Shown: in pieces, positions 1-64,000 of the stretch
Layout: each line of letters starts with the position of its first letter
Position numbering within the stretch: the stretch's first letter is position 1
Source of the DNA: Limnohabitans sp. INBF002
GTDB lineage: Bacteria > Pseudomonadota > Gammaproteobacteria > Burkholderiales > Burkholderiaceae_C
Direction of reading: 5' to 3'
DNA: 64,000 nucleotides
Assembly (NCBI RefSeq): GCF_027924905.1
Contig: NZ_AP027055.1
Coordinates: 2,418,001 to 2,482,000 of the forward strand
Position numbers and translations under genes: made by a program
The notes under the pieces: generated by a model
Database searches by the model: none
Told to the model about the DNA's origin: nothing
What the model saw: only the letters and a program-made list of their open reading frames with translations

Positions 1-636
1 CCAAGGCAAGGCCAAAATCTTGCGCCACTGCCAGGTGTAAGCAATCCAAACAAACAGCACGAGGCCGGGCAACAACAAACCAATCAAGCCCTTACTCAGC
101 ACGCCCAAAGCGCACGCCACAAAACCTGCGCGCGCCCAGTTGGCATGCAAGCCACCTTGATGCATGAAGGCACGGGCAAAGCACCAAATGGCCACCCCCA
201 TCCATGTGGCCACCATCATGTCGGTGTTCACATATTGACCGGCGACCAAAAATGTCATGCTGGTACCCAGCACCCAACCTGCGCGATGCGCCACGTCGGC
301 CCCGGAGAAATGACGCGCGCAGGCCACCATGAGGCCCAGCATCAAACACGCATGTAGCGCCACCACCAAACGCGCAGCCCAAGGCGTTGCGCCAAACACG
401 GCCATGGAGGCCGCTTCGAACCAGTACAAAAGCGGGGGTTTGTGAAAGAAAGGAATGCCATCAATGCGTGGGGTCAACCAGTCGCCACTCATCCACATCC
501 ATCGACCCACTTCCGCGTAACGCCCCTCGTCGGGGATAGAGAGCGGACGCTCGGCGGCCAGGACCAGCAACAACACCGGCAAGAGCCAAAGGCCCCAAGT
601 GCGCCAGCGAGGAGATGCAAAGAAAGAAGAAATCAT
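1..636 (-). CDS. ArnT/PMT-like membrane glycosyltransferase (GT39/GT83), C-terminus cut by window edge
   Basis: The reading frame is open from the ATG at 636 to base 1, giving the first 212 residues of a larger protein whose 3' end lies outside the window. The N-terminus has one hydrophobic helix (about residues 13-28). It is followed by the acidic loop DEGRYAE (36-42), the place where ArnT and PMT enzymes carry their catalytic acidic residue, and then by HKPPLLYW. Further transmembrane stretches follow. Family members transfer a sugar from a polyprenyl-phosphate donor on the periplasmic side of the inner membrane. It starts 7 bp after the ChbG-like gene, so the two are probably co-transcribed. 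The acceptor (lipid A or another glycolipid) cannot be read from this part. Confidence 0.8.
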   Translation of the reverse strand, partial: MISSFFASPRWRTWGLWLLPVLLLVLAAERPLSIPDEGRYAEVGRWMWMSGDWLTPRIDGIPFFHKPPLLYWFEAASMAVFGATPWAARLVVALHACLMLGLMVACARHFSGADVAHRAGWVLGTSMTFLVAGQYVNTDMMVATWMGVAIWCFARAFMHQGGLHANWARAGFVACALGVLSKGLIGLLLPGLVLFVWIAYTWQWRKILALPW

Positions 637-643
637 GTGGGTC

Positions 644-1474
644 TCAAGCTTGTATAAGTTTGCCGCTGCCGCGCACCAAACGCACGCGGGCGTCAAACAT
701 GTGCTGCACAAAATCGTGTCCAGCGAGATAAGCAAACTCTCGCTTGCGTGCAGGACCAATCGCATCGTCCGCCTGTGCCGACACAGCTGGGTGACACATG
801 ATGAGGGCGGTTTTGTCTGCTGGTAAGTGCGCGAGCCAGCCTTGCATGTGGCGTGCGTAGTCGTCCATGCCCCCCTCAAAACCGTAGGCACCCGACAGCG
901 GCCCCACCGTGGGCCATGCGTGGTGCTGGGCCCATTTGGCGAACGCTGTTGCCCCCATGGCAGAGATGACTTTGGCCTTGAGCCCAGGTTGTGCGACTTG
1001 CGACACGCGTAGCCAAGGACGCTGGGCGGTATGGCCATAACGGCGCATCAGCACCTCGACCAAGGCATGACGAAAGACCGCAAATTGCTGGATGTGTTGG
1101 TGGCCATCGATGTGATCGGGGGGCGCTTGCCACAAAGCCTCAAAGGCATCAAGCTGTCGTTCAATTTCGTCTTCAATGCTTTGTTGGTTGTAGAGGCGTA
1201 GCGCAGCCCGCAGCATGACCGCACCCAAGCGGTCGCCGTGCCCTGCTTCCATCGCAAAGCTGCTGGTCCAATCCAAATGCACCCCCACGTCCAAGCGCTC
1301 ACGCATGTCACGCAGGGCCGCCACATCTTCAGCCCAACGGGGCGACAAGCTCATCACGCTGGTGGCGCTCAAGCGACCGAGCACAGCCAAAGCAACGATG
1401 CCTTGCGATACGGGTGCATTCAGCGCGTAGTCGTCTGCACACAGCACGACGTCTTTGATGTGATCGAACGTCAT
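644..1474 (-). CDS. ChbG/HpnK (YdjC) family carbohydrate deacetylase
   Basis: The 276-residue protein has the YdjC-fold metal site: ADDYALN near residues 13-19 (Asp14/Asp15), His66 in VGVHLDW and His127 in DGHQH. Family members remove acetyl groups from N-acetylated sugars (ChbG on diacetylchitobiose) or from hopanoid sugars (HpnK). The start ATG overlaps the stop of the upstream lysR by 4 bp (ATGA), and a membrane glycosyltransferase follows 7 bp downstream. This context suggests deacetylation of a lipid-linked or surface sugar rather than chitin catabolism, which is inference. No hopanoid genes are visible nearby. Confidence 0.8.
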   Translation of the reverse strand: MTFDHIKDVVLCADDYALNAPVSQGIVALAVLGRLSATSVMSLSPRWAEDVAALRDMRERLDVGVHLDWTSSFAMEAGHGDRLGAVMLRAALRLYNQQSIEDEIERQLDAFEALWQAPPDHIDGHQHIQQFAVFRHALVEVLMRRYGHTAQRPWLRVSQVAQPGLKAKVISAMGATAFAKWAQHHAWPTVGPLSGAYGFEGGMDDYARHMQGWLAHLPADKTALIMCHPAVSAQADDAIGPARKREFAYLAGHDFVQHMFDARVRLVRGSGKLIQA

Positions 1475-2412
1475 GCAGCCGAACTCCAGTAACTCGCATG
1501 ACCGTAGTGGTCTTTGAGAAAATCAATCCACAAGCGCAAGCGCAGGGGCAGGTGTTTGCGCTGCGAGAACACCGCATAAATTCCGTTGGGAGGTGCGGCG
1601 AATTCTTCCAATACAGGCACCAATTGCCCACTGCTGATTTCAGACTCCACCTCCCACGTGCTGCGCCATGCAATGCCGTGGCCCGCCAAACACCAGTCAT
1701 GCAGCACTTGGCCGTCTGAGCAATCCATAGGTCCACTGGGGCGCAGGTGAATCACCTCATGGGTTTGGCTGTCGATGCGCTTGCCCGTCACAGGCACACG
1801 GAACGCCCAGCCGCGTGTTTGTGATGCATCGCTGGAAAGCGTCAAGCATTTGAAGCGCATCAAGTCACTCGGCACTTTGGGGGTGCCGTAGCGTTTTAAA
1901 AATTCGGGGGTGGCCACACACAAGCGGCGGTTGTCGGCCATGCGCACACTCACCAACGATGAGTCGGGCAAATCGCCCACGCGCACAGCACAATCAAAAC
2001 CTTCGGCGGCCAAGTCGACCACACGGTCGCTCAGATTGAGTGACACCGTCACATCGGGGTGCATGCTGTGAAACTTGGGCACCAACGGAGCCACATGACG
2101 ACGGCCAAAACCTGCAGGCGCGGTAATACGCAAGTGTCCACTGGCTTTAAGGCCACCCGCACTGACGCTCGCTTCGGCATTGGCCACATCGGCCAGCAAG
2201 CGTTGACAGTCTTCGAGGAATGCCGTGCCTTCGTGTGTGAGCGTGATGCGTCGCGTGGTGCGCACCAAGAGCTTGACGCCCAAGTGCGTTTCTAAGCTGT
2301 CCAAGCGACGCCCCATGATGGCGGGTGCCACGCCCTCGGCTTTGGCCGCAGCGGTCAAGCTGCCCTTCAAGGCCACCGACACAAAAGACTCAAAGGCTTT
2401 GAGTTTGTCCAT
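1471..2412 (-). CDS. LysR-family transcriptional regulator
   Basis: The 313-residue protein has an N-terminal winged helix-turn-helix (about residues 4-62, with LTAAAKAEGV as the first HTH helix) and a C-terminal LysR substrate-binding domain. The Arg-rich wing RTTRRITLT is typical of the subgroup often labelled AaeR/DmlR-like. Unusually for a LysR gene it lies at the head of what looks like an operon, overlapping the ChbG-like gene by 4 bp. It is also divergent from the TehA-like gene with only 51 bp between them, so it could regulate either side. The effector is unknown. Confidence 0.9.
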   Translation of the reverse strand: MDKLKAFESFVSVALKGSLTAAAKAEGVAPAIMGRRLDSLETHLGVKLLVRTTRRITLTHEGTAFLEDCQRLLADVANAEASVSAGGLKASGHLRITAPAGFGRRHVAPLVPKFHSMHPDVTVSLNLSDRVVDLAAEGFDCAVRVGDLPDSSLVSVRMADNRRLCVATPEFLKRYGTPKVPSDLMRFKCLTLSSDASQTRGWAFRVPVTGKRIDSQTHEVIHLRPSGPMDCSDGQVLHDWCLAGHGIAWRSTWEVESEISSGQLVPVLEEFAAPPNGIYAVFSQRKHLPLRLRLWIDFLKDHYGHASYWSSAA

Positions 2413-2463
2413 GCATCAATTATCCACGGGCGTGAAAGCGGCTCCCAACCTAAAATCAGCTGC

Positions 2464-3492
2464 ATGAATACCCAAGCGCCTACGCATCAACCCAGCCGAA
2501 TCACCCGCGCGATTGCGCTGTTAGAGCACCTCGCACCCGCATGGTTTGCCATGGTCATGGGCTGGTGTGGTTTGTCACTCGCGTGGTTGCGCGCCACCGA
2601 TGTGTTGGGCGACACCGCCCTTGGCTTAGGACTGGTGGGCTCTCTTTTTGCCCTATTTGTATTTGTCTTGCTGTGCATTTCATGCGTGGTGCGTTTGACG
2701 TTTCACCCCAACGCCGTGGCGGCAGATATGCGTCACCCTGTGCGTCACGCCTTCATGGCGACCTTGCCTATTTCTATTATGTTGTTGGCAACCTTAGGCA
2801 TCCATTTGTTTTGGGGCACAGACCGCACGCTCGACACAGCGATGACGTTTCTGTGGTGCGTGGGTTCGATCTTAGAAATTGTGGCCACGGTGTGGGTGGT
2901 TGAACGCTGGCTCAACAACGCTGAGAACGGTGGTTTGCAGTGGAGCACATTCACCCCTGTGTTTTTCGTTCCCGTGGTGGGCAATGTGCTCGCACCACTC
3001 GGCGGTGTGAGCATTGGCTTAGAAGCATGGGCCACCGCTCAGTTTGGCGTGGGCGTATTTTTGTGGCTCGTGTTGCAAACCTTGTTGTTTGTTCGTTTGG
3101 CCCAAGCCGGCCCCCTGCCTGCGCGCCTAGCGCCCAGTTGGTTCATCACGCTGGTGCCCCCATCCATTGGAGGCTTGAGCTTGTTGCAACTGGATGCGCC
3201 TTTAACTTTGGTATGGATGGCGTGGGGGATTGGTGTATTCTTTTTGATACTGGCGTCGACACAAGTAAACATCATTCGCGAACAACCTTTCAGCATGGCC
3301 AACTGGGGCATGAGCTTTCCGCTGGCTGCCTTCACCTCACTCACTTTGCGTATGACGCAGGCGCCCGGCGGTGCTTGGTTGCAAATGCCAGCCACCTTGC
3401 TGTTGGCGATCACATCGCTGTTAATTTTGAGCTTAACTCTCAGCACATGGCGTGGCTTGCGCCATGGTCAATTGCTGGTGCCTGAGAAGTAA
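2464..3492 (+). CDS. TehA/SLAC1-family (TDT) membrane transporter
   Basis: The 342-residue polytopic protein has about ten hydrophobic helices. The first carries the pattern LAPAWFAMVMGWCGLSLAW (residues 23-41), typical of the tellurite-resistance/dicarboxylate (TDT) family. Relatives include the anion channel TehA and the plant SLAC1 channels; some relatives carry malate or sulfite. It is divergent from a lysR gene 51 bp away, a common arrangement for regulated transporters. Downstream is malate synthase G after 131 bp, but nothing shows that they share a transcript. Substrate is not assigned. Confidence 0.8.
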   Translation: MNTQAPTHQPSRITRAIALLEHLAPAWFAMVMGWCGLSLAWLRATDVLGDTALGLGLVGSLFALFVFVLLCISCVVRLTFHPNAVAADMRHPVRHAFMATLPISIMLLATLGIHLFWGTDRTLDTAMTFLWCVGSILEIVATVWVVERWLNNAENGGLQWSTFTPVFFVPVVGNVLAPLGGVSIGLEAWATAQFGVGVFLWLVLQTLLFVRLAQAGPLPARLAPSWFITLVPPSIGGLSLLQLDAPLTLVWMAWGIGVFFLILASTQVNIIREQPFSMANWGMSFPLAAFTSLTLRMTQAPGGAWLQMPATLLLAITSLLILSLTLSTWRGLRHGQLLVPEK

Positions 3493-3623
3493 AAACACAG
3501 CCACAAAGGATTACCACCCTATTTGTCACGACAGCCCAAAAGCTGGCGATGCAATCACCCCAGTGCAATCCAATAAGATTCGTCCTGATTTCCCCTTTTT
3601 GATTTATCCAGAGAGACCTCACC

Positions 3624-5843
3624 ATGAGCCAAGACACCACCAAGCGCACCCAAGTGCGCAGCTTGCAAGTTGCCACCAACTTGTACAAATTCATCGAGAC
3701 CAAAGTGTTGCCCGACACCGGCGTGAGCAGCGATAAATTCTGGAAGGGTTTCGACGCCATCGTGCAAGACTTGGCGCCGAAAAACATTGCCCTGTTGGCA
3801 GAGCGTGACCGCCTGCAAACCGAGATGGACACATGGCACAGCGCCAACCCAGGCCCCATCAAAAACATGAAGGCCTATCGCAAGTTCTTGGAAAAAATTG
3901 GCTACCTCGTGCCACAACCCGACAAGGTCAAAGCCACCACCAAAAATGTCGACGCTGAATTGGCCCTGCAAGCTGGCCCACAACTGGTGGTGCCCGTGCT
4001 CAATGCACGTTACGCCTTGAACGCGGCCAACGCACGTTGGGGCTCTTTGTATGACGCCTTGTATGGCACAGACGCCATCCCAGAAAAAGGCGGCGCAGAA
4101 AAAACCGCGGGCTACAACCCCAAGCGCGGCGCCAAGGTCATTGCCTATGCACGTCACGTGCTGGACCGCACCGTGCCTTTGAAAAGCGGCTCGCATGTCG
4201 ACTCCACAGGCTACGCCGTGGTGAACGGCGAATTGGTCGTCACCCTCAAAGGCGGCAAGACCACCAAGCTGGCCAAGGCCGCTCAGTTTGTGGGCTTCCA
4301 AGGCAAGATGTCTGAGCCATCGTCGGTGCTGTTCGTGCACAACGGCTTGCACCTTGATTTGCAAATCAACCGCAACACCCCCATCGGCGCGACAGACCCA
4401 GCCGGTGTGAGCGACTTGGTGGTGGAAGCTGCCTTGTCGACCATCCTCGACTTGGAAGACTCTGTGGCCGTCGTGGACGCTGACGACAAAGTGCTGGCCT
4501 ACAGCAACTGGTTGGGCATCGTCAAAGGCACCTTGACCGAGACGGTTGAAAAAGGTGGCAAAACGTTCACACGTGGTTTGAACGCCGACCGCGAATACAA
4601 AGGCAAAGACGGCCAGCCCGTCAAATTGCACGGCCGCTCATTGCTGTTCCTTCGCAACGTGGGCCACTTGATGACCAACCCCGCCATTCTTTACAAAGGC
4701 AAAGACGGCGCGATGCACGAAATCCCAGAGGGCATCTTGGACGCTGTGGTCACCACGACCATCGCTTTGCACGACTTGCAAGGCCACGGCAAAAAAGGCA
4801 TCCGCAACTCACGCACAGGCTCTGTCTACATCGTCAAACCCAAAATGCACGGCCCCACCGAAGTGGCGTTTGCTTGCGAGTTGTTTGGTCGCGTTGAGAA
4901 GGTTTTGGGCTTGTCAGACAGCACCGTCAAGCTGGGCATCATGGACGAAGAGCGCCGCACCAGCGTGAACTTGAAAGCCTGTATCGCCGCAGCGGCCAGC
5001 CGCGTGGCGTTCATCAACACCGGCTTCTTGGATCGCACCGGCGACGAGATGCACACCGCCATGCAAGCAGGCCCCATGTTGCGCAAAGGCGATATGAAAA
5101 CCAGCGCATGGATTCAAGCCTACGAGAAGAACAACGTGTTGGCTGGCTTGTCATGCGGCTTGCGCGGCAAGGCGCAAATCGGCAAAGGCATGTGGGCCAT
5201 GCCCGACTTGATGGCCGAGATGCTGAAGCAAAAAATTGGTCACCCCAAAGCAGGTGCCAACACCGCATGGGTGCCAAGCCCCACCGCGGCTGTGTTGCAC
5301 GCCATGCACTACCACCAAGTCAAAGTGGTCGAGGTGCAAAAAGAGTTGGAGAAGGTCGACTACAACAAAGTACGCGACAGCCTCTTGAACGACTTGTTGC
5401 AAGTGCCTGTCACAGCCAACCCCAACTGGAAGCCTGCTGAGAAGCAACAAGAGTTGGACAACAACGTGCAAGGTATCTTGGGCTATGTGGTGCGTTGGGT
5501 CGACCAAGGCGTGGGCTGCTCCAAAGTGCCAGACATCCACAACGTGGGCCTGATGGAAGACCGCGCCACCTTGCGTATTTCTAGCCAACACATCGCCAAC
5601 TGGTTGCACCACGGCGTGGTCACACCGGCTGAAGTGAAAGACACCTTCAAGCGCATGGCGTCCGTGGTGGACAAGCAAAACGCGGGCGACAAGGCTTACC
5701 AAAAAATGGCGGGCCGCTTTGCCAAAGCACCTGCTTACCAAGCCGCCCTCGACTTGGTGTTCAAAGGCAAAGAGCAGCCTAGCGGCTACACCGAGCCTTT
5801 GCTGCACGCATGGCGCCTCAAAGTGAAGGCCGGTCAAGCCTAA
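3624..5843 (+). CDS. glcB: malate synthase G
   Basis: Malate synthase G condenses glyoxylate with acetyl-CoA to give malate, completing the glyoxylate shunt or glycolate assimilation in the cytoplasm. At 739 residues it is close to the usual 720-730 for the G isoform and much longer than isoform A. Visible landmarks are [13 protein letters not shown], the MDEERRTS and [12 protein letters not shown] segments around the Mg2+ ligands, and [12 protein letters not shown] near residue 646, whose Asp corresponds to the catalytic base (Asp631 in E. coli GlcB). It looks monocistronic: an intrinsic terminator follows directly and no glc oxidase genes are adjacent. Start chosen at the ATG preceded by GAGAGACC. 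Confidence 0.96.
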
Positions 5844-5865
5844 TCACGGCTGCGTGAAGCAAAAG

Positions 5866-5892
5866 AAAACGGCTCCTACGGGAGCCGTTTTT
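5866..5892 (+). terminator. intrinsic terminator of glcB
   Basis: The stem CGGCTCC/GGAGCCG with tetraloop TACG is flanked by an A-run upstream and TTTTT downstream. It lies 23 bp after the glcB stop codon. Confidence 0.9.
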
Positions 5893-5945
5893 CATGGGCA
5901 CTGCGAACTATGATTGCGTATTCCATTTTCGATTGAGCCCTTGCC

Positions 5946-6341
5946 ATGACACATCCCTTGATTAGCTCCACCCTACGCTTTGCTCTGCGCACCGTGATTG
6001 GCTTGGTGTTGACCGTGCTGATTGCTGTGGGCGTGTACTTGCTGTTCTCGTACCACTTCACCTACTCCAAGGGCGAGAGCGTGGGTTTTGTGCAAAAGCT
6101 CTCTTACAAAGGCTGGATCTGTAAAACATGGGAAGGCGAACAAATTCGGGCTTTAGCCACCCTCCCTGCCATTCCAGAAAAGTTTGCATTCACCGTACGA
6201 GATGATGCGGTGGCTGACCAAATCAACAAACACATTGGTCAAAAAGTGGTGATGGAATACGAGCAACACAAAGGCTTGCCGACCTGTTTTGGCGAGACCG
6301 AATACTTCATCACCAAAGTCACGCCGGCGCCTGGCGAATAA
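5946..6341 (+). CDS. conserved membrane-anchored protein of unknown function
   Basis: The 131-residue protein has one N-terminal transmembrane helix (about residues 16-35) and a small soluble domain with the conserved-looking stretches KLSYKGWICKTWEGE and CFGETEYF (two cysteines). Similar small proteins in other bacteria are sometimes mislabelled 6-phosphogluconate dehydrogenase; it has no such domain. The soluble part is probably periplasmic, because the segment before the helix is basic and short. It follows the glcB terminator and is convergent with the photolyase-like gene. No function is proposed. Confidence 0.7.
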   Translation: MTHPLISSTLRFALRTVIGLVLTVLIAVGVYLLFSYHFTYSKGESVGFVQKLSYKGWICKTWEGEQIRALATLPAIPEKFAFTVRDDAVADQINKHIGQKVVMEYEQHKGLPTCFGETEYFITKVTPAPGE

Positions 6342-6358
6342 GGCGCATCAAGCCGCGT

Positions 6359-7561
6359 TTAAGACGCGGGTGGTCGCGCAGGCAGCGGGTACACCAACTG
6401 CTGCAAGTGCCGCACGTTCTTGTTCACCTGCACCCACCATTTGCTGAACGAATCCATCGGCTTGTCGAGGTGCCGGAACAGGCGTGGTGCAGGTCGCAAT
6501 TGCACATGACCTGCAGCAAGGTCTGGCAAACACAAATGCGCCACGGTTTGCACACTTTGCGCATGGGCCAATGCGGCCAACACCTCGTCAGCAGAACCAA
6601 ACCAACGGTGCGGCGTGAGTGCCGTCATGCGTTCACCCACAAAGTGCCAACGCAAAGCATTCCATGGATGCGCTTGCGTGTGCTCTGCAAATGCCACGGC
6701 CACGCACACCACATCCGCAGGTACGTCCTTTGGCAAATCAGCCAGCACCCACGGATGCACCAGCCACACATGTTGGCCCGCCACATCACTTGCCACAGGT
6801 TTTGTAAACCCTAAATCAGCGGGTGGTTCGGAGAACACCACTGGCTCATCCCAAGCCAATTCGTTTTTACGCACTTGCGCCACAGTGGCCGAGCTACGGG
6901 CCAAGATGTCCATCAGCTCGTAGCTCACGTCAATCGATGTGGCGCGGCTGTGCCAAATTTCAGGAGCGAATTTTTCGACGGTGTCGGCGTTGAACAAATA
7001 AGGTTTGTTGCTTCCCGTCGCGGCCACCCATTGCCACCCCAGATAGTTGCTGGCCACATCGCCGTCCAACAAATGGCTGTACATCCAATCGGCGGCCACG
7101 CGCCAATGCACTTTGCGCAAATGCACGATGTAGCTGGCCACCCACAGGCGCGCATGGTTGTGCAAATAACCCGTGGTGTAGAGCATGCGTATGGCGGTGT
7201 CAATCACAGGCACGCGGGTGCAAGCGTGGCGCACATCCTCGGGTAGCTCGGTGCTGTACTCGGACTCTGGCAAGACACCTTCGTGCAAGGACTGCGCAAT
7301 ACCATCACCTAAATGGTGATGCATGTGTTGGAAATATTCGCGCCAGCCCAACTCATAAATCAGCTTGTGCTGTACACCTACGCGGTACTGGTGGTACATG
7401 GCGCTGGCCACATCGGGCACGCTCAAAAAACCATGGGTGAGGTACGGCGACAAATGCGTCACCGCGCCATCCAAGGCGTTGCGGCTGTGCGCATAGTCTT
7501 TGGGGCTGACGTGGTCAAGCCGCAGCTGTGCGGCTTCTGGCGTGGGTGGGAATTCGTACAT
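6359..7561 (-). CDS. photolyase/cryptochrome-like flavoprotein with FAD domain first and alpha/beta domain last
   Basis: Residues 1-200 match the C-terminal FAD-binding half of DNA photolyases: THLSPYLTHG (35-44), ELGWREYF (70-77), GYLHNHARLW (131-140), HWRVAADW (152-159), DGDVASNYLGWQW (166-178) and FNADTVEKFAP (190-200). The trailing Trp residues are those of the electron-transfer chain. Canonical enzymes carry an antenna-binding alpha/beta domain in front of this half; here it is absent. Residues 264-345 instead show a beta-alpha-beta pattern reminiscent of that domain. The frame stays open upstream for another 104 codons, but ATG 7561 is chosen because upstream sequence overlaps the divergent CWC gene and the FAD domain starts here. 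Repair activity is uncertain. Confidence 0.75.
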   Translation of the reverse strand: MYEFPPTPEAAQLRLDHVSPKDYAHSRNALDGAVTHLSPYLTHGFLSVPDVASAMYHQYRVGVQHKLIYELGWREYFQHMHHHLGDGIAQSLHEGVLPESEYSTELPEDVRHACTRVPVIDTAIRMLYTTGYLHNHARLWVASYIVHLRKVHWRVAADWMYSHLLDGDVASNYLGWQWVAATGSNKPYLFNADTVEKFAPEIWHSRATSIDVSYELMDILARSSATVAQVRKNELAWDEPVVFSEPPADLGFTKPVASDVAGQHVWLVHPWVLADLPKDVPADVVCVAVAFAEHTQAHPWNALRWHFVGERMTALTPHRWFGSADEVLAALAHAQSVQTVAHLCLPDLAAGHVQLRPAPRLFRHLDKPMDSFSKWWVQVNKNVRHLQQLVYPLPARPPAS

Positions 7562-7607
7562 ATATTTTTTGTAATTGTGCCTTGTCTGCCTCGCTACACT
7601 GAGGGCT

Positions 7608-7832
7608 ATGCCTAGCCAAATGCCCGCCACCATTGACGCGTGCGCTTGCCCCTTGTGCGGCCAGCCCAACCAGTGCGCCATGGAAATTGCCAAACGCACG
7701 GGACAACCCGTGGCCGCTTGCTGGTGTGTGAACGTGTCTTTCTCACCTGAAGTGCTGACCCAAATACCCGCTGCGGCACAGCGCAAAGCCTGCATTTGCC
7801 AAACGTGCGCCACGAAAGCACAAGATGACTGA
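7608..7832 (+). CDS. cysteine-rich CWC family protein
   Basis: The 74-residue protein has nine cysteines: C12, C14, C17 and C23, the diagnostic CWC at 38-40, and C62, C64 and C67 near the end. This matches the Cys-rich CWC family (PF14375), presumed metal-binding small proteins of unknown role. The ATG at 7608 is preferred; an in-frame start at 7575 would add residues unlike the family. Its stop overlaps the start of the MFS pump by 8 bp, so the two are translationally coupled. Confidence 0.75.
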   Translation: MPSQMPATIDACACPLCGQPNQCAMEIAKRTGQPVAACWCVNVSFSPEVLTQIPAAAQRKACICQTCATKAQDD

Positions 7833-9288
7833 ACGCGGCTCACTGGCAGATTTGCAAAGCCGCTACGGCACACGCCACCGCTGGCTCATGCTCACAACGG
7901 TCATGATTGGCTCCATGGCCGCCATCATGTCGTCCACCATCATGAATGTGGGCATTCCCGATATGAGCGTGCAATTTGGCATTGGCCAAGAGTTGGCGCA
8001 GTGGGTCAGCTCTGGTTTCATGGTGGCGATGACCGTGTCCATGTTGACCACGCCCTGGTTGCTGGCACGTTTTGGCTACCGCACCACGTACATGGGTTGC
8101 ATGTTGCTCTTGCTCACGGCAGGCATCGCAGGTGGCCTCTCCAGCAACTACAACCTCGTGCTTGCGGCACGCGTCGCCGAAGGCTTGGCCGCAGGGGTGG
8201 TGCAACCCATTCCAGCCATCATCATCTTGCGTGCGTTTGACACCTCTGAACAAGGCCGCGCCAACAGCTTCTTTGGCATGGGCGTGGTGTTGGCACCTGC
8301 GATTGGCCCCAGCATCGGCGGTTTGTTGGTGGACTGGATGGGCTGGCGATCCCTGTTCTTCATGGTGGTGCCCTTTTGTTTGGCGTCCATGTGGTTGGCG
8401 CTTCGCTATGTGCCCACCACCGCACCCGGCGGCGTCAGCGCCAACCATGGCAAGCCATCATTGGATATGGCGGGCCTTGCACTCGCCACAGCCGGCACGC
8501 TGTGTTTGTTGAATGGTCTGGTGCAACTGCACAGCGGTGATTTTGCAAGCTCGTTCACCTTAATTGGTGTGTCGGTTTTCAGCGCCGTGGCTTTTGTGAT
8601 GTGGCAACGCAGACAGACCCAACAAGGCGGCGTGCCTTTGATGAACTTGGCTTTGTTTGCGCATCGCCCCTTTGCCATGGGCACCACCGTGGCCTTCATT
8701 TACGGCATTGCCATGTTTGGTTCAACGTATTTACTGCCGGTGTATTTACAACTGGGCTTAGGGCTCTCGCCGAGCCATGTGGGCACCTTGCTGCTGCCTG
8801 CGGGCTTGTTGTTGGCTTTCACCATTGCCATCGTGGGACGCTATTCCAGCACGCACCCAACCCACCTGATGGTGAGCTTTGGTTTGGTGCTGCTGGCGCT
8901 GTCGTTCGCGCTCATGTTGGTGGTGAATTTACAAACTGCGTTGTGGGTGCTGGTGGTGTTGGCAATTTTGGGTCGTGTGGGTTTGGGCTTTATCTTGCCC
9001 TCATTGAACATCGGTGCCATGCGCGGCATGGATGCGAGCTTGATTCCACAAGGCGCTAGCGCCATTAATTTTTTACGCATGCTGGGTGGTGCGGCTGGCG
9101 TGAGCCTGTGCGGCATCTTGCTTGAATGGCGCCTGCGCGTGCATGGCGACTCGTTGACCAACGCCACCACATCCGCCGCACGTTTGACCGCCTTTGACGA
9201 GGTGTTCATCATGCTCGCCGCGGTCTGCTTGCTGGCCCTTTTGGCTGCCTGGCAAATTCGTGCGCCACGCCCACCTCACACCTCTTGA
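7825..9288 (+). CDS. MFS transporter, DHA2/EmrB-type 14-helix drug:H+ antiporter
   Basis: The 487-residue polytopic protein has about 14 hydrophobic helices. The N-terminus (SSTIMNVGIPDM) resembles EmrB-type antiporters, and the motif C region GPSIGGLLVDWMGWRSLFF lies around residues 157-175. The family exports hydrophobic toxic compounds across the inner membrane using the proton gradient. No EmrA-like periplasmic adaptor or outer-membrane factor is adjacent; the only coupled gene is the Cys-rich CWC protein upstream, overlapping by 8 bp. Substrate unknown. Confidence 0.88.
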   Translation: MTERGSLADLQSRYGTRHRWLMLTTVMIGSMAAIMSSTIMNVGIPDMSVQFGIGQELAQWVSSGFMVAMTVSMLTTPWLLARFGYRTTYMGCMLLLLTAGIAGGLSSNYNLVLAARVAEGLAAGVVQPIPAIIILRAFDTSEQGRANSFFGMGVVLAPAIGPSIGGLLVDWMGWRSLFFMVVPFCLASMWLALRYVPTTAPGGVSANHGKPSLDMAGLALATAGTLCLLNGLVQLHSGDFASSFTLIGVSVFSAVAFVMWQRRQTQQGGVPLMNLALFAHRPFAMGTTVAFIYGIAMFGSTYLLPVYLQLGLGLSPSHVGTLLLPAGLLLAFTIAIVGRYSSTHPTHLMVSFGLVLLALSFALMLVVNLQTALWVLVVLAILGRVGLGFILPSLNIGAMRGMDASLIPQGASAINFLRMLGGAAGVSLCGILLEWRLRVHGDSLTNATTSAARLTAFDEVFIMLAAVCLLALLAAWQIRAPRPPHTS

Positions 9289-9303
9289 TTGCGTTGAACC
9301 CAC

Positions 9304-10080
9304 ATGTGCCAACTGCTCGGACTGAATTGCAAAAACCCCACAGACGCGACCTTCAGCTTCAGTGGTTTCGCGCAACGCGCTGGCGTGACCGACCACCACG
9401 CCGATGGCTGGGGCATTGCGTTCTTTGAAGGCTCCGAACAAGACCGCGGTTTGCGCCATTTCATTGACCATTTACCCGCCAGCACCTCGCCTGTGGCCGA
9501 GTTGATTCGCAAGTACCCGATCAAAAGTCGCAACGTCATTTCCCACATTCGCAAGGCCACGCAAGGCGTGGTGGCACTTGAGAATTGCCACCCCTTTGTG
9601 CGTGAACTGTGGGGCCGCTACTGGGTGTTTGCGCACAACGGAAACCTAGAGAACTACGAACCGCGCTTGCACGGCAATTTCAAACCCGTCGGTCACACCG
9701 ACAGCGAGCAGGCGTTTTGCTGGTTGATGCAAGAGATGGCCAAGTCACACGCCAGCGTGCCATCGGTTGACGAACTGACACTGACGCTCAAAGAACTGGT
9801 GCCGCAGATCGCCAAGCACGGTACGTTCAATTTCTTGCTGTCCAACGGTCAGGCGCTGTGGGCGCATGCCTCGACTAATCTTTGCTACATCGAACGCAAA
9901 CACCCGTTTGCAAAGGCCACGCTCAGTGACCAAGACATGAGCATCAACTTTGCGGAACACGCATCGCCTGATGACCGTGTGGCTGTGGTGGTGACGGCGC
10001 CTTTGACGACCAATGAGGTGTGGACGCCGTTTGCGCCTGGGGAATTGAAGGTGTTTGTGGACGGACAGCTGCGCGCTTAA
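9304..10080 (+). CDS. class II glutamine amidotransferase (YafJ-like)
   Basis: The 258-residue protein begins Met-Cys, so Cys2 becomes the N-terminal nucleophile after Met removal, as in Ntn-type GATase II enzymes. Other family landmarks are HADGWGIAFF (32-41), HIRKATQG (81-88) and HNGNLENY (111-118). It contains only the glutaminase domain, as YafJ does, so the ammonia acceptor or a non-transfer role is unknown. It follows the MFS gene by 15 bp and its stop overlaps the stop of convergent gshB. Confidence 0.88.
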   Translation: MCQLLGLNCKNPTDATFSFSGFAQRAGVTDHHADGWGIAFFEGSEQDRGLRHFIDHLPASTSPVAELIRKYPIKSRNVISHIRKATQGVVALENCHPFVRELWGRYWVFAHNGNLENYEPRLHGNFKPVGHTDSEQAFCWLMQEMAKSHASVPSVDELTLTLKELVPQIAKHGTFNFLLSNGQALWAHASTNLCYIERKHPFAKATLSDQDMSINFAEHASPDDRVAVVVTAPLTTNEVWTPFAPGELKVFVDGQLRA

Positions 10081-11024
10081 GCGGCCGCAGTTTCCAACGC
10101 GTCGATGAACATGGCGGCCACATCGAAACCGGTTTGGTCAAAGATTTCTTGGAAACACGTGGGGCTGGTCACGTTGACCTCGGTGAGGCAATCACCAATC
10201 ACATCCAAGCCCACCAACAACAAACCGCGCTTGGCGAGGATGGGGCCGAGGGCTTCGGCGATTTCTTGGTCACGTGCGGAGATGGCTTGCGCCACGCCTT
10301 TGCCGCCTGCGGCCAAGTTGCCGCGCACTTCACCGCCCTGCGGGATGCGTGCCAAGCAATAGGGCACGACCTTGCCGCCGATGACGAGCACGCGCTTGTC
10401 GCCTTTGTCAATCGCAGGGATGAACTTTTGCACCATGACCGTTTGGGCGCCGTCACGGTTGAGGGTTTCGGTGATGGCACCGAGGTTCAAGCCATCGTCC
10501 TTCACGCGGAAGATGCCCATGCCGCCCATGCCATCGAGTGGCTTCAAGATGATGTCGCGGTGCTGCGCATGAAACGCACGAATGGCATCGGCGCTGCGCG
10601 TCACCAGGGTGGGGCTGATGAATTGTGCGAATTCCAGAATGGCTAATTTTTCTGGATGGTCGCGCAAAGCAGCAGGTTTGTTGAACACCTTGGCACCTTC
10701 GCGCTCGGCTTGCTCTAGCAAGTGCGTGGCGTAAAAGTACTCGCTGTCAAAAGGCGGGTCTTTGCGCATCACGATGGCGTCAGCGCTGTTGAGCGCGTAG
10801 TGCTCGTCCACGCTTTGCACGTCAAACCAATTCTCAGCATCACCCGTCAAGCGCACATATTGCACGCGTGCAGTGACTTTTTGGTCGCTTTGCCACACGA
10901 TGTCTTGCGGTTCGCAGGCCAACACTTGGTGGCCACGGCGCTGGGCTTCACGCATCATCGCAAACGTGGTGTCCTTGTAGATTTTGAAAGACGACAACGG
11001 GTCTGCGACGAAGAGGATGTGCAT
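10077..11024 (-). CDS. gshB: glutathione synthetase
   Basis: This enzyme joins gamma-glutamylcysteine and glycine using ATP, the second step of glutathione synthesis. The 315-residue length is normal for the bacterial ATP-grasp enzyme. Landmarks are MRKDPPFD (86-93), the glycine-rich ATP loop KPLDGMGGMGIF (161-172) and NVTSPTCFQEI near the C-terminus. It is the last gene of gshA-kup-gshB, starting 3 bp after kup ends. All steps from glutamate and cysteine to glutathione are therefore encoded in this operon. Confidence 0.96.
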   Translation of the reverse strand: MHILFVADPLSSFKIYKDTTFAMMREAQRRGHQVLACEPQDIVWQSDQKVTARVQYVRLTGDAENWFDVQSVDEHYALNSADAIVMRKDPPFDSEYFYATHLLEQAEREGAKVFNKPAALRDHPEKLAILEFAQFISPTLVTRSADAIRAFHAQHRDIILKPLDGMGGMGIFRVKDDGLNLGAITETLNRDGAQTVMVQKFIPAIDKGDKRVLVIGGKVVPYCLARIPQGGEVRGNLAAGGKGVAQAISARDQEIAEALGPILAKRGLLLVGLDVIGDCLTEVNVTSPTCFQEIFDQTGFDVAAMFIDALETAAA

Positions 11025-11027
11025 GTT

Positions 11028-12905
11028 TTAAATTTCGATTTTGCTGCCCAGCTCCACCACGGAGTTGCTAGGCAAGTTCAAGAAGTCGGCAGCAGAGCTG
11101 GCATTGAGATGCATTTGTGCGAACAGCTTTTCGCGCCAGGCCGGCATGCCACTGCCCACCGTAGGCACGATGCTGTCGCGTGACAAGAAGTAGCTGGTGG
11201 TCATGGGGCTAACTTCGCAGCCCAAACCTTTCAAATGCGACAACGCGCCTGGCACATCAGGATCATCTTTGAAGCCGTAATGAATTTCGACTTGCCAGCA
11301 ATCGTGTCCCAAGGCTTTGATTTGCAAACGCTCCGCATCATCAACCCAAGGCACCTCATGGTTTTGCACGTTCACAAACAGGTTTTGATGATGCAGCACT
11401 TTGTTATGCTTGAGGTTATGCAACATGGCATTGGGGACGCTGCCTTTGCCAGATGTCAAAAACACCGCTGTGCCTTCCACGCGCGTGGGAGGAGACAAGA
11501 AAACCGCTTCCAAGAAGCTCGTCAAATCCAAAGCATCCTCTTGGCGTTTTTCATGAAGAATGCCACGGCCATCACGCCAAGTGAGCATCAACATCATGAT
11601 GACGGAAGCGATCAAGAGCGGGAACCAACCGCCTTCGAACAACTTCAACAGGTTGGAAGCCCAGAAGGCCAAGTCCACGACAAAGAAGAAGCCGGTTGCA
11701 GCCAAGCACCACCAGAAGGGGTATTTCCAACCATAGTGAATCACAAAGAAAGTAAGCACGGTGGTGATGAGCATGTCAGTACACACCGCAATGCCATAAG
11801 CCGCCGCCAAATTGCTGGATGACTTGAACATCATCACGGCCAACACGATGACGGCAAACAGACCCCAATTCACAAATGGAATATAGATTTGGCCCGTGTC
11901 CTTGACGCTGGTGTGCAGCACTTGCAAACGCGGCAAGAAGCCCATTTGGACCACTTGCTTGGTCACGCTGAACGCGCCTGAAATCAGGGCTTGCGATGCG
12001 ATGACAGTGGCCGCTGTCGCCAAGCCCACCAAAGGCACCAGCAACCAATCGGGTGCCATGTTGAAGAACGGGTTAGCCACAGCGGTGGGGTCACTCAACA
12101 GCAGCGCGCCCTGACCAAAATAGTTCAGCGTCAGCGCAGGCATGACGACAAAGAACCAAGCCAAGCGAATGGGCTTTTTCCCGAAGTGCCCCATGTCAGC
12201 GTACAAGGCTTCACCGCCGGTGACGCACAACACCACAGCACCCAAAATCAAAAATGTGACGGTGGGTTCGCTGATGATGAACTGCACGGCATAGTGCGGG
12301 CTCAGCGCCCACATGATTTCTGGATGCGATGCAATGTGATAAAGCCCCAAAGCAGCAATGACAGCAAACCAAACCACGGTGATGGGACCAAAGAATTTAC
12401 CAATGCCACTGGTGCCTCGCTTTTGCACCGCAAAGAGGCCAAACAAAATCACGATCGTGATTGGAATCACATACTTCTTAAAGGCGGGTGACACCACCTC
12501 CAAACCTTCCACCGCCGACAGCACAGAAATAGCAGGCGTGATGACACCATCACCATAAAACAAACAGGTGCCAAAAATACCCACGATCAACATGCGTTGG
12601 CGCAACACCGGTCGGTCTTTGACCGCCATCGACGCCAAAGCCAACATCGCCACCAAACCACCTTCGCCGTGGTTATCGGCACGCAGCACCAAGGCCACGT
12701 ACTTGATGGACACGATGACCGTCAGCGTCCAAAAGAAGATCGACAAGATGCCGTAAATGTTGTCAGGCGTGAACTCCACATGTCCTGAACCAAACACTTC
12801 TTTCATCGCATACAGCACGCTGGTGCCAATGTCGCCGTAAACGACGCCAATCGCGCCTAAGGTGAGCGCCGCGAGCGACGACTTGCCGTGTTGTTCCATC
12901 ATCAA
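11028..12905 (-). CDS. kup: KUP-family potassium:H+ symporter
   Basis: The 625-residue protein has about twelve N-terminal membrane helices and a hydrophilic C-terminal domain. The N-terminal signature is [20 protein letters not shown] (residues 20-39). Kup is a low-affinity K+ uptake system that works well at acidic pH. The gene is packed between gshA (2 bp gap) and gshB (3 bp gap), linking K+ uptake with glutathione synthesis, which in other bacteria gates Kef K+ efflux. The start contains three consecutive ATG codons; the outermost is listed. Confidence 0.95.
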
Positions 12906-12907
12906 TC

Positions 12908-14203
12908 TCAGTCGTAGTTTTCTGCTTCGGGATCGGTGGCTTCGAGTTCATAACTCGCAGCCAGCATGGCCAAACGGCCAATGACGCCATACATGTAAAA
13001 ACGGTTCGGCGTGCTCGCGCCGGGCTTCATGCCAGGCTGCGGTGTGTGCGCACTTTGCTCAAATGCCAAAGGTACAAAGCTGGCCCCGGGAGCGTTCAAG
13101 TTTTCGTCCACGCCGCGGTCGGCATGCACGCGGTAGAAGCCGCCCACCACGTAGCGGTCCATCATGTAGACCACGGGTTCAGCCACCGCGTCGTTCAAGC
13201 GCTCGTGCGTGAGCACGCCTTCTTGGATGATGACTTGGTTGACTTCTTGGCCGTCCTTGACCACGCTCATTTTGTTGCGCGTCTTGCGGTTGACCACGTC
13301 CAAGTCTTTGACATCGCGCACGGTCATGATGCCCATGCCGTAGGTGCCGTTGTCGGCCTTGACGATGACGAATGGTTTTTCGTTGATGCCGTACTCTTTG
13401 TATTTGCGCTTGATCTTGGTGAGCAAGGCATCCACATTGGTCTTCAAACACTCCATGCCCGTGCCTTCGGCAAAGTTGACTTCGCCGCATTGGTTGAACA
13501 TGGGGTTGATCAGCCAAGGGTCGATGCCCAAGAGTTTGCCAAAGCGCTTGGCGACCTCTTCGTAACACTCAAAGTGTTTGCTCTTGCGGCGCACGCTCCA
13601 GCCTGCATGCAGCGGGGGCAACAGGTGTTGCTCGTGCAGGTCTTCCAAGATGCCAGGAATGCCTGCGCTCAAATCGTTGTTGAGCAAAATCGTGCAAGGG
13701 TCAAAGTCTTTGAGCCCCAAGCGGCGTTTGCCACGAATCACCGGCTCCAACGTGACGCTGTCACCGTTGGGCAAATCGATGGTGGTGTTTTCTTTGATCT
13801 CGGGGTTAATCGAGCCAATGCGCACATTCAAACCCGCCATGTGGAAGATGCGCTGCAGCTGCGCCACGTTCGACAAATAGAAGGTGTTGCGCGTGTGGTT
13901 CTCGGGAATCAACAGCAGGTTGCGCGCTTCAGGGCAAATCTTCTCAATCGCGGCCATCGCGGCTTGCACGGCAAGCGGCAGCATTTCAGGCGTGAGGTTG
14001 TTCCAGCCGCCTGGGTAGAGGTTGGTGTCTACGGGGGCGAGCTTGAAACCCGCATTGCGAATATCGACCGAGCTGTAGAACGGCGGCGTGTGCTCCATCC
14101 ATTCCAAACGAAACCAACGCTCGATGGCAGGCATGGAATCGAGGATGCGTTGTTCAAGCTCGTTGATGGGGCCGTTGAGGGCGGTGATGAGATGAGGAAC
14201 CAT
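12908..14203 (-). CDS. gshA: glutamate-cysteine ligase, proteobacterial type
   Basis: This enzyme makes gamma-glutamylcysteine from glutamate and cysteine with ATP, the rate-limiting step of glutathione synthesis. At 431 residues it belongs to the shorter GshA family of beta- and acidithiobacilli rather than the 518-residue E. coli type. Landmarks include [25 protein letters not shown] split around residue 50, [16 protein letters not shown] and [15 protein letters not shown]. It heads gshA-kup-gshB. The 81 bp upstream to proA shows no clear promoter. Confidence 0.93.
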
Positions 14204-14284
14204 GGTGTCCTTGTATGTGGAAAGTAATTCTAGGACGTTGGGATGACAAGACGCGTTTCAAACGAAGAAGTGTCGCGCCATCGG

Positions 14285-15565
14285 CTAGGTGCGAATTTCG
14301 CCTTGACCCAACACCACGTATTTCAATGAGGTCAGACCTTCGATGCCCACAGGTCCACGGGCATGAAATTTATCGGTAGAAATGCCTATTTCAGCACCCA
14401 AACCGTATTCAAAACCATCTGCAAATCGGGTGCTGGCGTTCACCATCACACTGGACGAGTCCACCTCGCGCAAGAAGCGCTGGGCGTGCATGTGGTCACG
14501 CGTGAGGATGGACTCTGTGTGGTGGCTCGAATAGTGGTTGATGTGGGCAATGGCTTCGTCCAAGCCCTCCACCACCTTGATGCTGATGATGGGGCCCAAA
14601 TATTCTTCAAACCAATCTTGCTCGGTTGCGTCTTTGAGGTTTGCACCTTTGACTTGTGTGAGGATGGTTTTGGCTTCTGGAGAACAGCGCATCTCCACAC
14701 CTTTGGCAGCAAAGATGGCGCCAATCTTGGGCAAAAACTCGGCGGCCACGCCACGTGCAACCAGCAAGCTTTCGCTGGCGTTGCAAGGGCTGTACTTTTG
14801 GGTCTTGGCGTTGTCGGCCACGGTCACAGCCATGGCGATGTCGCAAGGGTCGTCCACATAGGTGTGGCAATTACCGTCCAAGTGTTTGATGACGGGCACT
14901 TTGGCGTCGCGGCTGATGCGCTCGATCAAGCCTTTGCCGCCGCGCGGAATGATGACATCCACAAACTCAGGCATGGCAATCAAATGGCCTACCGCTTCGC
15001 GGTCGGTGGTCTGCACCATCTGCACGGCGTCAATGGGCAAACCACTTTCGCTCAATGCTTGCTGCACCAACTTGGCCAAGGCTTTGTTGGACTCAATCGC
15101 TTCCGAGCCGCCGCGCAAGATGCAGGCGTTGCCGCTCTTGATGGACAACGACGCGGCTTCAATCGTCACGTTGGGACGGCTTTCGAAAATCATGCCGAAC
15201 ACACCCAAAGGCACGCGCATTTGGCCCACGCGAATGCCGCTAGGTTGCTCTTTCAAACCCGTGATTTCACCAATCACCTCTGGCATGGCCGCGAGTTGTT
15301 CGCAACCTTGCGCGCAGGTTTCCAACACTTTGGGCGTGAGCTTCAAGCGGTCCACCATGGGCGCATCCAAGCCTGCGGCGATGGCGCGGGCGATGTCTTT
15401 GGCGTTGTCAATTTGCAGCGCGGCGATGTTGTCACGCAGCAAAGCGGCCAGCTTGCGCAGCGCGGTGTTTTTGACCGCGGCAGAGGCTTTGGCCATGTGC
15501 GCTGAAGCGACTTTGGCTTGAGCGCCCAGCGCGTGCATGTGGTCGGCAACGTTGAGAGTCGTCAT
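14285..15565 (-). CDS. proA: gamma-glutamyl phosphate reductase (glutamate-5-semialdehyde dehydrogenase)
   Basis: ProA reduces gamma-glutamyl phosphate with NADPH to glutamate-5-semialdehyde in proline synthesis. The 426-residue length is typical. The catalytic cysteine is Cys261 in [11 protein letters not shown], and the aldehyde-dehydrogenase fold is shown by FESRPNVT (127-134) and ILRGGSEAI (149-157). It is the last gene of the leuS-lptE-holA-proA run and starts 15 bp after holA. proB is not in the window. Confidence 0.96.
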
Positions 15566-15580
15566 GGTGTGTTTTCCTAA

Positions 15581-16651
15581 TTAAGCGTTGCGCGGCATAC
15601 AAGCACGGCACAAACGCATGGCCAAACGGTGCAGGGCTTGCCAGTTGTCGGCAGGCCATTCTGGTGTTTTCAAGCCTTTGACAATGCCGTCAACTTGGTG
15701 TGCTGACTGCAACAATTTTTCGAGCATGCCCACGCTCAAGCGTGGCAGCACGCGTTCAAACAAACGCTCGCGCGGGCCCCAAATGCGCTGTTCGCGCAGG
15801 GCCATGGGCAAGGCCTTGCCCGATGCCACGGCGTCTTTGACACGCTTCAAGGCACGGATTTCTTCGGCCAGCGTGTAGTGCACCAACACCTCCGCTTCAC
15901 CTTCCGCCTTCAAGCCATCGAGCATGCGTTGCACGCGCAGCGGCTGACCGCTGAGTACAGCTTCTGAGAGTTTGAACACGTCATAACGCGCCACGTTCAT
16001 CACCGCGCGTTCGACTTGCTCAAAGCTCAACTCGCCTGCGGGGTACAGAAGGCCAAGCTTTTGAATTTCTTGGTGCGCTGCCAGCAAGTTGCCTTCCACA
16101 CGTTCAGCAAAAAATTGCAAGGTGTGTTGACCCGCTTCGCCAGCGGCGACGCGTTGCTGCTGCGCACCCAAACGTTGCGCAATCCACGTGGGCAAAGCGT
16201 GGCGTTCAATCGGATCAATCTGCACGCTGATGCCGTTGTTTTCTAAGGCACTGAACCAAGCCGAACTTTTGGTCGCTTTGTCTAAGCGCGGCAACAGCAC
16301 CACGGTCAACGTGCTGTCATTGCCCACAGCCAACTCAGCAATTTGCTGCAAAGCTGTGCTGCCTTCTTTGCCGGGCTTGCCCGAAGGAATGCGAATTTCA
16401 ATGAGTTGCTTATCGGCAAACAAGCTCATGGAACCGCCTGCCGCCAACACTTCGCCCCAATCAAAATGCGCACCAGCCACGGTGTACACGTTGCGCTCGG
16501 TGTAGCCCTGTTCGCGTGCAGTATTGCGCAAAGCATCTAGCGCTTCTTGCTGCAACAGAGGCTCATCCCCATGAAAGGTGTAGAGGCTGCGCAAGCCTTT
16601 GCTCGCCTGCGTTTGCAGGTGATTGGCAAATTGAGCGCTGGCGACTTGCAT
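15581..16651 (-). CDS. holA: DNA polymerase III delta subunit
   Basis: The delta subunit opens the beta sliding clamp as part of the clamp loader. The 356-residue protein has the family's N-terminal pattern (YTFHGDEPLLQQEALDALR, residues 23-41) and no Walker motif, as expected because delta does not hydrolyse ATP. It follows lptE by 2 bp in the order leuS-lptE-holA known from other proteobacteria. Confidence 0.93.
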   Translation of the reverse strand: MQVASAQFANHLQTQASKGLRSLYTFHGDEPLLQQEALDALRNTAREQGYTERNVYTVAGAHFDWGEVLAAGGSMSLFADKQLIEIRIPSGKPGKEGSTALQQIAELAVGNDSTLTVVLLPRLDKATKSSAWFSALENNGISVQIDPIERHALPTWIAQRLGAQQQRVAAGEAGQHTLQFFAERVEGNLLAAHQEIQKLGLLYPAGELSFEQVERAVMNVARYDVFKLSEAVLSGQPLRVQRMLDGLKAEGEAEVLVHYTLAEEIRALKRVKDAVASGKALPMALREQRIWGPRERLFERVLPRLSVGMLEKLLQSAHQVDGIVKGLKTPEWPADNWQALHRLAMRLCRACMPRNA

Positions 16652-16653
16652 AT

Positions 16654-17160
16654 TTAAATTTGACGCACAGCTGCCAAGCGGCGTTGAATTTGCAAGACCA
16701 AATCATTTTCCATGTCGCGGTACAACAAGGCTTCTTCCGACTCTTTGGACAGCGCGCCAGTTTCGTTGAAGTTGATGTCGCGGGTCAGCATAATTTCCGT
16801 GTCGGGAATCAGCTCAATGCCGTTGCGTGAGCGCAGGCGAAAACGGTAACGCAAACGCAACTGAAATTCACGAATGGCACCGGTCGATGTGCGGCCCACC
16901 ACCACCTTTTCACGCAACTCAAACAACTGATCAAAAATGACTTGTGCGCGCTCAATTTGACGCGGATCGCCGATGACCTCAACCTGACCTGAAGACTCCA
17001 AACTGCGCTTGAGCTTCACGCCAAACGGTGACACGATGGGAATGCTGCTGAACAGCGTGTTGAATGCATAGCTGGGCGGCTTACGCAGCTCAAAACCACA
17101 CCCCGCCAGCCCTGTCATGAGGGCGGTGGACATCAACCATGCGCGACGTGTGGTGTGCAT
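16654..17160 (-). CDS. lptE: LPS-assembly lipoprotein LptE
   Basis: LptE plugs the LptD barrel and helps insert lipopolysaccharide into the outer membrane. The 168-residue protein has a lipoprotein signal with lipobox LAGC, giving Cys21 as the lipidated residue, and then GFELRKPPSYAFNTLF, the usual LptE opening. It lies between leuS (8 bp upstream) and holA (2 bp downstream), the standard arrangement for this essential gene. Confidence 0.92.
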   Translation of the reverse strand: MHTTRRAWLMSTALMTGLAGCGFELRKPPSYAFNTLFSSIPIVSPFGVKLKRSLESSGQVEVIGDPRQIERAQVIFDQLFELREKVVVGRTSTGAIREFQLRLRYRFRLRSRNGIELIPDTEIMLTRDINFNETGALSKESEEALLYRDMENDLVLQIQRRLAAVRQI

Positions 17161-17168
17161 ATCAACCT

Positions 17169-19856
17169 TTAAACGACGATGTTGACCAAGCGGCCAGGCA
17201 CAACGATGACCTTCTTGGGCGCAGCACCATTGGCTTGCTTGATGAAGGCTTCGGTGGCCAACGCCGCTTGCTCGATTTGCTCTTTGGTGGCCGTGGCGCT
17301 GACGGTGACCGAGCCACGCAGCTTGCCGTTGATTTGCAGCATCAGCTCCAACTCGTCACGTTGCAAGGCACTCTCGTCCACCTCAGGCCAAGCGGTGTCT
17401 AACAAATCGCCCGACTTGGCGGCGTAGCCCAACTCGGCCCACAAGTTCGCACTGATGTGCGGGCAGGCGGGGTAGAGCATGCGCAGCAACACAGACATGC
17501 CTTCGCACAGCACGGCGTTGTCGCCCTCGCTGCCATCGGCCTTGAAATCTTCCAAAGCGTTGAGCAGCTTCATGCAGCCCGACACCACGGTGTTGTATTG
17601 CATGCGGTCGTAGTCGTAGCTGACCTGTTTGAGCACCACATGCATTTCGCGACGCAGATCGGCAGCTTCTTTGCGCGGCTTGGCGGCGCTCAAGTTGCCA
17701 GCGGTGGCGGCCTTGAGCGTGGCCTCGTGTTTGAACGCGAAGTTCCACACGCGACGCAAGAAACGGTAGCTGCCTTCCACCGCAGCATCGTTCCACTCCA
17801 GCGTGGCTTCGGGCGGCGCGGTGAACATGGTGTACAGACGCGCGGTGTCGGCGCCGTAACGCTCGATCAAATCTTGCGGGTCCACGCCGTTGTTCTTGGA
17901 CTTGGACATGGTGCCCACGCCTTCGTAGTCGATGGCGGTGCCCACGGGCAATTTGCCGTCGCTGCTGTCAGCCGCATTTTTGAGCTTGGCGCCCACCACT
18001 TTGCCTGCGTCGTCCAGCACATGCTCCACATCGTGGGGCCAAAAGTAATCTTTGCCACCTTTGGCGGTGCGGCGTGAGTAAATGTGGTTGAGCACCATGC
18101 CTTGCGTGAGCAACTTGGTGAAGGGCTCATCCACTTTGACCAGCCCCATGTCGCGCATGACCTTGGTCCAGAAACGTGCGTAGAGCAAATGCAAAATTGC
18201 GTGCTCAATGCCGCCAATGTATTGGTCCATCGGCGCCCAGTACTGCGCGCCCTCGGCCACCATCGCGTCGGTGTTGGTTGGATCGCAATAGCGCATGAAG
18301 TACCACGACGAATCCACAAACGTGTCCATGGTGTCGGTCTCGCGGCGCGCGGGTTTGCCACACACGGGGCAAGTCACACCCGCGTGGAAACCTTCGTGCT
18401 TGTGCAATGGGTTGCCAGAGCCATCGGGGATGCAGTCTTGCGGCAGCACCACGGGCAAATCTTTTTCGGGCACGGGCACGGCACCGTGCTCGTCGCAATG
18501 GATGATCGGGATCGGCGTGCCCCAGTAGCGCTGGCGGCTGATGCCCCAGTCGCGCAAGCGCCAGGTGGTTTTTTTCTCGCCGAGGCCTTTGGCGGCGAGC
18601 AGCTCGGCCACTTTGTTGACGGCCGCTTTTTGGTTCAAGCCATCGAGTTCACCAGAGTTGATGCACACACAGCTCTGTTTATCGCCGTACCACTCTTGCC
18701 ACTCTTGGTCATTGAACGCTTGGTCTTTGACCGACACCACTTGTTGGATGGGCAAGTCGTATTTCAAAGCAAACGCAAAGTCACGCTCGTCATGCGCAGG
18801 CACGCCCATGACGGCGCCATCGCCGTAAGACATGAGCACGTAGTTGCCCACCCACACTTCGACCTTTGCACCAGTCAATGGGTGCGTGACGAACAAGCCC
18901 GTGGGCATGCCCTTTTTCTCTTGCGTGGCCAACTCGGCTTCGGTCGTGCCACCACTCTTGCATTCTTCGAGGAAAGCAGCCATTGCGGGGTTGCTGGCCG
19001 CCGCGTGCAGCGCCAGCGGATGCTCGGCCGCTACTGCGCAGAAAGTGACACCCATGATGGTGTCGGCGCGTGTGGTGAACACATACATCTTGCCGTCGCC
19101 GATGAGCGAGCCATCTGCACCCGCAATGTCGTGCGTGAACGCAAAACGCACACCTTCGCTCTTGCCAATCCAGTTCTCTTGCATCAAGCGCACTTTGTCG
19201 GGCCAGCCGTTCAGCGTGGCCTTCTCGTTGCCGATTTGCACATGGTCCAACAGCTCTTGTGCGTAGCGGGTGATGTCGAGGTAGTAGCCTGGGATTTCAC
19301 GCTTCTCAACAGGCGCGCCTGTGCGCCAGCCTTTGCCGTCAATCACTTGCTCGTTGGCCAACACGGTTTGATCCACTGGGTCCCAGTTCACCACTTGGGT
19401 CTTGCGGTAGGCGATGCCTTTTTCAAGCATCTTCAAGAACAGCCATTGGTTCCACTTGTAGTAGGTCGCATCGCAGGTGGCCACCTCGCGTGACCAGTCA
19501 ATGGCCAAGCCCATCGCCTGCATTTGCTTCTTCATGTAGGCGATATTTTCGTAAGTCCACTTGGCGGGTGGCACGCCGTTTTTGAGCGCGGCGTTTTCAG
19601 CAGGCAAACCAAATGCGTCCCAGCCCATGGGCATCAACACGTTGTAGCCCTTCATGCGCAGGTTGCGCGTGAGCATGTCGTTGATGGTGTAGTTGCGCAC
19701 GTGGCCCATGTGCAGCTTGCCGCTGGGGTAAGGCAGCATGGAACAGGCGTAAAACTTTTTCTTGGACGCGTCTTCGGTCACGCGGTAGGCGTCGGCTTGG
19801 GTCCAAGCGGCCTGAACGGCGCGTTCGACCTCGGTGTGGTTGTATTTGTCTTGCAT
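17169..19856 (-). CDS. leuS: leucyl-tRNA synthetase
   Basis: This class I synthetase charges tRNA-Leu and edits misactivated amino acids. The 895-residue protein shows the HIGH-type motif HMGH (49-52) in [15 protein letters not shown] and the KMSKS-type motif MSKSK in [14 protein letters not shown] long CP1 editing domain and a zinc-ribbon-like region ([18 protein letters not shown]) lie between them. The motif start M-S-K-S instead of K-M-S-K-S is common in bacterial LeuRS. The 95-bp leader holds two hairpins. It is first in the leuS-lptE-holA-proA run. Confidence 0.97.
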
Positions 19857-19872
19857 GGAATCAGTCAGAGAA

Positions 19873-19913
19873 CCCCGAAATCATCGGGGAGCAACGCCTT
19901 TAAAAGCAAAGGC
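19873..19913 (-). promoter_or_regulatory. two hairpins in the leuS leader
   Basis: On the minus strand GCCTTT/AAAGGC (19896-19913) is followed by CCCCGA/TCGGGG with a 5-nt loop (19873-19889). The second ends 16 nt before the leuS start codon. Neither is followed by a T-run, so a simple terminator is unlikely; mRNA processing or translational control is possible. Confidence 0.4.
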
Positions 19914-19951
19914 TGCATATGCCTTGATTTTAGGCCTTGGTTGAGGGGGAA

Positions 19952-20404
19952 TCAGGGGGCCGTTGGCGGCTGTTTGCGCTCTGTCACAAAGCCAATACGG
20001 TTCATGCCCGCTTGCTGAGCCAGCCCCATGACTTCGACCACCCGGCCATAAGGCACACGTTCATCGGCGCGCAGCTGCACTTCGGGCAGTTCGCCATGGT
20101 CTACGGCTAAGGCTTTGGAGGCTTCGGCATTCAAACTGCGCTTGAGCTCATCCAAAGTAATGCGTTTGTCATCTAAAAAAATAGCACCTTTGTTGTCAAT
20201 GCTCAGTTTGACAAAGCGCGGTGGTGCGCTGCTGGCCTGAGCCCCGTCGGTTTTGGGTAAATCAAGCTTCAAAGCGCTGACCATCAAGGGTGCGGTGATG
20301 ATGAAGATGACCAACAACACCATCATCACATCGACCAACGGGGTGACGTTGATGTCGCTCATGGGCGTTTGGCCCGGCGTGCGCTCAAAACGTCCAAAGG
20401 CCAT
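19952..20404 (-). CDS. ExbD/TolR-family proton-channel subunit
   Basis: The 150-residue protein has a short cytoplasmic N-terminus, one transmembrane helix (about residues 23-43) and a periplasmic domain. SDINVTPLVDVMMVLLVIF carries Asp25, the proton-translocating aspartate of ExbD. It works with the ExbB/TolQ channel encoded just upstream, overlapping by 1 bp (TGATG). No tonB, tolA, tolB or pal is adjacent, so ExbD and TolR cannot be told apart here. Such pairs power outer-membrane transport or envelope constriction. Confidence 0.9.
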   Translation of the reverse strand: MAFGRFERTPGQTPMSDINVTPLVDVMMVLLVIFIITAPLMVSALKLDLPKTDGAQASSAPPRFVKLSIDNKGAIFLDDKRITLDELKRSLNAEASKALAVDHGELPEVQLRADERVPYGRVVEVMGLAQQAGMNRIGFVTERKQPPTAP

Positions 20405-21030
20405 CAGAGCTCTCGCAGGTCGTGGGCAAAGCCTTCCAGCTCTTGCTCCAAGCGGTTAATCACGCGGCCCATCACGTTAAAGGCCAACACGGCGGGCAAG
20501 GCCACCGCCAAACCAGCAGCCGTCATGACCAACGCCTCGCCCACGGGACCGGCCACGCGCTCGATGGTGAGCTGACCTGCCGTGGCAATGCCGGTCAGCG
20601 CGTGATAAATACCCCACACCGTACCCAGCAAACCCACAAACGGCGCGGTAGAACCGACGGTGGCCAGCAACACTTGACCCGACTGCAAACGGTGCAACAC
20701 GCCGTGTAAGGCATCGCGCAACACGCGCGTGCGCTGAGCCGACACATCGCCTTGCGCACCCAACGTGCCGGGCATGAGTTGTTGGTTGGCTTGCGCCAGT
20801 GGCAACAGCACCGCCGTGCGCTCTACAGCCGTCAAAGCTTGGATGCCTTGCTGCACATCGCGCGCTTGCCAAAAGGCAGCTTTGCCATTGACAACGTCCG
20901 CACTCACGCGGTGCAGCAACCAGGCTTTGTAAAAAATAACGGTCCAGCTGGCCACCGACATGGCAAGCATTGCCAAGGCCAAGGTGGCGCTGAGCGCGTC
21001 ACCTTGCAAAGCAGCAGCGAAGAAGTCCAT
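20404..21030 (-). CDS. MotA/TolQ/ExbB-family proton-channel protein
   Basis: The 208-residue inner-membrane protein has three hydrophobic helices: one near the N-terminus (about 15-36) and two in the conserved C-terminal MotA_ExbB domain containing LATVGSTAPFVGLLGTVWGIYHAL. That glycine- and threonine-rich segment forms the channel pore with the ExbD/TolR partner encoded immediately downstream. It starts 5 bp after dapB, so dapB-exbB-exbD are probably one transcript. Confidence 0.9.
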   Translation of the reverse strand: MDFFAAALQGDALSATLALAMLAMSVASWTVIFYKAWLLHRVSADVVNGKAAFWQARDVQQGIQALTAVERTAVLLPLAQANQQLMPGTLGAQGDVSAQRTRVLRDALHGVLHRLQSGQVLLATVGSTAPFVGLLGTVWGIYHALTGIATAGQLTIERVAGPVGEALVMTAAGLAVALPAVLAFNVMGRVINRLEQELEGFAHDLREL

Positions 21031-21035
21031 AAAAA

Positions 21036-21854
21036 TTAGCGCAGGTTCAAGACATCAAACATGTCGAACAAGCCGTTTTTCTTGCTAGCCAAGAAGCTTG
21101 CTGCACGCAAACTGCCTTGGGCGTAGGTGGCACGACTGGACGACTTGTGCGTGATTTCGATGCGCTCGCCAATGCCAGCGAACAACACGGTGTGGTCGCC
21201 CACGATGTCGCCACCACGGATGGTGGAGAAACCAATGGTGGAGGGGTCGCGCTCACCCGTGTGGCCATAACGCTCATACACCGCGCAATCTTTGAGGTCG
21301 CGACCGATGGCGTCGGCAATCACTTCGCCCATTTTCAATGCGGTGCCTGAAGGCGCATCCACCTTGTGGCGGTGGTGGGCTTCGATGATTTCAATGTCAT
21401 AGCCCGTGGGCATGGCTTGCGCGGCCATTTGCAACAGTTTCAAAGTCACGTTCACACCCACGCTCATGTTGGGGGCCATGACGATGGCGATGTCCTTGGC
21501 GGCTTCGGCGATTTCTGCCTTTTGCTCGTCCGTAAAACCGGTGGTGCCAATGACCAACTTGACGCCCAATTCACGGCAAATCTTCAAATGCGCCAGCGTG
21601 CCTTCAGGACGCGTGAAGTCAATCAGCACATGGCTGTTTTGCAAACCTTTGCGCACATCAGATTCGATGTTCACGCCGCTGGCTTGACCCAAAAAGCCAG
21701 TCGCATCGTTGCCGATGCCAGGGCTAGAAGGCACATCCAAGGCGCCAGCCAACATGCACGTGGGGTCGTTGCGCACAGCCTCGATCAGCATATGGCCCAT
21801 GCGGCCACTGGCGCCAGCGATGGCAATTTTCAAAATGTCAGGAGATTGAGCCAT
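21036..21854 (-). CDS. dapB: 4-hydroxy-tetrahydrodipicolinate reductase
   Basis: DapB reduces the DapA product with NAD(P)H in lysine and meso-diaminopimelate synthesis. The 272-residue protein has the nucleotide-binding GASGRMG loop (14-20), GTTGFTDEQ and the active-site segment [16 protein letters not shown]. It follows bamE by 22 bp; bamE-dapB-exbB-exbD all read the same way, an arrangement seen in related Burkholderiales. Confidence 0.96.
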
Positions 21855-21876
21855 GGTGTATCGGCGCTTTCAAAAA

Positions 21877-22419
21877 TCAACGAGCCACTTCGAGCGGCGG
21901 GTAAGTAACTGGGCCAACAGGTGCTGCTGGCTGGGCTGAGCCTTGAGCGGGTGCCGGCTTGGTTGGGAACTTCGCCAAATCGGCCTCAGTGGCTTTGAGC
22001 TCTGGCAATTTGGTAGGTGGGCGACGGTTGTCTAACTTGGCTGCGAACTCGGCCTCGGTGGGCAATGGATCGCCCTCAATGCGGTCCAGCACATCGCCTT
22101 TGAAGAACACGCTGAAGCGGCGTTGCTGCGGTTCAGCACCTTGACGACGGATGGTGAAGGCGTAGTCCCACCGGTCTGCATGAAACAAGCTGGTCACCAA
22201 GGGTGTACCGAGCACATCACGCACCGCTTGGCGGGGCATGCCTGCGCGCAGAGCTTGTACTTGCTCACGCGAGACAAAGTTGCCTTGCACGACTTCGGGC
22301 TTGTAAATCAGGTTGCTCGAACAGGCCGTCAGCCCTAGGCCCGCAACCAAGCAGGCAAGGGCCACGAAGCGTCGTTGCTGACGCAAAAATTCTTGGGCAT
22401 TTCGACAGGATTCAAACAT
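21877..22419 (-). CDS. bamE: outer-membrane protein assembly factor BamE
   Basis: BamE is a lipoprotein of the BAM complex that folds outer-membrane beta-barrels. The 180-residue protein has a hydrophobic signal ending in the lipobox LTAC (Cys33) and the SmpA/OmlA domain (VQGNFVSREQVQALRAGM, then RDVLGTPLVTSLFHADRWDY). The C-terminal 60 residues are Pro- and Ala-rich and extend past the usual domain. The N-terminal region before the signal is long at 18 residues, but no later start codon exists. It is divergent from fur. Confidence 0.93.
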   Translation of the reverse strand: MFESCRNAQEFLRQQRRFVALACLVAGLGLTACSSNLIYKPEVVQGNFVSREQVQALRAGMPRQAVRDVLGTPLVTSLFHADRWDYAFTIRRQGAEPQQRRFSVFFKGDVLDRIEGDPLPTEAEFAAKLDNRRPPTKLPELKATEADLAKFPTKPAPAQGSAQPAAPVGPVTYPPLEVAR

Positions 22420-22504
22420 GGTGTGAAAGGCCGAATGAGGCGCTAAGGCTATGATTCGTTCATTGTAGCGGTGGGTCTATTTCCAGCGCTGAGCGAAAGA
22501 CAAA

Positions 22505-22939
22505 ATGGCACACCCAGACGACCTCAAAAGCATTGGCCTCAAGGCCACCGCACCTCGCCTGAAAATTTTGGAAATTTTCCAACAAGGCACGCAACGGCAT
22601 ATGACAGCCGAGGACGTGTATCGCCATTTGCTGCTGCAAAACATGGACATTGGCATCGCCACGGTTTACCGCGTGTTGATGCAGTTTGAGCAAGCTGACA
22701 TTTTGAAACGCAGCCACTTTGAGAGCGAGCGTGCGGTGTATGAGCTGAATGAAGGCGAGCACCACGACCACCTGGTGTGCCTAGACTGCGGGCGCGTAGA
22801 AGAGTTTCACGACGAAGAAATCGAAGCTCTGCAGGTCCAAGTGGCCAAGCGTCATGGTTTCGAGATTGCAGACCACGCGCTCAGTCTGTATGCCCACTGC
22901 GTCAAAAAGAATTGCGAGCATCGCCCCGCGGGCAAGTGA
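22505..22939 (+). CDS. fur: ferric uptake regulator
   Basis: Fur is the iron-responsive repressor that binds Fe2+ and operator DNA as a dimer. The 144-residue protein has the N-terminal winged helix (LKATAPRLKILEIF), the metal motif HHDH (86-89), the structural zinc pair C92/C95 and a second cysteine pair C132/C137. The divergent bamE-fur pair is conserved in betaproteobacteria. Its stop lies 3 bp from the stop of convergent hprK. Confidence 0.96.
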   Translation: MAHPDDLKSIGLKATAPRLKILEIFQQGTQRHMTAEDVYRHLLLQNMDIGIATVYRVLMQFEQADILKRSHFESERAVYELNEGEHHDHLVCLDCGRVEEFHDEEIEALQVQVAKRHGFEIADHALSLYAHCVKKNCEHRPAGK

Positions 22940-22942
22940 GGC

Positions 22943-23890
22943 TTAGCCTTGCGACATGGCGCGCTGGTGGCGCGCAATGAACTCTTGATAAGTGTCGACA
23001 CCGCGCAACTGCAAAATTGAGTTGCGCACCGCCGCCTCCACCAACACCGCGATGTTGCGACCCGCGACCACTTGAATGACAACCTTACGCACGGGTACGC
23101 CCAACACGTCTTGCGTCAGAGGCTCATGGGGCAAACGCTCGTAGTCGCGCTCTAGGGTTTCTTTGCGCACCAAATGCACAATGAGCTTCAAGCGCATCTT
23201 GCGACGCACCGCGGTTTCACCAAAGATGGCGCGAATGTCGAGCAAACCAATGCCGCGCACTTCCAACAAGTTTTGCAGCAGCTCGGGACAGCGACCTTCG
23301 ATGGTGGTTTGGTTGATGCGGTACAAATCGACCGCGTCGTCGGCCACCAGACCGTTACCACGCGAAATCAACTCCAAGCCCAGCTCGCTTTTACCCAAGC
23401 CGGACTCACCGGTAATCATCACGCCCAAGCCCAAAATGTCCATGAACACGCCGTGCATGGTGGTGCGATCGGCAAAGTGCTTGGATAAATAAGCGCGCAA
23501 CAAATCAATGACAAAAGCTGCCGACTCATGCGTGGCAAACAAGGGGATTTGGGCTCGCTCACACATGGACACCAAAGCCTCGGAGGGCTGCTGACCATCA
23601 GCCAAGACCAACACCGGAGGCTCTAAGGTGACGATGCGCGCGATGCGACGGGCGCAGTCTTCGGGCGAGCATTTGCTGACGTAATTGGCTTCACGCTCAC
23701 CCATCACTTGCACGCGATAGGGATGGATGTAATTGAGATACCCCACCAAGTCGGCGCCAGAGCGCGCGCTGCGCACAGCCACCTCATCAAAGTGGCGCTC
23801 TGAGGCACCTAAGCCGGCAATCCATTCCCAACGCAGTCGACCGCGAAAGGCTTCAAACAGCACATCCGCGCTGATGACGGAAGGTCTCAC
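22943..23890 (-). CDS. hprK: HPr kinase/phosphorylase
   Basis: HprK phosphorylates and dephosphorylates the seryl residue of HPr. The 315-residue protein has an N-terminal regulatory domain, the Walker A motif GESGLGKS (161-168) and the family signature [15 protein letters not shown] near residue 210. It starts with GTG, overlapping the ptsN stop by 4 bp (GTGA). In betaproteobacteria this incomplete PTS has regulatory rather than sugar-transport roles; HPr and enzyme I are not in the window. Confidence 0.95.
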
Positions 23891-24351
23891 GGTTGCACCG
23901 CATTCCAGGTGGAGATGATGCGGTGGAGTTCCGTCGCGTCATCGCAGGTTTTGATTTTTTCGCGCAAGCCGGTGTCGCTGAGCAACTCAGCGATTTCAGA
24001 CAAAATTTCAAGGTGCTTTTGCGTAGACGCCTCGGGCACCAGCAAAAAGATGAGCAGACTCACAGGCTGCTCGTCAGGGGCGTCAAAGCCAATGGCTTTG
24101 TCTAGCTGGAACACCGCCGCCATGGGCGACTTCAAGCCTTTGATGCGGCCATGCGGAATCGCCACGCCGTGCCCCAACCCTGTGGAGCCTAAACGCTCAC
24201 GCGCAAACAAGCTCTCGGCCACCAACGCGCGATTGAGGCCGTGCAGGCCCTCAAACAACAAGCCCGCCTCTTCAAAGGCGCGCTTTTTACTGGTGACCTC
24301 AACACGCACAAGAACTTGTGCTGGAGGAAGAATAGAAGCTAAACGATTCAT
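23887..24351 (-). CDS. ptsN: nitrogen-regulatory PTS EIIA component (EIIA-Ntr)
   Basis: The 154-residue EIIA domain has its phosphorylated histidine at His67 in [16 protein letters not shown]-Ntr is the end of the PTS-Ntr phosphorelay and controls K+ transport and other regulators in other bacteria. The ATG at 24351 gives the normal N-terminus; an in-frame GTG at 24372 would add seven residues. It overlaps hprK by 4 bp. Upstream is hpf, separated by an intrinsic terminator; the usual rpoN neighbour is missing. Confidence 0.92.
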
Positions 24352-24399
24352 GATTGAGCGCAGATTATGCACCTACAAAATAACAAGCCTTGAAACGAC

Positions 24400-24424
24400 A
24401 AAACCGCCGATTCACGGCGGTTTT
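24400..24424 (-). terminator. intrinsic terminator after hpf
   Basis: The stem CCGCCG/CGGCGG with 5-nt loop is flanked by AAAA and TTTT, so it can act on either strand. It lies 15 bp after the hpf stop and separates hpf from ptsN. Confidence 0.85.
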
Positions 24425-24439
24425 GAGAAGCTTCTGGGT

Positions 24440-24769
24440 CTACATCAAACGCTTGGGACTCTCATGGTGATGGTTTTGCAAGCGGTCTTTGTGCCGAACC
24501 ACTTGACGATCCAGCTTATCCACCAACTCATCCACGGCTGCGTACATGTCTTCATGTGCACTCTCGGCGAACATATCGCTACCTTTGACGTGGATATTGC
24601 ACTCGGCTTTTTGACGGCGCTCTTTCTCAGTTTGGTTCTCAATGCTAAGCAGCACCTTCACATCAACCACCTGATCGAAATGTCGGGTGATGCGGTCTAG
24701 CTTGCCTGTCACGTAAGTGCGCAAGGCGGGAGTTACTTCAAGATGGTGACCACTGATCGTCAAGTTCAT
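24440..24769 (-). CDS. hpf: ribosome hibernation-promoting factor (short HPF/YfiA)
   Basis: HPF binds the 30S subunit in stationary phase and inactivates ribosomes. The 109-residue protein matches the short form: [20 protein letters not shown] at the start, an acidic/basic sigma-54 modulation domain, and no long C-terminal dimerisation domain. ATG 24769 is preferred over an in-frame start at 24802 because GGAGG lies 6 bp before it. An intrinsic terminator follows. It is divergent from corA across a 281-bp gap. Confidence 0.92.
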
Positions 24770-24891
24770 AAAAAACCTCCATTGGTGAGTTAGCGCTTTC
24801 ACTATGCGCTCAGCCTACCTAAAAGGCAATGGGTTGAACTCAAAATCAGCCCAAAAACACCCTACGGAAAACCCCTAGACTGCACCGAGGC

Positions 24892-24971
24892 GGTGCGATA
24901 ATCTGCGCCACATCAACAGCGGAGCTATCTCCTTGGAAACCTACCCTAGTCGGTAGCTTTCGGATCGCACC
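24892..24971 (+). ncRNA. structured corA leader RNA, riboswitch-like, unidentified
   Basis: An 8-bp closing helix GGTGCGAT (24892-24899) / ATCGCACC (24964-24971) encloses two hairpins: GGAG-CTAT-CTCC (24921-24932) and CTACC-6 nt-GGTAG (24941-24956), giving a three-way junction. The 5' strand of the closing helix can instead pair with upstream GCACCG (24882-24887) as a 6-bp hairpin with 3-nt loop, a possible alternative fold if transcription begins far enough upstream. The element is in the corA 5' region, ending 79 nt before its ATG. It does not match a riboswitch class I can name; a Mg2+-responsive role is only inferred from the neighbour. Confidence 0.5.
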
Positions 24972-24991
24972 AGGCCTATAGACGGCGCGCG

Positions 24992-25024
24992 AATTCGAAA
25001 GCTGCATTTCTCACCCTTCGAATT
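24992..25024 (+). promoter_or_regulatory. hairpin just upstream of the corA ribosome-binding site
   Basis: AATTCGAA (24992-24999) and TTCGAATT (25017-25024) are perfect complements across a 17-nt loop. The helix ends 16 nt before the AAGGA Shine-Dalgarno at 25041. It could be the expression platform of the structured element upstream. Confidence 0.4.
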
Positions 25025-25050
25025 TCTGTGCCCCACGCGCAAGGACTGCC

Positions 25051-26037
25051 ATGCTCAATATCTTCACGCTGGCCAACGGTCGACTCTTTCAAGAAGAGAT
25101 CGAATCGCTGGAAGAACTCTCCAAATTCCAACCCATCTGGGTTGACCTCGAAGCGCCCACGCTTGAGGAAAAACGCTGGATCAAGCAGTACTACGGCCTT
25201 TCCATCCCCGAAGATGCGATGGACGAGGACATTGAAGAGTCTGCCCGCTTCTACGAAGAAGACAACGGCGAACTGCACATCCGTAGCGACTTTTTGATCG
25301 CCGACGAAGACGAGCCCCGCACCGTGCGTGTGGCGTTCATCTTGAACCAAAACAACGCGTCGCTACGCAGCCGTGGCGTGTTGTTCTCCATTCACGATGA
25401 AGACGTACCCGTGTTCCGCTTGTTGCGCATGCGTGCACGCCGCGCGCCTGGCTTGATTGAAGACGACAAAGACGTTCTGTTAAAGCTCTTTGACGCCGAC
25501 GCCGAATACTCAGCCGACACGCTAGAAGGCATTTACGACCAGCTCGAAAAAGCAGGCAAGTTGGTACTGTCTGAAGACGTGACCGACGTGCTGGCCGGTG
25601 AAGTGCTGGGTGCCATTGCCCGCCAAGAAGACTTGAACGGTCGCATTCGCCGTAACGTGATGGACACCCGCCGCGCCGTGAGTTTCATGATGCGCTCGCG
25701 CATGCTCAATGCCGACCAGTTTGAAGAAGCGCGCCAAATTTTGCGTGACATCGAATCGCTGGACAACCACACGGCTTTCTTGTTTGACAAAATTAACTTC
25801 TTGATGGATGCGACCGTGGGTTTCATCAACATCAACCAGAACAAGATCATCAAGATCTTCTCGGTGGCCAGCGTGGCCTTGCTGCCACCCACCTTGATTG
25901 CCAGCATCTACGGCATGAACTTCCAGTACATGCCAGAGCTCGACAAGACCTGGGGTTATCCGATGGCCTTGTGTCTGATGATTGCCAGCGCTTTGGTGCC
26001 CATGTGGTACTTCCGCAAACGCGGCTGGCTCAAGTAA
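25051..26037 (+). CDS. corA: CorA-family Mg2+/Co2+ channel
   Basis: CorA forms a pentameric inner-membrane channel for Mg2+ uptake. The 328-residue protein has a large acidic cytoplasmic domain, a long helix, and two C-terminal transmembrane helices flanking the signature GMN (288-290) in SIYGMNFQYMPEL. The C-terminus RKRGWLK is the typical basic tail. AAGGA lies 5 bp before the ATG. Its stop abuts the stop of convergent mtnN with no intergenic base. A structured-looking 5' leader precedes it. Confidence 0.95.
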   Translation: MLNIFTLANGRLFQEEIESLEELSKFQPIWVDLEAPTLEEKRWIKQYYGLSIPEDAMDEDIEESARFYEEDNGELHIRSDFLIADEDEPRTVRVAFILNQNNASLRSRGVLFSIHDEDVPVFRLLRMRARRAPGLIEDDKDVLLKLFDADAEYSADTLEGIYDQLEKAGKLVLSEDVTDVLAGEVLGAIARQEDLNGRIRRNVMDTRRAVSFMMRSRMLNADQFEEARQILRDIESLDNHTAFLFDKINFLMDATVGFININQNKIIKIFSVASVALLPPTLIASIYGMNFQYMPELDKTWGYPMALCLMIASALVPMWYFRKRGWLK

Positions 26038-26796
26038 TCAAACGGCCAGCGTGGACAGCAGGCGGTCAAGCACCGCCAAGCTGTAGCGACTGGCGATGCT
26101 TTGAATGAATCGCGGAAAGTCCACATGCGCCGCATCATCGGCGCGGTCTGAAATAGTGCGTACCGCCGCCAAAGGCACGCCATAGTCGTGACACACCTGC
26201 GCCATGGCGGCGCACTCCATCTCCACCGCCAAGGCATCGGGTAACTCACGTTGCAAGGCTTGGCTTTCCAACGTTTGTGACACAAAGCGGTCGCCACTGG
26301 CGATCAAGCCTTGGTGCACTTGGGCGTTTGGCAAATCTAAATTGAGCCACTCTGTTTTTGGCAGAGATGCCAACATGTCTTGCATAGCCAAAGGCGCGGC
26401 TTTGGTCAAGGCATCACTCAAAGCGGCATCTGCGGCAAAACGCGTCATGCCGGTCAAGGGCACTTCGTGGCGCGGGAACAAAGGCGATGCATCCATGTCG
26501 TGCTGAATGAACTCACGCGCCACCACCACATCGCCCACATTCACCTGCGGCGCCAAACCACCGGCGACGCCTGTGAAGACGATGCGGCTCACACCAAAAC
26601 GTTCAATCAAGGTTGTGGCAGTGGTGGCTGCGGCCACCTTGCCGATGCGAGAGAGCACAGCCACCACCTCGTGACCATGCCAATGCCCCACCCAAAATTC
26701 GCGGCCCGCCACCACGGTTTTTTGTTCGTCAGGCATGCGTGCCAGCACCGCCGCCAGCTCTTCGTGCATGGCGCTGACCAGCGCGATGCGGCTCAT
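26038..26796 (-). CDS. mtnN: 5'-methylthioadenosine/S-adenosylhomocysteine nucleosidase
   Basis: MTA/SAH nucleosidase cleaves adenine from methylthioadenosine and S-adenosylhomocysteine, recycling SAM by-products. The 252-residue protein has the catalytic acid Glu12 in VSAMHEEL, VFTGVAGGL, and the C-terminal VEMECAAMAQV and RTISDRADD segments that hold the other catalytic Glu and Asp. The ATG at 26796 overlaps the fadD stop by 4 bp, which decides the start; the frame stays open upstream but inside fadD. Confidence 0.92.
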   Translation of the reverse strand: MSRIALVSAMHEELAAVLARMPDEQKTVVAGREFWVGHWHGHEVVAVLSRIGKVAAATTATTLIERFGVSRIVFTGVAGGLAPQVNVGDVVVAREFIQHDMDASPLFPRHEVPLTGMTRFAADAALSDALTKAAPLAMQDMLASLPKTEWLNLDLPNAQVHQGLIASGDRFVSQTLESQALQRELPDALAVEMECAAMAQVCHDYGVPLAAVRTISDRADDAAHVDFPRFIQSIASRYSLAVLDRLLSTLAV

Positions 26797-28481
26797 GCAG
26801 GGGTTTTGTCGCGCAGTTCTCGGCGCAGCACTTTGCCCACGGGAGTTTTGGGCAACTCTGTGCGGAACTCCACCACGCGTGGCATTTTGTAGCCCGTGAG
26901 GTTGTGGCGGCAATGTTCCAGCACTTGCGTTTCGGTCAAGGCAGCATCTTTCTTGACCACCACCAGTTTGACGGCTTCGCCTGAGCGTTCGTCGGGAATG
27001 CCAATCACCGCGCACTCCATGACGCCAGGCATACCGGCCACCACCTCTTCCACCTCGTTGGGATAGACATTGAAGCCACTGACCAAGATCATGTCTTTCT
27101 TGCGGTCCACGATGCGAAAGTAGCCGCGCTCGTCCATCACGCCCACATCACCCGATTTGAAGAAGCCATCCGCCGTCATGACGCGTGCAGTTTCGTCAGG
27201 ACGTTGCCAGTAACCCGCCATCACTTGTGGGCCACGAATAGCGATTTCACCAGGCGTTCCCACAGGCACTTCGTTGCCGTCATCGTCGATGATCTTCATG
27301 TCAGTGCTGGGCAATGGCACACCAATTGAGCCGTTGAAGGCTTTGTTGGTCACAGGGTTACCGCTGGCGGCAGGGCTGGTTTCTGACAAACCGTAGGCTT
27401 CGCAAATGGGGCAGCCGGTTTTCTCCAGCCACAACTTGGCGACTGGGCCTTGCACGGCCATGCCGCCACCCACGGACACCACCAAGTGCGACCAATCTAC
27501 TTTATTGAAATCAGGGTGGTTGGCCAAGGCGTTGAACAAGGTGTTCACCGCAGGGAAAACGTGGAAGCGATGCTTGCTGATCTCTTTGAACACTGCGGGC
27601 AAATCACGCGGGTTGGGGATGAGCACCGAGCAGCCGCCCATGCGCATACACGCCATGATGTTGAGCGTGAACGCGAAGATGTGATACAGCGGCAGCGGGC
27701 AAATGAAAGTTGGAATTTCGTTGGCTGGAATGCGCTTGAGTGCAGGCTGAAACCACGCCGACGCTTGCAACATATTGGCCATCACATTGCGGTGCAACAG
27801 CTCAGCCCCTTTGGCCACGCCTGTGGTGCCGCCGGTGTATTGCAACACCGCCAAGTCATCGCCATGGATCTCAGGGGACGTCAATGTGCAACGCTCGCCG
27901 GCCGCTAATGCATCGTTGAATCGAACGGCTGTGGGCAGCTCGAACGCAGGCACCATTTTTTTAACTTTGCGCACCACATGGTTGACCAACACGCCTTTGA
28001 GCAAACCTAAGCGGTCGCCCATCGCACACAACACCACATGCTTCACAGGGGTACGGGCCAAACACTCTTGCAAAGTCGCGCCGAAGTTTTCGAGCACCAC
28101 GATCGCTTTGGCATCTGAGTCTTTGAGCTGGGCTTCCAACTCGCGGGCGGTGTAAAGCGGGTTGATGTTGACCACCACAAAACCCGCGCGAAGCACGGCC
28201 GCCACAGCGATGGGGTACTGCAACACGTTGGGCAGCATGATGGCCACCCGGTCACCAAATACCAAGCCTAAGCTTTGCAAATAGGCTGCAAAAACTTGGC
28301 TCAAACGGTCAAGCTCTTTATAGGTCAGCCGCTTACCCAAGAAACTGAAAGCTGTGCGATCGCCGTATTGGCGAAAGCTTTCTTGCATCAAATCTACCAA
28401 CGAGCTGTACGCGGTGATGTCAATTTCTGCAGGCACACCCTCTGGGTAGGCGCTTAACCAAGGCTTCATTGTGGAGTTCAT
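26793..28481 (-). CDS. fadD: long-chain fatty-acid--CoA ligase
   Basis: FadD activates fatty acids to acyl-CoA via an acyl-adenylate. The 562-residue protein has the AMP-binding P-loop YTGGTTGVAKGA (215-226), the FadD-type NINPLYTAREL (105-115), YGLSETSP and GDVGVMDERGYFRIVDRKKDMI. It overlaps pntB upstream and mtnN downstream by 4 bp each, so it is translated as part of the pnt operon. That placement links fatty-acid activation with NADPH supply. Confidence 0.93.
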   Translation of the reverse strand: MNSTMKPWLSAYPEGVPAEIDITAYSSLVDLMQESFRQYGDRTAFSFLGKRLTYKELDRLSQVFAAYLQSLGLVFGDRVAIMLPNVLQYPIAVAAVLRAGFVVVNINPLYTARELEAQLKDSDAKAIVVLENFGATLQECLARTPVKHVVLCAMGDRLGLLKGVLVNHVVRKVKKMVPAFELPTAVRFNDALAAGERCTLTSPEIHGDDLAVLQYTGGTTGVAKGAELLHRNVMANMLQASAWFQPALKRIPANEIPTFICPLPLYHIFAFTLNIMACMRMGGCSVLIPNPRDLPAVFKEISKHRFHVFPAVNTLFNALANHPDFNKVDWSHLVVSVGGGMAVQGPVAKLWLEKTGCPICEAYGLSETSPAASGNPVTNKAFNGSIGVPLPSTDMKIIDDDGNEVPVGTPGEIAIRGPQVMAGYWQRPDETARVMTADGFFKSGDVGVMDERGYFRIVDRKKDMILVSGFNVYPNEVEEVVAGMPGVMECAVIGIPDERSGEAVKLVVVKKDAALTETQVLEHCRHNLTGYKMPRVVEFRTELPKTPVGKVLRRELRDKTPA

Positions 28482-29977
28482 TCAATCGCTTTCACCATGT
28501 CTTCGACCACCTTCTTGGCGTCACCAAACACCATCATGGTTTTGTCCATATAAAACAGCTCATTGTCCAAACCGGCATAGCCCGAAGCCATGGAGCGTTT
28601 GTTCACAATCACCGTCTTGGCTTTATAAGCTTCCAGAATCGGCATGCCGTAAATTGAACTGCCCTTCTCCAACGCAGCGGGGTTCACCACGTCGTTCGCA
28701 CCCAGCACGATGGCGACGTCGGCTTGGCCAAATTCGCCGTTGATGTCTTCCATCTCAAACACTTGGTCGTAAGGCACCTCGGCCTCGGCCAACAACACGT
28801 TCATGTGGCCAGGCATGCGACCCGCCACCGGGTGAATTGCATACTTCACGTTGATGCCTTTGTGCATCAACTTCTCAGCCAACTCGTTCACCGCATGCTG
28901 CGCACGCGCCACAGCCAAGCCATAACCAGGCACGATCACCACGGTTTCGGCGTTAGACAAGATGTAAGCCGCATCGTCGGCACTGCCGCTCTTGACGGGG
29001 CGTTGCTCTTGGGCGCCAGCCACTGCCGTGACCGCCTCTGCGCCAAAGCCACCCAAAATCACGCTGAAGAACGAGCGGTTCATGGCCTTGCACATGATGT
29101 AGCTCAGAATCGCGCCCGAGCTGCCCACCAAGCTGCCCGCAATGATGAGCATGCTGTTGTTGAGCGAGAAGCCAATGCCCGCAGCAGCCCAACCCGAATA
29201 GCTGTTGAGCATGGACACCACCACGGGCATGTCGGCACCGCCAATCGGGATGATGATGAGCACACCCATCACAAACGACAAGGCCAGCATGGAGAAGAAA
29301 GCAGTCCAGCTCTCTGTCATCACAAACATCAAGCCCAGACCAATCATGACCAAGCCCAACACGAGGTTGAGCATGTGTTGGCCTGCAAAGCTCACAGGCG
29401 TACCTTGAAACAAGCGGAATTTGTATTTACCCGAAAGCTTGCCAAACGCAATCACCGAGCCGCTGAAAGTAATGGCACCAATGGCGGCACCCAAGAACAA
29501 CTCCAAACGGTTACCGGCCGGAATGGGGAAGCGCTGCATCATCTCGGTAATGACCACGCCCGACGTCGTTTGCACCTTGGTGATCAACTCTTGCGGTGCT
29601 GGCGTGATGCCAAACGCCCAAGGCTCTGCCACCGCAGCCACGCCGATGAACACCGCCGCCAAACCAATCATGCTGTGCATGAAAGCCACCAGCTCGGGCA
29701 TCTTGGTCATCTCAACGCGTTGCGCCATGAGGGTGCCGGCACCGCCGCCGACCACAAGACCCACCAGCACCCAGCTCATGCCGATGCTGGAGCCAGACAG
29801 CTTCACGATCAAAGCGGCCGTTGTCAGCACCGCAATCGTCATGCCGCTCATGCCAAACACGTTGCCGCGAATGGACGTGGTGGGATGGCTCAAACCTTTG
29901 AGCGCTTGAATGAAACACACGCTCGCCACCAAGTACATCAAGGTGACGAGGTTCATTGAAACAAAGTCCATGTTCAT
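28478..29977 (-). CDS. pntB: NAD(P) transhydrogenase subunit beta
   Basis: PntB forms part of the proton-driven transhydrogenase making NADPH from NADH. The 499-residue protein has about nine N-terminal membrane helices and a C-terminal NADP-binding domain III with IVPGYGLAVARAQHAV. It overlaps pntAB by 4 bp and fadD by 4 bp. The three-subunit layout (pntAA, pntAB, pntB) is the split form found in many alpha- and betaproteobacteria. Confidence 0.95.
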   Translation of the reverse strand: MNMDFVSMNLVTLMYLVASVCFIQALKGLSHPTTSIRGNVFGMSGMTIAVLTTAALIVKLSGSSIGMSWVLVGLVVGGGAGTLMAQRVEMTKMPELVAFMHSMIGLAAVFIGVAAVAEPWAFGITPAPQELITKVQTTSGVVITEMMQRFPIPAGNRLELFLGAAIGAITFSGSVIAFGKLSGKYKFRLFQGTPVSFAGQHMLNLVLGLVMIGLGLMFVMTESWTAFFSMLALSFVMGVLIIIPIGGADMPVVVSMLNSYSGWAAAGIGFSLNNSMLIIAGSLVGSSGAILSYIMCKAMNRSFFSVILGGFGAEAVTAVAGAQEQRPVKSGSADDAAYILSNAETVVIVPGYGLAVARAQHAVNELAEKLMHKGINVKYAIHPVAGRMPGHMNVLLAEAEVPYDQVFEMEDINGEFGQADVAIVLGANDVVNPAALEKGSSIYGMPILEAYKAKTVIVNKRSMASGYAGLDNELFYMDKTMMVFGDAKKVVEDMVKAIE

Positions 29978-30297
29978 GCTTTGTCTCCTGCTGCTGCCTT
30001 AGCGGGTTTGTCTTTTTTTCTGAACATTTCCAACATGCGACGCGTGACCATGAAGCCACCAAACACGTTGACCGCTGCCAGTGCCACAGCCAACACACCC
30101 ATGGTTTTACCCAGCGTGGTTTCTGTCATGGCAGCCGCCAGCATGGCACCCACGATGACGATGGCCGAAATGGCGTTGGTCACCGCCATCAGCGGCGTGT
30201 GCAACGCAGGAGTGACCGTCCACACCACGTGGTAACCCACGTAGATGGCGAGCACAAAAATAATCAGGTTGACGAGGGTGGGGGAGACTGCATCCAT
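29974..30297 (-). CDS. pntAB: NAD(P) transhydrogenase subunit alpha part 2
   Basis: The 107-residue membrane protein has three hydrophobic helices and corresponds to the C-terminal membrane part of E. coli PntA. The short cytoplasmic tail carries basic residues (RRMLEMFRKKDKP). It overlaps pntB by 4 bp and follows pntAA by 16 bp. Confidence 0.93.
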   Translation of the reverse strand: MDAVSPTLVNLIIFVLAIYVGYHVVWTVTPALHTPLMAVTNAISAIVIVGAMLAAAMTETTLGKTMGVLAVALAAVNVFGGFMVTRRMLEMFRKKDKPAKAAAGDKA

Positions 30298-30313
30298 GTT
30301 GTTGTTCCTCGTT

Positions 30314-31444
30314 TTATTTCTTCACCACCGCGCCATCGCGGGTGACAAGACAAGCGGCCACGATGTCATCTTCTAGGTCGATGTGCAACGCACCTTCTTT
30401 GTTGATGACGAGCTTCAAAAAGTCGAGCACGTTGCGGGCATACAGCGCGCTGGCGTCTGCAGCCACCAAGGCGGGCAAGTTGGTCTCGCCCACGAGCGTC
30501 ACGCCATGCTTGATGACGGTTTTGCCCGCCTCGGTCAGCGGGCAGTTGCCATCGGTGCCGTTGGCCCCTTTACCTGCAGCGATATCGATGATGACCGAGC
30601 CCGGCTTCATGGCCTTGACCATGTCTTCTGTCACCAGCACAGGCGCTGCGCGACCTGGGATGAGCGCCGTGGTGATGACCACATCGGCCAAGGCCACGCG
30701 CTTGGCGACCTCAACCTTTTGACGGTCCAGCCAGCTTTGCGGCATGGGGCGGGCATAGCCACCCACGCCTTCGGCAGCGTCTTTTTCGTCTTGGCTTTCA
30801 AACGGCACGTCGATGAACTTGGCGCCGAGGGACTCCACTTGCTCTTTCACGCTGGGGCGTACATCGGTGGCTTCAATCACCGCACCCAAACGCTTGGCAG
30901 TGGCAATGGCTTGCAAGCCCGCCACGCCCACACCAAGGATGACCACGCGGGCGGCCTTCACCGTACCCGCTGCCGTCATCAACATGGGGAAAAAGCGTTG
31001 GTATGTGTCTGCCGCCAGCATGACTGCTTTGTAGCCCGCGATGTTGGCCTGTGAAGACAACACGTCCATGCTTTGCGCACGGGTGGTTCGTGGGGCCGCT
31101 TCGAGGGCAAAACCTGTGGCACCTGCTGTCGCCAAACGCTGCAAGCCTTCCGCGTTGAAAGGCTCCAACATGCCCACCACGGTGCTACCAGCTTTGATGC
31201 TTGACGCCTCAACAGCCTCTGGCGCGCGCACCTTGAGGACCAAATCGCAACCCCAGCTGCTGGCCGCATCCACCACTTCAGCGCCCACCGCGGCATAAGC
31301 CGTATCTGGAACGCTGGCAGCAACGCCCGCACCCTTTTGCACGCGGACGGTGTGTCCTTGGGAAATGAGTTTTTTAGCCGTTTCAGGCGTGACGGCCACG
31401 CGGGTCTCGCCTGCCGTCGTCTCGGCGGGAACACCTATCAACAT
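30314..31444 (-). CDS. pntAA: NAD(P) transhydrogenase subunit alpha part 1
   Basis: This soluble domain I binds NAD(H) and exchanges hydride with domain III of PntB. The 376-residue protein begins MLIGVPAETTAGETRVAVTP like alanine dehydrogenase and has the dinucleotide loop ILGVGVAGLQAIATAKRLGA and the YARPMPQSWLDRQ loop. The ATG at 31444 is chosen for its GAGGAGAA Shine-Dalgarno; an in-frame start at 31489 would add a 15-residue basic leader. It heads pntAA-pntAB-pntB-fadD-mtnN. Confidence 0.94.
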   Translation of the reverse strand: MLIGVPAETTAGETRVAVTPETAKKLISQGHTVRVQKGAGVAASVPDTAYAAVGAEVVDAASSWGCDLVLKVRAPEAVEASSIKAGSTVVGMLEPFNAEGLQRLATAGATGFALEAAPRTTRAQSMDVLSSQANIAGYKAVMLAADTYQRFFPMLMTAAGTVKAARVVILGVGVAGLQAIATAKRLGAVIEATDVRPSVKEQVESLGAKFIDVPFESQDEKDAAEGVGGYARPMPQSWLDRQKVEVAKRVALADVVITTALIPGRAAPVLVTEDMVKAMKPGSVIIDIAAGKGANGTDGNCPLTEAGKTVIKHGVTLVGETNLPALVAADASALYARNVLDFLKLVINKEGALHIDLEDDIVAACLVTRDGAVVKK

Positions 31445-31546
31445 GCGCTTCTCCTCGTGTGAGTGCTTATTCTTGTCAGAGTGACGCAAGGTTACACGAC
31501 TTTACAAATACAACTGAGCGGGATTTACCCGAAAGATAATGAGCGA

Positions 31547-32047
31547 ATGAATAAACGTTGGAAGCCCAGTGTCACCGTCGCCGCCATCATTGAACGCGAT
31601 GGTCGTTACCTCCTCATCGAAGAACACACACCTGAAGGTTTGCGCCTGAACAACCCCGCAGGTCACCTCGACCCAGGCGAGTCACCCGAAGACGGCTGCG
31701 CACGCGAAGCGTTGGAAGAAACCACCTACACCTTCAAACCCACAGACATGGTGGGCATCTACATCTCTCGGCTGTTACGCCCTGCCCGCGAAGGTCGTGC
31801 CGCCGAAGACGTGACCTACTTTCGCCTCGCGTTTTGCGGCGAGCTGGGTGAACAGGTACCAGGCGCCAAGCTAGACAAAGGCATTGTGCGCACCCTGTGG
31901 ATGACGCCCGACGACATTCGCGCCAATGTGCATCGCCTGCGCAGCCCATTGGTATTGCGCTGCATGGAAGACCACTTGGCTGGACAACGCTTTCCGATGG
32001 ATTTGATTTACACCGACCCCAGCGTCTTGAACCCCGCAAAGGGATAA
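31547..32047 (+). CDS. Nudix hydrolase (NudJ-like)
   Basis: The 166-residue protein has a Nudix box starting at Gly39: GHLDPGES, then the core R53-E54 and E57-E58 that bind metal. The last glycine of the box is replaced by Thr60. Its position directly before mnmA and the [19 protein letters not shown] sequence match NudJ, a phosphatase for thiamine pyrophosphate precursors and other nucleotides. ATG 31547 is used; the frame extends upstream but the family begins here. The mnmA ATG follows 7 bp after the stop. Confidence 0.85.
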
Positions 32048-32054
32048 TTGCCGC

Positions 32055-33182
32055 ATGGCAAATAACAAACGTGTGGTGGTGGGCTTGAGCGGCGGCGTGG
32101 ATTCGGCCGTCAGTGCCTATCTGTTGAAGCAACAAGGCTACGACGTCGTCGGCATCTTCATGAAAAACTGGGAAGACGATGATGACAGCGAGTACTGTTC
32201 GTCCAACATCGACTTCGTGGACGCCGCTGCCGTGGCTGACGTGCTTGGCATTGAGATTGAACACGTCAACTTTGCCGCCGAATACAAAGACCGCGTGTTC
32301 GCCGAGTTCTTGCGCGAATACCAAGGCGGCCGCACGCCCAACCCCGACATTTTGTGCAACGCTGAAATCAAGTTCAAAGCGTTCTTAGACCACGCCATGC
32401 GCTTGGGCGCAGAAAAAATTGCCACCGGCCATTACTGCCGTGTGCGTGAAATAAATGGCGAGTTTCAACTGCTCAAAGGCTTGGACCCCAGCAAAGACCA
32501 AAGCTATTTCTTGCACCGATTGAACCAGGCACAGTTGTCCAAAACCTTGTTCCCCGTGGGCGAGCTGCACAAAACCGAAGTGCGCCGCATTGCGGATGAA
32601 ATTGGTTTGCCCAACGCCAAGAAAAAAGACTCCACCGGCATTTGCTTCATCGGCGAACGCCCTTTCCGTGAGTTTTTAAACCGCTACATCGCCAACGAGC
32701 CCGGCCCCATCAAAGACGAGCGTGGCCGCAAGATTGGCACGCATGTGGGTTTGAGTTTTTACACGCTTGGTCAACGCCAAGGCTTGGGCATTGGTGGCCT
32801 CAAAGAAAAAGGCGCACAGCGCGGTGGCGGTGAACATCAGCCCTGGTTTGTGGCCCGCAAAGACTTGGCCACCAACACCTTGTATGTGGTGCAAGGCCAT
32901 GACCACCCTTGGTTGCTTTACGGCTCGCTGCACGCCGACGACCTGAGCTGGTGCGCCCCTCACGCGCCAACACCCGGACGCTACGCAGCCAAAACACGCT
33001 ATCGCCAAGCCGATGCCCCGTGCGAGTTGAGCTACAACACAGAAGGCGAGCTGGTGCTCGCCTTTGATGACCCTCAGTGGGCCGTCACACCCGGCCAATC
33101 GGCTGTGTTGTATGACGGTGAGGTGTGTATGGGCGGCGGGGTCATTGCCAGCGCTGCAGCGCTGAACACAACCCTCGCCTAA
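32055..33182 (+). CDS. mnmA: tRNA-specific 2-thiouridylase
   Basis: MnmA inserts sulfur at C2 of the wobble uridine in tRNA-Lys, Glu and Gln. The 375-residue protein has the PP-loop SGGVDS (12-17), first catalytic cysteine Cys101 in [12 protein letters not shown] and second Cys197 in [10 protein letters not shown], and an intact C-terminal domain. It follows the Nudix gene by 7 bp, the same order as nudJ-mnmA in E. coli. Confidence 0.96.
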
Positions 33183-33203
33183 CTGCGCTAGGCAGCGACG
33201 CGT

Positions 33204-33443
33204 TTACTTGGCAGCGTCAGCTTTAGGAGCGGCTTCGACCTTCTTAGCGCCTTCGGCTTTTTTTGCAGCCTTCTTCTCTTGGCCGAGGTGTTTGCCTTCG
33301 GTCTTCACCGCAGGTGCGGCTTCAACCTTGGCTGCAGAAGCGGGCGTGGCAGGTGTTGCTGGTGTCGCCGGCGCCGCAGGTGTCACAGCAAACGCTGCAG
33401 CAGAAAAAGCACCAACGATCAAAGAGGCAATCAGCTTGTTCAT
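33204..33443 (-). CDS. small secreted Ala/Lys-rich protein
   Basis: The 79-residue protein has a signal peptide (residues 1-19, cleavage after AFA). The mature part contains a TPA-repeat stretch (residues 21-35) and then alternating Lys and Ala blocks (KKAAKKAEGAKKVEAAPKADAAK in part). It is low-complexity, probably disordered and strongly basic, like other acid-shock or histone-H1-like small proteins. ATG 33443 is used because it starts the signal peptide. No enzyme domain is present and no function is assigned. Confidence 0.7.
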   Translation of the reverse strand: MNKLIASLIVGAFSAAAFAVTPAAPATPATPATPASAAKVEAAPAVKTEGKHLGQEKKAAKKAEGAKKVEAAPKADAAK

Positions 33444-33514
33444 ATAAATTCCTTTACGGTGGTTGAACAACTCCAACAGCGGAGTGAACATTCAACGGCA
33501 AGGAAGACGCAGCT

Positions 33515-33573
33515 GTTGACGCAAATATTTAAATATTTTGGTCAACGCACCAGACTCAACGTTCGTTAGTCTG
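33515..33573. repeat. two inverted repeats between the small secreted protein and lysR
   Basis: GTTGAC (33515-33520) and GTCAAC (33541-33546) flank an AT-rich self-complementary core. Next to it CAGACT-C-AACG-TT-CGTT-AGTCTG (33551-33573) forms a 10-bp helix with one bulge. Neither has a T-run typical of terminators. They may be the 3' end of lysR mRNA or an operator for the secreted-protein gene. Confidence 0.35.
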
Positions 33574-33611
33574 CGTTTTCGTTGGCACACGACCATGCGA
33601 TTAAAAAGTTG

Positions 33612-34535
33612 TTAAGCGAACTCGTAGACAACTTCACGTATGCAATCAAGTGCTGTCTTCACCGCAATCCGATCCATCGCATCAGCACGCCAGTACAAAC
33701 TAATTGAACCGTGCACATCTAAATTCAGCGGGATTAACCCCAGAAGTTGTAGTCGGCTGTAACGCAGCGCGGGGCGCTGTGAGGTAACCCCAATCATGTC
33801 GCTGTGCAACAGGAGCGTGGTCGTCAATGTTGCAGAGTTGCTTTCCACATAATTCGGTGGGAGTTTGTGCCCTAAGTGAGACAACGCCTGGTCAAACGCT
33901 TTACGAACAGGCGTCCCCTTGGCCCAGAGCGCCCAAGGATATTTCAGCACGTCATCCCATTCGATGGTCTTCAACTGAAAAATCGGATGCTGAATGCGTG
34001 CAACCAAATGGATGGGCTCTGAATAGAGCAATTCACTTTTGATGTCAGGCCCGTGCGCAATGATTTCCGAAGGGCCAACCACGACATCGACTTCGCCCGC
34101 ATTGAGTGCATCGAATAGGCCGTTGATTTTGTTTTCCAGCAAATGGATGCGCGCCATTGGCAATCGATCCACAATTTTCAAAACAGCCATTGGCACCGTG
34201 TCGACAGAAGATGCGCCGGCAAAACCGATCGTCACCTGGCCGCTGCTGCCTTCGCGCAGAAGCAACATTTCATCCCGGGCCGTGTCTAAGTGAGCCTCAA
34301 TGCGTCTCGCATGATCAATCAAAGCTTGGCCATGAACCGTTGGGCGCAACCCTCGGGCGTGACGTTCAAACAGGGGCAACCCAATGTCATCTTCCAACTC
34401 TTTGAGCCACTTTGACAGCCCTGGCTGTGTCGTGTTCAACGCGTCAGCCGTTTGGCTCATATTGCCTGTTTGCCCCAGACTCAGAAGTGTTTGCAAATTA
34501 CGCAAACGCAGGCGATGCGTCCAGTCAGTACTCAT
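33612..34535 (-). CDS. LysR-family regulator of the catabolic island
   Basis: The 307-residue protein has an N-terminal helix-turn-helix (GNMSQTADALNTTQPGLSKWLKELE in part, residues 24-48) and an effector domain with VDVVVGPSEI. The sequence is of the GbpR/CbbR-like group that responds to sugar acids or aromatic metabolites. It is divergent from the SDR-Gfo/Idh pair across 111 bp. Its location at the edge of the 34.6-47 kb cluster suggests it controls it. The effector is unknown. Confidence 0.88.
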   Translation of the reverse strand: MSTDWTHRLRLRNLQTLLSLGQTGNMSQTADALNTTQPGLSKWLKELEDDIGLPLFERHARGLRPTVHGQALIDHARRIEAHLDTARDEMLLLREGSSGQVTIGFAGASSVDTVPMAVLKIVDRLPMARIHLLENKINGLFDALNAGEVDVVVGPSEIIAHGPDIKSELLYSEPIHLVARIQHPIFQLKTIEWDDVLKYPWALWAKGTPVRKAFDQALSHLGHKLPPNYVESNSATLTTTLLLHSDMIGVTSQRPALRYSRLQLLGLIPLNLDVHGSISLYWRADAMDRIAVKTALDCIREVVYEFA

Positions 34536-34548
34536 AAGTTAACCAGCC

Positions 34549-34579
34549 TTGATATACCAATAATCGTATGGAGTATAAG
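34549..34579. promoter_or_regulatory. candidate LysR operator/promoter in lysR-SDR gap
   Basis: TATAC (34553-34557) and GTATA (34573-34577) are inverted across 15 bp, and the inner ATAC-8 nt-GTAT (34554-34569) is a second nested dyad. The 11-mer AATAATCGTAT (34559-34569) inside it recurs upstream of livH. TTGATA at 34549 could be a -35 for the SDR gene. Dyads of this size are usual for LysR sites, but no binding is proven. Confidence 0.4.
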
Positions 34580-34646
34580 AACTTTTTATTTTAAAAGTTA
34601 TGCCTCTTGGCGCACTATCGGTACCCACAGATTATTGGAGAGTCAT

Positions 34647-35408
34647 ATGACAAATCAACCAGCTCTTTTTGCAGGGCGTTTTGAAAATCGCGTGGCCTTG
34701 GTCACGGGTGGGGCCTCGGGCATTGGCAGAGCGGTCGTCGATCGTTTGGTGCATGAAGGGGCGAAAGCCATCGTCTGGGACATCGATGCCGCCAAGTTAC
34801 AAGCTTGCCAGAACACGCACAAAGACCGGGTGTTGACGCAGCGCGTCGACGTCACAGACGATCAACAAATTCAGCACGCCCTCAAAGAGGCGCTACAGAA
34901 ATTTTCTCAACTAGATATCTTGGTCAATGGCGCGGGCATCGTGGGCCCTAATGGTCCATTTTGGCAAGTCGATGTTTCGGATTGGGAACGCGTGATGCGT
35001 ATCAATTTGTTCGGCACTTTTTATGTGTCGCGCGCCGTCACACCGCATCTGATCGATCGAGGCTGGGGGCGAATTGTCAACATTGCGTCTGTCACAGCCA
35101 ATGAGGGGCCCAAAAATCTGGGTCCTTACGCCGCCTCCAAGGCGGGCGTGGTGGGACTCACCAAGTCAATGGGCAAGGACTTAGCCAGCACGGGCGTACT
35201 CGTCAACGCCATCACGCCGGCCTTGATTGCAACGGAGTTGTTGCAACAGCTTTCCGCCGAATACATGGCTGCAGCGCTATCGCGGATTCCTTTAGGCCGT
35301 CCTGGCACGCTAGATGAAGCCTCGGCCTTGGTGTGCTGGTTGTGCTCTGAAGAGTGTTCCTTCTCGACAGGTGCCACTTACGACTTGTCGGGCGGGCGTG
35401 GTTTGTGA
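34647..35408 (+). CDS. short-chain dehydrogenase/reductase
   Basis: The 253-residue classical SDR has TGGASGIG (20-27), NGAG (94-97) and the intact catalytic Ser148, Tyr161 and Lys165 (YAASK). It probably oxidises or reduces a hydroxyl group with NAD(P). ATG 34647 with GGAGAG upstream is used; a longer in-frame start would read into lysR. It begins the plus-strand arm of the island, 45 bp ahead of the Gfo/Idh gene. Confidence 0.9.
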   Translation: MTNQPALFAGRFENRVALVTGGASGIGRAVVDRLVHEGAKAIVWDIDAAKLQACQNTHKDRVLTQRVDVTDDQQIQHALKEALQKFSQLDILVNGAGIVGPNGPFWQVDVSDWERVMRINLFGTFYVSRAVTPHLIDRGWGRIVNIASVTANEGPKNLGPYAASKAGVVGLTKSMGKDLASTGVLVNAITPALIATELLQQLSAEYMAAALSRIPLGRPGTLDEASALVCWLCSEECSFSTGATYDLSGGRGL

Positions 35409-35453
35409 ACGCATCCGCACCCGTCAGCCACACTCACACAACGAAAGATACCG

Positions 35454-36515
35454 ATGACCTCTAGGCTCAAAACCACGGCGCGCATGCCCATTGCGGTGTT
35501 CGGCGCAGGCGCGATTGGACGCATGCACATTGAACGCATTCAGTCACATCCTGATGTCTGCCTCAGCGGCATTGCAGACCCTTCGGACGCCGCGCGCGAA
35601 CTGGCCGCCGATTTGAATGTGCCGTGGTTCAGCGAACCTTTGGCCTTGTTGGAAAGCACCAAACCCGAAGCGGTGATCATTGCCACGCCCAATCAGACAC
35701 ATACGTCCGCGGGACTGGCTTGCATTGCACGCAAGTTGCCCTTTTTGGTAGAAAAACCCATTGCCCACACGCTGGAGAGTGCCGCGCAACTATGTAGGGC
35801 TGCCGACACGGCTGGCGTGCCAGTGATGGTGGGCCATCAGCGTCGCCACAACCCCATCCTTCGCCGCGCCAAAGCGCTGGTACAACAGGGCTTGCTTGGT
35901 CGCCCAGTCACGGCCACGGCCATGGCAACTTGGCTCAAACCAGATGAGTATTTTCAAATGGAATGGCGCCGCAAACCGGGTGGCGGACCGATTTTGATCA
36001 ACATGATTCACGACATCGATTTACTGCGCTTCTTGTTAGGCGAAGTGGTGTCTGTGCAGGCGCAAACCTCTAACGCCATTCGGGGGTTTGAGGTCGAGGA
36101 CACAGCATCAGCCTTGCTGCGGTTTGAAAATGGCGCACTGGCGGTACTCAACGTTTCAGATGCCGCCGTCGCACCGTGGAACTGGGATTTCGCAGCAGGC
36201 GAGGCGTCTCACTACGCCAAACAGGATGTGGATGCCATCTTCATCACAGGCACCGAAGCTTCCATCACACTTCCTCAGCTCCAAATTTTCAGCTTTAAGG
36301 AGAAACGCGGTTGGCATGAACCGCTCACGCAAGAGCGCACGCCCTTACATCGCGGTGATCCGTACGTTGCACAGTTAACTCATATTCGCGCCGTGGCAGA
36401 AGGACATGAAGTGCCCGTCTGCTCTGGCTGGGACGGGTTACAGACCTTGCGCACAACGCTAGCGGTTCACGAAGCTGCGCGCTCTGGGCAAACAGTTCAA
36501 ATCACGCCCGCTTAA
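35454..36515 (+). CDS. Gfo/Idh/MocA-family oxidoreductase
   Basis: The 353-residue protein has a Rossmann N-terminus with GAGAIG (17-22), the family motif EKPIAHT (100-106) whose Lys is catalytic, and a C-terminal GFO_IDH_MocA domain with INMIHDIDLLRFLLGE. Members oxidise ring hydroxyls of sugars or inositols with NAD(P). It is the second gene after the SDR and is convergent with the minus-strand operon. The substrate is probably a polyol, cyclitol or sugar-like acid, which is inference. Confidence 0.88.
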   Translation: MTSRLKTTARMPIAVFGAGAIGRMHIERIQSHPDVCLSGIADPSDAARELAADLNVPWFSEPLALLESTKPEAVIIATPNQTHTSAGLACIARKLPFLVEKPIAHTLESAAQLCRAADTAGVPVMVGHQRRHNPILRRAKALVQQGLLGRPVTATAMATWLKPDEYFQMEWRRKPGGGPILINMIHDIDLLRFLLGEVVSVQAQTSNAIRGFEVEDTASALLRFENGALAVLNVSDAAVAPWNWDFAAGEASHYAKQDVDAIFITGTEASITLPQLQIFSFKEKRGWHEPLTQERTPLHRGDPYVAQLTHIRAVAEGHEVPVCSGWDGLQTLRTTLAVHEAARSGQTVQITPA

Positions 36516-36536
36516 CGGGTCTTGCTGAGTGGCGAC

Positions 36537-37319
36537 CTAGGCGCGGGCTAACAACCCGCCATCAATGGCCAGCGTCTGACCGTTGACAAAACGAGCGGCG
36601 GGCGAAACCAAAAACAGAACCACTGGGGCAATATCTTCAGGCAAAGCCCAACGGCCACACGGCACCGACTCCTGCAAGTAATGTTCAAACCCTTCTCGCT
36701 CCTGTAAGCCAACGGTGAACTCTGTACGTACAAATCCAGGGGCAATTGCATTCGCCGTCACGCCGTGCGGTCCATATTCCACGGCGATCGCCCGCGCCAT
36801 AGCGGCCATGGCGGCCTTGGCCGTCGAGTAAGCCGCAATGTTCGGCATAGTCGCCTCAGCGGAAATAGAAGAAGTCATCACCACGCGGCCAAAGCCACGA
36901 TTGCGCATCCCCGGTATGAATATTTGGCTGCAGTTGAATGAGCCATTGACGTGCACATTCATCAACTGCTGCCACTCCACAGGCGTCGTTTCAATCAAAG
37001 GTTTGCGATTTTGGTTGCCCGCGTTGTTGATCAAAATATCGACATCCCAATGCTCGGCGAGCAGCTGCTGATGTGCCGCCTGCACGGCAGCATGGTCAGA
37101 CACATCAAAACTAGCGCCGCGTGCTTCAATCCCTTGCGCTTGCAAGCCTGCGACCGCTTCATCGCAGGCCGCTGATCGAAGATCATTGATGATCACTCGC
37201 GCACCCGCGTTGCCAAGCGCGGTTGCAATGGACAACCCAATGCCGCGCGCGGACCCTGTGACCAAGGCCGTACGGCCATCCAAACCAAAGGTTTGATGCA
37301 GATAAGACGTTTTATTCAT
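36537..37319 (-). CDS. SDR oxidoreductase, gluconate 5-dehydrogenase-like
   Basis: The 260-residue SDR has TGSARGIG (21-28), intact catalytic Ser150/151, Tyr164 and Lys168 (YSTAK), and NNAGNQNRKPLIE, close to the NNAG-x-Q-x-RKP motif of gluconate 5-dehydrogenases. ATG 37319 is used; the upstream in-frame extension enters the flavoprotein gap. It is the last gene of the ten-gene minus-strand operon, 22 bp after the KstD-like flavoprotein. Confidence 0.88.
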   Translation of the reverse strand: MNKTSYLHQTFGLDGRTALVTGSARGIGLSIATALGNAGARVIINDLRSAACDEAVAGLQAQGIEARGASFDVSDHAAVQAAHQQLLAEHWDVDILINNAGNQNRKPLIETTPVEWQQLMNVHVNGSFNCSQIFIPGMRNRGFGRVVMTSSISAEATMPNIAAYSTAKAAMAAMARAIAVEYGPHGVTANAIAPGFVRTEFTVGLQEREGFEHYLQESVPCGRWALPEDIAPVVLFLVSPAARFVNGQTLAIDGGLLARA

Positions 37320-37341
37320 CGTGTTCGCTTTAAATAAGAAA

Positions 37342-39057
37342 TCAAACAGTTTTGCCCGCTGCGTGCATCGCTGCACGATAGCCAAATGTCAGCCCTGGGC
37401 CAAGCGTCGTTCCTGGGCCAGGATAGGTTCCCATCATGATGGACGCCATGTCATTGCCAACCGCATACAAACCATCGCGCACCTGCCCTTGGGAATCCAG
37501 CACTTGCGCATCGGCGTTGGTTATCAATCCAGTGCTGGTGCCAATCTCCGCAGGCCAAACTTCCATGGCGACGAACGGACCATGCGCGATGGGGCGCAGG
37601 CAGGGATTGGGCATTTGCGTGGGGTCGCCGTTGAAACGATTCAGTTCGCTGTCGCCCTTGCCAAAATCTAGATCCTGACCTTGGACCGCCATGGCGTTGT
37701 AACGGCTCACAGTTGCCGTCAGATTTTCTGGCGGTATTTTGAGTTTCAATGCCAAGGCCTCAAGCGTAGCCGCAGTCAAGAGGTAACCGTCCGCCTCAAA
37801 GCGTTTCAGATTGGTAGTGCCTGGATAGACATTGCCCAGACCGTATTGCTTCACGAAATTTGCTTCACAAATTAGGTAAGCCGGCATCGTTGGCACTGTC
37901 TTGTGCGAGGCATACATACCTTCAACAAAGTCATGGTAAGAGTTGGCTTCATTGACAAAACGTTTGCCCGCGCTGTTGACGGCAATCAGTCCAGGCTTGG
38001 CACGATCAAGCGACAAGTGGGGGTAGACGCCACGACTTCCATCGGGTCGTTTGGTCACAGAAACGGGTGTCCAAAATGCACCCGGCCCCTGAGTTTCTGG
38101 CGCGACAACGCCGCCATGTGCCAATCCCAATTCAATGCCATCGCCCGTGTTACTTTGACAAGCAACACTGAGCGGCGGTGTTGGTGTTGGCATGAACATT
38201 TGGCGCAGCTTTGTGTTGTGACCATAACCACCTGTCGCAATGACCAACCCTCGGCGAGTTTGGATGCGTAGACGTTTGCCTTGGGATTGGGCGACCACGC
38301 CCACCACACGACCCGCGTCCCAGATAACTTCCTGCACCGTCGTCTCAAACATCACGGGGACATTGTTCTTGCGAAGGCTATAAAACAAACGTGAGACCAA
38401 CGCGTTGCCCATGACAACACGCGTCCCGCGTGAGTAACGCAAACGATCAACCACGTAACGCAAAAATAATTTGCCTGAGTAAATGAAATTGCTCATCGAT
38501 TGAAAGCGATCGATCAAAGGCGCAAGATCGCTCTTACCCGCCATCATTCCGCCCAGAACCATGAACTCTGGAATAGGGGGACGGACTCGCTCAAAGTCTT
38601 TACCCAGAAGTCGTCCATCAAACATGGCTGGCGCGAGTGCACGGCCTGTGATCGCTGCACCATCCATGTCCCGATAGTCTGGGTGCTTGCCGCAAGGCAC
38701 GAAGTGAACATCCGTTTTTTCACGCAGGTAGTCAACCACCTTCGGCCCCGTCGCCAAATAGGCGGTTCGTCGGCCATCCACATCCGGGCCGCCGATCAAC
38801 GCATCCATGTAACGAGCAGCGGCATCTGCGCTGTCGGTGTAACCGGCTTCTAGGCTTTGTCGATTGCCTGGAATCCAGACCGTTCCAGCCGAGGTGGCTG
38901 CAGTTCCTCCAACCCAAGCAGACTTTTCAAGTATCAACGGTTTGATACCTTCCAGCGCTGCAACCAGCGCCGTGGTCATGCCCGCAGGGCCCGCGCCCAT
39001 CACCAGCAGATCGACCTGTTGATCCCAGCCGGATGTTGTATTTGATTTAGCGTTCAT
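37342..39057 (-). CDS. FAD-dependent dehydrogenase of the 3-ketosteroid delta-1-dehydrogenase-like family
   Basis: The 571-residue flavoprotein has the FAD Rossmann motif GAGPAGMTTA (21-30), EKSAWVGGTAATSAGTVWIP (44-63) and a C-terminal YPGPGTTLGPGLTFGYRAA. This FAD_binding_2 branch includes enzymes that desaturate alpha,beta to a ketone, such as KstD. No steroid-ring genes are nearby, so the substrate is probably smaller. The ATG at 39057 is chosen; the frame stays open upstream but overlaps the next flavoprotein gene. Gaps to its neighbours are 28 and 22 bp. Confidence 0.85.
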   Translation of the reverse strand: MNAKSNTTSGWDQQVDLLVMGAGPAGMTTALVAALEGIKPLILEKSAWVGGTAATSAGTVWIPGNRQSLEAGYTDSADAAARYMDALIGGPDVDGRRTAYLATGPKVVDYLREKTDVHFVPCGKHPDYRDMDGAAITGRALAPAMFDGRLLGKDFERVRPPIPEFMVLGGMMAGKSDLAPLIDRFQSMSNFIYSGKLFLRYVVDRLRYSRGTRVVMGNALVSRLFYSLRKNNVPVMFETTVQEVIWDAGRVVGVVAQSQGKRLRIQTRRGLVIATGGYGHNTKLRQMFMPTPTPPLSVACQSNTGDGIELGLAHGGVVAPETQGPGAFWTPVSVTKRPDGSRGVYPHLSLDRAKPGLIAVNSAGKRFVNEANSYHDFVEGMYASHKTVPTMPAYLICEANFVKQYGLGNVYPGTTNLKRFEADGYLLTAATLEALALKLKIPPENLTATVSRYNAMAVQGQDLDFGKGDSELNRFNGDPTQMPNPCLRPIAHGPFVAMEVWPAEIGTSTGLITNADAQVLDSQGQVRDGLYAVGNDMASIMMGTYPGPGTTLGPGLTFGYRAAMHAAGKTV

Positions 39058-39085
39058 CTCATTGCCTTTGTTTCGTACCCTGTGC

Positions 39086-40495
39086 TCAGACCGATGGCAG
39101 GTATTGGTCGATGGCTTCTCCAGCCAACATGCCAAATACCGCTGACTTGGACAATCCACCTGAGTAGCCGGCCGCCTCACCGCCCCCCTCCAAGCCACCC
39201 GTACAAGCACCTGCTGCGTAGAGCCCTGGAATGGTTTGGCCGTCCTCACGCAAGACGCGCGCTTGCGCGTCCGTGGCAATGCCACCCATGGTGTAAGTGA
39301 TCCCTGCGCAAGCCTCGATGGCATGAAAAGGCCCATGCCGAATCGGCCACGCTTTATACGGATGAACGCTTCGCGGCGGTTGATCGGACGCAGTGCCTTC
39401 ATCGACCAATTGGTTGTAGCGCGTGACGGTATCGACGAGCGTGCTGGGATCGAGTCCCAGCTTTTGAGCCAATTCAGGCAAGGTCTCGGCACTGATCAGA
39501 TTGCCGCCGGCACTGAGCAGGTAGGGGTTGGCAGGCAGCAACCAGTCGCGTCCCGGGCCGTTCCAAATGGCTTCGTCAAAGATGATGACGGCGGACAACG
39601 GATCAGCGCGCTGGGCAATCGCGTTCGTGATGAACACACCACCTAAGCCTTCATCACAAAAGCGACGGGCGGTCTCGTCTACAACGATTCCACCGCACGC
39701 CAACGAATCGAGCACGGGGTAAGGCCACAACGCCCCATCGGTCATGGCCTTGCGATGTTGAATGTGTCCATAGAAACGATCTGTACCGACCAGTTTTGCA
39801 CCCGCCGCCTCAGCCATCAGCAACCCTTGGCCTTGGCCACTGCCTGCATTGCGCTGCAACAGTCGATCGGGTCGTGCAGAGATGAAGCGCTTCACCAAAT
39901 CTGGGTTGGCTTGAAACCCACCATCCGCAATCACCACAGCACGGCTATGCAGCTGCACCACATCTCCTGTGGCGGTTTTGACTTCGACACCCTCGCAACG
40001 GTCGGCCCCCATCAGCAGACGTTGTGCCGTCATACCTTGTGCGATCGTGCCACCTTGCGCACGCAACTTATCACCCAAGGTACGCAACATCACATCACCT
40101 GCGCGTCCACGCCAATTCAGTCCAGTTTGACGGACCCCGGGTGGGGAAAGTGAATTGCGACGCAAGCCATCAGGCCCCGCTTGAATGAAGCGCACGCCCA
40201 AAGACGACAGCCAACGCAAAGTACGGCGCGCGTTTTGCGTCAAGGCATCCGCCAGCTGTGGATTGGTCGTCCCGCGGGTGGTCTTTTCTAAGTTCTCTTT
40301 CACCCACTGAGGGTCGCCCGCCATGTCGTCCATGGCAATGTGAAACAAGCCTCCGGTATAGCGGCTGTTGCACAAGTAAGCATCGTCTTTGCTCTGCTCC
40401 AGAACTTGAACGCTCCAGCCTTGCTCGGCCACTTTGTTGGCAGCGGCAAGTCCTGCAAGTCCACCGCCGATCACGATTACATCGCTGAGTGTCAT
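39086..40495 (-). CDS. FAD-dependent oxidoreductase, tricarballylate dehydrogenase (TcuA)-like
   Basis: The 469-residue protein has the FAD motif GGGLAGLAAA (10-19) and the C-terminal GLYAAGACTGGLEGGGEAAG. It groups with fumarate reductase/TcuA-type flavoproteins, which interconvert saturated and unsaturated carboxylates. There is no TcuB-like partner with Fe-S clusters, but an 81-residue membrane protein is encoded 27 bp upstream. ATG 40495 follows AAGGAG. It is the second of three FAD_binding_2 genes in a row. Confidence 0.85.
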   Translation of the reverse strand: MTLSDVIVIGGGLAGLAAANKVAEQGWSVQVLEQSKDDAYLCNSRYTGGLFHIAMDDMAGDPQWVKENLEKTTRGTTNPQLADALTQNARRTLRWLSSLGVRFIQAGPDGLRRNSLSPPGVRQTGLNWRGRAGDVMLRTLGDKLRAQGGTIAQGMTAQRLLMGADRCEGVEVKTATGDVVQLHSRAVVIADGGFQANPDLVKRFISARPDRLLQRNAGSGQGQGLLMAEAAGAKLVGTDRFYGHIQHRKAMTDGALWPYPVLDSLACGGIVVDETARRFCDEGLGGVFITNAIAQRADPLSAVIIFDEAIWNGPGRDWLLPANPYLLSAGGNLISAETLPELAQKLGLDPSTLVDTVTRYNQLVDEGTASDQPPRSVHPYKAWPIRHGPFHAIEACAGITYTMGGIATDAQARVLREDGQTIPGLYAAGACTGGLEGGGEAAGYSGGLSKSAVFGMLAGEAIDQYLPSV

Positions 40496-40522
40496 GGGCT
40501 ATCTCCTTGAATCCACGTGTTC

Positions 40523-40768
40523 TTAGTACTTAGGCAACAGGGTGTCCGCAATGATGCGGAGCACCTCCACATAGCTCACCAACAGCCCCAGCAATACAGC
40601 GGCAAGCACGAAGCCAACGAAGCTTGGCCAGAGCTGTCCCAACTGAAAAGACATGCCGAGAAAGCCCAGAAACACGAACGCGGACAAAGCAAATGCAACC
40701 GTGTGTCCACGACGCACCAGGAATTGCACAACGGGGTATGAGCTGTGAGAAGAAAAGGGTTCTGACAT
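40523..40768 (-). CDS. small two-helix membrane protein of unknown function
   Basis: The 81-residue protein has two hydrophobic helices (about residues 22-42 and 47-68), a short basic stretch RRGH before the first and a hydrophilic tail. It is encoded between two FAD dehydrogenases, with 19 and 27 bp gaps. Plausible roles are a membrane anchor or electron-transfer partner for a flavoprotein, but it has no conserved heme or cysteine ligands (one His only after Arg20-Gly21, plus His8). ATG 40768 is used. Confidence 0.7.
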   Translation of the reverse strand: MSEPFSSHSSYPVVQFLVRRGHTVAFALSAFVFLGFLGMSFQLGQLWPSFVGFVLAAVLLGLLVSYVEVLRIIADTLLPKY

Positions 40769-40787
40769 AGTGAGTTTGGATGTGAGA

Positions 40788-42305
40788 TTAACGTTGAATA
40801 GCGCGTTCTGCAGCGAAGCGACCTGCACGACGGCCCGAGGTCATGGCCCAACCAATGTGATGCCCGTGCCCCGCCAAAATGGTGCCGCCTTGCCCTGCTG
40901 AGCCGGCCGCCCAAAGACCCAAGATGCGCTGACCGTCGGGTCGCGTCACCTCATGGCGCGCAGTGACGGCCAGACCACCTTCGGTGAAAACAATCCAGCT
41001 CATCACTGGGCCGAGTGCATAAAAAGGCCCTTGGCTAATCGGCTGACGCGTGCGTGTGGAATCCGCCTGTATCGCCTGGTTGTACGCTTGGACACTGGTG
41101 TTCAATTGGTCTGCAGGCATCCCCATTTGGCGAGCCAGCTCAGCCAATGTGGAAGCTTCGTGATACAGGTCAGGACGTGTGTGTTTGTAGTCTTTCAAAT
41201 ACGCATAAGCCACGCCTGGCGCGGTAGAAACAAAGTTAGGCCACGCCTCAAACATTTGCGCCACACGATGGTCGAACACAAGATACGCCTCTTTGTCCGG
41301 TTGGTTGGGCACCTGAAGTTCTGGGCGATCCAGTTCGTCGCTGAAGCGCTCGGCCCGTTTGTTAACCAGCATGGCTCCAGCGCGTAAAAGGGAAGGCTCT
41401 GGCGCCAGTGACGCGGTCATGAACCGAGTCACAAAAGGGCGGAACACCCACAGCGGCAGATTCATCAACGCAAACTGCATCGGCTTGGTGATCCAACGGT
41501 AAGGTGGCAATCGACGCAGCAGTGTTTCCACCGGTGGCGCCTTAAAGCGCATGCTTGGTCCCCACATCACTTCAGGGTTCTTGATCCAGCCCCCCACTTG
41601 TTGGGCAATGCGATGCCCATCGCCAGTGCTGGCAGCGTTCATTGCATCGACATGCGCCGCATGCGGTACGTGCTGTTGTTTCAGCGCGGTGCTAGCGCTG
41701 AAGTCACCACTGGCAAGAATGACCCCCCCGCGTGCTTTGAACTCGGTCATGCCTGAACCTGTGTCCGCAACGATGCCTGTCACTTGCTCACCATCCATGA
41801 CCAAATGGCTCAAGCGAGTTTCCAAACGAATATCGACGCCTTGTTTGCGACACTCTTTCTCGAGGTAGTACGCATAGGCCCGGGAATTGGGCAGCACGTT
41901 GTGCATTCGCGGCTTGCTGTGGGGCGGCTCTGGCATCGGCCCATAAAAACTCAGTCCAATGCTGATGAGCCATTCCAGCGTCGCTTGCGCGTTGTCAACC
42001 AGCACCCGACGCAACTCTAAGTTTTCCTTCTTGGCCAACTCTGGACTCAAGAAGAGAGACATGTCGTTAAAGTGCTCATCTGGCGTGTCTTCAATACCCT
42101 TGGCTTTTTGAAAGCGCGTACCGGTTGCCGTGATCGAGCCCACCGATAGCTTGGTGGTGCCGCCCAGAAATGGATTTTTTTCGAGCAGGATGACGTGCGC
42201 TCCCTGTTCGGCTGCGGCAATCGCGGCAGCCATGCCCGAACCGCCACCGCCCACAACGATGACATCTGCCGTTTCTATTCGCAGGGACTGAGGAGATGAG
42301 TTCAT
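40788..42305 (-). CDS. FAD-binding protein, fumarate reductase/succinate dehydrogenase flavoprotein-like
   Basis: The 505-residue protein has GGGGSGMAAAIAAAEQG (19-35) for FAD, LEKNPFLGGTTKLS, and the C-terminal GLWAAGSAGQGGTILAGHGHHIGWA typical of one fumarate-reductase-like branch. There is no signal peptide and no heme motif. It is the first enzyme after the ABC transporter genes, 87 bp from the binding-protein gene. The reaction is probably a C-C desaturation or its reverse; substrate unknown. Confidence 0.85.
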   Translation of the reverse strand: MNSSPQSLRIETADVIVVGGGGSGMAAAIAAAEQGAHVILLEKNPFLGGTTKLSVGSITATGTRFQKAKGIEDTPDEHFNDMSLFLSPELAKKENLELRRVLVDNAQATLEWLISIGLSFYGPMPEPPHSKPRMHNVLPNSRAYAYYLEKECRKQGVDIRLETRLSHLVMDGEQVTGIVADTGSGMTEFKARGGVILASGDFSASTALKQQHVPHAAHVDAMNAASTGDGHRIAQQVGGWIKNPEVMWGPSMRFKAPPVETLLRRLPPYRWITKPMQFALMNLPLWVFRPFVTRFMTASLAPEPSLLRAGAMLVNKRAERFSDELDRPELQVPNQPDKEAYLVFDHRVAQMFEAWPNFVSTAPGVAYAYLKDYKHTRPDLYHEASTLAELARQMGMPADQLNTSVQAYNQAIQADSTRTRQPISQGPFYALGPVMSWIVFTEGGLAVTARHEVTRPDGQRILGLWAAGSAGQGGTILAGHGHHIGWAMTSGRRAGRFAAERAIQR

Positions 42306-42339
42306 GATGATTTCTGATTCAAGGAATTGAGGTCCATGA

Positions 42340-42362
42340 TCTGCCCCCGATCAGAGGGCAGA
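42340..42362 (-). promoter_or_regulatory. stem-loop after the LIV-type binding-protein gene
   Basis: TCTGCCC and GGGCAGA pair perfectly across a 9-nt loop, 30 bp after the binding-protein stop. There is no T-run. Hairpins at this place in ABC operons commonly protect the binding-protein mRNA and lower expression of downstream genes. Confidence 0.5.
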
Positions 42363-42392
42363 CCCAGATATAAGCGTGCGTGGTGACGCGCT

Positions 42393-43580
42393 TTACATCT
42401 TGCAAAGTGGCGATGCACTCGGAACGATGGCGGGGCTGTAGGTTTGATCAACAACAGGGCGGAGCTTGCCGTCGACCGATTTCACACGCGCCATAAAGTT
42501 GGGCACCACCAATTGATGGTCTGCAGCACGCAGCGTCAAAGATCCCATGATGGTTTCGATTTGAGCCCCGTGCAAAGCTTTGCTCACGTCTTCAGGTTTG
42601 GGGCTCTTGGCCAAACGCACACCTTCCAACATGACGGTGGCACCGTGATAAGCCAAGCCCTCGGTTTCGGTGGGCGCACGGTTGAACTTAGAGCGGAAGC
42701 CCGACACAAATGCCTTGTTACGTGGGTTGTCAATGTCAACGCCGTAACCCAAAGTGCCAGCCATGCCTTCTTGGATTTTTCCAGTGGCGCCGACCATGAA
42801 GTCCGACAACATCGCATGACCAATCACTGGCGTCTTTGGCATGAGACCAAACTCACCCGCTTGCTTCATGAAGTTAATGCCATCGCGTGCAGGGATGGCA
42901 GCCCAAACGCCATCCACATTGGCGGCTTTCAATTGGGCAATGTAGGGTGAGTAGTCCTTGGTCCCTAAGGGGGAGAACAGAACTGTGGCCACGGTCTTGC
43001 CTTTGGCTTCTACGGCCTTCTTAAAAGATGCCGCGGAGTCGCGGCCCCAAGCGTAGTCAGCCGCGATGATGGCGAAATTGTTGCCTTTGATGTTGGGCGC
43101 CCATTCGTTGATCATGGCAATGTCAATCGTATCCGACTGCACGGTGCGGAAGCTGCGGAATTTGCAGGTTTCGCCAGTCAGCTTGTCGGTCTTGCTGATC
43201 GTGGCGAAGTAAGCCGCATCCCAGCGCTCCAAGTTCGGAACAATGGCCAAAGAAACGGCGGACCCGATTGGGCCAATCAGCAAGTTGTAACCATCGCGTG
43301 CCAACTTTTCAGCAGCACGACGGCCCGTGTCGGGATTGCCCTCGTCATCACCTTCGGCCACTTCGATTTTGCGGCCATCCACGCCACCTTTGGTATTCGC
43401 CTCATCAATCGCAAATCGGATGCCGCGAATGACCTCCTCGCCCATCTCCGCCCAAACGCCTGTTTTGGACGACACCAAGCCGACCTTGACCGGCTCTTTG
43501 CCTTGCGCCAAAGCGCTCAACGGCAGGGCTGTCACCAGCGCTGCGCTTGCCAACAGTTGATAGATTTTTTTATATTGCAT
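42393..43580 (-). CDS. LIV-type ABC transporter periplasmic binding protein
   Basis: The 395-residue protein has a signal peptide (about 1-25, ALAQ) followed by VKVGLVSSKTGVWAEMGEEV, the start of a type I periplasmic binding fold (LivK family). Such proteins bind amino acids, amides, short acids or aromatics. Its gene lies between livF and three flavoprotein genes, so the ligand is likely the substrate of those dehydrogenases. AGGAGACAAGC precedes the ATG. Confidence 0.9.
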   Translation of the reverse strand: MQYKKIYQLLASAALVTALPLSALAQGKEPVKVGLVSSKTGVWAEMGEEVIRGIRFAIDEANTKGGVDGRKIEVAEGDDEGNPDTGRRAAEKLARDGYNLLIGPIGSAVSLAIVPNLERWDAAYFATISKTDKLTGETCKFRSFRTVQSDTIDIAMINEWAPNIKGNNFAIIAADYAWGRDSAASFKKAVEAKGKTVATVLFSPLGTKDYSPYIAQLKAANVDGVWAAIPARDGINFMKQAGEFGLMPKTPVIGHAMLSDFMVGATGKIQEGMAGTLGYGVDIDNPRNKAFVSGFRSKFNRAPTETEGLAYHGATVMLEGVRLAKSPKPEDVSKALHGAQIETIMGSLTLRAADHQLVVPNFMARVKSVDGKLRPVVDQTYSPAIVPSASPLCKM

Positions 43581-43649
43581 GCTTGTCTCCTAGGTATGAA
43601 GGATTGCCGGAATCGGTCCGACGGCCGTTGGGAACTGGATGCGATGGCC

Positions 43650-44354
43650 TTAGACCATCACATGACTTTCTAAATCTTTGAGGCCTTCGGGCGAGTTGCT
43701 CACCACGCCTTGTGCTACCACCGAGCCCTTGGCCATGGCCAAGTAACGGTGCGCCACACGTGCGACGAGGCTCATGTTTTGTTCGATCAACAACAAGGCG
43801 GTGCCTTCGTCCGCCACGCGGTTGAAGATGTCGGCGAGTTGGTCCACGATGACGGGCGCCAAGCCCTCGGTGGGTTCGTCCAACAAGATCAAACTGGGGT
43901 TGGCCATCAACGCACGGCCCACGGCCAGCATTTGTTGTTGACCGCCTGAGAGCGCTGTGCCCGGTGTGTGGGCGCGCTCTTGCAAGATGGGGAAGAGCTT
44001 GTAAATCTCGGGCACAGACCAAGGGCCTTTGCGGCCCACCGCAGCGCCGAGCAAGAGGTTTTCTTCCACGGTGAGGTTGGCAATGATGCAGCGGCCTTGG
44101 GGCACCACCACGATGCCGTGTTGTGCGGCCATGTAGGGGCGGGGCTTGCTGATCTCCTGTGCGCCTAAGTGGATGTGCCCGTTTTTGAGGTTGGCCAATC
44201 CCAAGATGGTGTTGACCACCGTGGTCTTGCCCACGCCGTTGCGACCAATCAAGGCCACGCGTTCGCCTGCGTTCACATGCAAGTTCAGGCCGTGCAAGAT
44301 GTGTGCAGCGCCGTAGTAGGCATGCACGTTTTTCAGGTTCAGTAAGGCGCTCAT
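43650..44354 (-). CDS. livF: LIV-type ABC transporter ATPase (LivF)
   Basis: The 234-residue ATPase has Walker A GRNGVGKTT, signature LSGGQQQMLAVGRAL and Walker B LILLDEPTEGL. The short LivF form lacks the insert of LivG. It overlaps livG by 4 bp. It powers the importer for the island's unknown substrate. The gene name denotes the family, not leucine transport. Confidence 0.92.
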   Translation of the reverse strand: MSALLNLKNVHAYYGAAHILHGLNLHVNAGERVALIGRNGVGKTTVVNTILGLANLKNGHIHLGAQEISKPRPYMAAQHGIVVVPQGRCIIANLTVEENLLLGAAVGRKGPWSVPEIYKLFPILQERAHTPGTALSGGQQQMLAVGRALMANPSLILLDEPTEGLAPVIVDQLADIFNRVADEGTALLLIEQNMSLVARVAHRYLAMAKGSVVAQGVVSNSPEGLKDLESHVMV

Positions 44355-45079
44355 GCTGCACTCCCCAAATAAGCTTCACGCACACGCGGGTCAGCGCGCA
44401 CGGCGGCCGGCTCACCACTGGCGATGACGCGGCCCAATTCAAAAACAGTCACCACATCAGAGATGCCAAACACCACATCCATGTCGTGCTCCACCAGCAG
44501 CACGGACACGTCCCAGCGCGAGGTGAGGGCTTTTAAGTGGTGTGCCAAATCGTGAGACTCTTTGACCGACAAACCTGCCATGGGCTCGTCCAGCAGCAGC
44601 ACGCTGGGGCGACCCACCAAGGCCAGGGCCAAGTCGAGGCGGCGTTGTTCGCCGTAGCCCAAGTCTTCGGCCATGACATGGGCCATGCGGTCGAGTTCGA
44701 GTTCTTTGAGCACAGCATCTGCATCGGCGGCCGAGTCCTGCACGCCCATCTTGTGCGAGGCCAGTTCGACTTGTTTGCGAACGGGCATGCCACCAAAAAT
44801 GCTGGTGCGCTGAAAACTGCGTGACAAGCCGAGCATGCGGCGTTCGACCACGCCCATCTCGCTCACATCGGTGCCACGCAAGGTGACTTTGCCGCGCGTC
44901 AAACGGCGACGACCGGTGATGGCGTCGATGACGGTGGATTTGCCAGCGCCGTTGGGGCCGATCAGGCCGCGAATTTGGCCTTTTTCTAAAGTCAGGGACA
45001 CACCATCAACGGCTTTGACGCCGCCGTAGTGGATGGCCACATCGTCGGCCTGGAGTACATAAGGAGAGGAATTGCTCAT
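44351..45079 (-). CDS. livG: LIV-type ABC transporter ATPase (LivG)
   Basis: The 242-residue ATPase has Walker A GPNGAGKST, signature GYGEQRRLDLALALVGRP and Walker B VLLLDEPMAGL. It is the LivG partner of the adjacent LivF. It is 72 bp downstream of livM and overlaps livF by 4 bp. Confidence 0.92.
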   Translation of the reverse strand: MSNSSPYVLQADDVAIHYGGVKAVDGVSLTLEKGQIRGLIGPNGAGKSTVIDAITGRRRLTRGKVTLRGTDVSEMGVVERRMLGLSRSFQRTSIFGGMPVRKQVELASHKMGVQDSAADADAVLKELELDRMAHVMAEDLGYGEQRRLDLALALVGRPSVLLLDEPMAGLSVKESHDLAHHLKALTSRWDVSVLLVEHDMDVVFGISDVVTVFELGRVIASGEPAAVRADPRVREAYLGSAA

Positions 45080-45151
45080 AGGGGTTCCGTGTCTGTGTGT
45101 CGGTCTATTTAGCGTTCTGTTTGCGGTGCTATTTGCGGCTTTGGTTGCCGC

Positions 45152-46132
45152 TTAATGCGCACCGGCCTTGGCGCGTGACGCTGAGGCGGGCTTGCCGCGC
45201 CAGAGCGCTTGCAAAGCTCCCGCGATGCCCGTGGGCGAGAACACGATGACGGCGATCAAGGCCACACCAAAAATAGACATCCAATGGGTGGCGTAGTCGC
45301 CCACCACGTCTTTGAAGATGAAATACACCACCGCGCCCAAGGCGGGGCCCCACAGGGCTTTGAAGCCGCCGACGACAACCATCATCAAGGCCATGCCCGA
45401 CAAGCTCCAGTGCAAGCTCTCGGGAGAGACAAAGCCGGTGTTCAAGGTCGACAACAAGCCCGCCACGGCGGTGACCACCGCAGACAAGGCGTAGATGGCA
45501 GCGCGTGGAATGACGGTGGAGATGCCGATGAAGCGCGCACGTTCTTCGTTGTCGCGCACGGCTTCGGTGATGGCACCAAAACGTGTGTTGAGCAACAAGG
45601 TCAGCAGCAGCATGACGATGACCAAGGTCGTCCAGCAAATCAAAAACATCGCAGCGGGTTTGAGGATGGCCGATTGGCTGAAGCCGAAAATAGTGGCAGG
45701 CCAGTCGACTTGCATGCCGTCTGCGCCACCGGTGATGCCGCGGGCGCGAGAGACGGACAAGAAGAACATTTGGCCAATCGCCAGGGTCAACATGCCAAAC
45801 GCAATGCCGGGCACACGCACGATGATCAGGCCCACCACAAAGGCGGCGATGCCTATGCCCACCAAGGTGGCCAAGATGGCCCATTCGACGGGCATGAGTT
45901 GTTGTTGCAAGGTGATGCCGATGGCGTAACCGGCCACACCAAAATACAAGGCGTGACCAAAACTCACCAAGCCGTTTTGCTTGAGCAGCACGCCAATGCC
46001 CAAGGCAAAGACGGCGTACACCACGGCTTGGGTCAGCAGTGACAGGACGGTGTTTGAACTGATCACCGCCACCAAGCCCACGCCTGCGAGCAGGGCGGCG
46101 ACAGAATAAGCAATAGCGCGAAGGGGGCTCAT
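45152..46132 (-). CDS. livM: LIV-type ABC transporter permease (LivM)
   Basis: The 326-residue polytopic protein has the LivM pattern FALGIGVLLKQNGLVSFGHALYFGVAGY (in part) and VSRARGITGGADGM. It pairs with LivH to form the membrane channel. The ATG at 46132 has AGGA 8 bp upstream and is preferred to an in-frame TTG at 46138. It starts 18 bp after livH. Confidence 0.9.
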   Translation of the reverse strand: MSPLRAIAYSVAALLAGVGLVAVISSNTVLSLLTQAVVYAVFALGIGVLLKQNGLVSFGHALYFGVAGYAIGITLQQQLMPVEWAILATLVGIGIAAFVVGLIIVRVPGIAFGMLTLAIGQMFFLSVSRARGITGGADGMQVDWPATIFGFSQSAILKPAAMFLICWTTLVIVMLLLTLLLNTRFGAITEAVRDNEERARFIGISTVIPRAAIYALSAVVTAVAGLLSTLNTGFVSPESLHWSLSGMALMMVVVGGFKALWGPALGAVVYFIFKDVVGDYATHWMSIFGVALIAVIVFSPTGIAGALQALWRGKPASASRAKAGAH

Positions 46133-46150
46133 ATCCAAAGTCCTCGGGAA

Positions 46151-47002
46151 TTAAGTGCGGCTGCCAGCAAAACCTGCGGGCTTCCAAATCAAGATGGCGA
46201 CCATGAACACAAAGGGCAGCAGCACCGATGCGTCAGGCAAATACACCGCGCCAATGGCCTGCACCATGCCCAGCAACAAGGCGGCAATGAAAGCCCCTGC
46301 GAGTGAGCCCAAGCCGCCAATCACGACCACCACAAAAGAGTCAATCAACACGTCTGAACTCATGGAAGGCGACAACGACAAGAAGGGTGCAGCCACCACA
46401 CCGGCCAAACCGGCCAACGCGGTGCCCAAGCCCACCACACCAGCGCTCAAGGCGTCGGTGTTGACGCCTTGCATGGCGGTGGTCACGGGGTCGGTGCTGG
46501 CGGCACGCACAAACAAACCCACTTTGGAGTAGCGCAGCCACAGGCTCAGGCCCAGAGCCACAGCCGCGCCCATCACGATCACGCCAATGCGGTAAGCGGG
46601 CACGGAGGTGCCAAACAAATCGACAGAGAAGTTCAAGGCCTCGGGTGCAGCGACAGAGAGGTTGCTCTTGCCCCAGACCGACTGCACCATGTCTTCGATG
46701 ACGAGCAGCAAGCCGAAGGTGACCAGCACAACGGTAAGAGGTTCGCGGTCTTGGAGCAGGCGAAAACCATAGCGGTCCAGCAGCACCCCAAAGACGGCCA
46801 TCAAGGCGGGGGCCACCACCAAAGCGACCCAGAAGTTGCTTTGCAGGGCGACGGTGTAGCCGAGGTAGGCGCCCAGCATGTAGAGCGAGCCGTGGGCAAA
46901 GTTGACCACGCGGCGCAGGCCGTAGATCAAGGCCAGGCCCGAGCACATCACGATGAGCAATGCGCCGTAGACGAGGCCGTTAAAAAGGTTGATGGTCAAC
47001 AT
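46151..47002 (-). CDS. livH: LIV-type ABC transporter permease (LivH)
   Basis: The 283-residue polytopic protein has the LivH opening LFNGLVYGALLIVMCSGLALIYGL and the conserved RRVVNFAHGSLYMLGAY. ATG 47002 is chosen because GAGGA lies upstream and the family begins here; an in-frame GTG at 47158 would add 52 unrelated residues. It heads the ten-gene minus-strand operon and is divergent from the DUF2889 gene. Confidence 0.9.
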   Translation of the reverse strand: MLTINLFNGLVYGALLIVMCSGLALIYGLRRVVNFAHGSLYMLGAYLGYTVALQSNFWVALVVAPALMAVFGVLLDRYGFRLLQDREPLTVVLVTFGLLLVIEDMVQSVWGKSNLSVAAPEALNFSVDLFGTSVPAYRIGVIVMGAAVALGLSLWLRYSKVGLFVRAASTDPVTTAMQGVNTDALSAGVVGLGTALAGLAGVVAAPFLSLSPSMSSDVLIDSFVVVVIGGLGSLAGAFIAALLLGMVQAIGAVYLPDASVLLPFVFMVAILIWKPAGFAGSRT

Positions 47003-47093
47003 GTTGTCATCCTCATAAAACTCACCCTTCAGTTTTGTCACTTGTTTTCTTATGGGCGCGAGTATCAAGATGAAGCTATTCCATTTCCAATGA

Positions 47094-47104
47094 AATAATC
47101 GTAT
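47094..47104. promoter_or_regulatory. 11-mer upstream of livH shared with the lysR-SDR gap
   Basis: AATAATCGTAT here is identical to 34559-34569. On the minus strand both copies read ATACGATTATT and lie upstream of a minus-strand gene (lysR and livH). It may be a LysR half-site or a shared -10 (TACGAT); no good -35 sits upstream of either copy. Confidence 0.4.
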
Positions 47105-47173
47105 TAACCATATTTTTAAAATATATCTATGTTGGATGTGTCGACTGTCGGCAAACACATGCGATCACCTTCG

Positions 47174-47189
47174 GCTCATGCACATGAGC
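47174..47189. promoter_or_regulatory. perfect palindrome upstream of the DUF2889 gene
   Basis: GCTCATG-CA-CATGAGC is a perfect 7-bp dyad with 2-nt spacer, 53 bp before the TTG start of the DUF2889 gene. It looks like a dimer operator (GntR or MarR-like spacing), but no matching regulator gene is adjacent. Confidence 0.4.
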
Positions 47190-47242
47190 GATAGAGGCTA
47201 TACAGTCAGCGCTATCAAAACCCTCTGTTCTCAGGATTCACT

Positions 47243-47794
47243 TTGGCTTTACCAGCAGCTCAACCGCGAAGACACGCGCACACAAGGCAAGTCACTTTCA
47301 CTGGCTATCAAAGAGACGATGGCTTGTGGGACATTGAAGGTGTGTTGCGTGACACCAAACCCATGCCATTTGAAGTTCCCGGCGAGAAATCTTGGCTACC
47401 GAACGAACCAATTCACAACATGTCGATTCGCTTAACGGTGAATGCACGCCTTGTGATTCAAGACATTCAGGTGTCGATGGATGATGTTCCGCACGACGAG
47501 TGCCCCCAAGCCATGCCGCCTATGCAAAAACTGATTGGCGCTCAACTCGCCAGTGGCTGGCGAAAAGCAATTGAAGAAAACTTGGGTAAATCTCAAGGGT
47601 GTGCGCACCTGCGGGAGCTGCTGTTCAACATGGCCACCGCCGCATTCCAAACCGTGACTGGCACATTTGAAGTCACCAATCCAGAAATACCACCACCTCA
47701 CTTAAACCGTTGTGTCGCATGGCGGCTCGACACGGAATTGGTCAGCCGTCGCTACCCCATGTTTTTCAAACAACCATCCACCGATGGTTCTTAA
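47243..47794 (+). CDS. DUF2889 domain protein
   Basis: The 183-residue protein matches the DUF2889 family: HTRQVTFTGYQRDDGLWDIEG (in part) near residue 13-33, IHNMSIRLTV, and GCAHLRELLFNMATAAFQT with a conserved-looking cysteine. No ATG is available in the frame back to a stop at 47194; the TTG at 47243 has AGGA 6 bp upstream and gives the family's N-terminus, so it is the likely start. The function of DUF2889 is unknown. It is divergent from livH and shares its control region, which may tie it to the island. Confidence 0.75.
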   Translation: MALPAAQPRRHAHTRQVTFTGYQRDDGLWDIEGVLRDTKPMPFEVPGEKSWLPNEPIHNMSIRLTVNARLVIQDIQVSMDDVPHDECPQAMPPMQKLIGAQLASGWRKAIEENLGKSQGCAHLRELLFNMATAAFQTVTGTFEVTNPEIPPPHLNRCVAWRLDTELVSRRYPMFFKQPSTDGS

Positions 47795-47815
47795 ACTTTG
47801 ACATCTCAGATACGC

Positions 47816-47849
47816 AAAAGGCCCGTGCTCTTAGAGTCACGGGCCTTTT
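47816..47849. terminator. bidirectional intrinsic terminator between DUF2889 gene and ssb
   Basis: AAAAGGCCCGTG and CACGGGCCTTTT are complementary around a 10-nt loop and T-runs appear on both strands, serving the two convergent genes. Confidence 0.9.
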
Positions 47850-47871
47850 GACATTGATAGATACCTAGACG

Positions 47872-48369
47872 TTAAAACGGGATGTCGTCGTCCATGTCGT
47901 CAAAGCCACCCTTGGCAGGCGCAGGTGCCGCAGGGCGTTGCGCTGCTGGGGCTGCGGCGCGAGGCGCTGCCGCTGGGCGGCTGTAGCCACCGCCGCCTTC
48001 TTCGCCACCACCGCTGGGGCCGCCCATGCCTTCACGGCCACCCAAGAGTTGCAACTCAGTCGCAATGATGTCCACGGTGTTTTTTTCCACGCCTGTGGTT
48101 TTGTCGGTGTACACGCCGTATTTCAAGCGGCCTTCCACATAAATGGGACGGCCTTTTTTGACGTATTCGCCAGCGATTTCAGCCAAGCGGTCGTAGAACG
48201 TGACGCGGTGCCACTGTGTGTCTTCAATCATCTCGCCGCTGTTTTTGTCTTTGCGGCGGCTCGATGTGGCCACGCTCACGTTGGCCACGGCTTGGCCGCT
48301 GGGCAGGTAGCGCACTTCGGGGTCGCGGCCGCAGTTGCCGACGAGGATGACTTTGTTAACGGATGCCAT
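47872..48369 (-). CDS. ssb: single-stranded DNA-binding protein
   Basis: SSB coats single-stranded DNA in replication and repair. The 165-residue protein has the OB fold ([22 protein letters not shown]), a Gly/Ala/Pro-rich linker, and the acidic tip DDMDDDIPF that recruits partner proteins. It ends at the bidirectional terminator and is preceded by an MFS gene 27 bp upstream. In many proteobacteria ssb is directly divergent from uvrA; here the MFS gene lies between. Confidence 0.96.
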
Positions 48370-48396
48370 GAGTAAATTCCTCCAGATAGGGGCTAA

Positions 48397-49632
48397 TTAT
48401 GGGGTCTTTGCGGAATGGGCTGGGCGCTTGGGCGCCACCATGGGCCAAGCTACCACCAGCCACAGCACCATGAGTGCCGCGCAAGTTAAAAACAGGCCTT
48501 GTGTGCCGTAGCTTTTGACAAGCTGACCGCCCATCACGCCACCGGCAAAAAAGCCCAACGATTGCAGCGTGTTGTACACACCCATGGCCGCGCCACGCGA
48601 CGAAGCGGGCGCGATGCGCGACACCAAACTGGGTTGCGTGGCTTCCAACACGTTGAAGCCACAAAAGAACGCAAACAACAACCAAGCCAAGCAGGTGATG
48701 CTGGGCGCGCCAGACGACACCCACAGCAGCGCCACTTGCACCAAAGCAATCAAAGCTATGGCGCTTAAAAACACCGCACGCAAATAGCCGCGACGCTCCA
48801 GCGGAAACACACCGCCCATCAACACGAACGAGCCCAGCACAGCGGGCAAATAAATTTGCCAATGGTCGTCCTTGCCCAAACCGGCTTGCACCAAGAACGC
48901 AGGAATCGCCACCCACATGGCCAGCTGCACCGCATGCAACACAAACACACCGATGTTCAAGCGCAGCAGCGCAGGGCTAGACAGCACGTGGCGCAGGCCG
49001 CCGCGGGCCGCGTCTTTGTGCGCCTGAGGCTCAGCTGGCACGCCCCACACCACCACGGCCGTGCCCAACAGCGCCAGCACCGCTGTCAACACAAACAAGC
49101 CCGACAAACCAATGTGTGCCGCAATCACGGGCGACACCACCAGTGACAAGGCAAACATCAGCCCAATGCTTGCGCCCACCAAAGCCATGGCCTTGGTGCG
49201 CACGCTGTCGCGCGTCAGGTCTGCCAACAAAGCGGTGACCGCCGCAGACACCGCGCCCGCGCCTTGCACCGAGCGGCCCACCAGCAAACCTGTCAAGGTG
49301 TCGGCACTGCCGGCAATCAAGCTGCCCAAGGCAAACACCAACAAACCAAAAATAATCACCCGCTTGCGGCCCAAGCGGTCAGACGCCATGCCAAACGGAA
49401 TTTGCAAAATGCCTTGCGTCAGGCCATAAATGCCCATGGCCAAGCCAATCAGTGCGGGGTCATCCCCGCCTGGGTATTTACGCGCTTCCAGCGCAAACAC
49501 GGGCAACACCAAAAACAAACCCAACATGCGCAAAGCAAAGATGGACGCGAGCGAGCCACTGGCGCGCAACTCGGTGCGCGTCATGGTGGGGCTATCGTCC
49601 AGTGTGGGGTCGGGGGTTAAGTTGATCGTCAC
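48397..49632 (-). CDS. MFS transporter, 12-helix type
   Basis: The 411-residue polytopic protein has [20 protein letters not shown] as the first helix and motif A-like [17 protein letters not shown], features of the YajR/DHA1 drug-efflux group. The listed start is GTG 49632; an in-frame ATG at 49584 begins [16 protein letters not shown] and may be the real start. It lies upstream of ssb in the same direction and is divergent from uvrA. Substrate unknown. Confidence 0.88.
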
Positions 49633-49771
49633 AGCCTACCATTGTCCCGTATTCCTGGCCAAGTTAGCCCGTCGCCACTATCATGGCGGGTTGCCCTTTT
49701 ATTTTGAGTGTCCAGTGAACGCACCTTCTGACGGCGCCTACTTAGGCCAAGCCCTGAACCACCCCTCCGCG

Positions 49772-52750
49772 ATGCGAAACATCAGCATTCGCGGGGCGCG
49801 CACGCACAACCTGAAAAACATCGACCTGGACATTCCGCGTAACCAGCTGGTGGTCATCACGGGCTTGTCGGGCTCGGGCAAATCCAGCCTCGCGTTTGAC
49901 ACGCTGTATGCCGAAGGCCAGCGCCGTTATGTGGAAAGCCTCTCGGCCTACGCCCGTCAATTTTTGGGCCGCTTGGACAAGCCCGATGTGGATCTGATTG
50001 AAGGCCTGTCGCCCGCGATCAGCATTGAGCAAAAAGCCACCAGCCACAACCCGCGCTCCACCGTGGGCACGGTGACCGAAATTCACGACTACCTGCGCTT
50101 GCTGTTTGCCCGCGCGGGCACGCCCTATTGCCCCGACCACAACTTGGCGCTGCAAGCGCAAAGCGTGTCGCAAATGGTGGACGCCGTCATGGCCCTGCCC
50201 GAAGACACCAAGCTCATGCTGCTCGCGCCCATCGCGCGCAACCGCAAGGGCGAGTACAGCGAAATCTTCACCCAGTTGCAAGCGCAGGGCTATGTGCGTT
50301 TTCGCATCGAAGGCAAGGTGTACGAATACGACGAGCTGCCCGAGCTGAAGAAAACCGAGAAACACGACATCGACGTGGTGGTGGACCGCATCAAGGTGCG
50401 CCACGAAGCGCCCGCAGCGCCCCCCGCGCCTGTGGCCGCGCCCAGCATTGGCGACATTGCCGTGGCTGCACCTCCGCCCGGCTTGCGCCAGCGTTTGGCC
50501 GAGAGCTTTGAAGCCGCGCTGCGCTTAGCCGAAGGCCGCGCCATCGCGCTGGAGATGGACACGGGTGTGGAGCACGCGTTCAACGCCAAGTTTTCTTGCC
50601 CACAGTGCACGTATTCCATCAGCGAACTCGAACCCCGTTTGTTCTCGTTCAACTCACCCGTGGGCGCTTGCCCCTCGTGCGATGGCCTAGGCCACCAAGA
50701 CTATTTCGACCCAGCACGCGTGGTGGCATTTCCGTCACTCAGCTTAGGCAGCGGCGCCATCAAAGGCTGGGACCGCCGCAACGCGCATTACTTCACGATG
50801 CTCGAGAGCTTGGCCAAGCACTACAAATTTGACCTTGATGCACCGTATGAAGACCTGAGCCCCGAAGTGCGCCAAGTGCTGCTGTATGGCTCGGGCGAAG
50901 AAGAAATCAAATTCAACTACAGCCTTGAAAACGGCTCTAGCAAAAAGCTCAGCAAGAAGCACCCCTTCGAAGGCATCTTGGTCAACATGGAGCGCCGCTA
51001 CCGCGAGACCGACTCCACCGTGGTGCGCGAAGACCTCTCGCGCTACCGTGGCGTGCGTGCCTGCACCTCATGCGGTGGCACACGCCTGCGCCGCGAAGCG
51101 CGCAATGTGCGCATTGGCGAAGGTGCGCAAATGCGCGGCATTTTTGACATCAGCCACACCACGCTGGGCGAATGCTTTGGCTACTTCAACACCCTGCAAC
51201 TGCAAGGTGCCAAAGCCGAGATTGCCGACAAAGTGGTGCGCGAAATTGCTTCACGCCTGAAATTCTTGAACGACGTGGGCCTGAACTACCTCAGCCTCGA
51301 CCGCAGCGCCGACACGCTGTCGGGCGGCGAAGCACAACGCATTCGTTTGGCCAGCCAAATCGGCTCGGGCCTCACCGGTGTGATGTACGTGCTGGACGAG
51401 CCCAGCATCGGCCTACACCAGCGCGACAACGACCGTCTGATTGACACCCTCAAACACCTGCGCAACATCGGCAACAGCGTGATCGTGGTCGAGCACGACG
51501 AAGACATGATTCGTGCCGCAGACTTTTGCGTGGACATGGGCCCCGGCGCGGGCGTGCATGGCGGCCAAGTGATGGCCAGCGGCACACCCAGCGAAATTGA
51601 AGCCAACCCCAACTCACTGACGGGCCGTTACCTCGCGCAAGCGTTGCGCATCGACGTGCCTGCCAAACGCAATGCCTTCTTACCTGTGGAAGCCGAAGAG
51701 CTGAAGTTCCAACGCAAGCTGCACAAAGACGCGTCGGAACACCAAGTGATTCGCATCCGTGGTGCGCGGGGCAACAACTTGAAAAACGTGACCGCCGATT
51801 TCCCCGTGGGCTTGCTCACCTGCGTCACAGGTGTGTCGGGCTCGGGCAAATCGACGTTGGTGAACGACACGCTGTACACCGCAGCCGCGCACACCATTCA
51901 CCGCGCGCACGACGAGCCAGCAGCGCACGACGAAATCACCGGCCTCGACTATTTCGACAAAGTCATCAACGTCGACCAATCGCCCATTGGCCGCACACCG
52001 CGCAGCAACCCTGCCACTTACACCGGCCTGTTCACGCCCATCCGTGAGCTGATGGCCGAAGTGCCGATGGCGCGTGAACGCGGCTATGGTCCAGGGCGAT
52101 TCAGCTTCAACGTGGCCGCAGGCTCAGGCGGCGGCCGTTGCGAAGCCTGCCAAGGCGACGGCATGGTGAAAGTGGAAATGCACTTTTTGCCCGATGTGTA
52201 TGTGCCTTGCGATGTGTGCCACGGCTTGCGCTACAACCGCGAAACACTAGAGGTCATGTACAAGGGCAAAAACATCGCGCAAATTTTGACGCTCACCGTC
52301 GAAGCCGCGCTGGTGTTTTTCAACGCCGTGCCCAACATCGCCCGCAAGCTGCAAACCTTGATGGACGTGGGCCTGTCGTACCTGCAACTCGGCCAAGCTG
52401 CCACCACCCTCTCGGGCGGTGAAGCGCAGCGCGTGAAGCTGGCTTTGGAGCTGAGCAAACGCGACACAGGTCGCACGCTCTACATCTTGGACGAGCCCAC
52501 CACCGGCCTGCACTTTGCCGACATTGCGCTGCTGCTGAAGGTGCTGCAACACCTGCGCGATGCGGGCAACACCATCGTCATCATCGAGCACAACCTCGAC
52601 GTCATCAAAACCGCCGACTGGCTGATTGACATGGGGCCTGAAGGCGGCTCGGGCGGCGGCATGGTGGTGGGCGTTGGTACACCCGAAGATTTGGCGGCCA
52701 ACCCTGCTAGCTTTACCGGCAAGTACTTGAAGCGCTTGTTGCCAAGCTGA
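49772..52750 (+). CDS. uvrA: excinuclease ABC subunit A
   Basis: UvrA recognises DNA damage in nucleotide excision repair. The 992-residue protein has two ABC modules: Walker [10 protein letters not shown] (31-39) and GVSGSGKST, two signatures LSGGEAQR, and two zinc fingers (CPQC...CPSC and CEAC...CDVC). Residues about 211-237 are an Ala/Pro-rich insert absent from E. coli UvrA, and a GSGG insert precedes the second finger. The ATG aligns with the E. coli start; an in-frame GTG at 49715 would add 19 residues. No LexA box is evident upstream. Confidence 0.95.
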
Positions 52751-52807
52751 GCACGCGAGCGGCTTCGCTGCCCCATTGAGCAGCAGGCCCGCGCGACAGG
52801 TCACCTG

Positions 52808-53278
52808 TTAATGCTGATGCCCATGCGCGCCATGCACATGGCGATGGGCAATTTCTTCAGCCGTGGCGGCGCGCACATCCGTCACGGTACAACTGAAACG
52901 CAGCGCTTGGCCCGCCAACTCGTGGTTGCCGTCTAGGTGCACTTCGGGTCCTTTGATCTTCATGACGTTGAACACGCGCGGCTGCCCATCGTCGCCTGCA
53001 CCTTGCAACTGCCCGCCCACTTTCACGCCCGGTGGAAATTCCGCTTTAGGAATGACGCGCACCAACGATTCGTCGCGCTCGCCAAAGGCGTCTTCCGCGC
53101 TCAAATCCAGCGTGACGGCAAAGCCCACCGCTTGGCCGTTGAGTGCGGCTTCCAACTTGGGAAAAATGTTTTCGTAGCCGCCGTGTAAATAAGACAAATG
53201 CCCCGAATCCAAAGGCTTGCCTGCGGGGGTGGTGACTTGGTATTTGAGGGTGACGGCCGTGTCTTGGATGATGTGCAT
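52808..53278 (-). CDS. SlyD-like FKBP-type peptidyl-prolyl isomerase
   Basis: The 156-residue protein shows the SlyD pattern: LDSGHLSYLHGGYENIFPKLE (in part), an insert-in-flap domain (AEDAFGERDESLVRVIPKAEF) and NHELAGQALRFSCTV. The His-rich tail (HRHVHGAHGHQH) suggests metal binding, as in SlyD. ATG 53278 is used; the frame runs upstream but without family similarity. It is convergent with uvrA and divergent from the glutaredoxin-like gene. Confidence 0.9.
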   Translation of the reverse strand: MHIIQDTAVTLKYQVTTPAGKPLDSGHLSYLHGGYENIFPKLEAALNGQAVGFAVTLDLSAEDAFGERDESLVRVIPKAEFPPGVKVGGQLQGAGDDGQPRVFNVMKIKGPEVHLDGNHELAGQALRFSCTVTDVRAATAEEIAHRHVHGAHGHQH

Positions 53279-53355
53279 GGCTAGGCTTTGAATGAAAAGC
53301 TCAATTGTCCACGACCGCACGGCTGAACCCGCATCAAGCCTTACCATTCCCTCCC

Positions 53356-53754
53356 ATGAAACCTATCATCCGTGCCTTTTTCAAAACCCTGCGCCTCGTG
53401 CTGGGTCCTGTCATGTTGCTCAAAGAACGCCTCACTCAAACCAAGGGCGTGCAACGCGAACCCGCCGCGCAAACCATGGTCAACCTGGAATGCCAAAACC
53501 TGGCGCTGTACCAATTCAGCACCTGCCCGTTTTGCATCAAGGTGCGCCAAGAAATGCGCCGCCTGTCGCTGCCGATTGAGAAACGCGATGCACAACACAA
53601 CACCGCCAACCGTGACGAACTGATGCAAGGCAGCAGTGCAACCAAAGTGCCGTGCCTGAAGATCACTGAAGCAAACGGAGAAATAAGGTGGCTACAAGAC
53701 TCGAACACCATCGTGGTCTACCTGCGTGAACGCTTCGGTACAGCAGTGGCTTGA
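53356..53754 (+). CDS. membrane-anchored glutaredoxin-like protein
   Basis: The 132-residue protein has a short hydrophobic N-terminal segment (about 7-22), then a thioredoxin fold with the redox motif CPFC (57-60) in QFSTCPFCIKVRQEMRR and the cis-Pro TKVPCLKI. Domain order matches glutaredoxin family proteins of Burkholderiales. It probably reduces disulfides near the membrane with glutathione; gshA and gshB are elsewhere in the window. ATG 53356 starts the family. Confidence 0.85.
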   Translation: MKPIIRAFFKTLRLVLGPVMLLKERLTQTKGVQREPAAQTMVNLECQNLALYQFSTCPFCIKVRQEMRRLSLPIEKRDAQHNTANRDELMQGSSATKVPCLKITEANGEIRWLQDSNTIVVYLRERFGTAVA

Positions 53755-53800
53755 ACCTGCAAGACCTATACGTCATGTTCGCGCATCCAGAAGCTTTACC

Positions 53801-54715
53801 ATGCAGACCATGTCAGCCCTACACAGTCTCACCCGCAAACAGTTGCTGACCCTCGTCATCCTGACTTTGGTTTGGGGCATGAACTGGCCCATCTTAAAAA
53901 TTGGCGTGACGGGCTATCCCGCCATTACCTTTCGCAGCATTTCCATGTGGATCGGCTGGCCCTTGTTGGGCCTCGTGCTGCTGCGTATGAAAGTGCCGTT
54001 CAAAGTGCCGCGTCACGAGTGGCGGGAATTGGTGCTTTTAGCCATCAGCAATATGTTTGTTTGGCATGTGTTGATCATTTTGGCGGTGCAAGATTTGTCG
54101 AGTGGACGCGCGGCCATCTTGGGCTACACCATGCCAATTTTTTCAGCGCTGATGGGTGTTTTGTTTTTCAAATCACCGCTGCGCCCTCGTGCTTGGTTGG
54201 GCGTGGCATTGGCCGCCTTGGCCGCCATGCTCTTGTTGTGGCACGAGTTGGCACATCTGTCCGGGAAGCCCTTGGGCGTTTTGATTGCTTTGATCGCCGC
54301 AGCCTCATGGGCCTTGGGCACACAGCAAATTCGTCACACCAAGATGACGGTGCCCACCCTCACGATTGTGTTTTGGATGACCGGCATGACAGCGGTGGTG
54401 ATGAGTGTGCTGGCCGTTGTGTTTGAAATGGACCGTTGGGCCATGCCTCCTGCCCACACTTGGGGCTCCATCATTTACAACGCCATTGGCGTCTTTGTAT
54501 TTGCGCAAGCCGCGTGGCTAAGTTTGGCGCGCAGCTTGCCACCGTTGGCATCGAGTTTGAGCGTGATGTTCATCCCTGTCCTTGGCGTATTCGCAGGCGC
54601 GTGGTGGCTGGGCGAGGTGTTGCATTGGCAAGACTGGCTGGCGGTGTTGCTGGTGGTCGCGGCCATCGCCTCTGTGCTGTGGCCAGCGCGCGCATCACAA
54701 GCTGAACACATTTAG
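53801..54715 (+). CDS. EamA/DMT-family transporter
   Basis: The 304-residue protein has about ten membrane helices arranged as two EamA repeats: TLVWGMNWPILKIGV in the first and GTQQIRHTKMTVPTL beginning the second. The family exports amino acids, their derivatives and other metabolites. ATG 53801 is used; an upstream frame start at 53726 overlaps the glutaredoxin gene. The stop overlaps that of the convergent MmgE/PrpD gene by 4 bp. Confidence 0.87.
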   Translation: MQTMSALHSLTRKQLLTLVILTLVWGMNWPILKIGVTGYPAITFRSISMWIGWPLLGLVLLRMKVPFKVPRHEWRELVLLAISNMFVWHVLIILAVQDLSSGRAAILGYTMPIFSALMGVLFFKSPLRPRAWLGVALAALAAMLLLWHELAHLSGKPLGVLIALIAAASWALGTQQIRHTKMTVPTLTIVFWMTGMTAVVMSVLAVVFEMDRWAMPPAHTWGSIIYNAIGVFVFAQAAWLSLARSLPPLASSLSVMFIPVLGVFAGAWWLGEVLHWQDWLAVLLVVAAIASVLWPARASQAEHI

Positions 54716-56103
54716 GCGGTGTTGAGGTGGCGCAAGGCGCGCCATAAATCATCCGACGACGACGCTTGCGGCAATGCGGCGCAGGCGGCAAGCACCCTGG
54801 CCACGGCCTGCGGCGAATAACCTGCGGCCTGCATCACACGTTGCGCTTTCGCGATCACCATCGCATCAGACATCGGACTTTCTGGGTCGCCGGGTGCATC
54901 TGACACCTGGGTGTGCAACACCGCACCGTTGCGTAACCAGACACGAACTTGAGCGCCGTAGTGCGCTGGGTAGGCTCGACTCCAGCGCGACACTGCACTG
55001 ACATGGGTGCAGGCGCGCAAACGTGCCAAGGTGGGTTGCGCCAGGCATTCAGGTTGCGTGTCGTCCAAACCAAAATCGCCCCTCAGCAAGCCCACCGCCA
55101 CGCCGTGTTGCAAACTGAAGCGGGCTTGTTGGCGCGTACTCGGGTGTGGTTGGTTGGCAAACGCCACTGCGGTTTGGTAGGTCTGGATTTCGATGCGGGT
55201 GATCTGGCTCACATCTGGCACTTGCGCGTGCAACCGCACAGCACACGCAATGGCTGGATGAACATGGCGGCAAGCAGGCCAAGGTTTGAAGCTGACTTCG
55301 TGTATCAGCCACGGCGCATTTGGCTTTGGCGTGAGCACTGCCTTTGCGCGCCTTACATTCGGGCGACTACCGGTCGCAGCGAACCAGCCATGTTCGCCCT
55401 CCAAGATATGACGAGGTCCGACCAAACCAGCCGCAGCCAAGTCAGCCGCCATGACGCCCGATTGCGCACTGCGCCCCGCAGCCAACTGTTTAGAAAAACC
55501 GGGTTCTAAGCGACATTGCCACACCCCACTGGCTTGCATGCCAGCCTGCGCCAAAGCATGCATGGCTTGTGTGGCATCAAGCTGCAACAAGCTGGCACTG
55601 GCTGTGGCTGCACCAAACACCCCACATGTGGCCGTACTGTACCAGTGCCGGTAATGCGCGGTACCCGCCAACAAACCAACACGGATGGCCACCTCATAGC
55701 CACGCACCACCGCATCAAGCAGCGCATGCGGTGTGGCTTGTTCACGCTGTGCAACAGCCAACGCTGCTGCCATGATGGTGTCAGCCGGATGCACCACAGC
55801 AGCCCGGTGCAAGTCGTCCAACTCATCGATGTTGCCTAGCCCACCGTGGACCAATGCAGCAGCTTCGCTGTGCAACTGCAAACCACCCGCCGTCCAACAG
55901 GGTCCTGCCGCGGTCTGTGCGGCCCAACGGTTCAAAGCGGCACCAGCCGGAGAAGCGTGGCCCAGCAACACACACCCAAACCAGTCCAGCAGATGCAATG
56001 CCGCGCGGCGGCGGTCGGTGTCGGTGATGGGGCGGCCTTGCAAGGCCAACAACTGCTCGGTCCAAGAAGGCCTGTTGATGGCTCCTAGCCCAAGCCTTTG
56101 CAT
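54712..56103 (-). CDS. MmgE/PrpD-family protein
   Basis: The 463-residue protein has the MmgE/PrpD fold: DRRRAALHLLDWFGCVLLGH (in part) near the N-terminus and HPADTIMAAALAVAQR, then SFKPWPACRHVHPAI. The family includes 2-methylcitrate dehydratase (PrpD), cis-aconitate decarboxylase and many uncharacterised members, so the reaction is likely a dehydration or decarboxylation of a polycarboxylate. It is the last gene of the ten-gene operon, 3 bp after the crotonase. Confidence 0.88.
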   Translation of the reverse strand: MQRLGLGAINRPSWTEQLLALQGRPITDTDRRRAALHLLDWFGCVLLGHASPAGAALNRWAAQTAAGPCWTAGGLQLHSEAAALVHGGLGNIDELDDLHRAAVVHPADTIMAAALAVAQREQATPHALLDAVVRGYEVAIRVGLLAGTAHYRHWYSTATCGVFGAATASASLLQLDATQAMHALAQAGMQASGVWQCRLEPGFSKQLAAGRSAQSGVMAADLAAAGLVGPRHILEGEHGWFAATGSRPNVRRAKAVLTPKPNAPWLIHEVSFKPWPACRHVHPAIACAVRLHAQVPDVSQITRIEIQTYQTAVAFANQPHPSTRQQARFSLQHGVAVGLLRGDFGLDDTQPECLAQPTLARLRACTHVSAVSRWSRAYPAHYGAQVRVWLRNGAVLHTQVSDAPGDPESPMSDAMVIAKAQRVMQAAGYSPQAVARVLAACAALPQASSSDDLWRALRHLNTA

Positions 56104-56106
56104 GAC

Positions 56107-56913
56107 TCAGCGGCCTTTGAAAACCGGTGGGCGTTTGTCGTTAAAGGCTGCCACACCTTCGCGGCGGTCGTCGGTGTCCACGAGGCGGTTGTAAGCCTCC
56201 ACCTCAAACCGATACGCGGTGCGCAGCTCCATTTGCCCGCCGTAGCGGATTGATTTCTTGATTTGTCGCACTGACAAAGGCGCATTGGCGGCAATGCGTT
56301 GCGCCGTCTCTAGCGCCAATGCCAAGACCGCATCAGGCGCAGCCACTTGGTTGACCAAACCCCATTCCAAGGCCTGCTCTGCGCTGAAAGGACGGCCTGT
56401 CAGCGCCAATTCTTTGGCGCGTCGCTCGCCCAAAGCGCGCGGTAAATTTTGCGTACCGCCCATGCCAGGCATGATGCCCAAGGTGACCTCGGGCAGCGCA
56501 AAGCGTGCGTCTTGGCTCGCGTACAAAAAGTCACAGCACAACGCCATTTCCAAACCACCGCCATAGGCATGGCCATTGATGGCCCCGATGACGGGCAATG
56601 GCAAATCAATCAATGCCCAATACAAGCGCTCAAAAATCTCGTGCTGGTATTGCCACGCTTGCGGCGTCATGCCGTTGCGCTCTTTCAAATCTCCGCCACC
56701 GCAAAATATTTTGGCGCCAGCCCCCGTCAACACCACACAACGCAGATCACCAGGCTGATCGGTCAGGCGCACCCACAGGTCCAGCAAATCGATGCCCATC
56801 TGCGTGTTCAGTGCATTGCCGGCCTCTGGACGGTTCAGACACACCTGCAACACATGGTCCGACACCTGTGTGCATTCAAGCGTTCTGTAAGTCGGCAACT
56901 GGGGGTGGGCCAT
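56107..56913 (-). CDS. enoyl-CoA hydratase/isomerase family protein with intact catalytic glutamates
   Basis: The 268-residue crotonase has the oxyanion loop FCGGGDLKERN (70-80), GHAYGGGLEMALCCD with Glu122 and LPEVTLGIMPGMGGTQ with Glu142; these correspond to Glu144 and Glu164 of rat crotonase, so hydratase chemistry is plausible. It is the ninth gene of the operon, with 9 and 3 bp gaps. It differs from the second crotonase at 62345, which has lost both residues. Confidence 0.9.
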   Translation of the reverse strand: MAHPQLPTYRTLECTQVSDHVLQVCLNRPEAGNALNTQMGIDLLDLWVRLTDQPGDLRCVVLTGAGAKIFCGGGDLKERNGMTPQAWQYQHEIFERLYWALIDLPLPVIGAINGHAYGGGLEMALCCDFLYASQDARFALPEVTLGIMPGMGGTQNLPRALGERRAKELALTGRPFSAEQALEWGLVNQVAAPDAVLALALETAQRIAANAPLSVRQIKKSIRYGGQMELRTAYRFEVEAYNRLVDTDDRREGVAAFNDKRPPVFKGR

Positions 56914-56922
56914 GGTGTGCGC

Positions 56923-58077
56923 TCAATAAGATTTAGGCATGCCCAACACGTGCTCGCCCACATAAGACAAGATCAAGTTGGTCGAGATCGGTGCCACTTG
57001 GTAGAGACGTGTCTCGCGGAATTTGCGCTCAATGTCGTACTCGGCGGCAAAGCCAAATCCACCGTGCGTTTGCAAACACACATTGGCGGCTTCCCACGAC
57101 GCATCGGCCGCAAGCAATTTAGACATATTGGCCTCGGCCCCGCACGGCAGACCGGCATCGAACAAACGCGCGGCTTCATAGCGCATCAAGCTGGCCGCTT
57201 CGACGTTGATGTGCGCTTTGGCAATCGGGAATTGAATGCCCTGGTTGTGTGCAATCGCGCGGCCAAACACCACGCGTTCCTTTGCATACTGGGTGGCTCG
57301 GTCAACAAACCAATAGCCGTCACCGATACATTCAGCAGCAATCAAAATGCGCTCGGCATTCAACCCATCCAGAATGTATTTCAGGCCCAAGCCTTCTTCG
57401 CCAATGCGGTTCTCGACAGGGATACGCAAGTTATCGATGAAGATTTCATTCGTCTCATGGTTGACCATGTTGCGAATGGGTTTGACCGTGATGGTCTTGC
57501 CGACCTCTTCACGCAAGTCCACCAAGAACACCGACAAGCCTTCTGACTTTTTCTTCACTTCAGACAGCGGCGTGGTGCGGGCCAACAGCAACATGTAGTC
57601 GGAGTGCTGCAAACGCGAGGTCCACACCTTTTGACCATTGACGACATAGTGGTCACCTTGGCGCACCGCGACTGTTTTGAGCTGGGTGGTGTCCGAGCCC
57701 GTGGTTGGCTCCGTGACTGCCATCGACTGCATGCGCAACTCACCTGAAGCAATCTTGGGCAACAGAGCTTCTTTTTGCGCCTTTGAACCATGACGCACGA
57801 CACAACCCATCACGTACATCTGGCCGTGGCAGGCGCCTGAATTGCCGCCAGCACGGTTGATCTCTTCCATGATCACGCTGGCCTCGGTCAGGCTCAAGTT
57901 GGACCCGCCGTATTCCTCAGGAATCAGAGCAGACAACCAACCTGCATCGGTCAAGGCGGTGACAAACTTTTCAGGAAACGCCCTGGCCTCGTCTATCTCT
58001 TGCCAGTAACGCGAGTCAAAGGCGGACACCACTTGGCGCACACCTTCGCGCAATTCGGGAAAATCATTTCGGCTCAT
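56923..58077 (-). CDS. acyl-CoA dehydrogenase family protein with altered active-site loop
   Basis: The 384-residue protein has the ACAD layout: N-terminal helical domain, MAVTEPTTGSDTTQLKTVA (the FAD/beta domain), WTSRLQHSDYMLLLART, and a C-terminal helical domain with LQTHGGFGFAAEYDIERKFRETRLY. Where classic short/medium-chain enzymes have EGT with the catalytic Glu, this protein reads APIST (362-366), so the base must lie elsewhere or the reaction differs. It is 3 bp from the SDR and 9 bp from the crotonase. Substrate unknown. Confidence 0.87.
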   Translation of the reverse strand: MSRNDFPELREGVRQVVSAFDSRYWQEIDEARAFPEKFVTALTDAGWLSALIPEEYGGSNLSLTEASVIMEEINRAGGNSGACHGQMYVMGCVVRHGSKAQKEALLPKIASGELRMQSMAVTEPTTGSDTTQLKTVAVRQGDHYVVNGQKVWTSRLQHSDYMLLLARTTPLSEVKKKSEGLSVFLVDLREEVGKTITVKPIRNMVNHETNEIFIDNLRIPVENRIGEEGLGLKYILDGLNAERILIAAECIGDGYWFVDRATQYAKERVVFGRAIAHNQGIQFPIAKAHINVEAASLMRYEAARLFDAGLPCGAEANMSKLLAADASWEAANVCLQTHGGFGFAAEYDIERKFRETRLYQVAPISTNLILSYVGEHVLGMPKSY

Positions 58078-58080
58078 GGT

Positions 58081-58863
58081 TTATTTACTCGGTGTGGTGA
58101 ACATTTGGCCACCGTCCACGTTGATGACACTGCCGCTCAGATAGCCGCACAACGGTGAGGCACAAAAGGCTGTCAACTTGGCAATCTCATCGGGTTCGGC
58201 CAGACGACCAAACGGCAAAGCCAAGGTCAGTTCATGCCAACGCGAGGCGTCTCCCAACTTGGTGGTGGCTTGCTGCTGCAACATGCCCTGCATGCGGTCA
58301 CTCCGGGTGGGCGAAGGGTTGATGCCGAACACGCGCACACCTTGGCGCACCGTGCCACCGCCCAGACCTTGGGTGAAAGCGATGAGCGCCGCATTGGCCG
58401 CTGAGCCGCAGATGTATTCATAGCGCGGTGCCGCACCGGCCATGCCGATGATGTTGGCAATCACACCCTTGCCGCGTTTTTCCATGCTGGGCAAATATGC
58501 GCGCGTCAGGTTGATGTAGCTGTAGAGCTTGAGCTCCCATGCCTGACGCCAGCGCTCTTCGGTGATGTCGTGGATGTTGCCGCCTGGAATCGCGCCCGCA
58601 TTGTTCACCAACACATCAATATCACCCACCTGTTGGCATAACTTTTCCGCGGAACCAGGCAAGCCCAAATCAGCCTCAAACACCTCGGGAGTGATGTGGT
58701 GTGCAGCTTCAATGGCTTGCACCGCATGGGCCAAGTTGGCGCGATCACGCGACACCAAAACAGGCTTGGCGCCTTCGGCCGCGAACGCTTGCGCAATCGC
58801 CAAACCAATGCCTTTGGATCCACCCGTGATAAGGACGCGCTGTCCTGTCAGTTCTAAATTCAT
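58081..58863 (-). CDS. SDR-fold protein lacking the Ser-Tyr-Lys triad
   Basis: The 260-residue SDR has an intact dinucleotide motif TGGSKGIG (13-20) and NNAG (87-90). At the active site the canonical Ser falls at Ile139/Gly140, and YxxxK is replaced: residues 150-160 read YICGSAANAAL, putting Gly153 at Tyr and Asn157 at Lys. Tyr150 is three residues early. Normal ketoreductase chemistry is thus unlikely; it may bind NAD(P) for another reaction. It is 3 bp upstream of the ACAD. Confidence 0.85.
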   Translation of the reverse strand: MNLELTGQRVLITGGSKGIGLAIAQAFAAEGAKPVLVSRDRANLAHAVQAIEAAHHITPEVFEADLGLPGSAEKLCQQVGDIDVLVNNAGAIPGGNIHDITEERWRQAWELKLYSYINLTRAYLPSMEKRGKGVIANIIGMAGAAPRYEYICGSAANAALIAFTQGLGGGTVRQGVRVFGINPSPTRSDRMQGMLQQQATTKLGDASRWHELTLALPFGRLAEPDEIAKLTAFCASPLCGYLSGSVINVDGGQMFTTPSK

Positions 58864-58889
58864 CGTCGGCTCTCTTTAAGAAGTTGGGA

Positions 58890-59768
58890 TCAGTTGGATG
58901 GGGCTGGCACTTGGGCCGAATACCACTGGGCCATTTTTTCGCCGGTGACAAAACACACCTCAGGCGTTGCCATCAAAAGGTCGAGCATTCTTTCGAAGCT
59001 CTCGAAACGGTGAGGCACACCGATCAAATGCGGATGCAAGCCAAGCGACAGCACCCGTGGTTGGATCGCACATTCACGCTTGAACAAACGCAAGGTGTTG
59101 GACAAGCGTTGGAACATTTCGTCTGACGCATGTTTTTCGATCGCGTAGATGATGGAGTCGTTGACTTCGAGGTTGTAAGGCAAGGACATGAGTGGGCCGT
59201 TCTTGGTGTGCATCCAATGCGGCACATCGTCCACCACCCAATCGAACACGTACTCAACGCCCAACTTCTTCAAAATATCGGGGGTGTCGTGCGACTCACG
59301 CAAACCCGGGCTTAGCCAACCTTTGGGGCGTTTGCCCGTGAACGACTCGATCATGTCCAAGCTGGTCGAGATCAATGCCTCTTCGCCCTCCGCATGGTTG
59401 AGCGCCTTTTGATGCACGCCATGACCGATGAATTCCCAGCCGGCTTGGTGCATGGCTTCTGCCGCACGTGGATAGGCTTGAATCACACCCGCGTTAAAGC
59501 TGGTGGACGCAGGCAAGCCACGGCTGTGAATGGCATTGATGATGCGCGGCAAGCCTGCGCGCATACCGTAGTCGACCCAACTGAAGTTGGGCACGTCAGG
59601 CACAGTTTCTTTGCCATGTGGCGGCGTGATGATGGTGCGCGGCATGCTGGCATCAAACTGCCAGTGCTCCACGTTGACCACCAAGTGAACCAAGATGGCA
59701 CCTTCTTTGGGCGCCGCCAGCTGTGGGCCTTCGTTAGAAAACCGATAAGGGATGCGAGGATTAGCCAT
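58890..59768 (-). CDS. NodB/PuuE-like polysaccharide deacetylase-fold protein
   Basis: The 292-residue protein has the NodB-type barrel of the PuuE (cofactor-free allantoinase) branch: HLVVNVEHWQFD (29-39), WEFIGHGVHQKAL (111-122) with His116 and His119, and GWLSPGLRES. The Asp-Asp of metal-dependent NodB deacetylases is replaced by Val-Glu (33-34). A role in hydrolysing an amide or ureide of the imported compound is inferred. It overlaps the ABC ATPase gene by 8 bp, indicating coupling with the transporter. Confidence 0.8.
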   Translation of the reverse strand: MANPRIPYRFSNEGPQLAAPKEGAILVHLVVNVEHWQFDASMPRTIITPPHGKETVPDVPNFSWVDYGMRAGLPRIINAIHSRGLPASTSFNAGVIQAYPRAAEAMHQAGWEFIGHGVHQKALNHAEGEEALISTSLDMIESFTGKRPKGWLSPGLRESHDTPDILKKLGVEYVFDWVVDDVPHWMHTKNGPLMSLPYNLEVNDSIIYAIEKHASDEMFQRLSNTLRLFKRECAIQPRVLSLGLHPHLIGVPHRFESFERMLDLLMATPEVCFVTGEKMAQWYSAQVPAPSN

Positions 59769-60519
59769 GGGTGTGTCGGATGAGGTTGAGAATGTCGAGC
59801 TTCATGGCGCTGAAAGCCTCACTCGCCGTGTCAGCCACCGTGCGGGGACGCGCCAAGGGCACATTGATTTTGGATTGGATGCGACCAGGTCGTGCAGACA
59901 TGACATAGATGGTGCTGGCCAAGAAAATGGCTTCGTCAATGTCATGTGTGACAAAGATGATGGTGGGCTTGAGCTTTTGCCACACCGACAACAACAGCTC
60001 TTGCATGGTGAGTCGGGTCTGCGCATCCAACGCGCCAAAGGGTTCGTCCATCAGCAACACACGTGAACCCAAGGTCAAAATGCGCGCAATGCCCACGCGT
60101 TGACGCATGCCCCCTGACAGCTGCACGGGCAAGTGATTTTTGAAATCATGCAAACCCACGATGCTGAGCATTTCATTGGCACGCTCCTCATACTCAGCCT
60201 TCGGAAGGCCTTGCATTTGAGGACCAAAAATAACGTTCTCCCATACTGTCAACCAAGGAAACAAAGCGGCCTCTTGAAACACCACGCCACGCTCAGGGCC
60301 TGGCGCTTGCACCGCTTGCTGGTTGACCTGCAAGATGCCCGAACTGGGCAACTCGAAACCTGCAATCAGGTTGAGCAACGTGGACTTGCCGCAACCCGAG
60401 GGGCCGAGCAACGCCACAAACTCACCCGGAGGCACGTCGAGGTCAATGTGATCAAGTGCCTTGACAGGCGGTTGACCAGGATAAGTTTTGCAAAGATCTT
60501 GAACAGTGATATTGGACAT
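59761..60519 (-). CDS. NitT/TauT-type ABC transporter ATPase
   Basis: The 252-residue ATPase has Walker A GPSGCGKST, signature LSGGMRQRVGIARIL and Walker B VLLMDEPFGALD, matching SsuB/TauB/NrtD-like proteins. ATG 60519 is used; the frame stays open upstream inside the permease gene. With the adjacent permease and binding protein it forms a complete importer for the operon. Stop overlaps the NodB-like gene start by 8 bp. Confidence 0.92.
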   Translation of the reverse strand: MSNITVQDLCKTYPGQPPVKALDHIDLDVPPGEFVALLGPSGCGKSTLLNLIAGFELPSSGILQVNQQAVQAPGPERGVVFQEAALFPWLTVWENVIFGPQMQGLPKAEYEERANEMLSIVGLHDFKNHLPVQLSGGMRQRVGIARILTLGSRVLLMDEPFGALDAQTRLTMQELLLSVWQKLKPTIIFVTHDIDEAIFLASTIYVMSARPGRIQSKINVPLARPRTVADTASEAFSAMKLDILNLIRHTHG

Positions 60520-60526
60520 AAGAATT

Positions 60527-61327
60527 TCAGTGACTTTGCAAAATACGCCAGACCAGAACCTTGCGTTCGATGAACACAATGATGCGATCGCTGATATAAC
60601 CCATGGCACCAATCGACACCATGTCGGCCAACACGATGTCCATGCGGCCCACGTAGTAGGCATCCCACAGCACATAGCCCAGGCCAGACTTGACGGCCAC
60701 CATTTCTGACACGATCACCGCTGTCCACGAAATGCCAAGGCCAATACGCAAACCGGTGAAGATCGACGGCATCGCCGCTGGCAACACCACGCGATACAAC
60801 AGCTGCGCGCGACTCGCGCCCATCATCAAAGCAGCACGTACCAAATTGCGATCGACATCACGTGCGCCTTGTGTGGCGTTGACCACGATGGCATAAAAGC
60901 CACCTAGGAAAATGAGAAAGATCGAACCCACATCTCGGATACCAAACACGGCGATGGAGAAGGGCAACCATGCTGTGATGGGAATGGGGCGCAAACTTTG
61001 AATCAAGGGGTCGAGCATTTGCGAAATGAACTTGCTCCAACCAATCAACAGGCCGAGTGGCACGCCGACCAGTGCAGCCAACACAAAGCCTTGTGCCACA
61101 CGCATGGAGGAGTACTCCACGTTGGACAACCACGTGCCGAGGTAGGGGTTGAGGCCCAGACCGGCTTGTCCGAAGATCCAGCCGTGCCACCCCTCAACCA
61201 CCTTCAAAGGCGTAGGCAGTATGCCGGCCATGCCGGGCATATTGCCCATCACCTGCCACAGCACGACAACGGCGGTGGGTACCACCAGTCCGAGCAGCAG
61301 TTGCTTGAAATGTGCCGTTGTCTTCAT
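60527..61327 (-). CDS. NitT/TauT-type ABC transporter permease
   Basis: The 266-residue polytopic protein has the BPD-transport motif region ALMMGASRAQLLYRVVLPAAMPSIFTGLRIGLG (in part), as SsuC/TauC permeases do. ATG 61327 is preceded by AAGGACAC. It starts 15 bp after the binding-protein gene and 7 bp before the ATPase gene. Confidence 0.92.
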   Translation of the reverse strand: MKTTAHFKQLLLGLVVPTAVVVLWQVMGNMPGMAGILPTPLKVVEGWHGWIFGQAGLGLNPYLGTWLSNVEYSSMRVAQGFVLAALVGVPLGLLIGWSKFISQMLDPLIQSLRPIPITAWLPFSIAVFGIRDVGSIFLIFLGGFYAIVVNATQGARDVDRNLVRAALMMGASRAQLLYRVVLPAAMPSIFTGLRIGLGISWTAVIVSEMVAVKSGLGYVLWDAYYVGRMDIVLADMVSIGAMGYISDRIIVFIERKVLVWRILQSH

Positions 61328-61342
61328 GGTGTGTCCTTGCAC

Positions 61343-62320
61343 TTACTTCTTGATTTCTTTGGCCATGCTGTCGTCATACAGCTCAGCCGCTTCTTTGGTC
61401 ACGTCTTTTTGCACGATGCCTTGCTTGAACGCAGCCTCAGCCAAACGACCCACCTGCTCTTTGTTGAGCACGCCGCCGAGTTTGATGATCTTGGCTGATT
61501 CTTTGGTCACACTCAGTGGCAGACCTGTGTACTTGGCATAGGCATCTGCGAATTGGTCGTTGTTTTTCGCCAATTGCTCCTCCACTTTGAGGTAGGCCCA
61601 CAAGAAGCGACGCACCAATTCTTTCTTAGTCGCCATGGCTTCGCCCGAAGCGGCCAACATGCCCAACTCTGCGCCCACGGAACGTGACTGGCTGTAATCA
61701 AGCTTGGTCGCGAAATACGCATCGCCTTCGGCAACAGCTTGAGATTCAAAGGGCTCCCACAACACCATCGCATCAATGTCGCCACGCTTCATGGCTTGCA
61801 CAAATGCTGTCCCGCCGCCTTGCACGTTAACGGGCGAGAACGAGGTGTAAGGAATGTTCTTTTCAATCAAGGTCATGGCCCATTGGAACCACACGGCTGA
61901 TCCGGGTGCGATGGCAATTTTCTTGCCATTGATATCACCCCATTCGTCGATCTTCACGCCTTTGCGCACCACCAAAAATTTGTTGGAGCTACCCACACCG
62001 GTCAAACCGATCAAGTTCTTGCTGCCTTGCGCCGCCACGATGGCCAAATCGCCAGGTCCAACGGCCGACACATCGACCGAGCCCGACAGCAACGCGGTAC
62101 GTGCATCGGCGTAGCGCACAAACTCTGCACGCTTGACTTCAATGTTGAGCTTCTTGAGCTCCTCTTCCAGCATCAGCATAGGCGCCAAGTGGCCCACTTT
62201 GACAAAGCCCACACTGAGGACTTCTTTTTGTTTCATGGGTGCGGGGGAGGGCCCTACAGCCAAAGCAACGGTGGCTGTCAATGACAGCGCAATCGTGAGC
62301 AGGGTTCTTAAAGATTTCAT
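61343..62320 (-). CDS. NitT/TauT-type ABC transporter binding protein
   Basis: The 325-residue protein has a signal peptide (about 1-22, VALA) and the NMT1/SsuA pattern VGFVKVGHLAPMLMLEEELKK (in part), GDLAIVAAQGSKNLIGL and WGDINGKKIAIAPGSAVW. Relatives bind sulfonates, nitrate, taurine, riboflavin precursors or aromatic acids; the ligand here is unknown. ATG 62320 has GGAGAAG just upstream; an in-frame ATG at 62332 lies in that Shine-Dalgarno. Confidence 0.9.
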   Translation of the reverse strand: MKSLRTLLTIALSLTATVALAVGPSPAPMKQKEVLSVGFVKVGHLAPMLMLEEELKKLNIEVKRAEFVRYADARTALLSGSVDVSAVGPGDLAIVAAQGSKNLIGLTGVGSSNKFLVVRKGVKIDEWGDINGKKIAIAPGSAVWFQWAMTLIEKNIPYTSFSPVNVQGGGTAFVQAMKRGDIDAMVLWEPFESQAVAEGDAYFATKLDYSQSRSVGAELGMLAASGEAMATKKELVRRFLWAYLKVEEQLAKNNDQFADAYAKYTGLPLSVTKESAKIIKLGGVLNKEQVGRLAEAAFKQGIVQKDVTKEAAELYDDSMAKEIKK

Positions 62321-62344
62321 CTTCTTCTCCATGGGGTGGTTGAT

Positions 62345-63118
62345 TCAATGGCCGGTGAACTGAGGTAGCCGCTTCTGTGCAAAAGCCAGTCGGCCCTCGG
62401 CATAGTCGCTGCTTTTGAAACACGCATCTACGGCCTGATCGATGCGTGTGATTTGAGAGGTGTCGCCATCTGCAATGCACAGCATGGCTTGCTTGGCGGC
62501 TTGAACCGTGAGGGGAGCGTTCTGTGCAATTTGCAAAGCCACATCGGCGCAATGCGCGAACACATCGTCATGCACTGAGTTGACGATGCCAATGTGTGCA
62601 GCCTCTGCTGCGCTGTAAATCTTGGCGGTATAAAAAGCTTCTGCCGCCGCTGTGGGCCCGAGGTTTTGCACAATGCTTTTCATGCCCTGGTAGCCATAGC
62701 CCAAGCCCAAGCGTGCGGCAGGCATGCGGAACTTCGATGTAGGGCCCGCATAACGCAAATCGCAACTCAATGCCAAGCCCAAACCGCCGCCATAACAAAT
62801 ACCACTGATGGCAGCAATGACAGGGACGCGACAACGGGTGATCGCCTCTTGCGCCTCCGCCACGCTTTGGTTGTAGTGAGCGACCGATGCGTCTGAATTT
62901 CGCTGGGTTTCAAATTCGCTGATATTGGCGCCGGACACAAACGCACGTTCACCGGCACCACGCAAAATCACAGCACGCACATCGGGCTGACGTTCAATCG
63001 CGTCAAACGCTTGGCCGAGCGCAATCCACATCGACAAGCTCATGGCGTTGTAACGCTCGGCGTCGTCAATCGTGACCACGGTCACGTGCGCGTCGTGTGT
63101 GACGTGTATAGCCCCCAT
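62345..63118 (-). CDS. crotonase-fold protein lacking both catalytic glutamates
   Basis: The 257-residue protein has the crotonase fold with oxyanion segment AFVSGANISEFE (59-70). GICYGGGLGLALSCD has Gly114 where hydratases have Glu, and RMPAARLGLGYGYQG has Ala134 for the second Glu. It is therefore not a normal enoyl-CoA hydratase; other chemistry of the superfamily (isomerisation, hydrolysis, C-C cleavage) is possible. It is 2 bp from the CoA-transferase-like gene and 24 bp from the binding protein. Confidence 0.88.
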   Translation of the reverse strand: MGAIHVTHDAHVTVVTIDDAERYNAMSLSMWIALGQAFDAIERQPDVRAVILRGAGERAFVSGANISEFETQRNSDASVAHYNQSVAEAQEAITRCRVPVIAAISGICYGGGLGLALSCDLRYAGPTSKFRMPAARLGLGYGYQGMKSIVQNLGPTAAAEAFYTAKIYSAAEAAHIGIVNSVHDDVFAHCADVALQIAQNAPLTVQAAKQAMLCIADGDTSQITRIDQAVDACFKSSDYAEGRLAFAQKRLPQFTGH

Positions 63119-63120
63119 GC

Positions 63121-64000
63121 TTAGACCACCTCTTGTGTGTGAAATTGCTGAATCTCTTCGTCCGAGTACCCGGCTTCGCGCAGCACTTCATCCGTGTGCT
63201 CGCCCCATCCAGGTGCAGGCGCCACGACTTGGGACGGTGTGCGCTCTAAAACCACTGGCTGAGTGATGTACGCAATTTCCTTGCCAAAATTTGTCATCAA
63301 GGATTGTGTGACTTTCAAATGCTTCACTTGCTCATCTTCAAACACTTGAGGCACGGTGTAAACCGGACCAGCGGGAACGCCAATCTGGTTGAGCAAATCG
63401 ACCCAATGCTTGACGGTGTTCTTTTTAAACTCAACTGCAATTTGTGCATTCAAGCGTTCACGGTGTTGCACACGCAAAGGCTCGGTGCGGAATTCGGGAT
63501 CAGCATACCAATCAGGTTTGCCCAAGGCATCACAAAAGCGTTTCCAGTTGCCCTCACCAGACGCGCCTAAATTGAAGCAGCCATCGTTGGCATCGAACAA
63601 GCCCATCGGCGAACTGGTGGGATGGTTGTTGCCCACTTGCACGGGGACATCGTTGTCGTTGAGGTAGCGCGCCATCTGAAAATCCATCATGGCAATTTGG
63701 GAGTGCAACAAAGAGCTGTGCACCCACTGGCCTTTGCCAGACACCTCGCGCTCCAACAGGGCCACCAAAATACCGAGGGCACAGTACAAGCCTGCACTCA
63801 GATCAGCCACGGCCAAACCAGCGCGAATGGGGCCGTGCTCGGGCTCACCTGTCACGCTCATCAAGCCGCCCATGCCTTGGATGATTTGATCGAATCCGGG
63901 ACGCCAAGCGTATGGACCATCCTGACCAAAGCCAGAAATACTCGCCAAGATGATGCGCGGGTTGACCTTGGCCAAAGACTCGTAATCAAGACCCAAACGG
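63121..64000 (-). CDS. CaiB/BaiF family III CoA-transferase-like protein, N-terminus cut by window edge
   Basis: The last 293 residues of the protein are visible; the start lies beyond base 64000. Family landmarks are SISGFGQDGPYAWRPGFDQIIQGMGG (in part) and VTGEPEHGP. At the place of the catalytic Asp (Asp169 of formyl-CoA transferase, usually VD-x-SL) the sequence reads WVHSSLLHSQ, with His for Asp. A class of CaiB-like proteins shares this; whether it transfers CoA is unknown. It is the most upstream operon gene visible, 2 bp before the crotonase. Confidence 0.88.
   Translation of the reverse strand, partial: RLGLDYESLAKVNPRIILASISGFGQDGPYAWRPGFDQIIQGMGGLMSVTGEPEHGPIRAGLAVADLSAGLYCALGILVALLEREVSGKGQWVHSSLLHSQIAMMDFQMARYLNDNDVPVQVGNNHPTSSPMGLFDANDGCFNLGASGEGNWKRFCDALGKPDWYADPEFRTEPLRVQHRERLNAQIAVEFKKNTVKHWVDLLNQIGVPAGPVYTVPQVFEDEQVKHLKVTQSLMTNFGKEIAYITQPVVLERTPSQVVAPAPGWGEHTDEVLREAGYSDEEIQQFHTQEVV

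Follow-up and report, generated by a model that had tools for sequence, protein, structure and literature searches.

The minus-strand operon spanning 54712-64000 of the window (the whole 64,000-nucleotide stretch of Limnohabitans sp. INBF002 DNA analysed here) may import and degrade a small cyclic imide, or a similar cyclic amide, whose skeleton is a branched dicarboxylic acid of C4-C5 or longer. We give this reading a probability of about 0.48, and favour an alkyl-succinimide or alkyl-maleimide as the substrate. The original prediction of a dedicated pathway for import, hydrolysis, CoA activation and dehydrogenation is backed by conserved synteny and by the kinship of the acyl-CoA dehydrogenase (ACAD) with a methylsuccinate-type module. 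Several of the apparent active-site losses that accompanied that prediction have an ordinary explanation; two enzymes (ECH2 and the SDR) do not.

Operon structure and distribution

Ten open frames, of the families originally described, occupy this strand (Table 1), with nine intergenic gaps of 2, 12, 15, 1, -8 (an overlap), 26, 3, 9 and 3 bp. The operon does not end at CaiB, whose frame is truncated by the window edge (the whole protein is 398 aa); an amidase-signature protein is encoded 2 bp upstream of it, and beyond the amidase lies a divergent GntR/FCD regulator gene, both outside the window. The predicted ten-gene operon is therefore a unit of 11 genes plus a regulator. Judging from the upstream regions, the regulator probably binds TATAAATATA, a candidate operator of which the genome holds five exact copies, two of them at the operon; its core, ATAAATAT, is present in 28/32 GntR upstream regions.

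Table 1. Genes of the operon within the window
Feature	Position	Strand	Remarks
CaiB/family III CoA-transferase, cut by window edge	63121..64000	-	full gene L007:13121-14317; Asp172 present
ECH2, crotonase	62345..63118	-	above NCBIfam PRK06127 cut-off; both hydratase Glu replaced (G114, A134)
NitT/TauT-type periplasmic binding protein	61343..62332	-	
ABC permease	60527..61327	-	
ABC ATPase	59761..60525	-	
NodB/PuuE-like hydrolase, proposed cyclic imide hydrolase	58890..59768	-	E34, H116, Q120, D181, H245 invariant
SDR	58081..58863	-	above PRK06125 cut-off; Ser/Tyr/Lys replaced (G140/G153/N157)
Acyl-CoA dehydrogenase (ACAD)	56923..58077	-	74% identity to sister-locus ACAD; IVD-type base E242
ECH1, crotonase	56107..56913	-	both catalytic Glu; mostly in close relatives
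MmgE/PrpD protein, proposed substrate epimerase	54712..56103	-	His105/Tyr151 kept; N91, Y155 changed

We fetched 79 NodB-bearing loci and used 78, leaving out one with a NodB fragment (L085). Gene presence was scored per locus at set identity thresholds; likewise, the residue counts below refer to orthologues above identity thresholds and include the window sequence. Among the 36/78 loci with long flanks (left, >8 kb; right, >4.5 kb), the transport genes were found in 30 (permease), 30 (ATPase) and 29 (SBP), the SDR and CaiB in 29 each, ECH2 in 26, the amidase in 25, GntR in 18 and ACAD in 16, followed by ECH1 (5/36) and a close PrpD (2/36). Given these unequal counts, the ten genes do not form a single conserved group. 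What recurs is a core of amidase, CaiB, ECH2, NitT/TauT importer, NodB/PuuE-like hydrolase and SDR, often with ACAD. This core occurs in Burkholderiales, as the original prediction had suggested checking, and also in Alphaproteobacteria, as well as on named Azospirillum and Variovorax plasmids; the gene set is common to many freshwater and soil bacteria. In Azospirillum brasilense Sp7, a laboratory strain, the core genes are D9621_RS27740 to RS27775. ECH1 and PrpD, ruled out as core members by their counts, are mostly additions in close relatives. At the thresholds used, ACAD was absent from 20/36 and the amidase from 11/36 long-flank loci. One locus (L023) has the importer, NodB, SDR and amidase and no CoA enzymes; in four others (L047, L048, L050 and L053), of which three are short contigs, CaiB, NodB and ACAD are present and neither importer nor amidase was detected. 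These absences and partial sets count against the imide reading.

The hydrolase and the ring it may open

Five NodB residues (E34, H116, Q120, D181 and H245) are found in 78/78 loci. By sequence, NodB is nearer the PuuE-type allantoinases (82-85 bits), its nearest solved relatives, than the HP0310 branch (40 bits) to which HxnM is likened, and its predicted fold reaches a Foldseek TM-score of 0.79 to 3cl6. Although PuuE allantoinase is closest in both solved fold and sequence, its gene neighbourhood differs, and a score of 113.4 bits against the PuuE model TIGR03212 (cut-off 424.6) rules out that NodB is itself a PuuE allantoinase. It is also no known defence protein, matching no PADLOC family. 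The amidase carries Lys60, Ser135 and Ser159 in 27/27 orthologues, which we take to be the catalytic Lys/Ser/Ser triad of the amidase signature family.

By analogy, we propose that NodB is a cyclic imide hydrolase. The passages of PMC9304392 on which we draw describe, for nicotinate breakdown in Aspergillus, a polysaccharide-deacetylase-type imidase (HxnM) followed by an amidase (HxnN), and by this description the A. nidulans pair can be likened to NodB and the operon amidase. They also place an NAD-dependent oxidoreductase step, HxnW, just ahead of ring opening, comparable to the operon SDR. Unlike the operon's presumed pathway, the Hxn route as given there is fungal, proceeds without CoA activation and ends in hydroxyglutarate (PMC9304392).

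The PuuE-type kinship of NodB also suits a different ring, a lactam or ureide from an N-heterocycle of pyridine, pyrimidine or purine type, which NodB would open before the CoA enzymes process the chain. Same-genus NodB paralogues adjoin molybdenum-hydroxylase-like, Liv-transporter, amidase and isochorismatase-like genes (neighbours partly identified by eye), and across the 78 loci an FAD monooxygenase is linked in 21 and a EutA/arylmalonate-decarboxylase-like gene in 24. However, the best FAD monooxygenase match in the genome of the window has only 28% identity, a search there without a positive control gave no EutA-like match, and the hydratase/lyase linkage and ACAD kinship described below indicate a branched dicarboxylate. 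We consider such an N-heterocycle unlikely as the source.

Kinship with a methylsuccinate-type CoA module

The ACAD shares 74% identity with that of a sister locus elsewhere in the genome, which encodes a hydratase, ACAD, CaiB, PrpD and a CitE-like lyase; in a tree, the operon ACADs form a separate clade outside the sister-type clade. The operon enzyme is a candidate methylsuccinyl-C4-CoA dehydrogenase. The sister locus has the same gene content as the five-gene itaconate/methylsuccinate cluster (PMC12290011), a match by content only and not by sequence. That cluster, from Cupriavidus necator and Pseudomonas aeruginosa, shares a CaiB-type transferase, an ACAD and an MmgE/PrpD protein with the window operon (PMC12290011). 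The window operon, in contrast, has a NodB/PuuE-like hydrolase, an amidase, a NitT/TauT importer, an SDR and a Glu-less crotonase, has no lyase and no hydratase of that type of its own, and its PrpD has two changed residues. With the FAS1/MaoC-type hydratase and the lyase absent, it is not a member of the five-gene cluster.

Within this genome, the only match to the FAS1-type hydratase and the top match to the lyase are both encoded at the sister locus. Elsewhere among the 78 loci, a FAS1-type hydratase homologue is linked in 14, a RipB-like hydratase in 5 and a RipC-like lyase in 4, and in some Polaromonas relatives a hydratase and a citramalyl-CoA-type lyase adjoin ACAD. For the lyase and one hydratase from relatives, the closest models are those of itaconate degradation. 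With 174.9 and 150.6 bits, the lyases stay far short of the 375 bits set as the cut-off for RipC. When 80 genomes of the family were searched for RipC, none passed this cut-off, but no control genome passed it either, and this negative carries little weight.

A linear C5 substrate, that is, a glutarimide-type imide or amide degraded via glutaryl-CoA, strikes us as improbable. It would agree with the best NCBIfam model of full-length CaiB (succinate-glutarate CoA-transferase, 321.4 bits vs a cut-off of 750) and the second-best of ACAD (glutaryl-CoA dehydrogenase, 217.5 bits vs 470), and ECH1 and an SDR could have downstream roles. Yet the ACAD is close to that of a methylsuccinate-type cluster, the relatives' lyase and one of their hydratases are nearest to itaconate-degradation models, and the usual dehydrogenase residues are absent from the SDR.

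Active sites and the proposed route

The original prediction left the five members said to lack defining residues unnamed, and we examined all operon proteins. In ACAD, the MCAD-type Glu is replaced by Pro (P363) and the IVD-type Glu (E242) is present, both in 40/40 orthologues; E242 aligns with Glu254 of 1ivh (isovaleryl-CoA dehydrogenase). We take the MCAD and IVD positions to be alternative catalytic-base sites of acyl-CoA dehydrogenases, and the Glu at E242 rules out loss of the base, which by this alignment has simply moved. CaiB has Asp172, presumably the catalytic Asp of family III CoA-transferases, in 47/47 orthologues, and ECH1 has Glu122/142 intact in 11/11. For methylsuccinate isomerase, the residues named are His88, Glu91, His102, Tyr148, His152, Lys202 and Lys266 in P. 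aeruginosa numbering (PMC12290011); their counterparts in the window PrpD, mapped by spacing, are N, E, H, Y, Y, K and K. The window PrpD thus lacks the full seven-residue set, two proposed carboxylate-binding His being N91 and Y155, and retains the proposed acid/base pair His105/Tyr151. In the sister PrpD2 all seven residues are present, each displaced by the same 2 positions (also mapped by spacing).

The claim of loss stands for ECH2 and the SDR. ECH2 is without both crotonase Glu (G114 and A134 in 33/33 orthologues) and scores 314.0 bits against NCBIfam PRK06127, above the cut-off of 291; the SDR is without the classical Ser/Tyr/Lys (G140, G153 and N157 in 58/58) and scores 358.6 bits against PRK06125, above the cut-off of 261. 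Since these residues are invariantly missing, the two enzymes probably do not catalyse the textbook reactions. The best phmmer match of the SDR is AerF (110.5 bits, with the next close behind at 107.6), which in a by-eye motif alignment is likewise without Tyr and Lys and has the Asn in common with the SDR; Foldseek places other SDRs on top and AerF 10th, 12th and 14th. We propose that the SDR is an atypical reductase, possibly an ene-reductase.

That several enzymes have jointly lost their family chemistry, making the operon a pathway of unusual reactions, is nevertheless very improbable. The invariant changes in ECH2 and the SDR and the two in PrpD fit this idea, but nothing is lost in ACAD, CaiB, ECH1 or the amidase, NodB resembles PuuE, the proposed acid/base pair of PrpD is retained, and ECH2 and the SDR score within named NCBIfam subfamilies. 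The inference from five lost active sites is accordingly weak. Of the two observations said to count against it, a residue located elsewhere is what we find in ACAD, while the neighbourhood proves conserved. By-eye motif checks can exaggerate catalytic loss, as a base may occupy another helix, and a gene may still be functional when residues differ in all of its orthologues.

In the imide route that we prefer, the NitT/TauT importer would take the ring compound into the cell, where the SDR would alter its redox state, possibly reducing a C=C bond. The NodB/PuuE-like enzyme would open the imide to a half-amide, from which the amidase would free ammonia, giving an alkylsuccinate. PrpD, if present, may epimerise this; CaiB would form the CoA ester and ACAD the alkylfumaryl (mesaconyl-type) CoA. 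A hydratase and a citramalyl-CoA-type lyase, here from the sister locus, would then yield a 2-oxoacid such as pyruvate and an acyl-CoA. In a literature search for such a route, we recognised no description among the matches listed.

A more specific and rather speculative idea, to which we assign a low probability, is that the operon mineralises alkyl-maleimides left as end products when chlorophyll and heme are degraded. In this scheme, the SDR would act like an ene-reductase and turn methylmaleimide or methylethylmaleimide, for example, into the succinimide; NodB would open it, the amidase would free ammonia, and the alkylsuccinate would pass through the methylsuccinate-type CoA module to pyruvate and acetyl-CoA or a longer acyl-CoA. 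Maleimides and hematinic acid occur in senescent leaves and lake sediments according to reports cited in the part of PMC7318184 used here, where that study's own samples contained hematinic acid, with maleimides undetectable.

A conserved operon in which an imide-hydrolase-like enzyme is joined to a branched-dicarboxylate CoA module would give freshwater and soil bacteria a link between ring-nitrogen compounds and central metabolism. PMC12290011 describes the origin of methylsuccinate-type acids as having been unclear until recently, and the operon would suggest one environmental source. Were pigments the source of the substrate, it would provide a bacterial route by which the nitrogen and carbon of these pigments are finally disposed of in lakes and soils.

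Extent and conservation of the operon

The window spans positions 2418001-2482000 of its genome, a single contig of 2.59 Mb. All ten operon frames lie on the minus strand, spaced 1-26 bp apart with one 8-bp overlap, in keeping with the original prediction of ten compact, co-directional genes; however, the CaiB frame is cut by the window edge and the operon extends past it. Full-length CaiB has 398 aa, and a gene for an amidase-signature protein lies 2 bp upstream, followed by a divergent GntR/FCD regulator gene and a PyrF-like gene (labelled by eye). Of the genomes examined, the one most like it (G001) matches the window genome in all twelve genes, with identities of 94-100%.

A NodB scan (best 80 of 82 confirmed relatives) gave 79 loci, or 78 counted once L085, with only a NodB fragment above threshold, was left out. 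Thirty-six of these have flanks exceeding 8 kb on the left and 4.5 kb on the right; in them, the permease and ATPase each occur in 30, SBP, SDR and CaiB each in 29, ECH2 in 26, the amidase in 25, the GntR gene in 18 and ACAD in 16; ECH1 (5) and a close PrpD (2) are rarer. The closest named NodB matches are from Limnohabitans, Comamonadaceae and uncultured Burkholderiales, with further loci from Polaromonas, Pigmentiphaga, Bosea, Azorhizobium and Alsobacter. Plasmid p3 of Azospirillum brasilense Sp7 consecutively encodes an amidase, CoA transferase, enoyl-CoA hydratase, SBP, permease, ATPase, NodB and SDR, while Variovorax paradoxus VAI-C has the amidase, CoA transferase, hydratase and NodB together with an MmgE/PrpD protein. 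By manual count, NodB homologues with identities of 74% or more are listed for 25/84 genomes of the window's genus (three with one internal stop, and the G024 copy in two pieces).

Some loci depart from this pattern. The CoA enzymes are missing from L023; L047, L048, L050 and L053 have CaiB, NodB and ACAD without the importer and with no amidase detected; and L052, L076, L078 and L080 have only NodB at the thresholds used. Other variants were also seen: L017, L034, L069 and L086 retain importer and NodB, lack the CoA enzymes and adjoin TRAP-transporter-like and D-2-hydroxyacid-dehydrogenase-like genes (labels by eye), and L018, L020, L022, L031 and L082 are rearranged: the operon includes a cupin-domain gene, and the gene for the binding protein follows that for the ATPase in inverted orientation.

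Active-site residues

Residues were counted in orthologues above set identity thresholds. Pro363 occupies the MCAD-type Glu position of ACAD (40/40), and E242 aligns with Glu254 of isovaleryl-CoA dehydrogenase (40/40); we take both Glu positions to be catalytic in their respective enzymes. The window PrpD has N91, E94, H105, Y151, Y155, K205 and a conserved Lys, retaining the proposed His/Tyr pair, while two proposed carboxylate-binding His are altered, in the same way in 6/6 close orthologues. The predicted NodB model (pLDDT 83.6) has PuuE-type nearest folds; an excerpt of PMC3084791 contrasts PuuE with the metal-binding HP0310.

The proposal that five members had lost family-defining residues, suggesting unusual chemistry, is mostly unsupported as a wholesale loss of catalysis. 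Two proteins do lack the classical residues. ECH2 has G114 and A134 (33/33); of three solved relatives shown, judged by eye, 4olq and 4wcz also lack the Glu pair and 4k2n retains the first Glu. The SDR (predicted model pLDDT 92.1) has G140, G153 and N157 in 58/58, with Y150 also invariant. Its best phmmer match, by a small lead, is AerF, with other SDRs ranking first by fold. Part of PMC13256417 and a reference title in PMC10143770 call AerF an alkenal double-bond reductase, and in mint SDRs a Tyr-to-Glu change distinguishes an ene-reductase from ketoreductases (extract of PMC4988501).

The sister locus and linked genes

A sister locus (L009, near 830 kb of the window genome) encodes a hydratase, ACAD, CaiB, PrpD, CitE-like lyase and LivHMGF importer; separate searches of the genome also recovered the hydratase and lyase. 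By gene content, the five enzymes correspond to the itaconate/methylsuccinate cluster of Cupriavidus necator and Pseudomonas aeruginosa (PMC12290011). Operon and sister proteins are 74% (ACAD), 33% (CaiB) and 30% (PrpD) identical. A Comamonadaceae plasmid carries the sister locus's five enzymes, its ACAD being 87% identical to the sister ACAD. An arbitrarily rooted ACAD tree was built from 49 rows, of which 46 differ. In it, the five sister-type ACADs, two of them (L116, L117) from loci where not all five genes were found, form one clade (96/96); they share both ACAD motifs. Thirty-four operon ACADs, including the window's, form a separate clade (86/99, short of the tool's star), and six Alphaproteobacterial operon ACADs fall outside both.

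Genes linked in the 78 loci encode an EutA/arylmalonate-decarboxylase-like protein (24), a Bug-type binding protein (23, labelled by eye), an FAD monooxygenase (21), a FAS1-type hydratase homologue (14), a RipB-like hydratase (5) and a citramalyl-CoA-lyase-like (RipC) protein (4). In Polaromonas L039, five of these lie downstream of ACAD, co-directional and with small gaps. Separately, NodB paralogues in the window's genus neighbour molybdenum-hydroxylase-like, Liv-transporter, amidase and isochorismatase-like genes (several labels by eye), as if the family had expanded for N-heterocycle or amide catabolism.

Coordinates of features outside the operon
Feature	Location	Content
Comamonadaceae plasmid locus	L114:8-3113	Nucleoside deaminase, amidohydrolase and polysaccharide-deacetylase-family genes adjoining a five-gene methylsuccinate-type cluster
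NodB-family paralogue regions	L091:3757-13483; L094:2338-12890	33-46% identity
Distant word pair, window genome (G000)	G000:C1:244389-244406	Second tandem pair of exact TATAAATATA, far from the operon

Candidate operator and proposed pathway

The word ATAAATAT lies upstream of the GntR gene in 23/23 regions first chosen, against at most 3 regions (any word, at most 6) in 200 dinucleotide shuffles, a comparison that gives no probability because the regions are related. With nine further regions it occurs in 28/32, being absent from L047, L048, L050 and L053; across all 79 loci (1.23 Mb) the word has 51 occurrences. Exact TATAAATATA has five copies in the window genome, two of them at the operon, and the reversed control word has two. 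The distant tandem pair could point to a further target for the GntR protein.

In the proposed pathway, the importer would take up the substrate, followed by a possible ring reduction, imide ring opening, deamidation, CoA transfer, dehydrogenation, hydration and, finally, cleavage. Aspergillus offers a precedent for the imidase-then-amidase order (HxnM, then HxnN) in a portion of PMC9304392, which compares HxnM with the HP0310 branch, whereas our NodB is nearer to PuuE-type proteins. No paper recognised as describing this operon came up in the open-access literature searched. It is a conserved catabolic operon, uncharacterised as far as we have seen, and the favoured interpretation is that it serves imide catabolism, with the products entering a methylsuccinate-type module.
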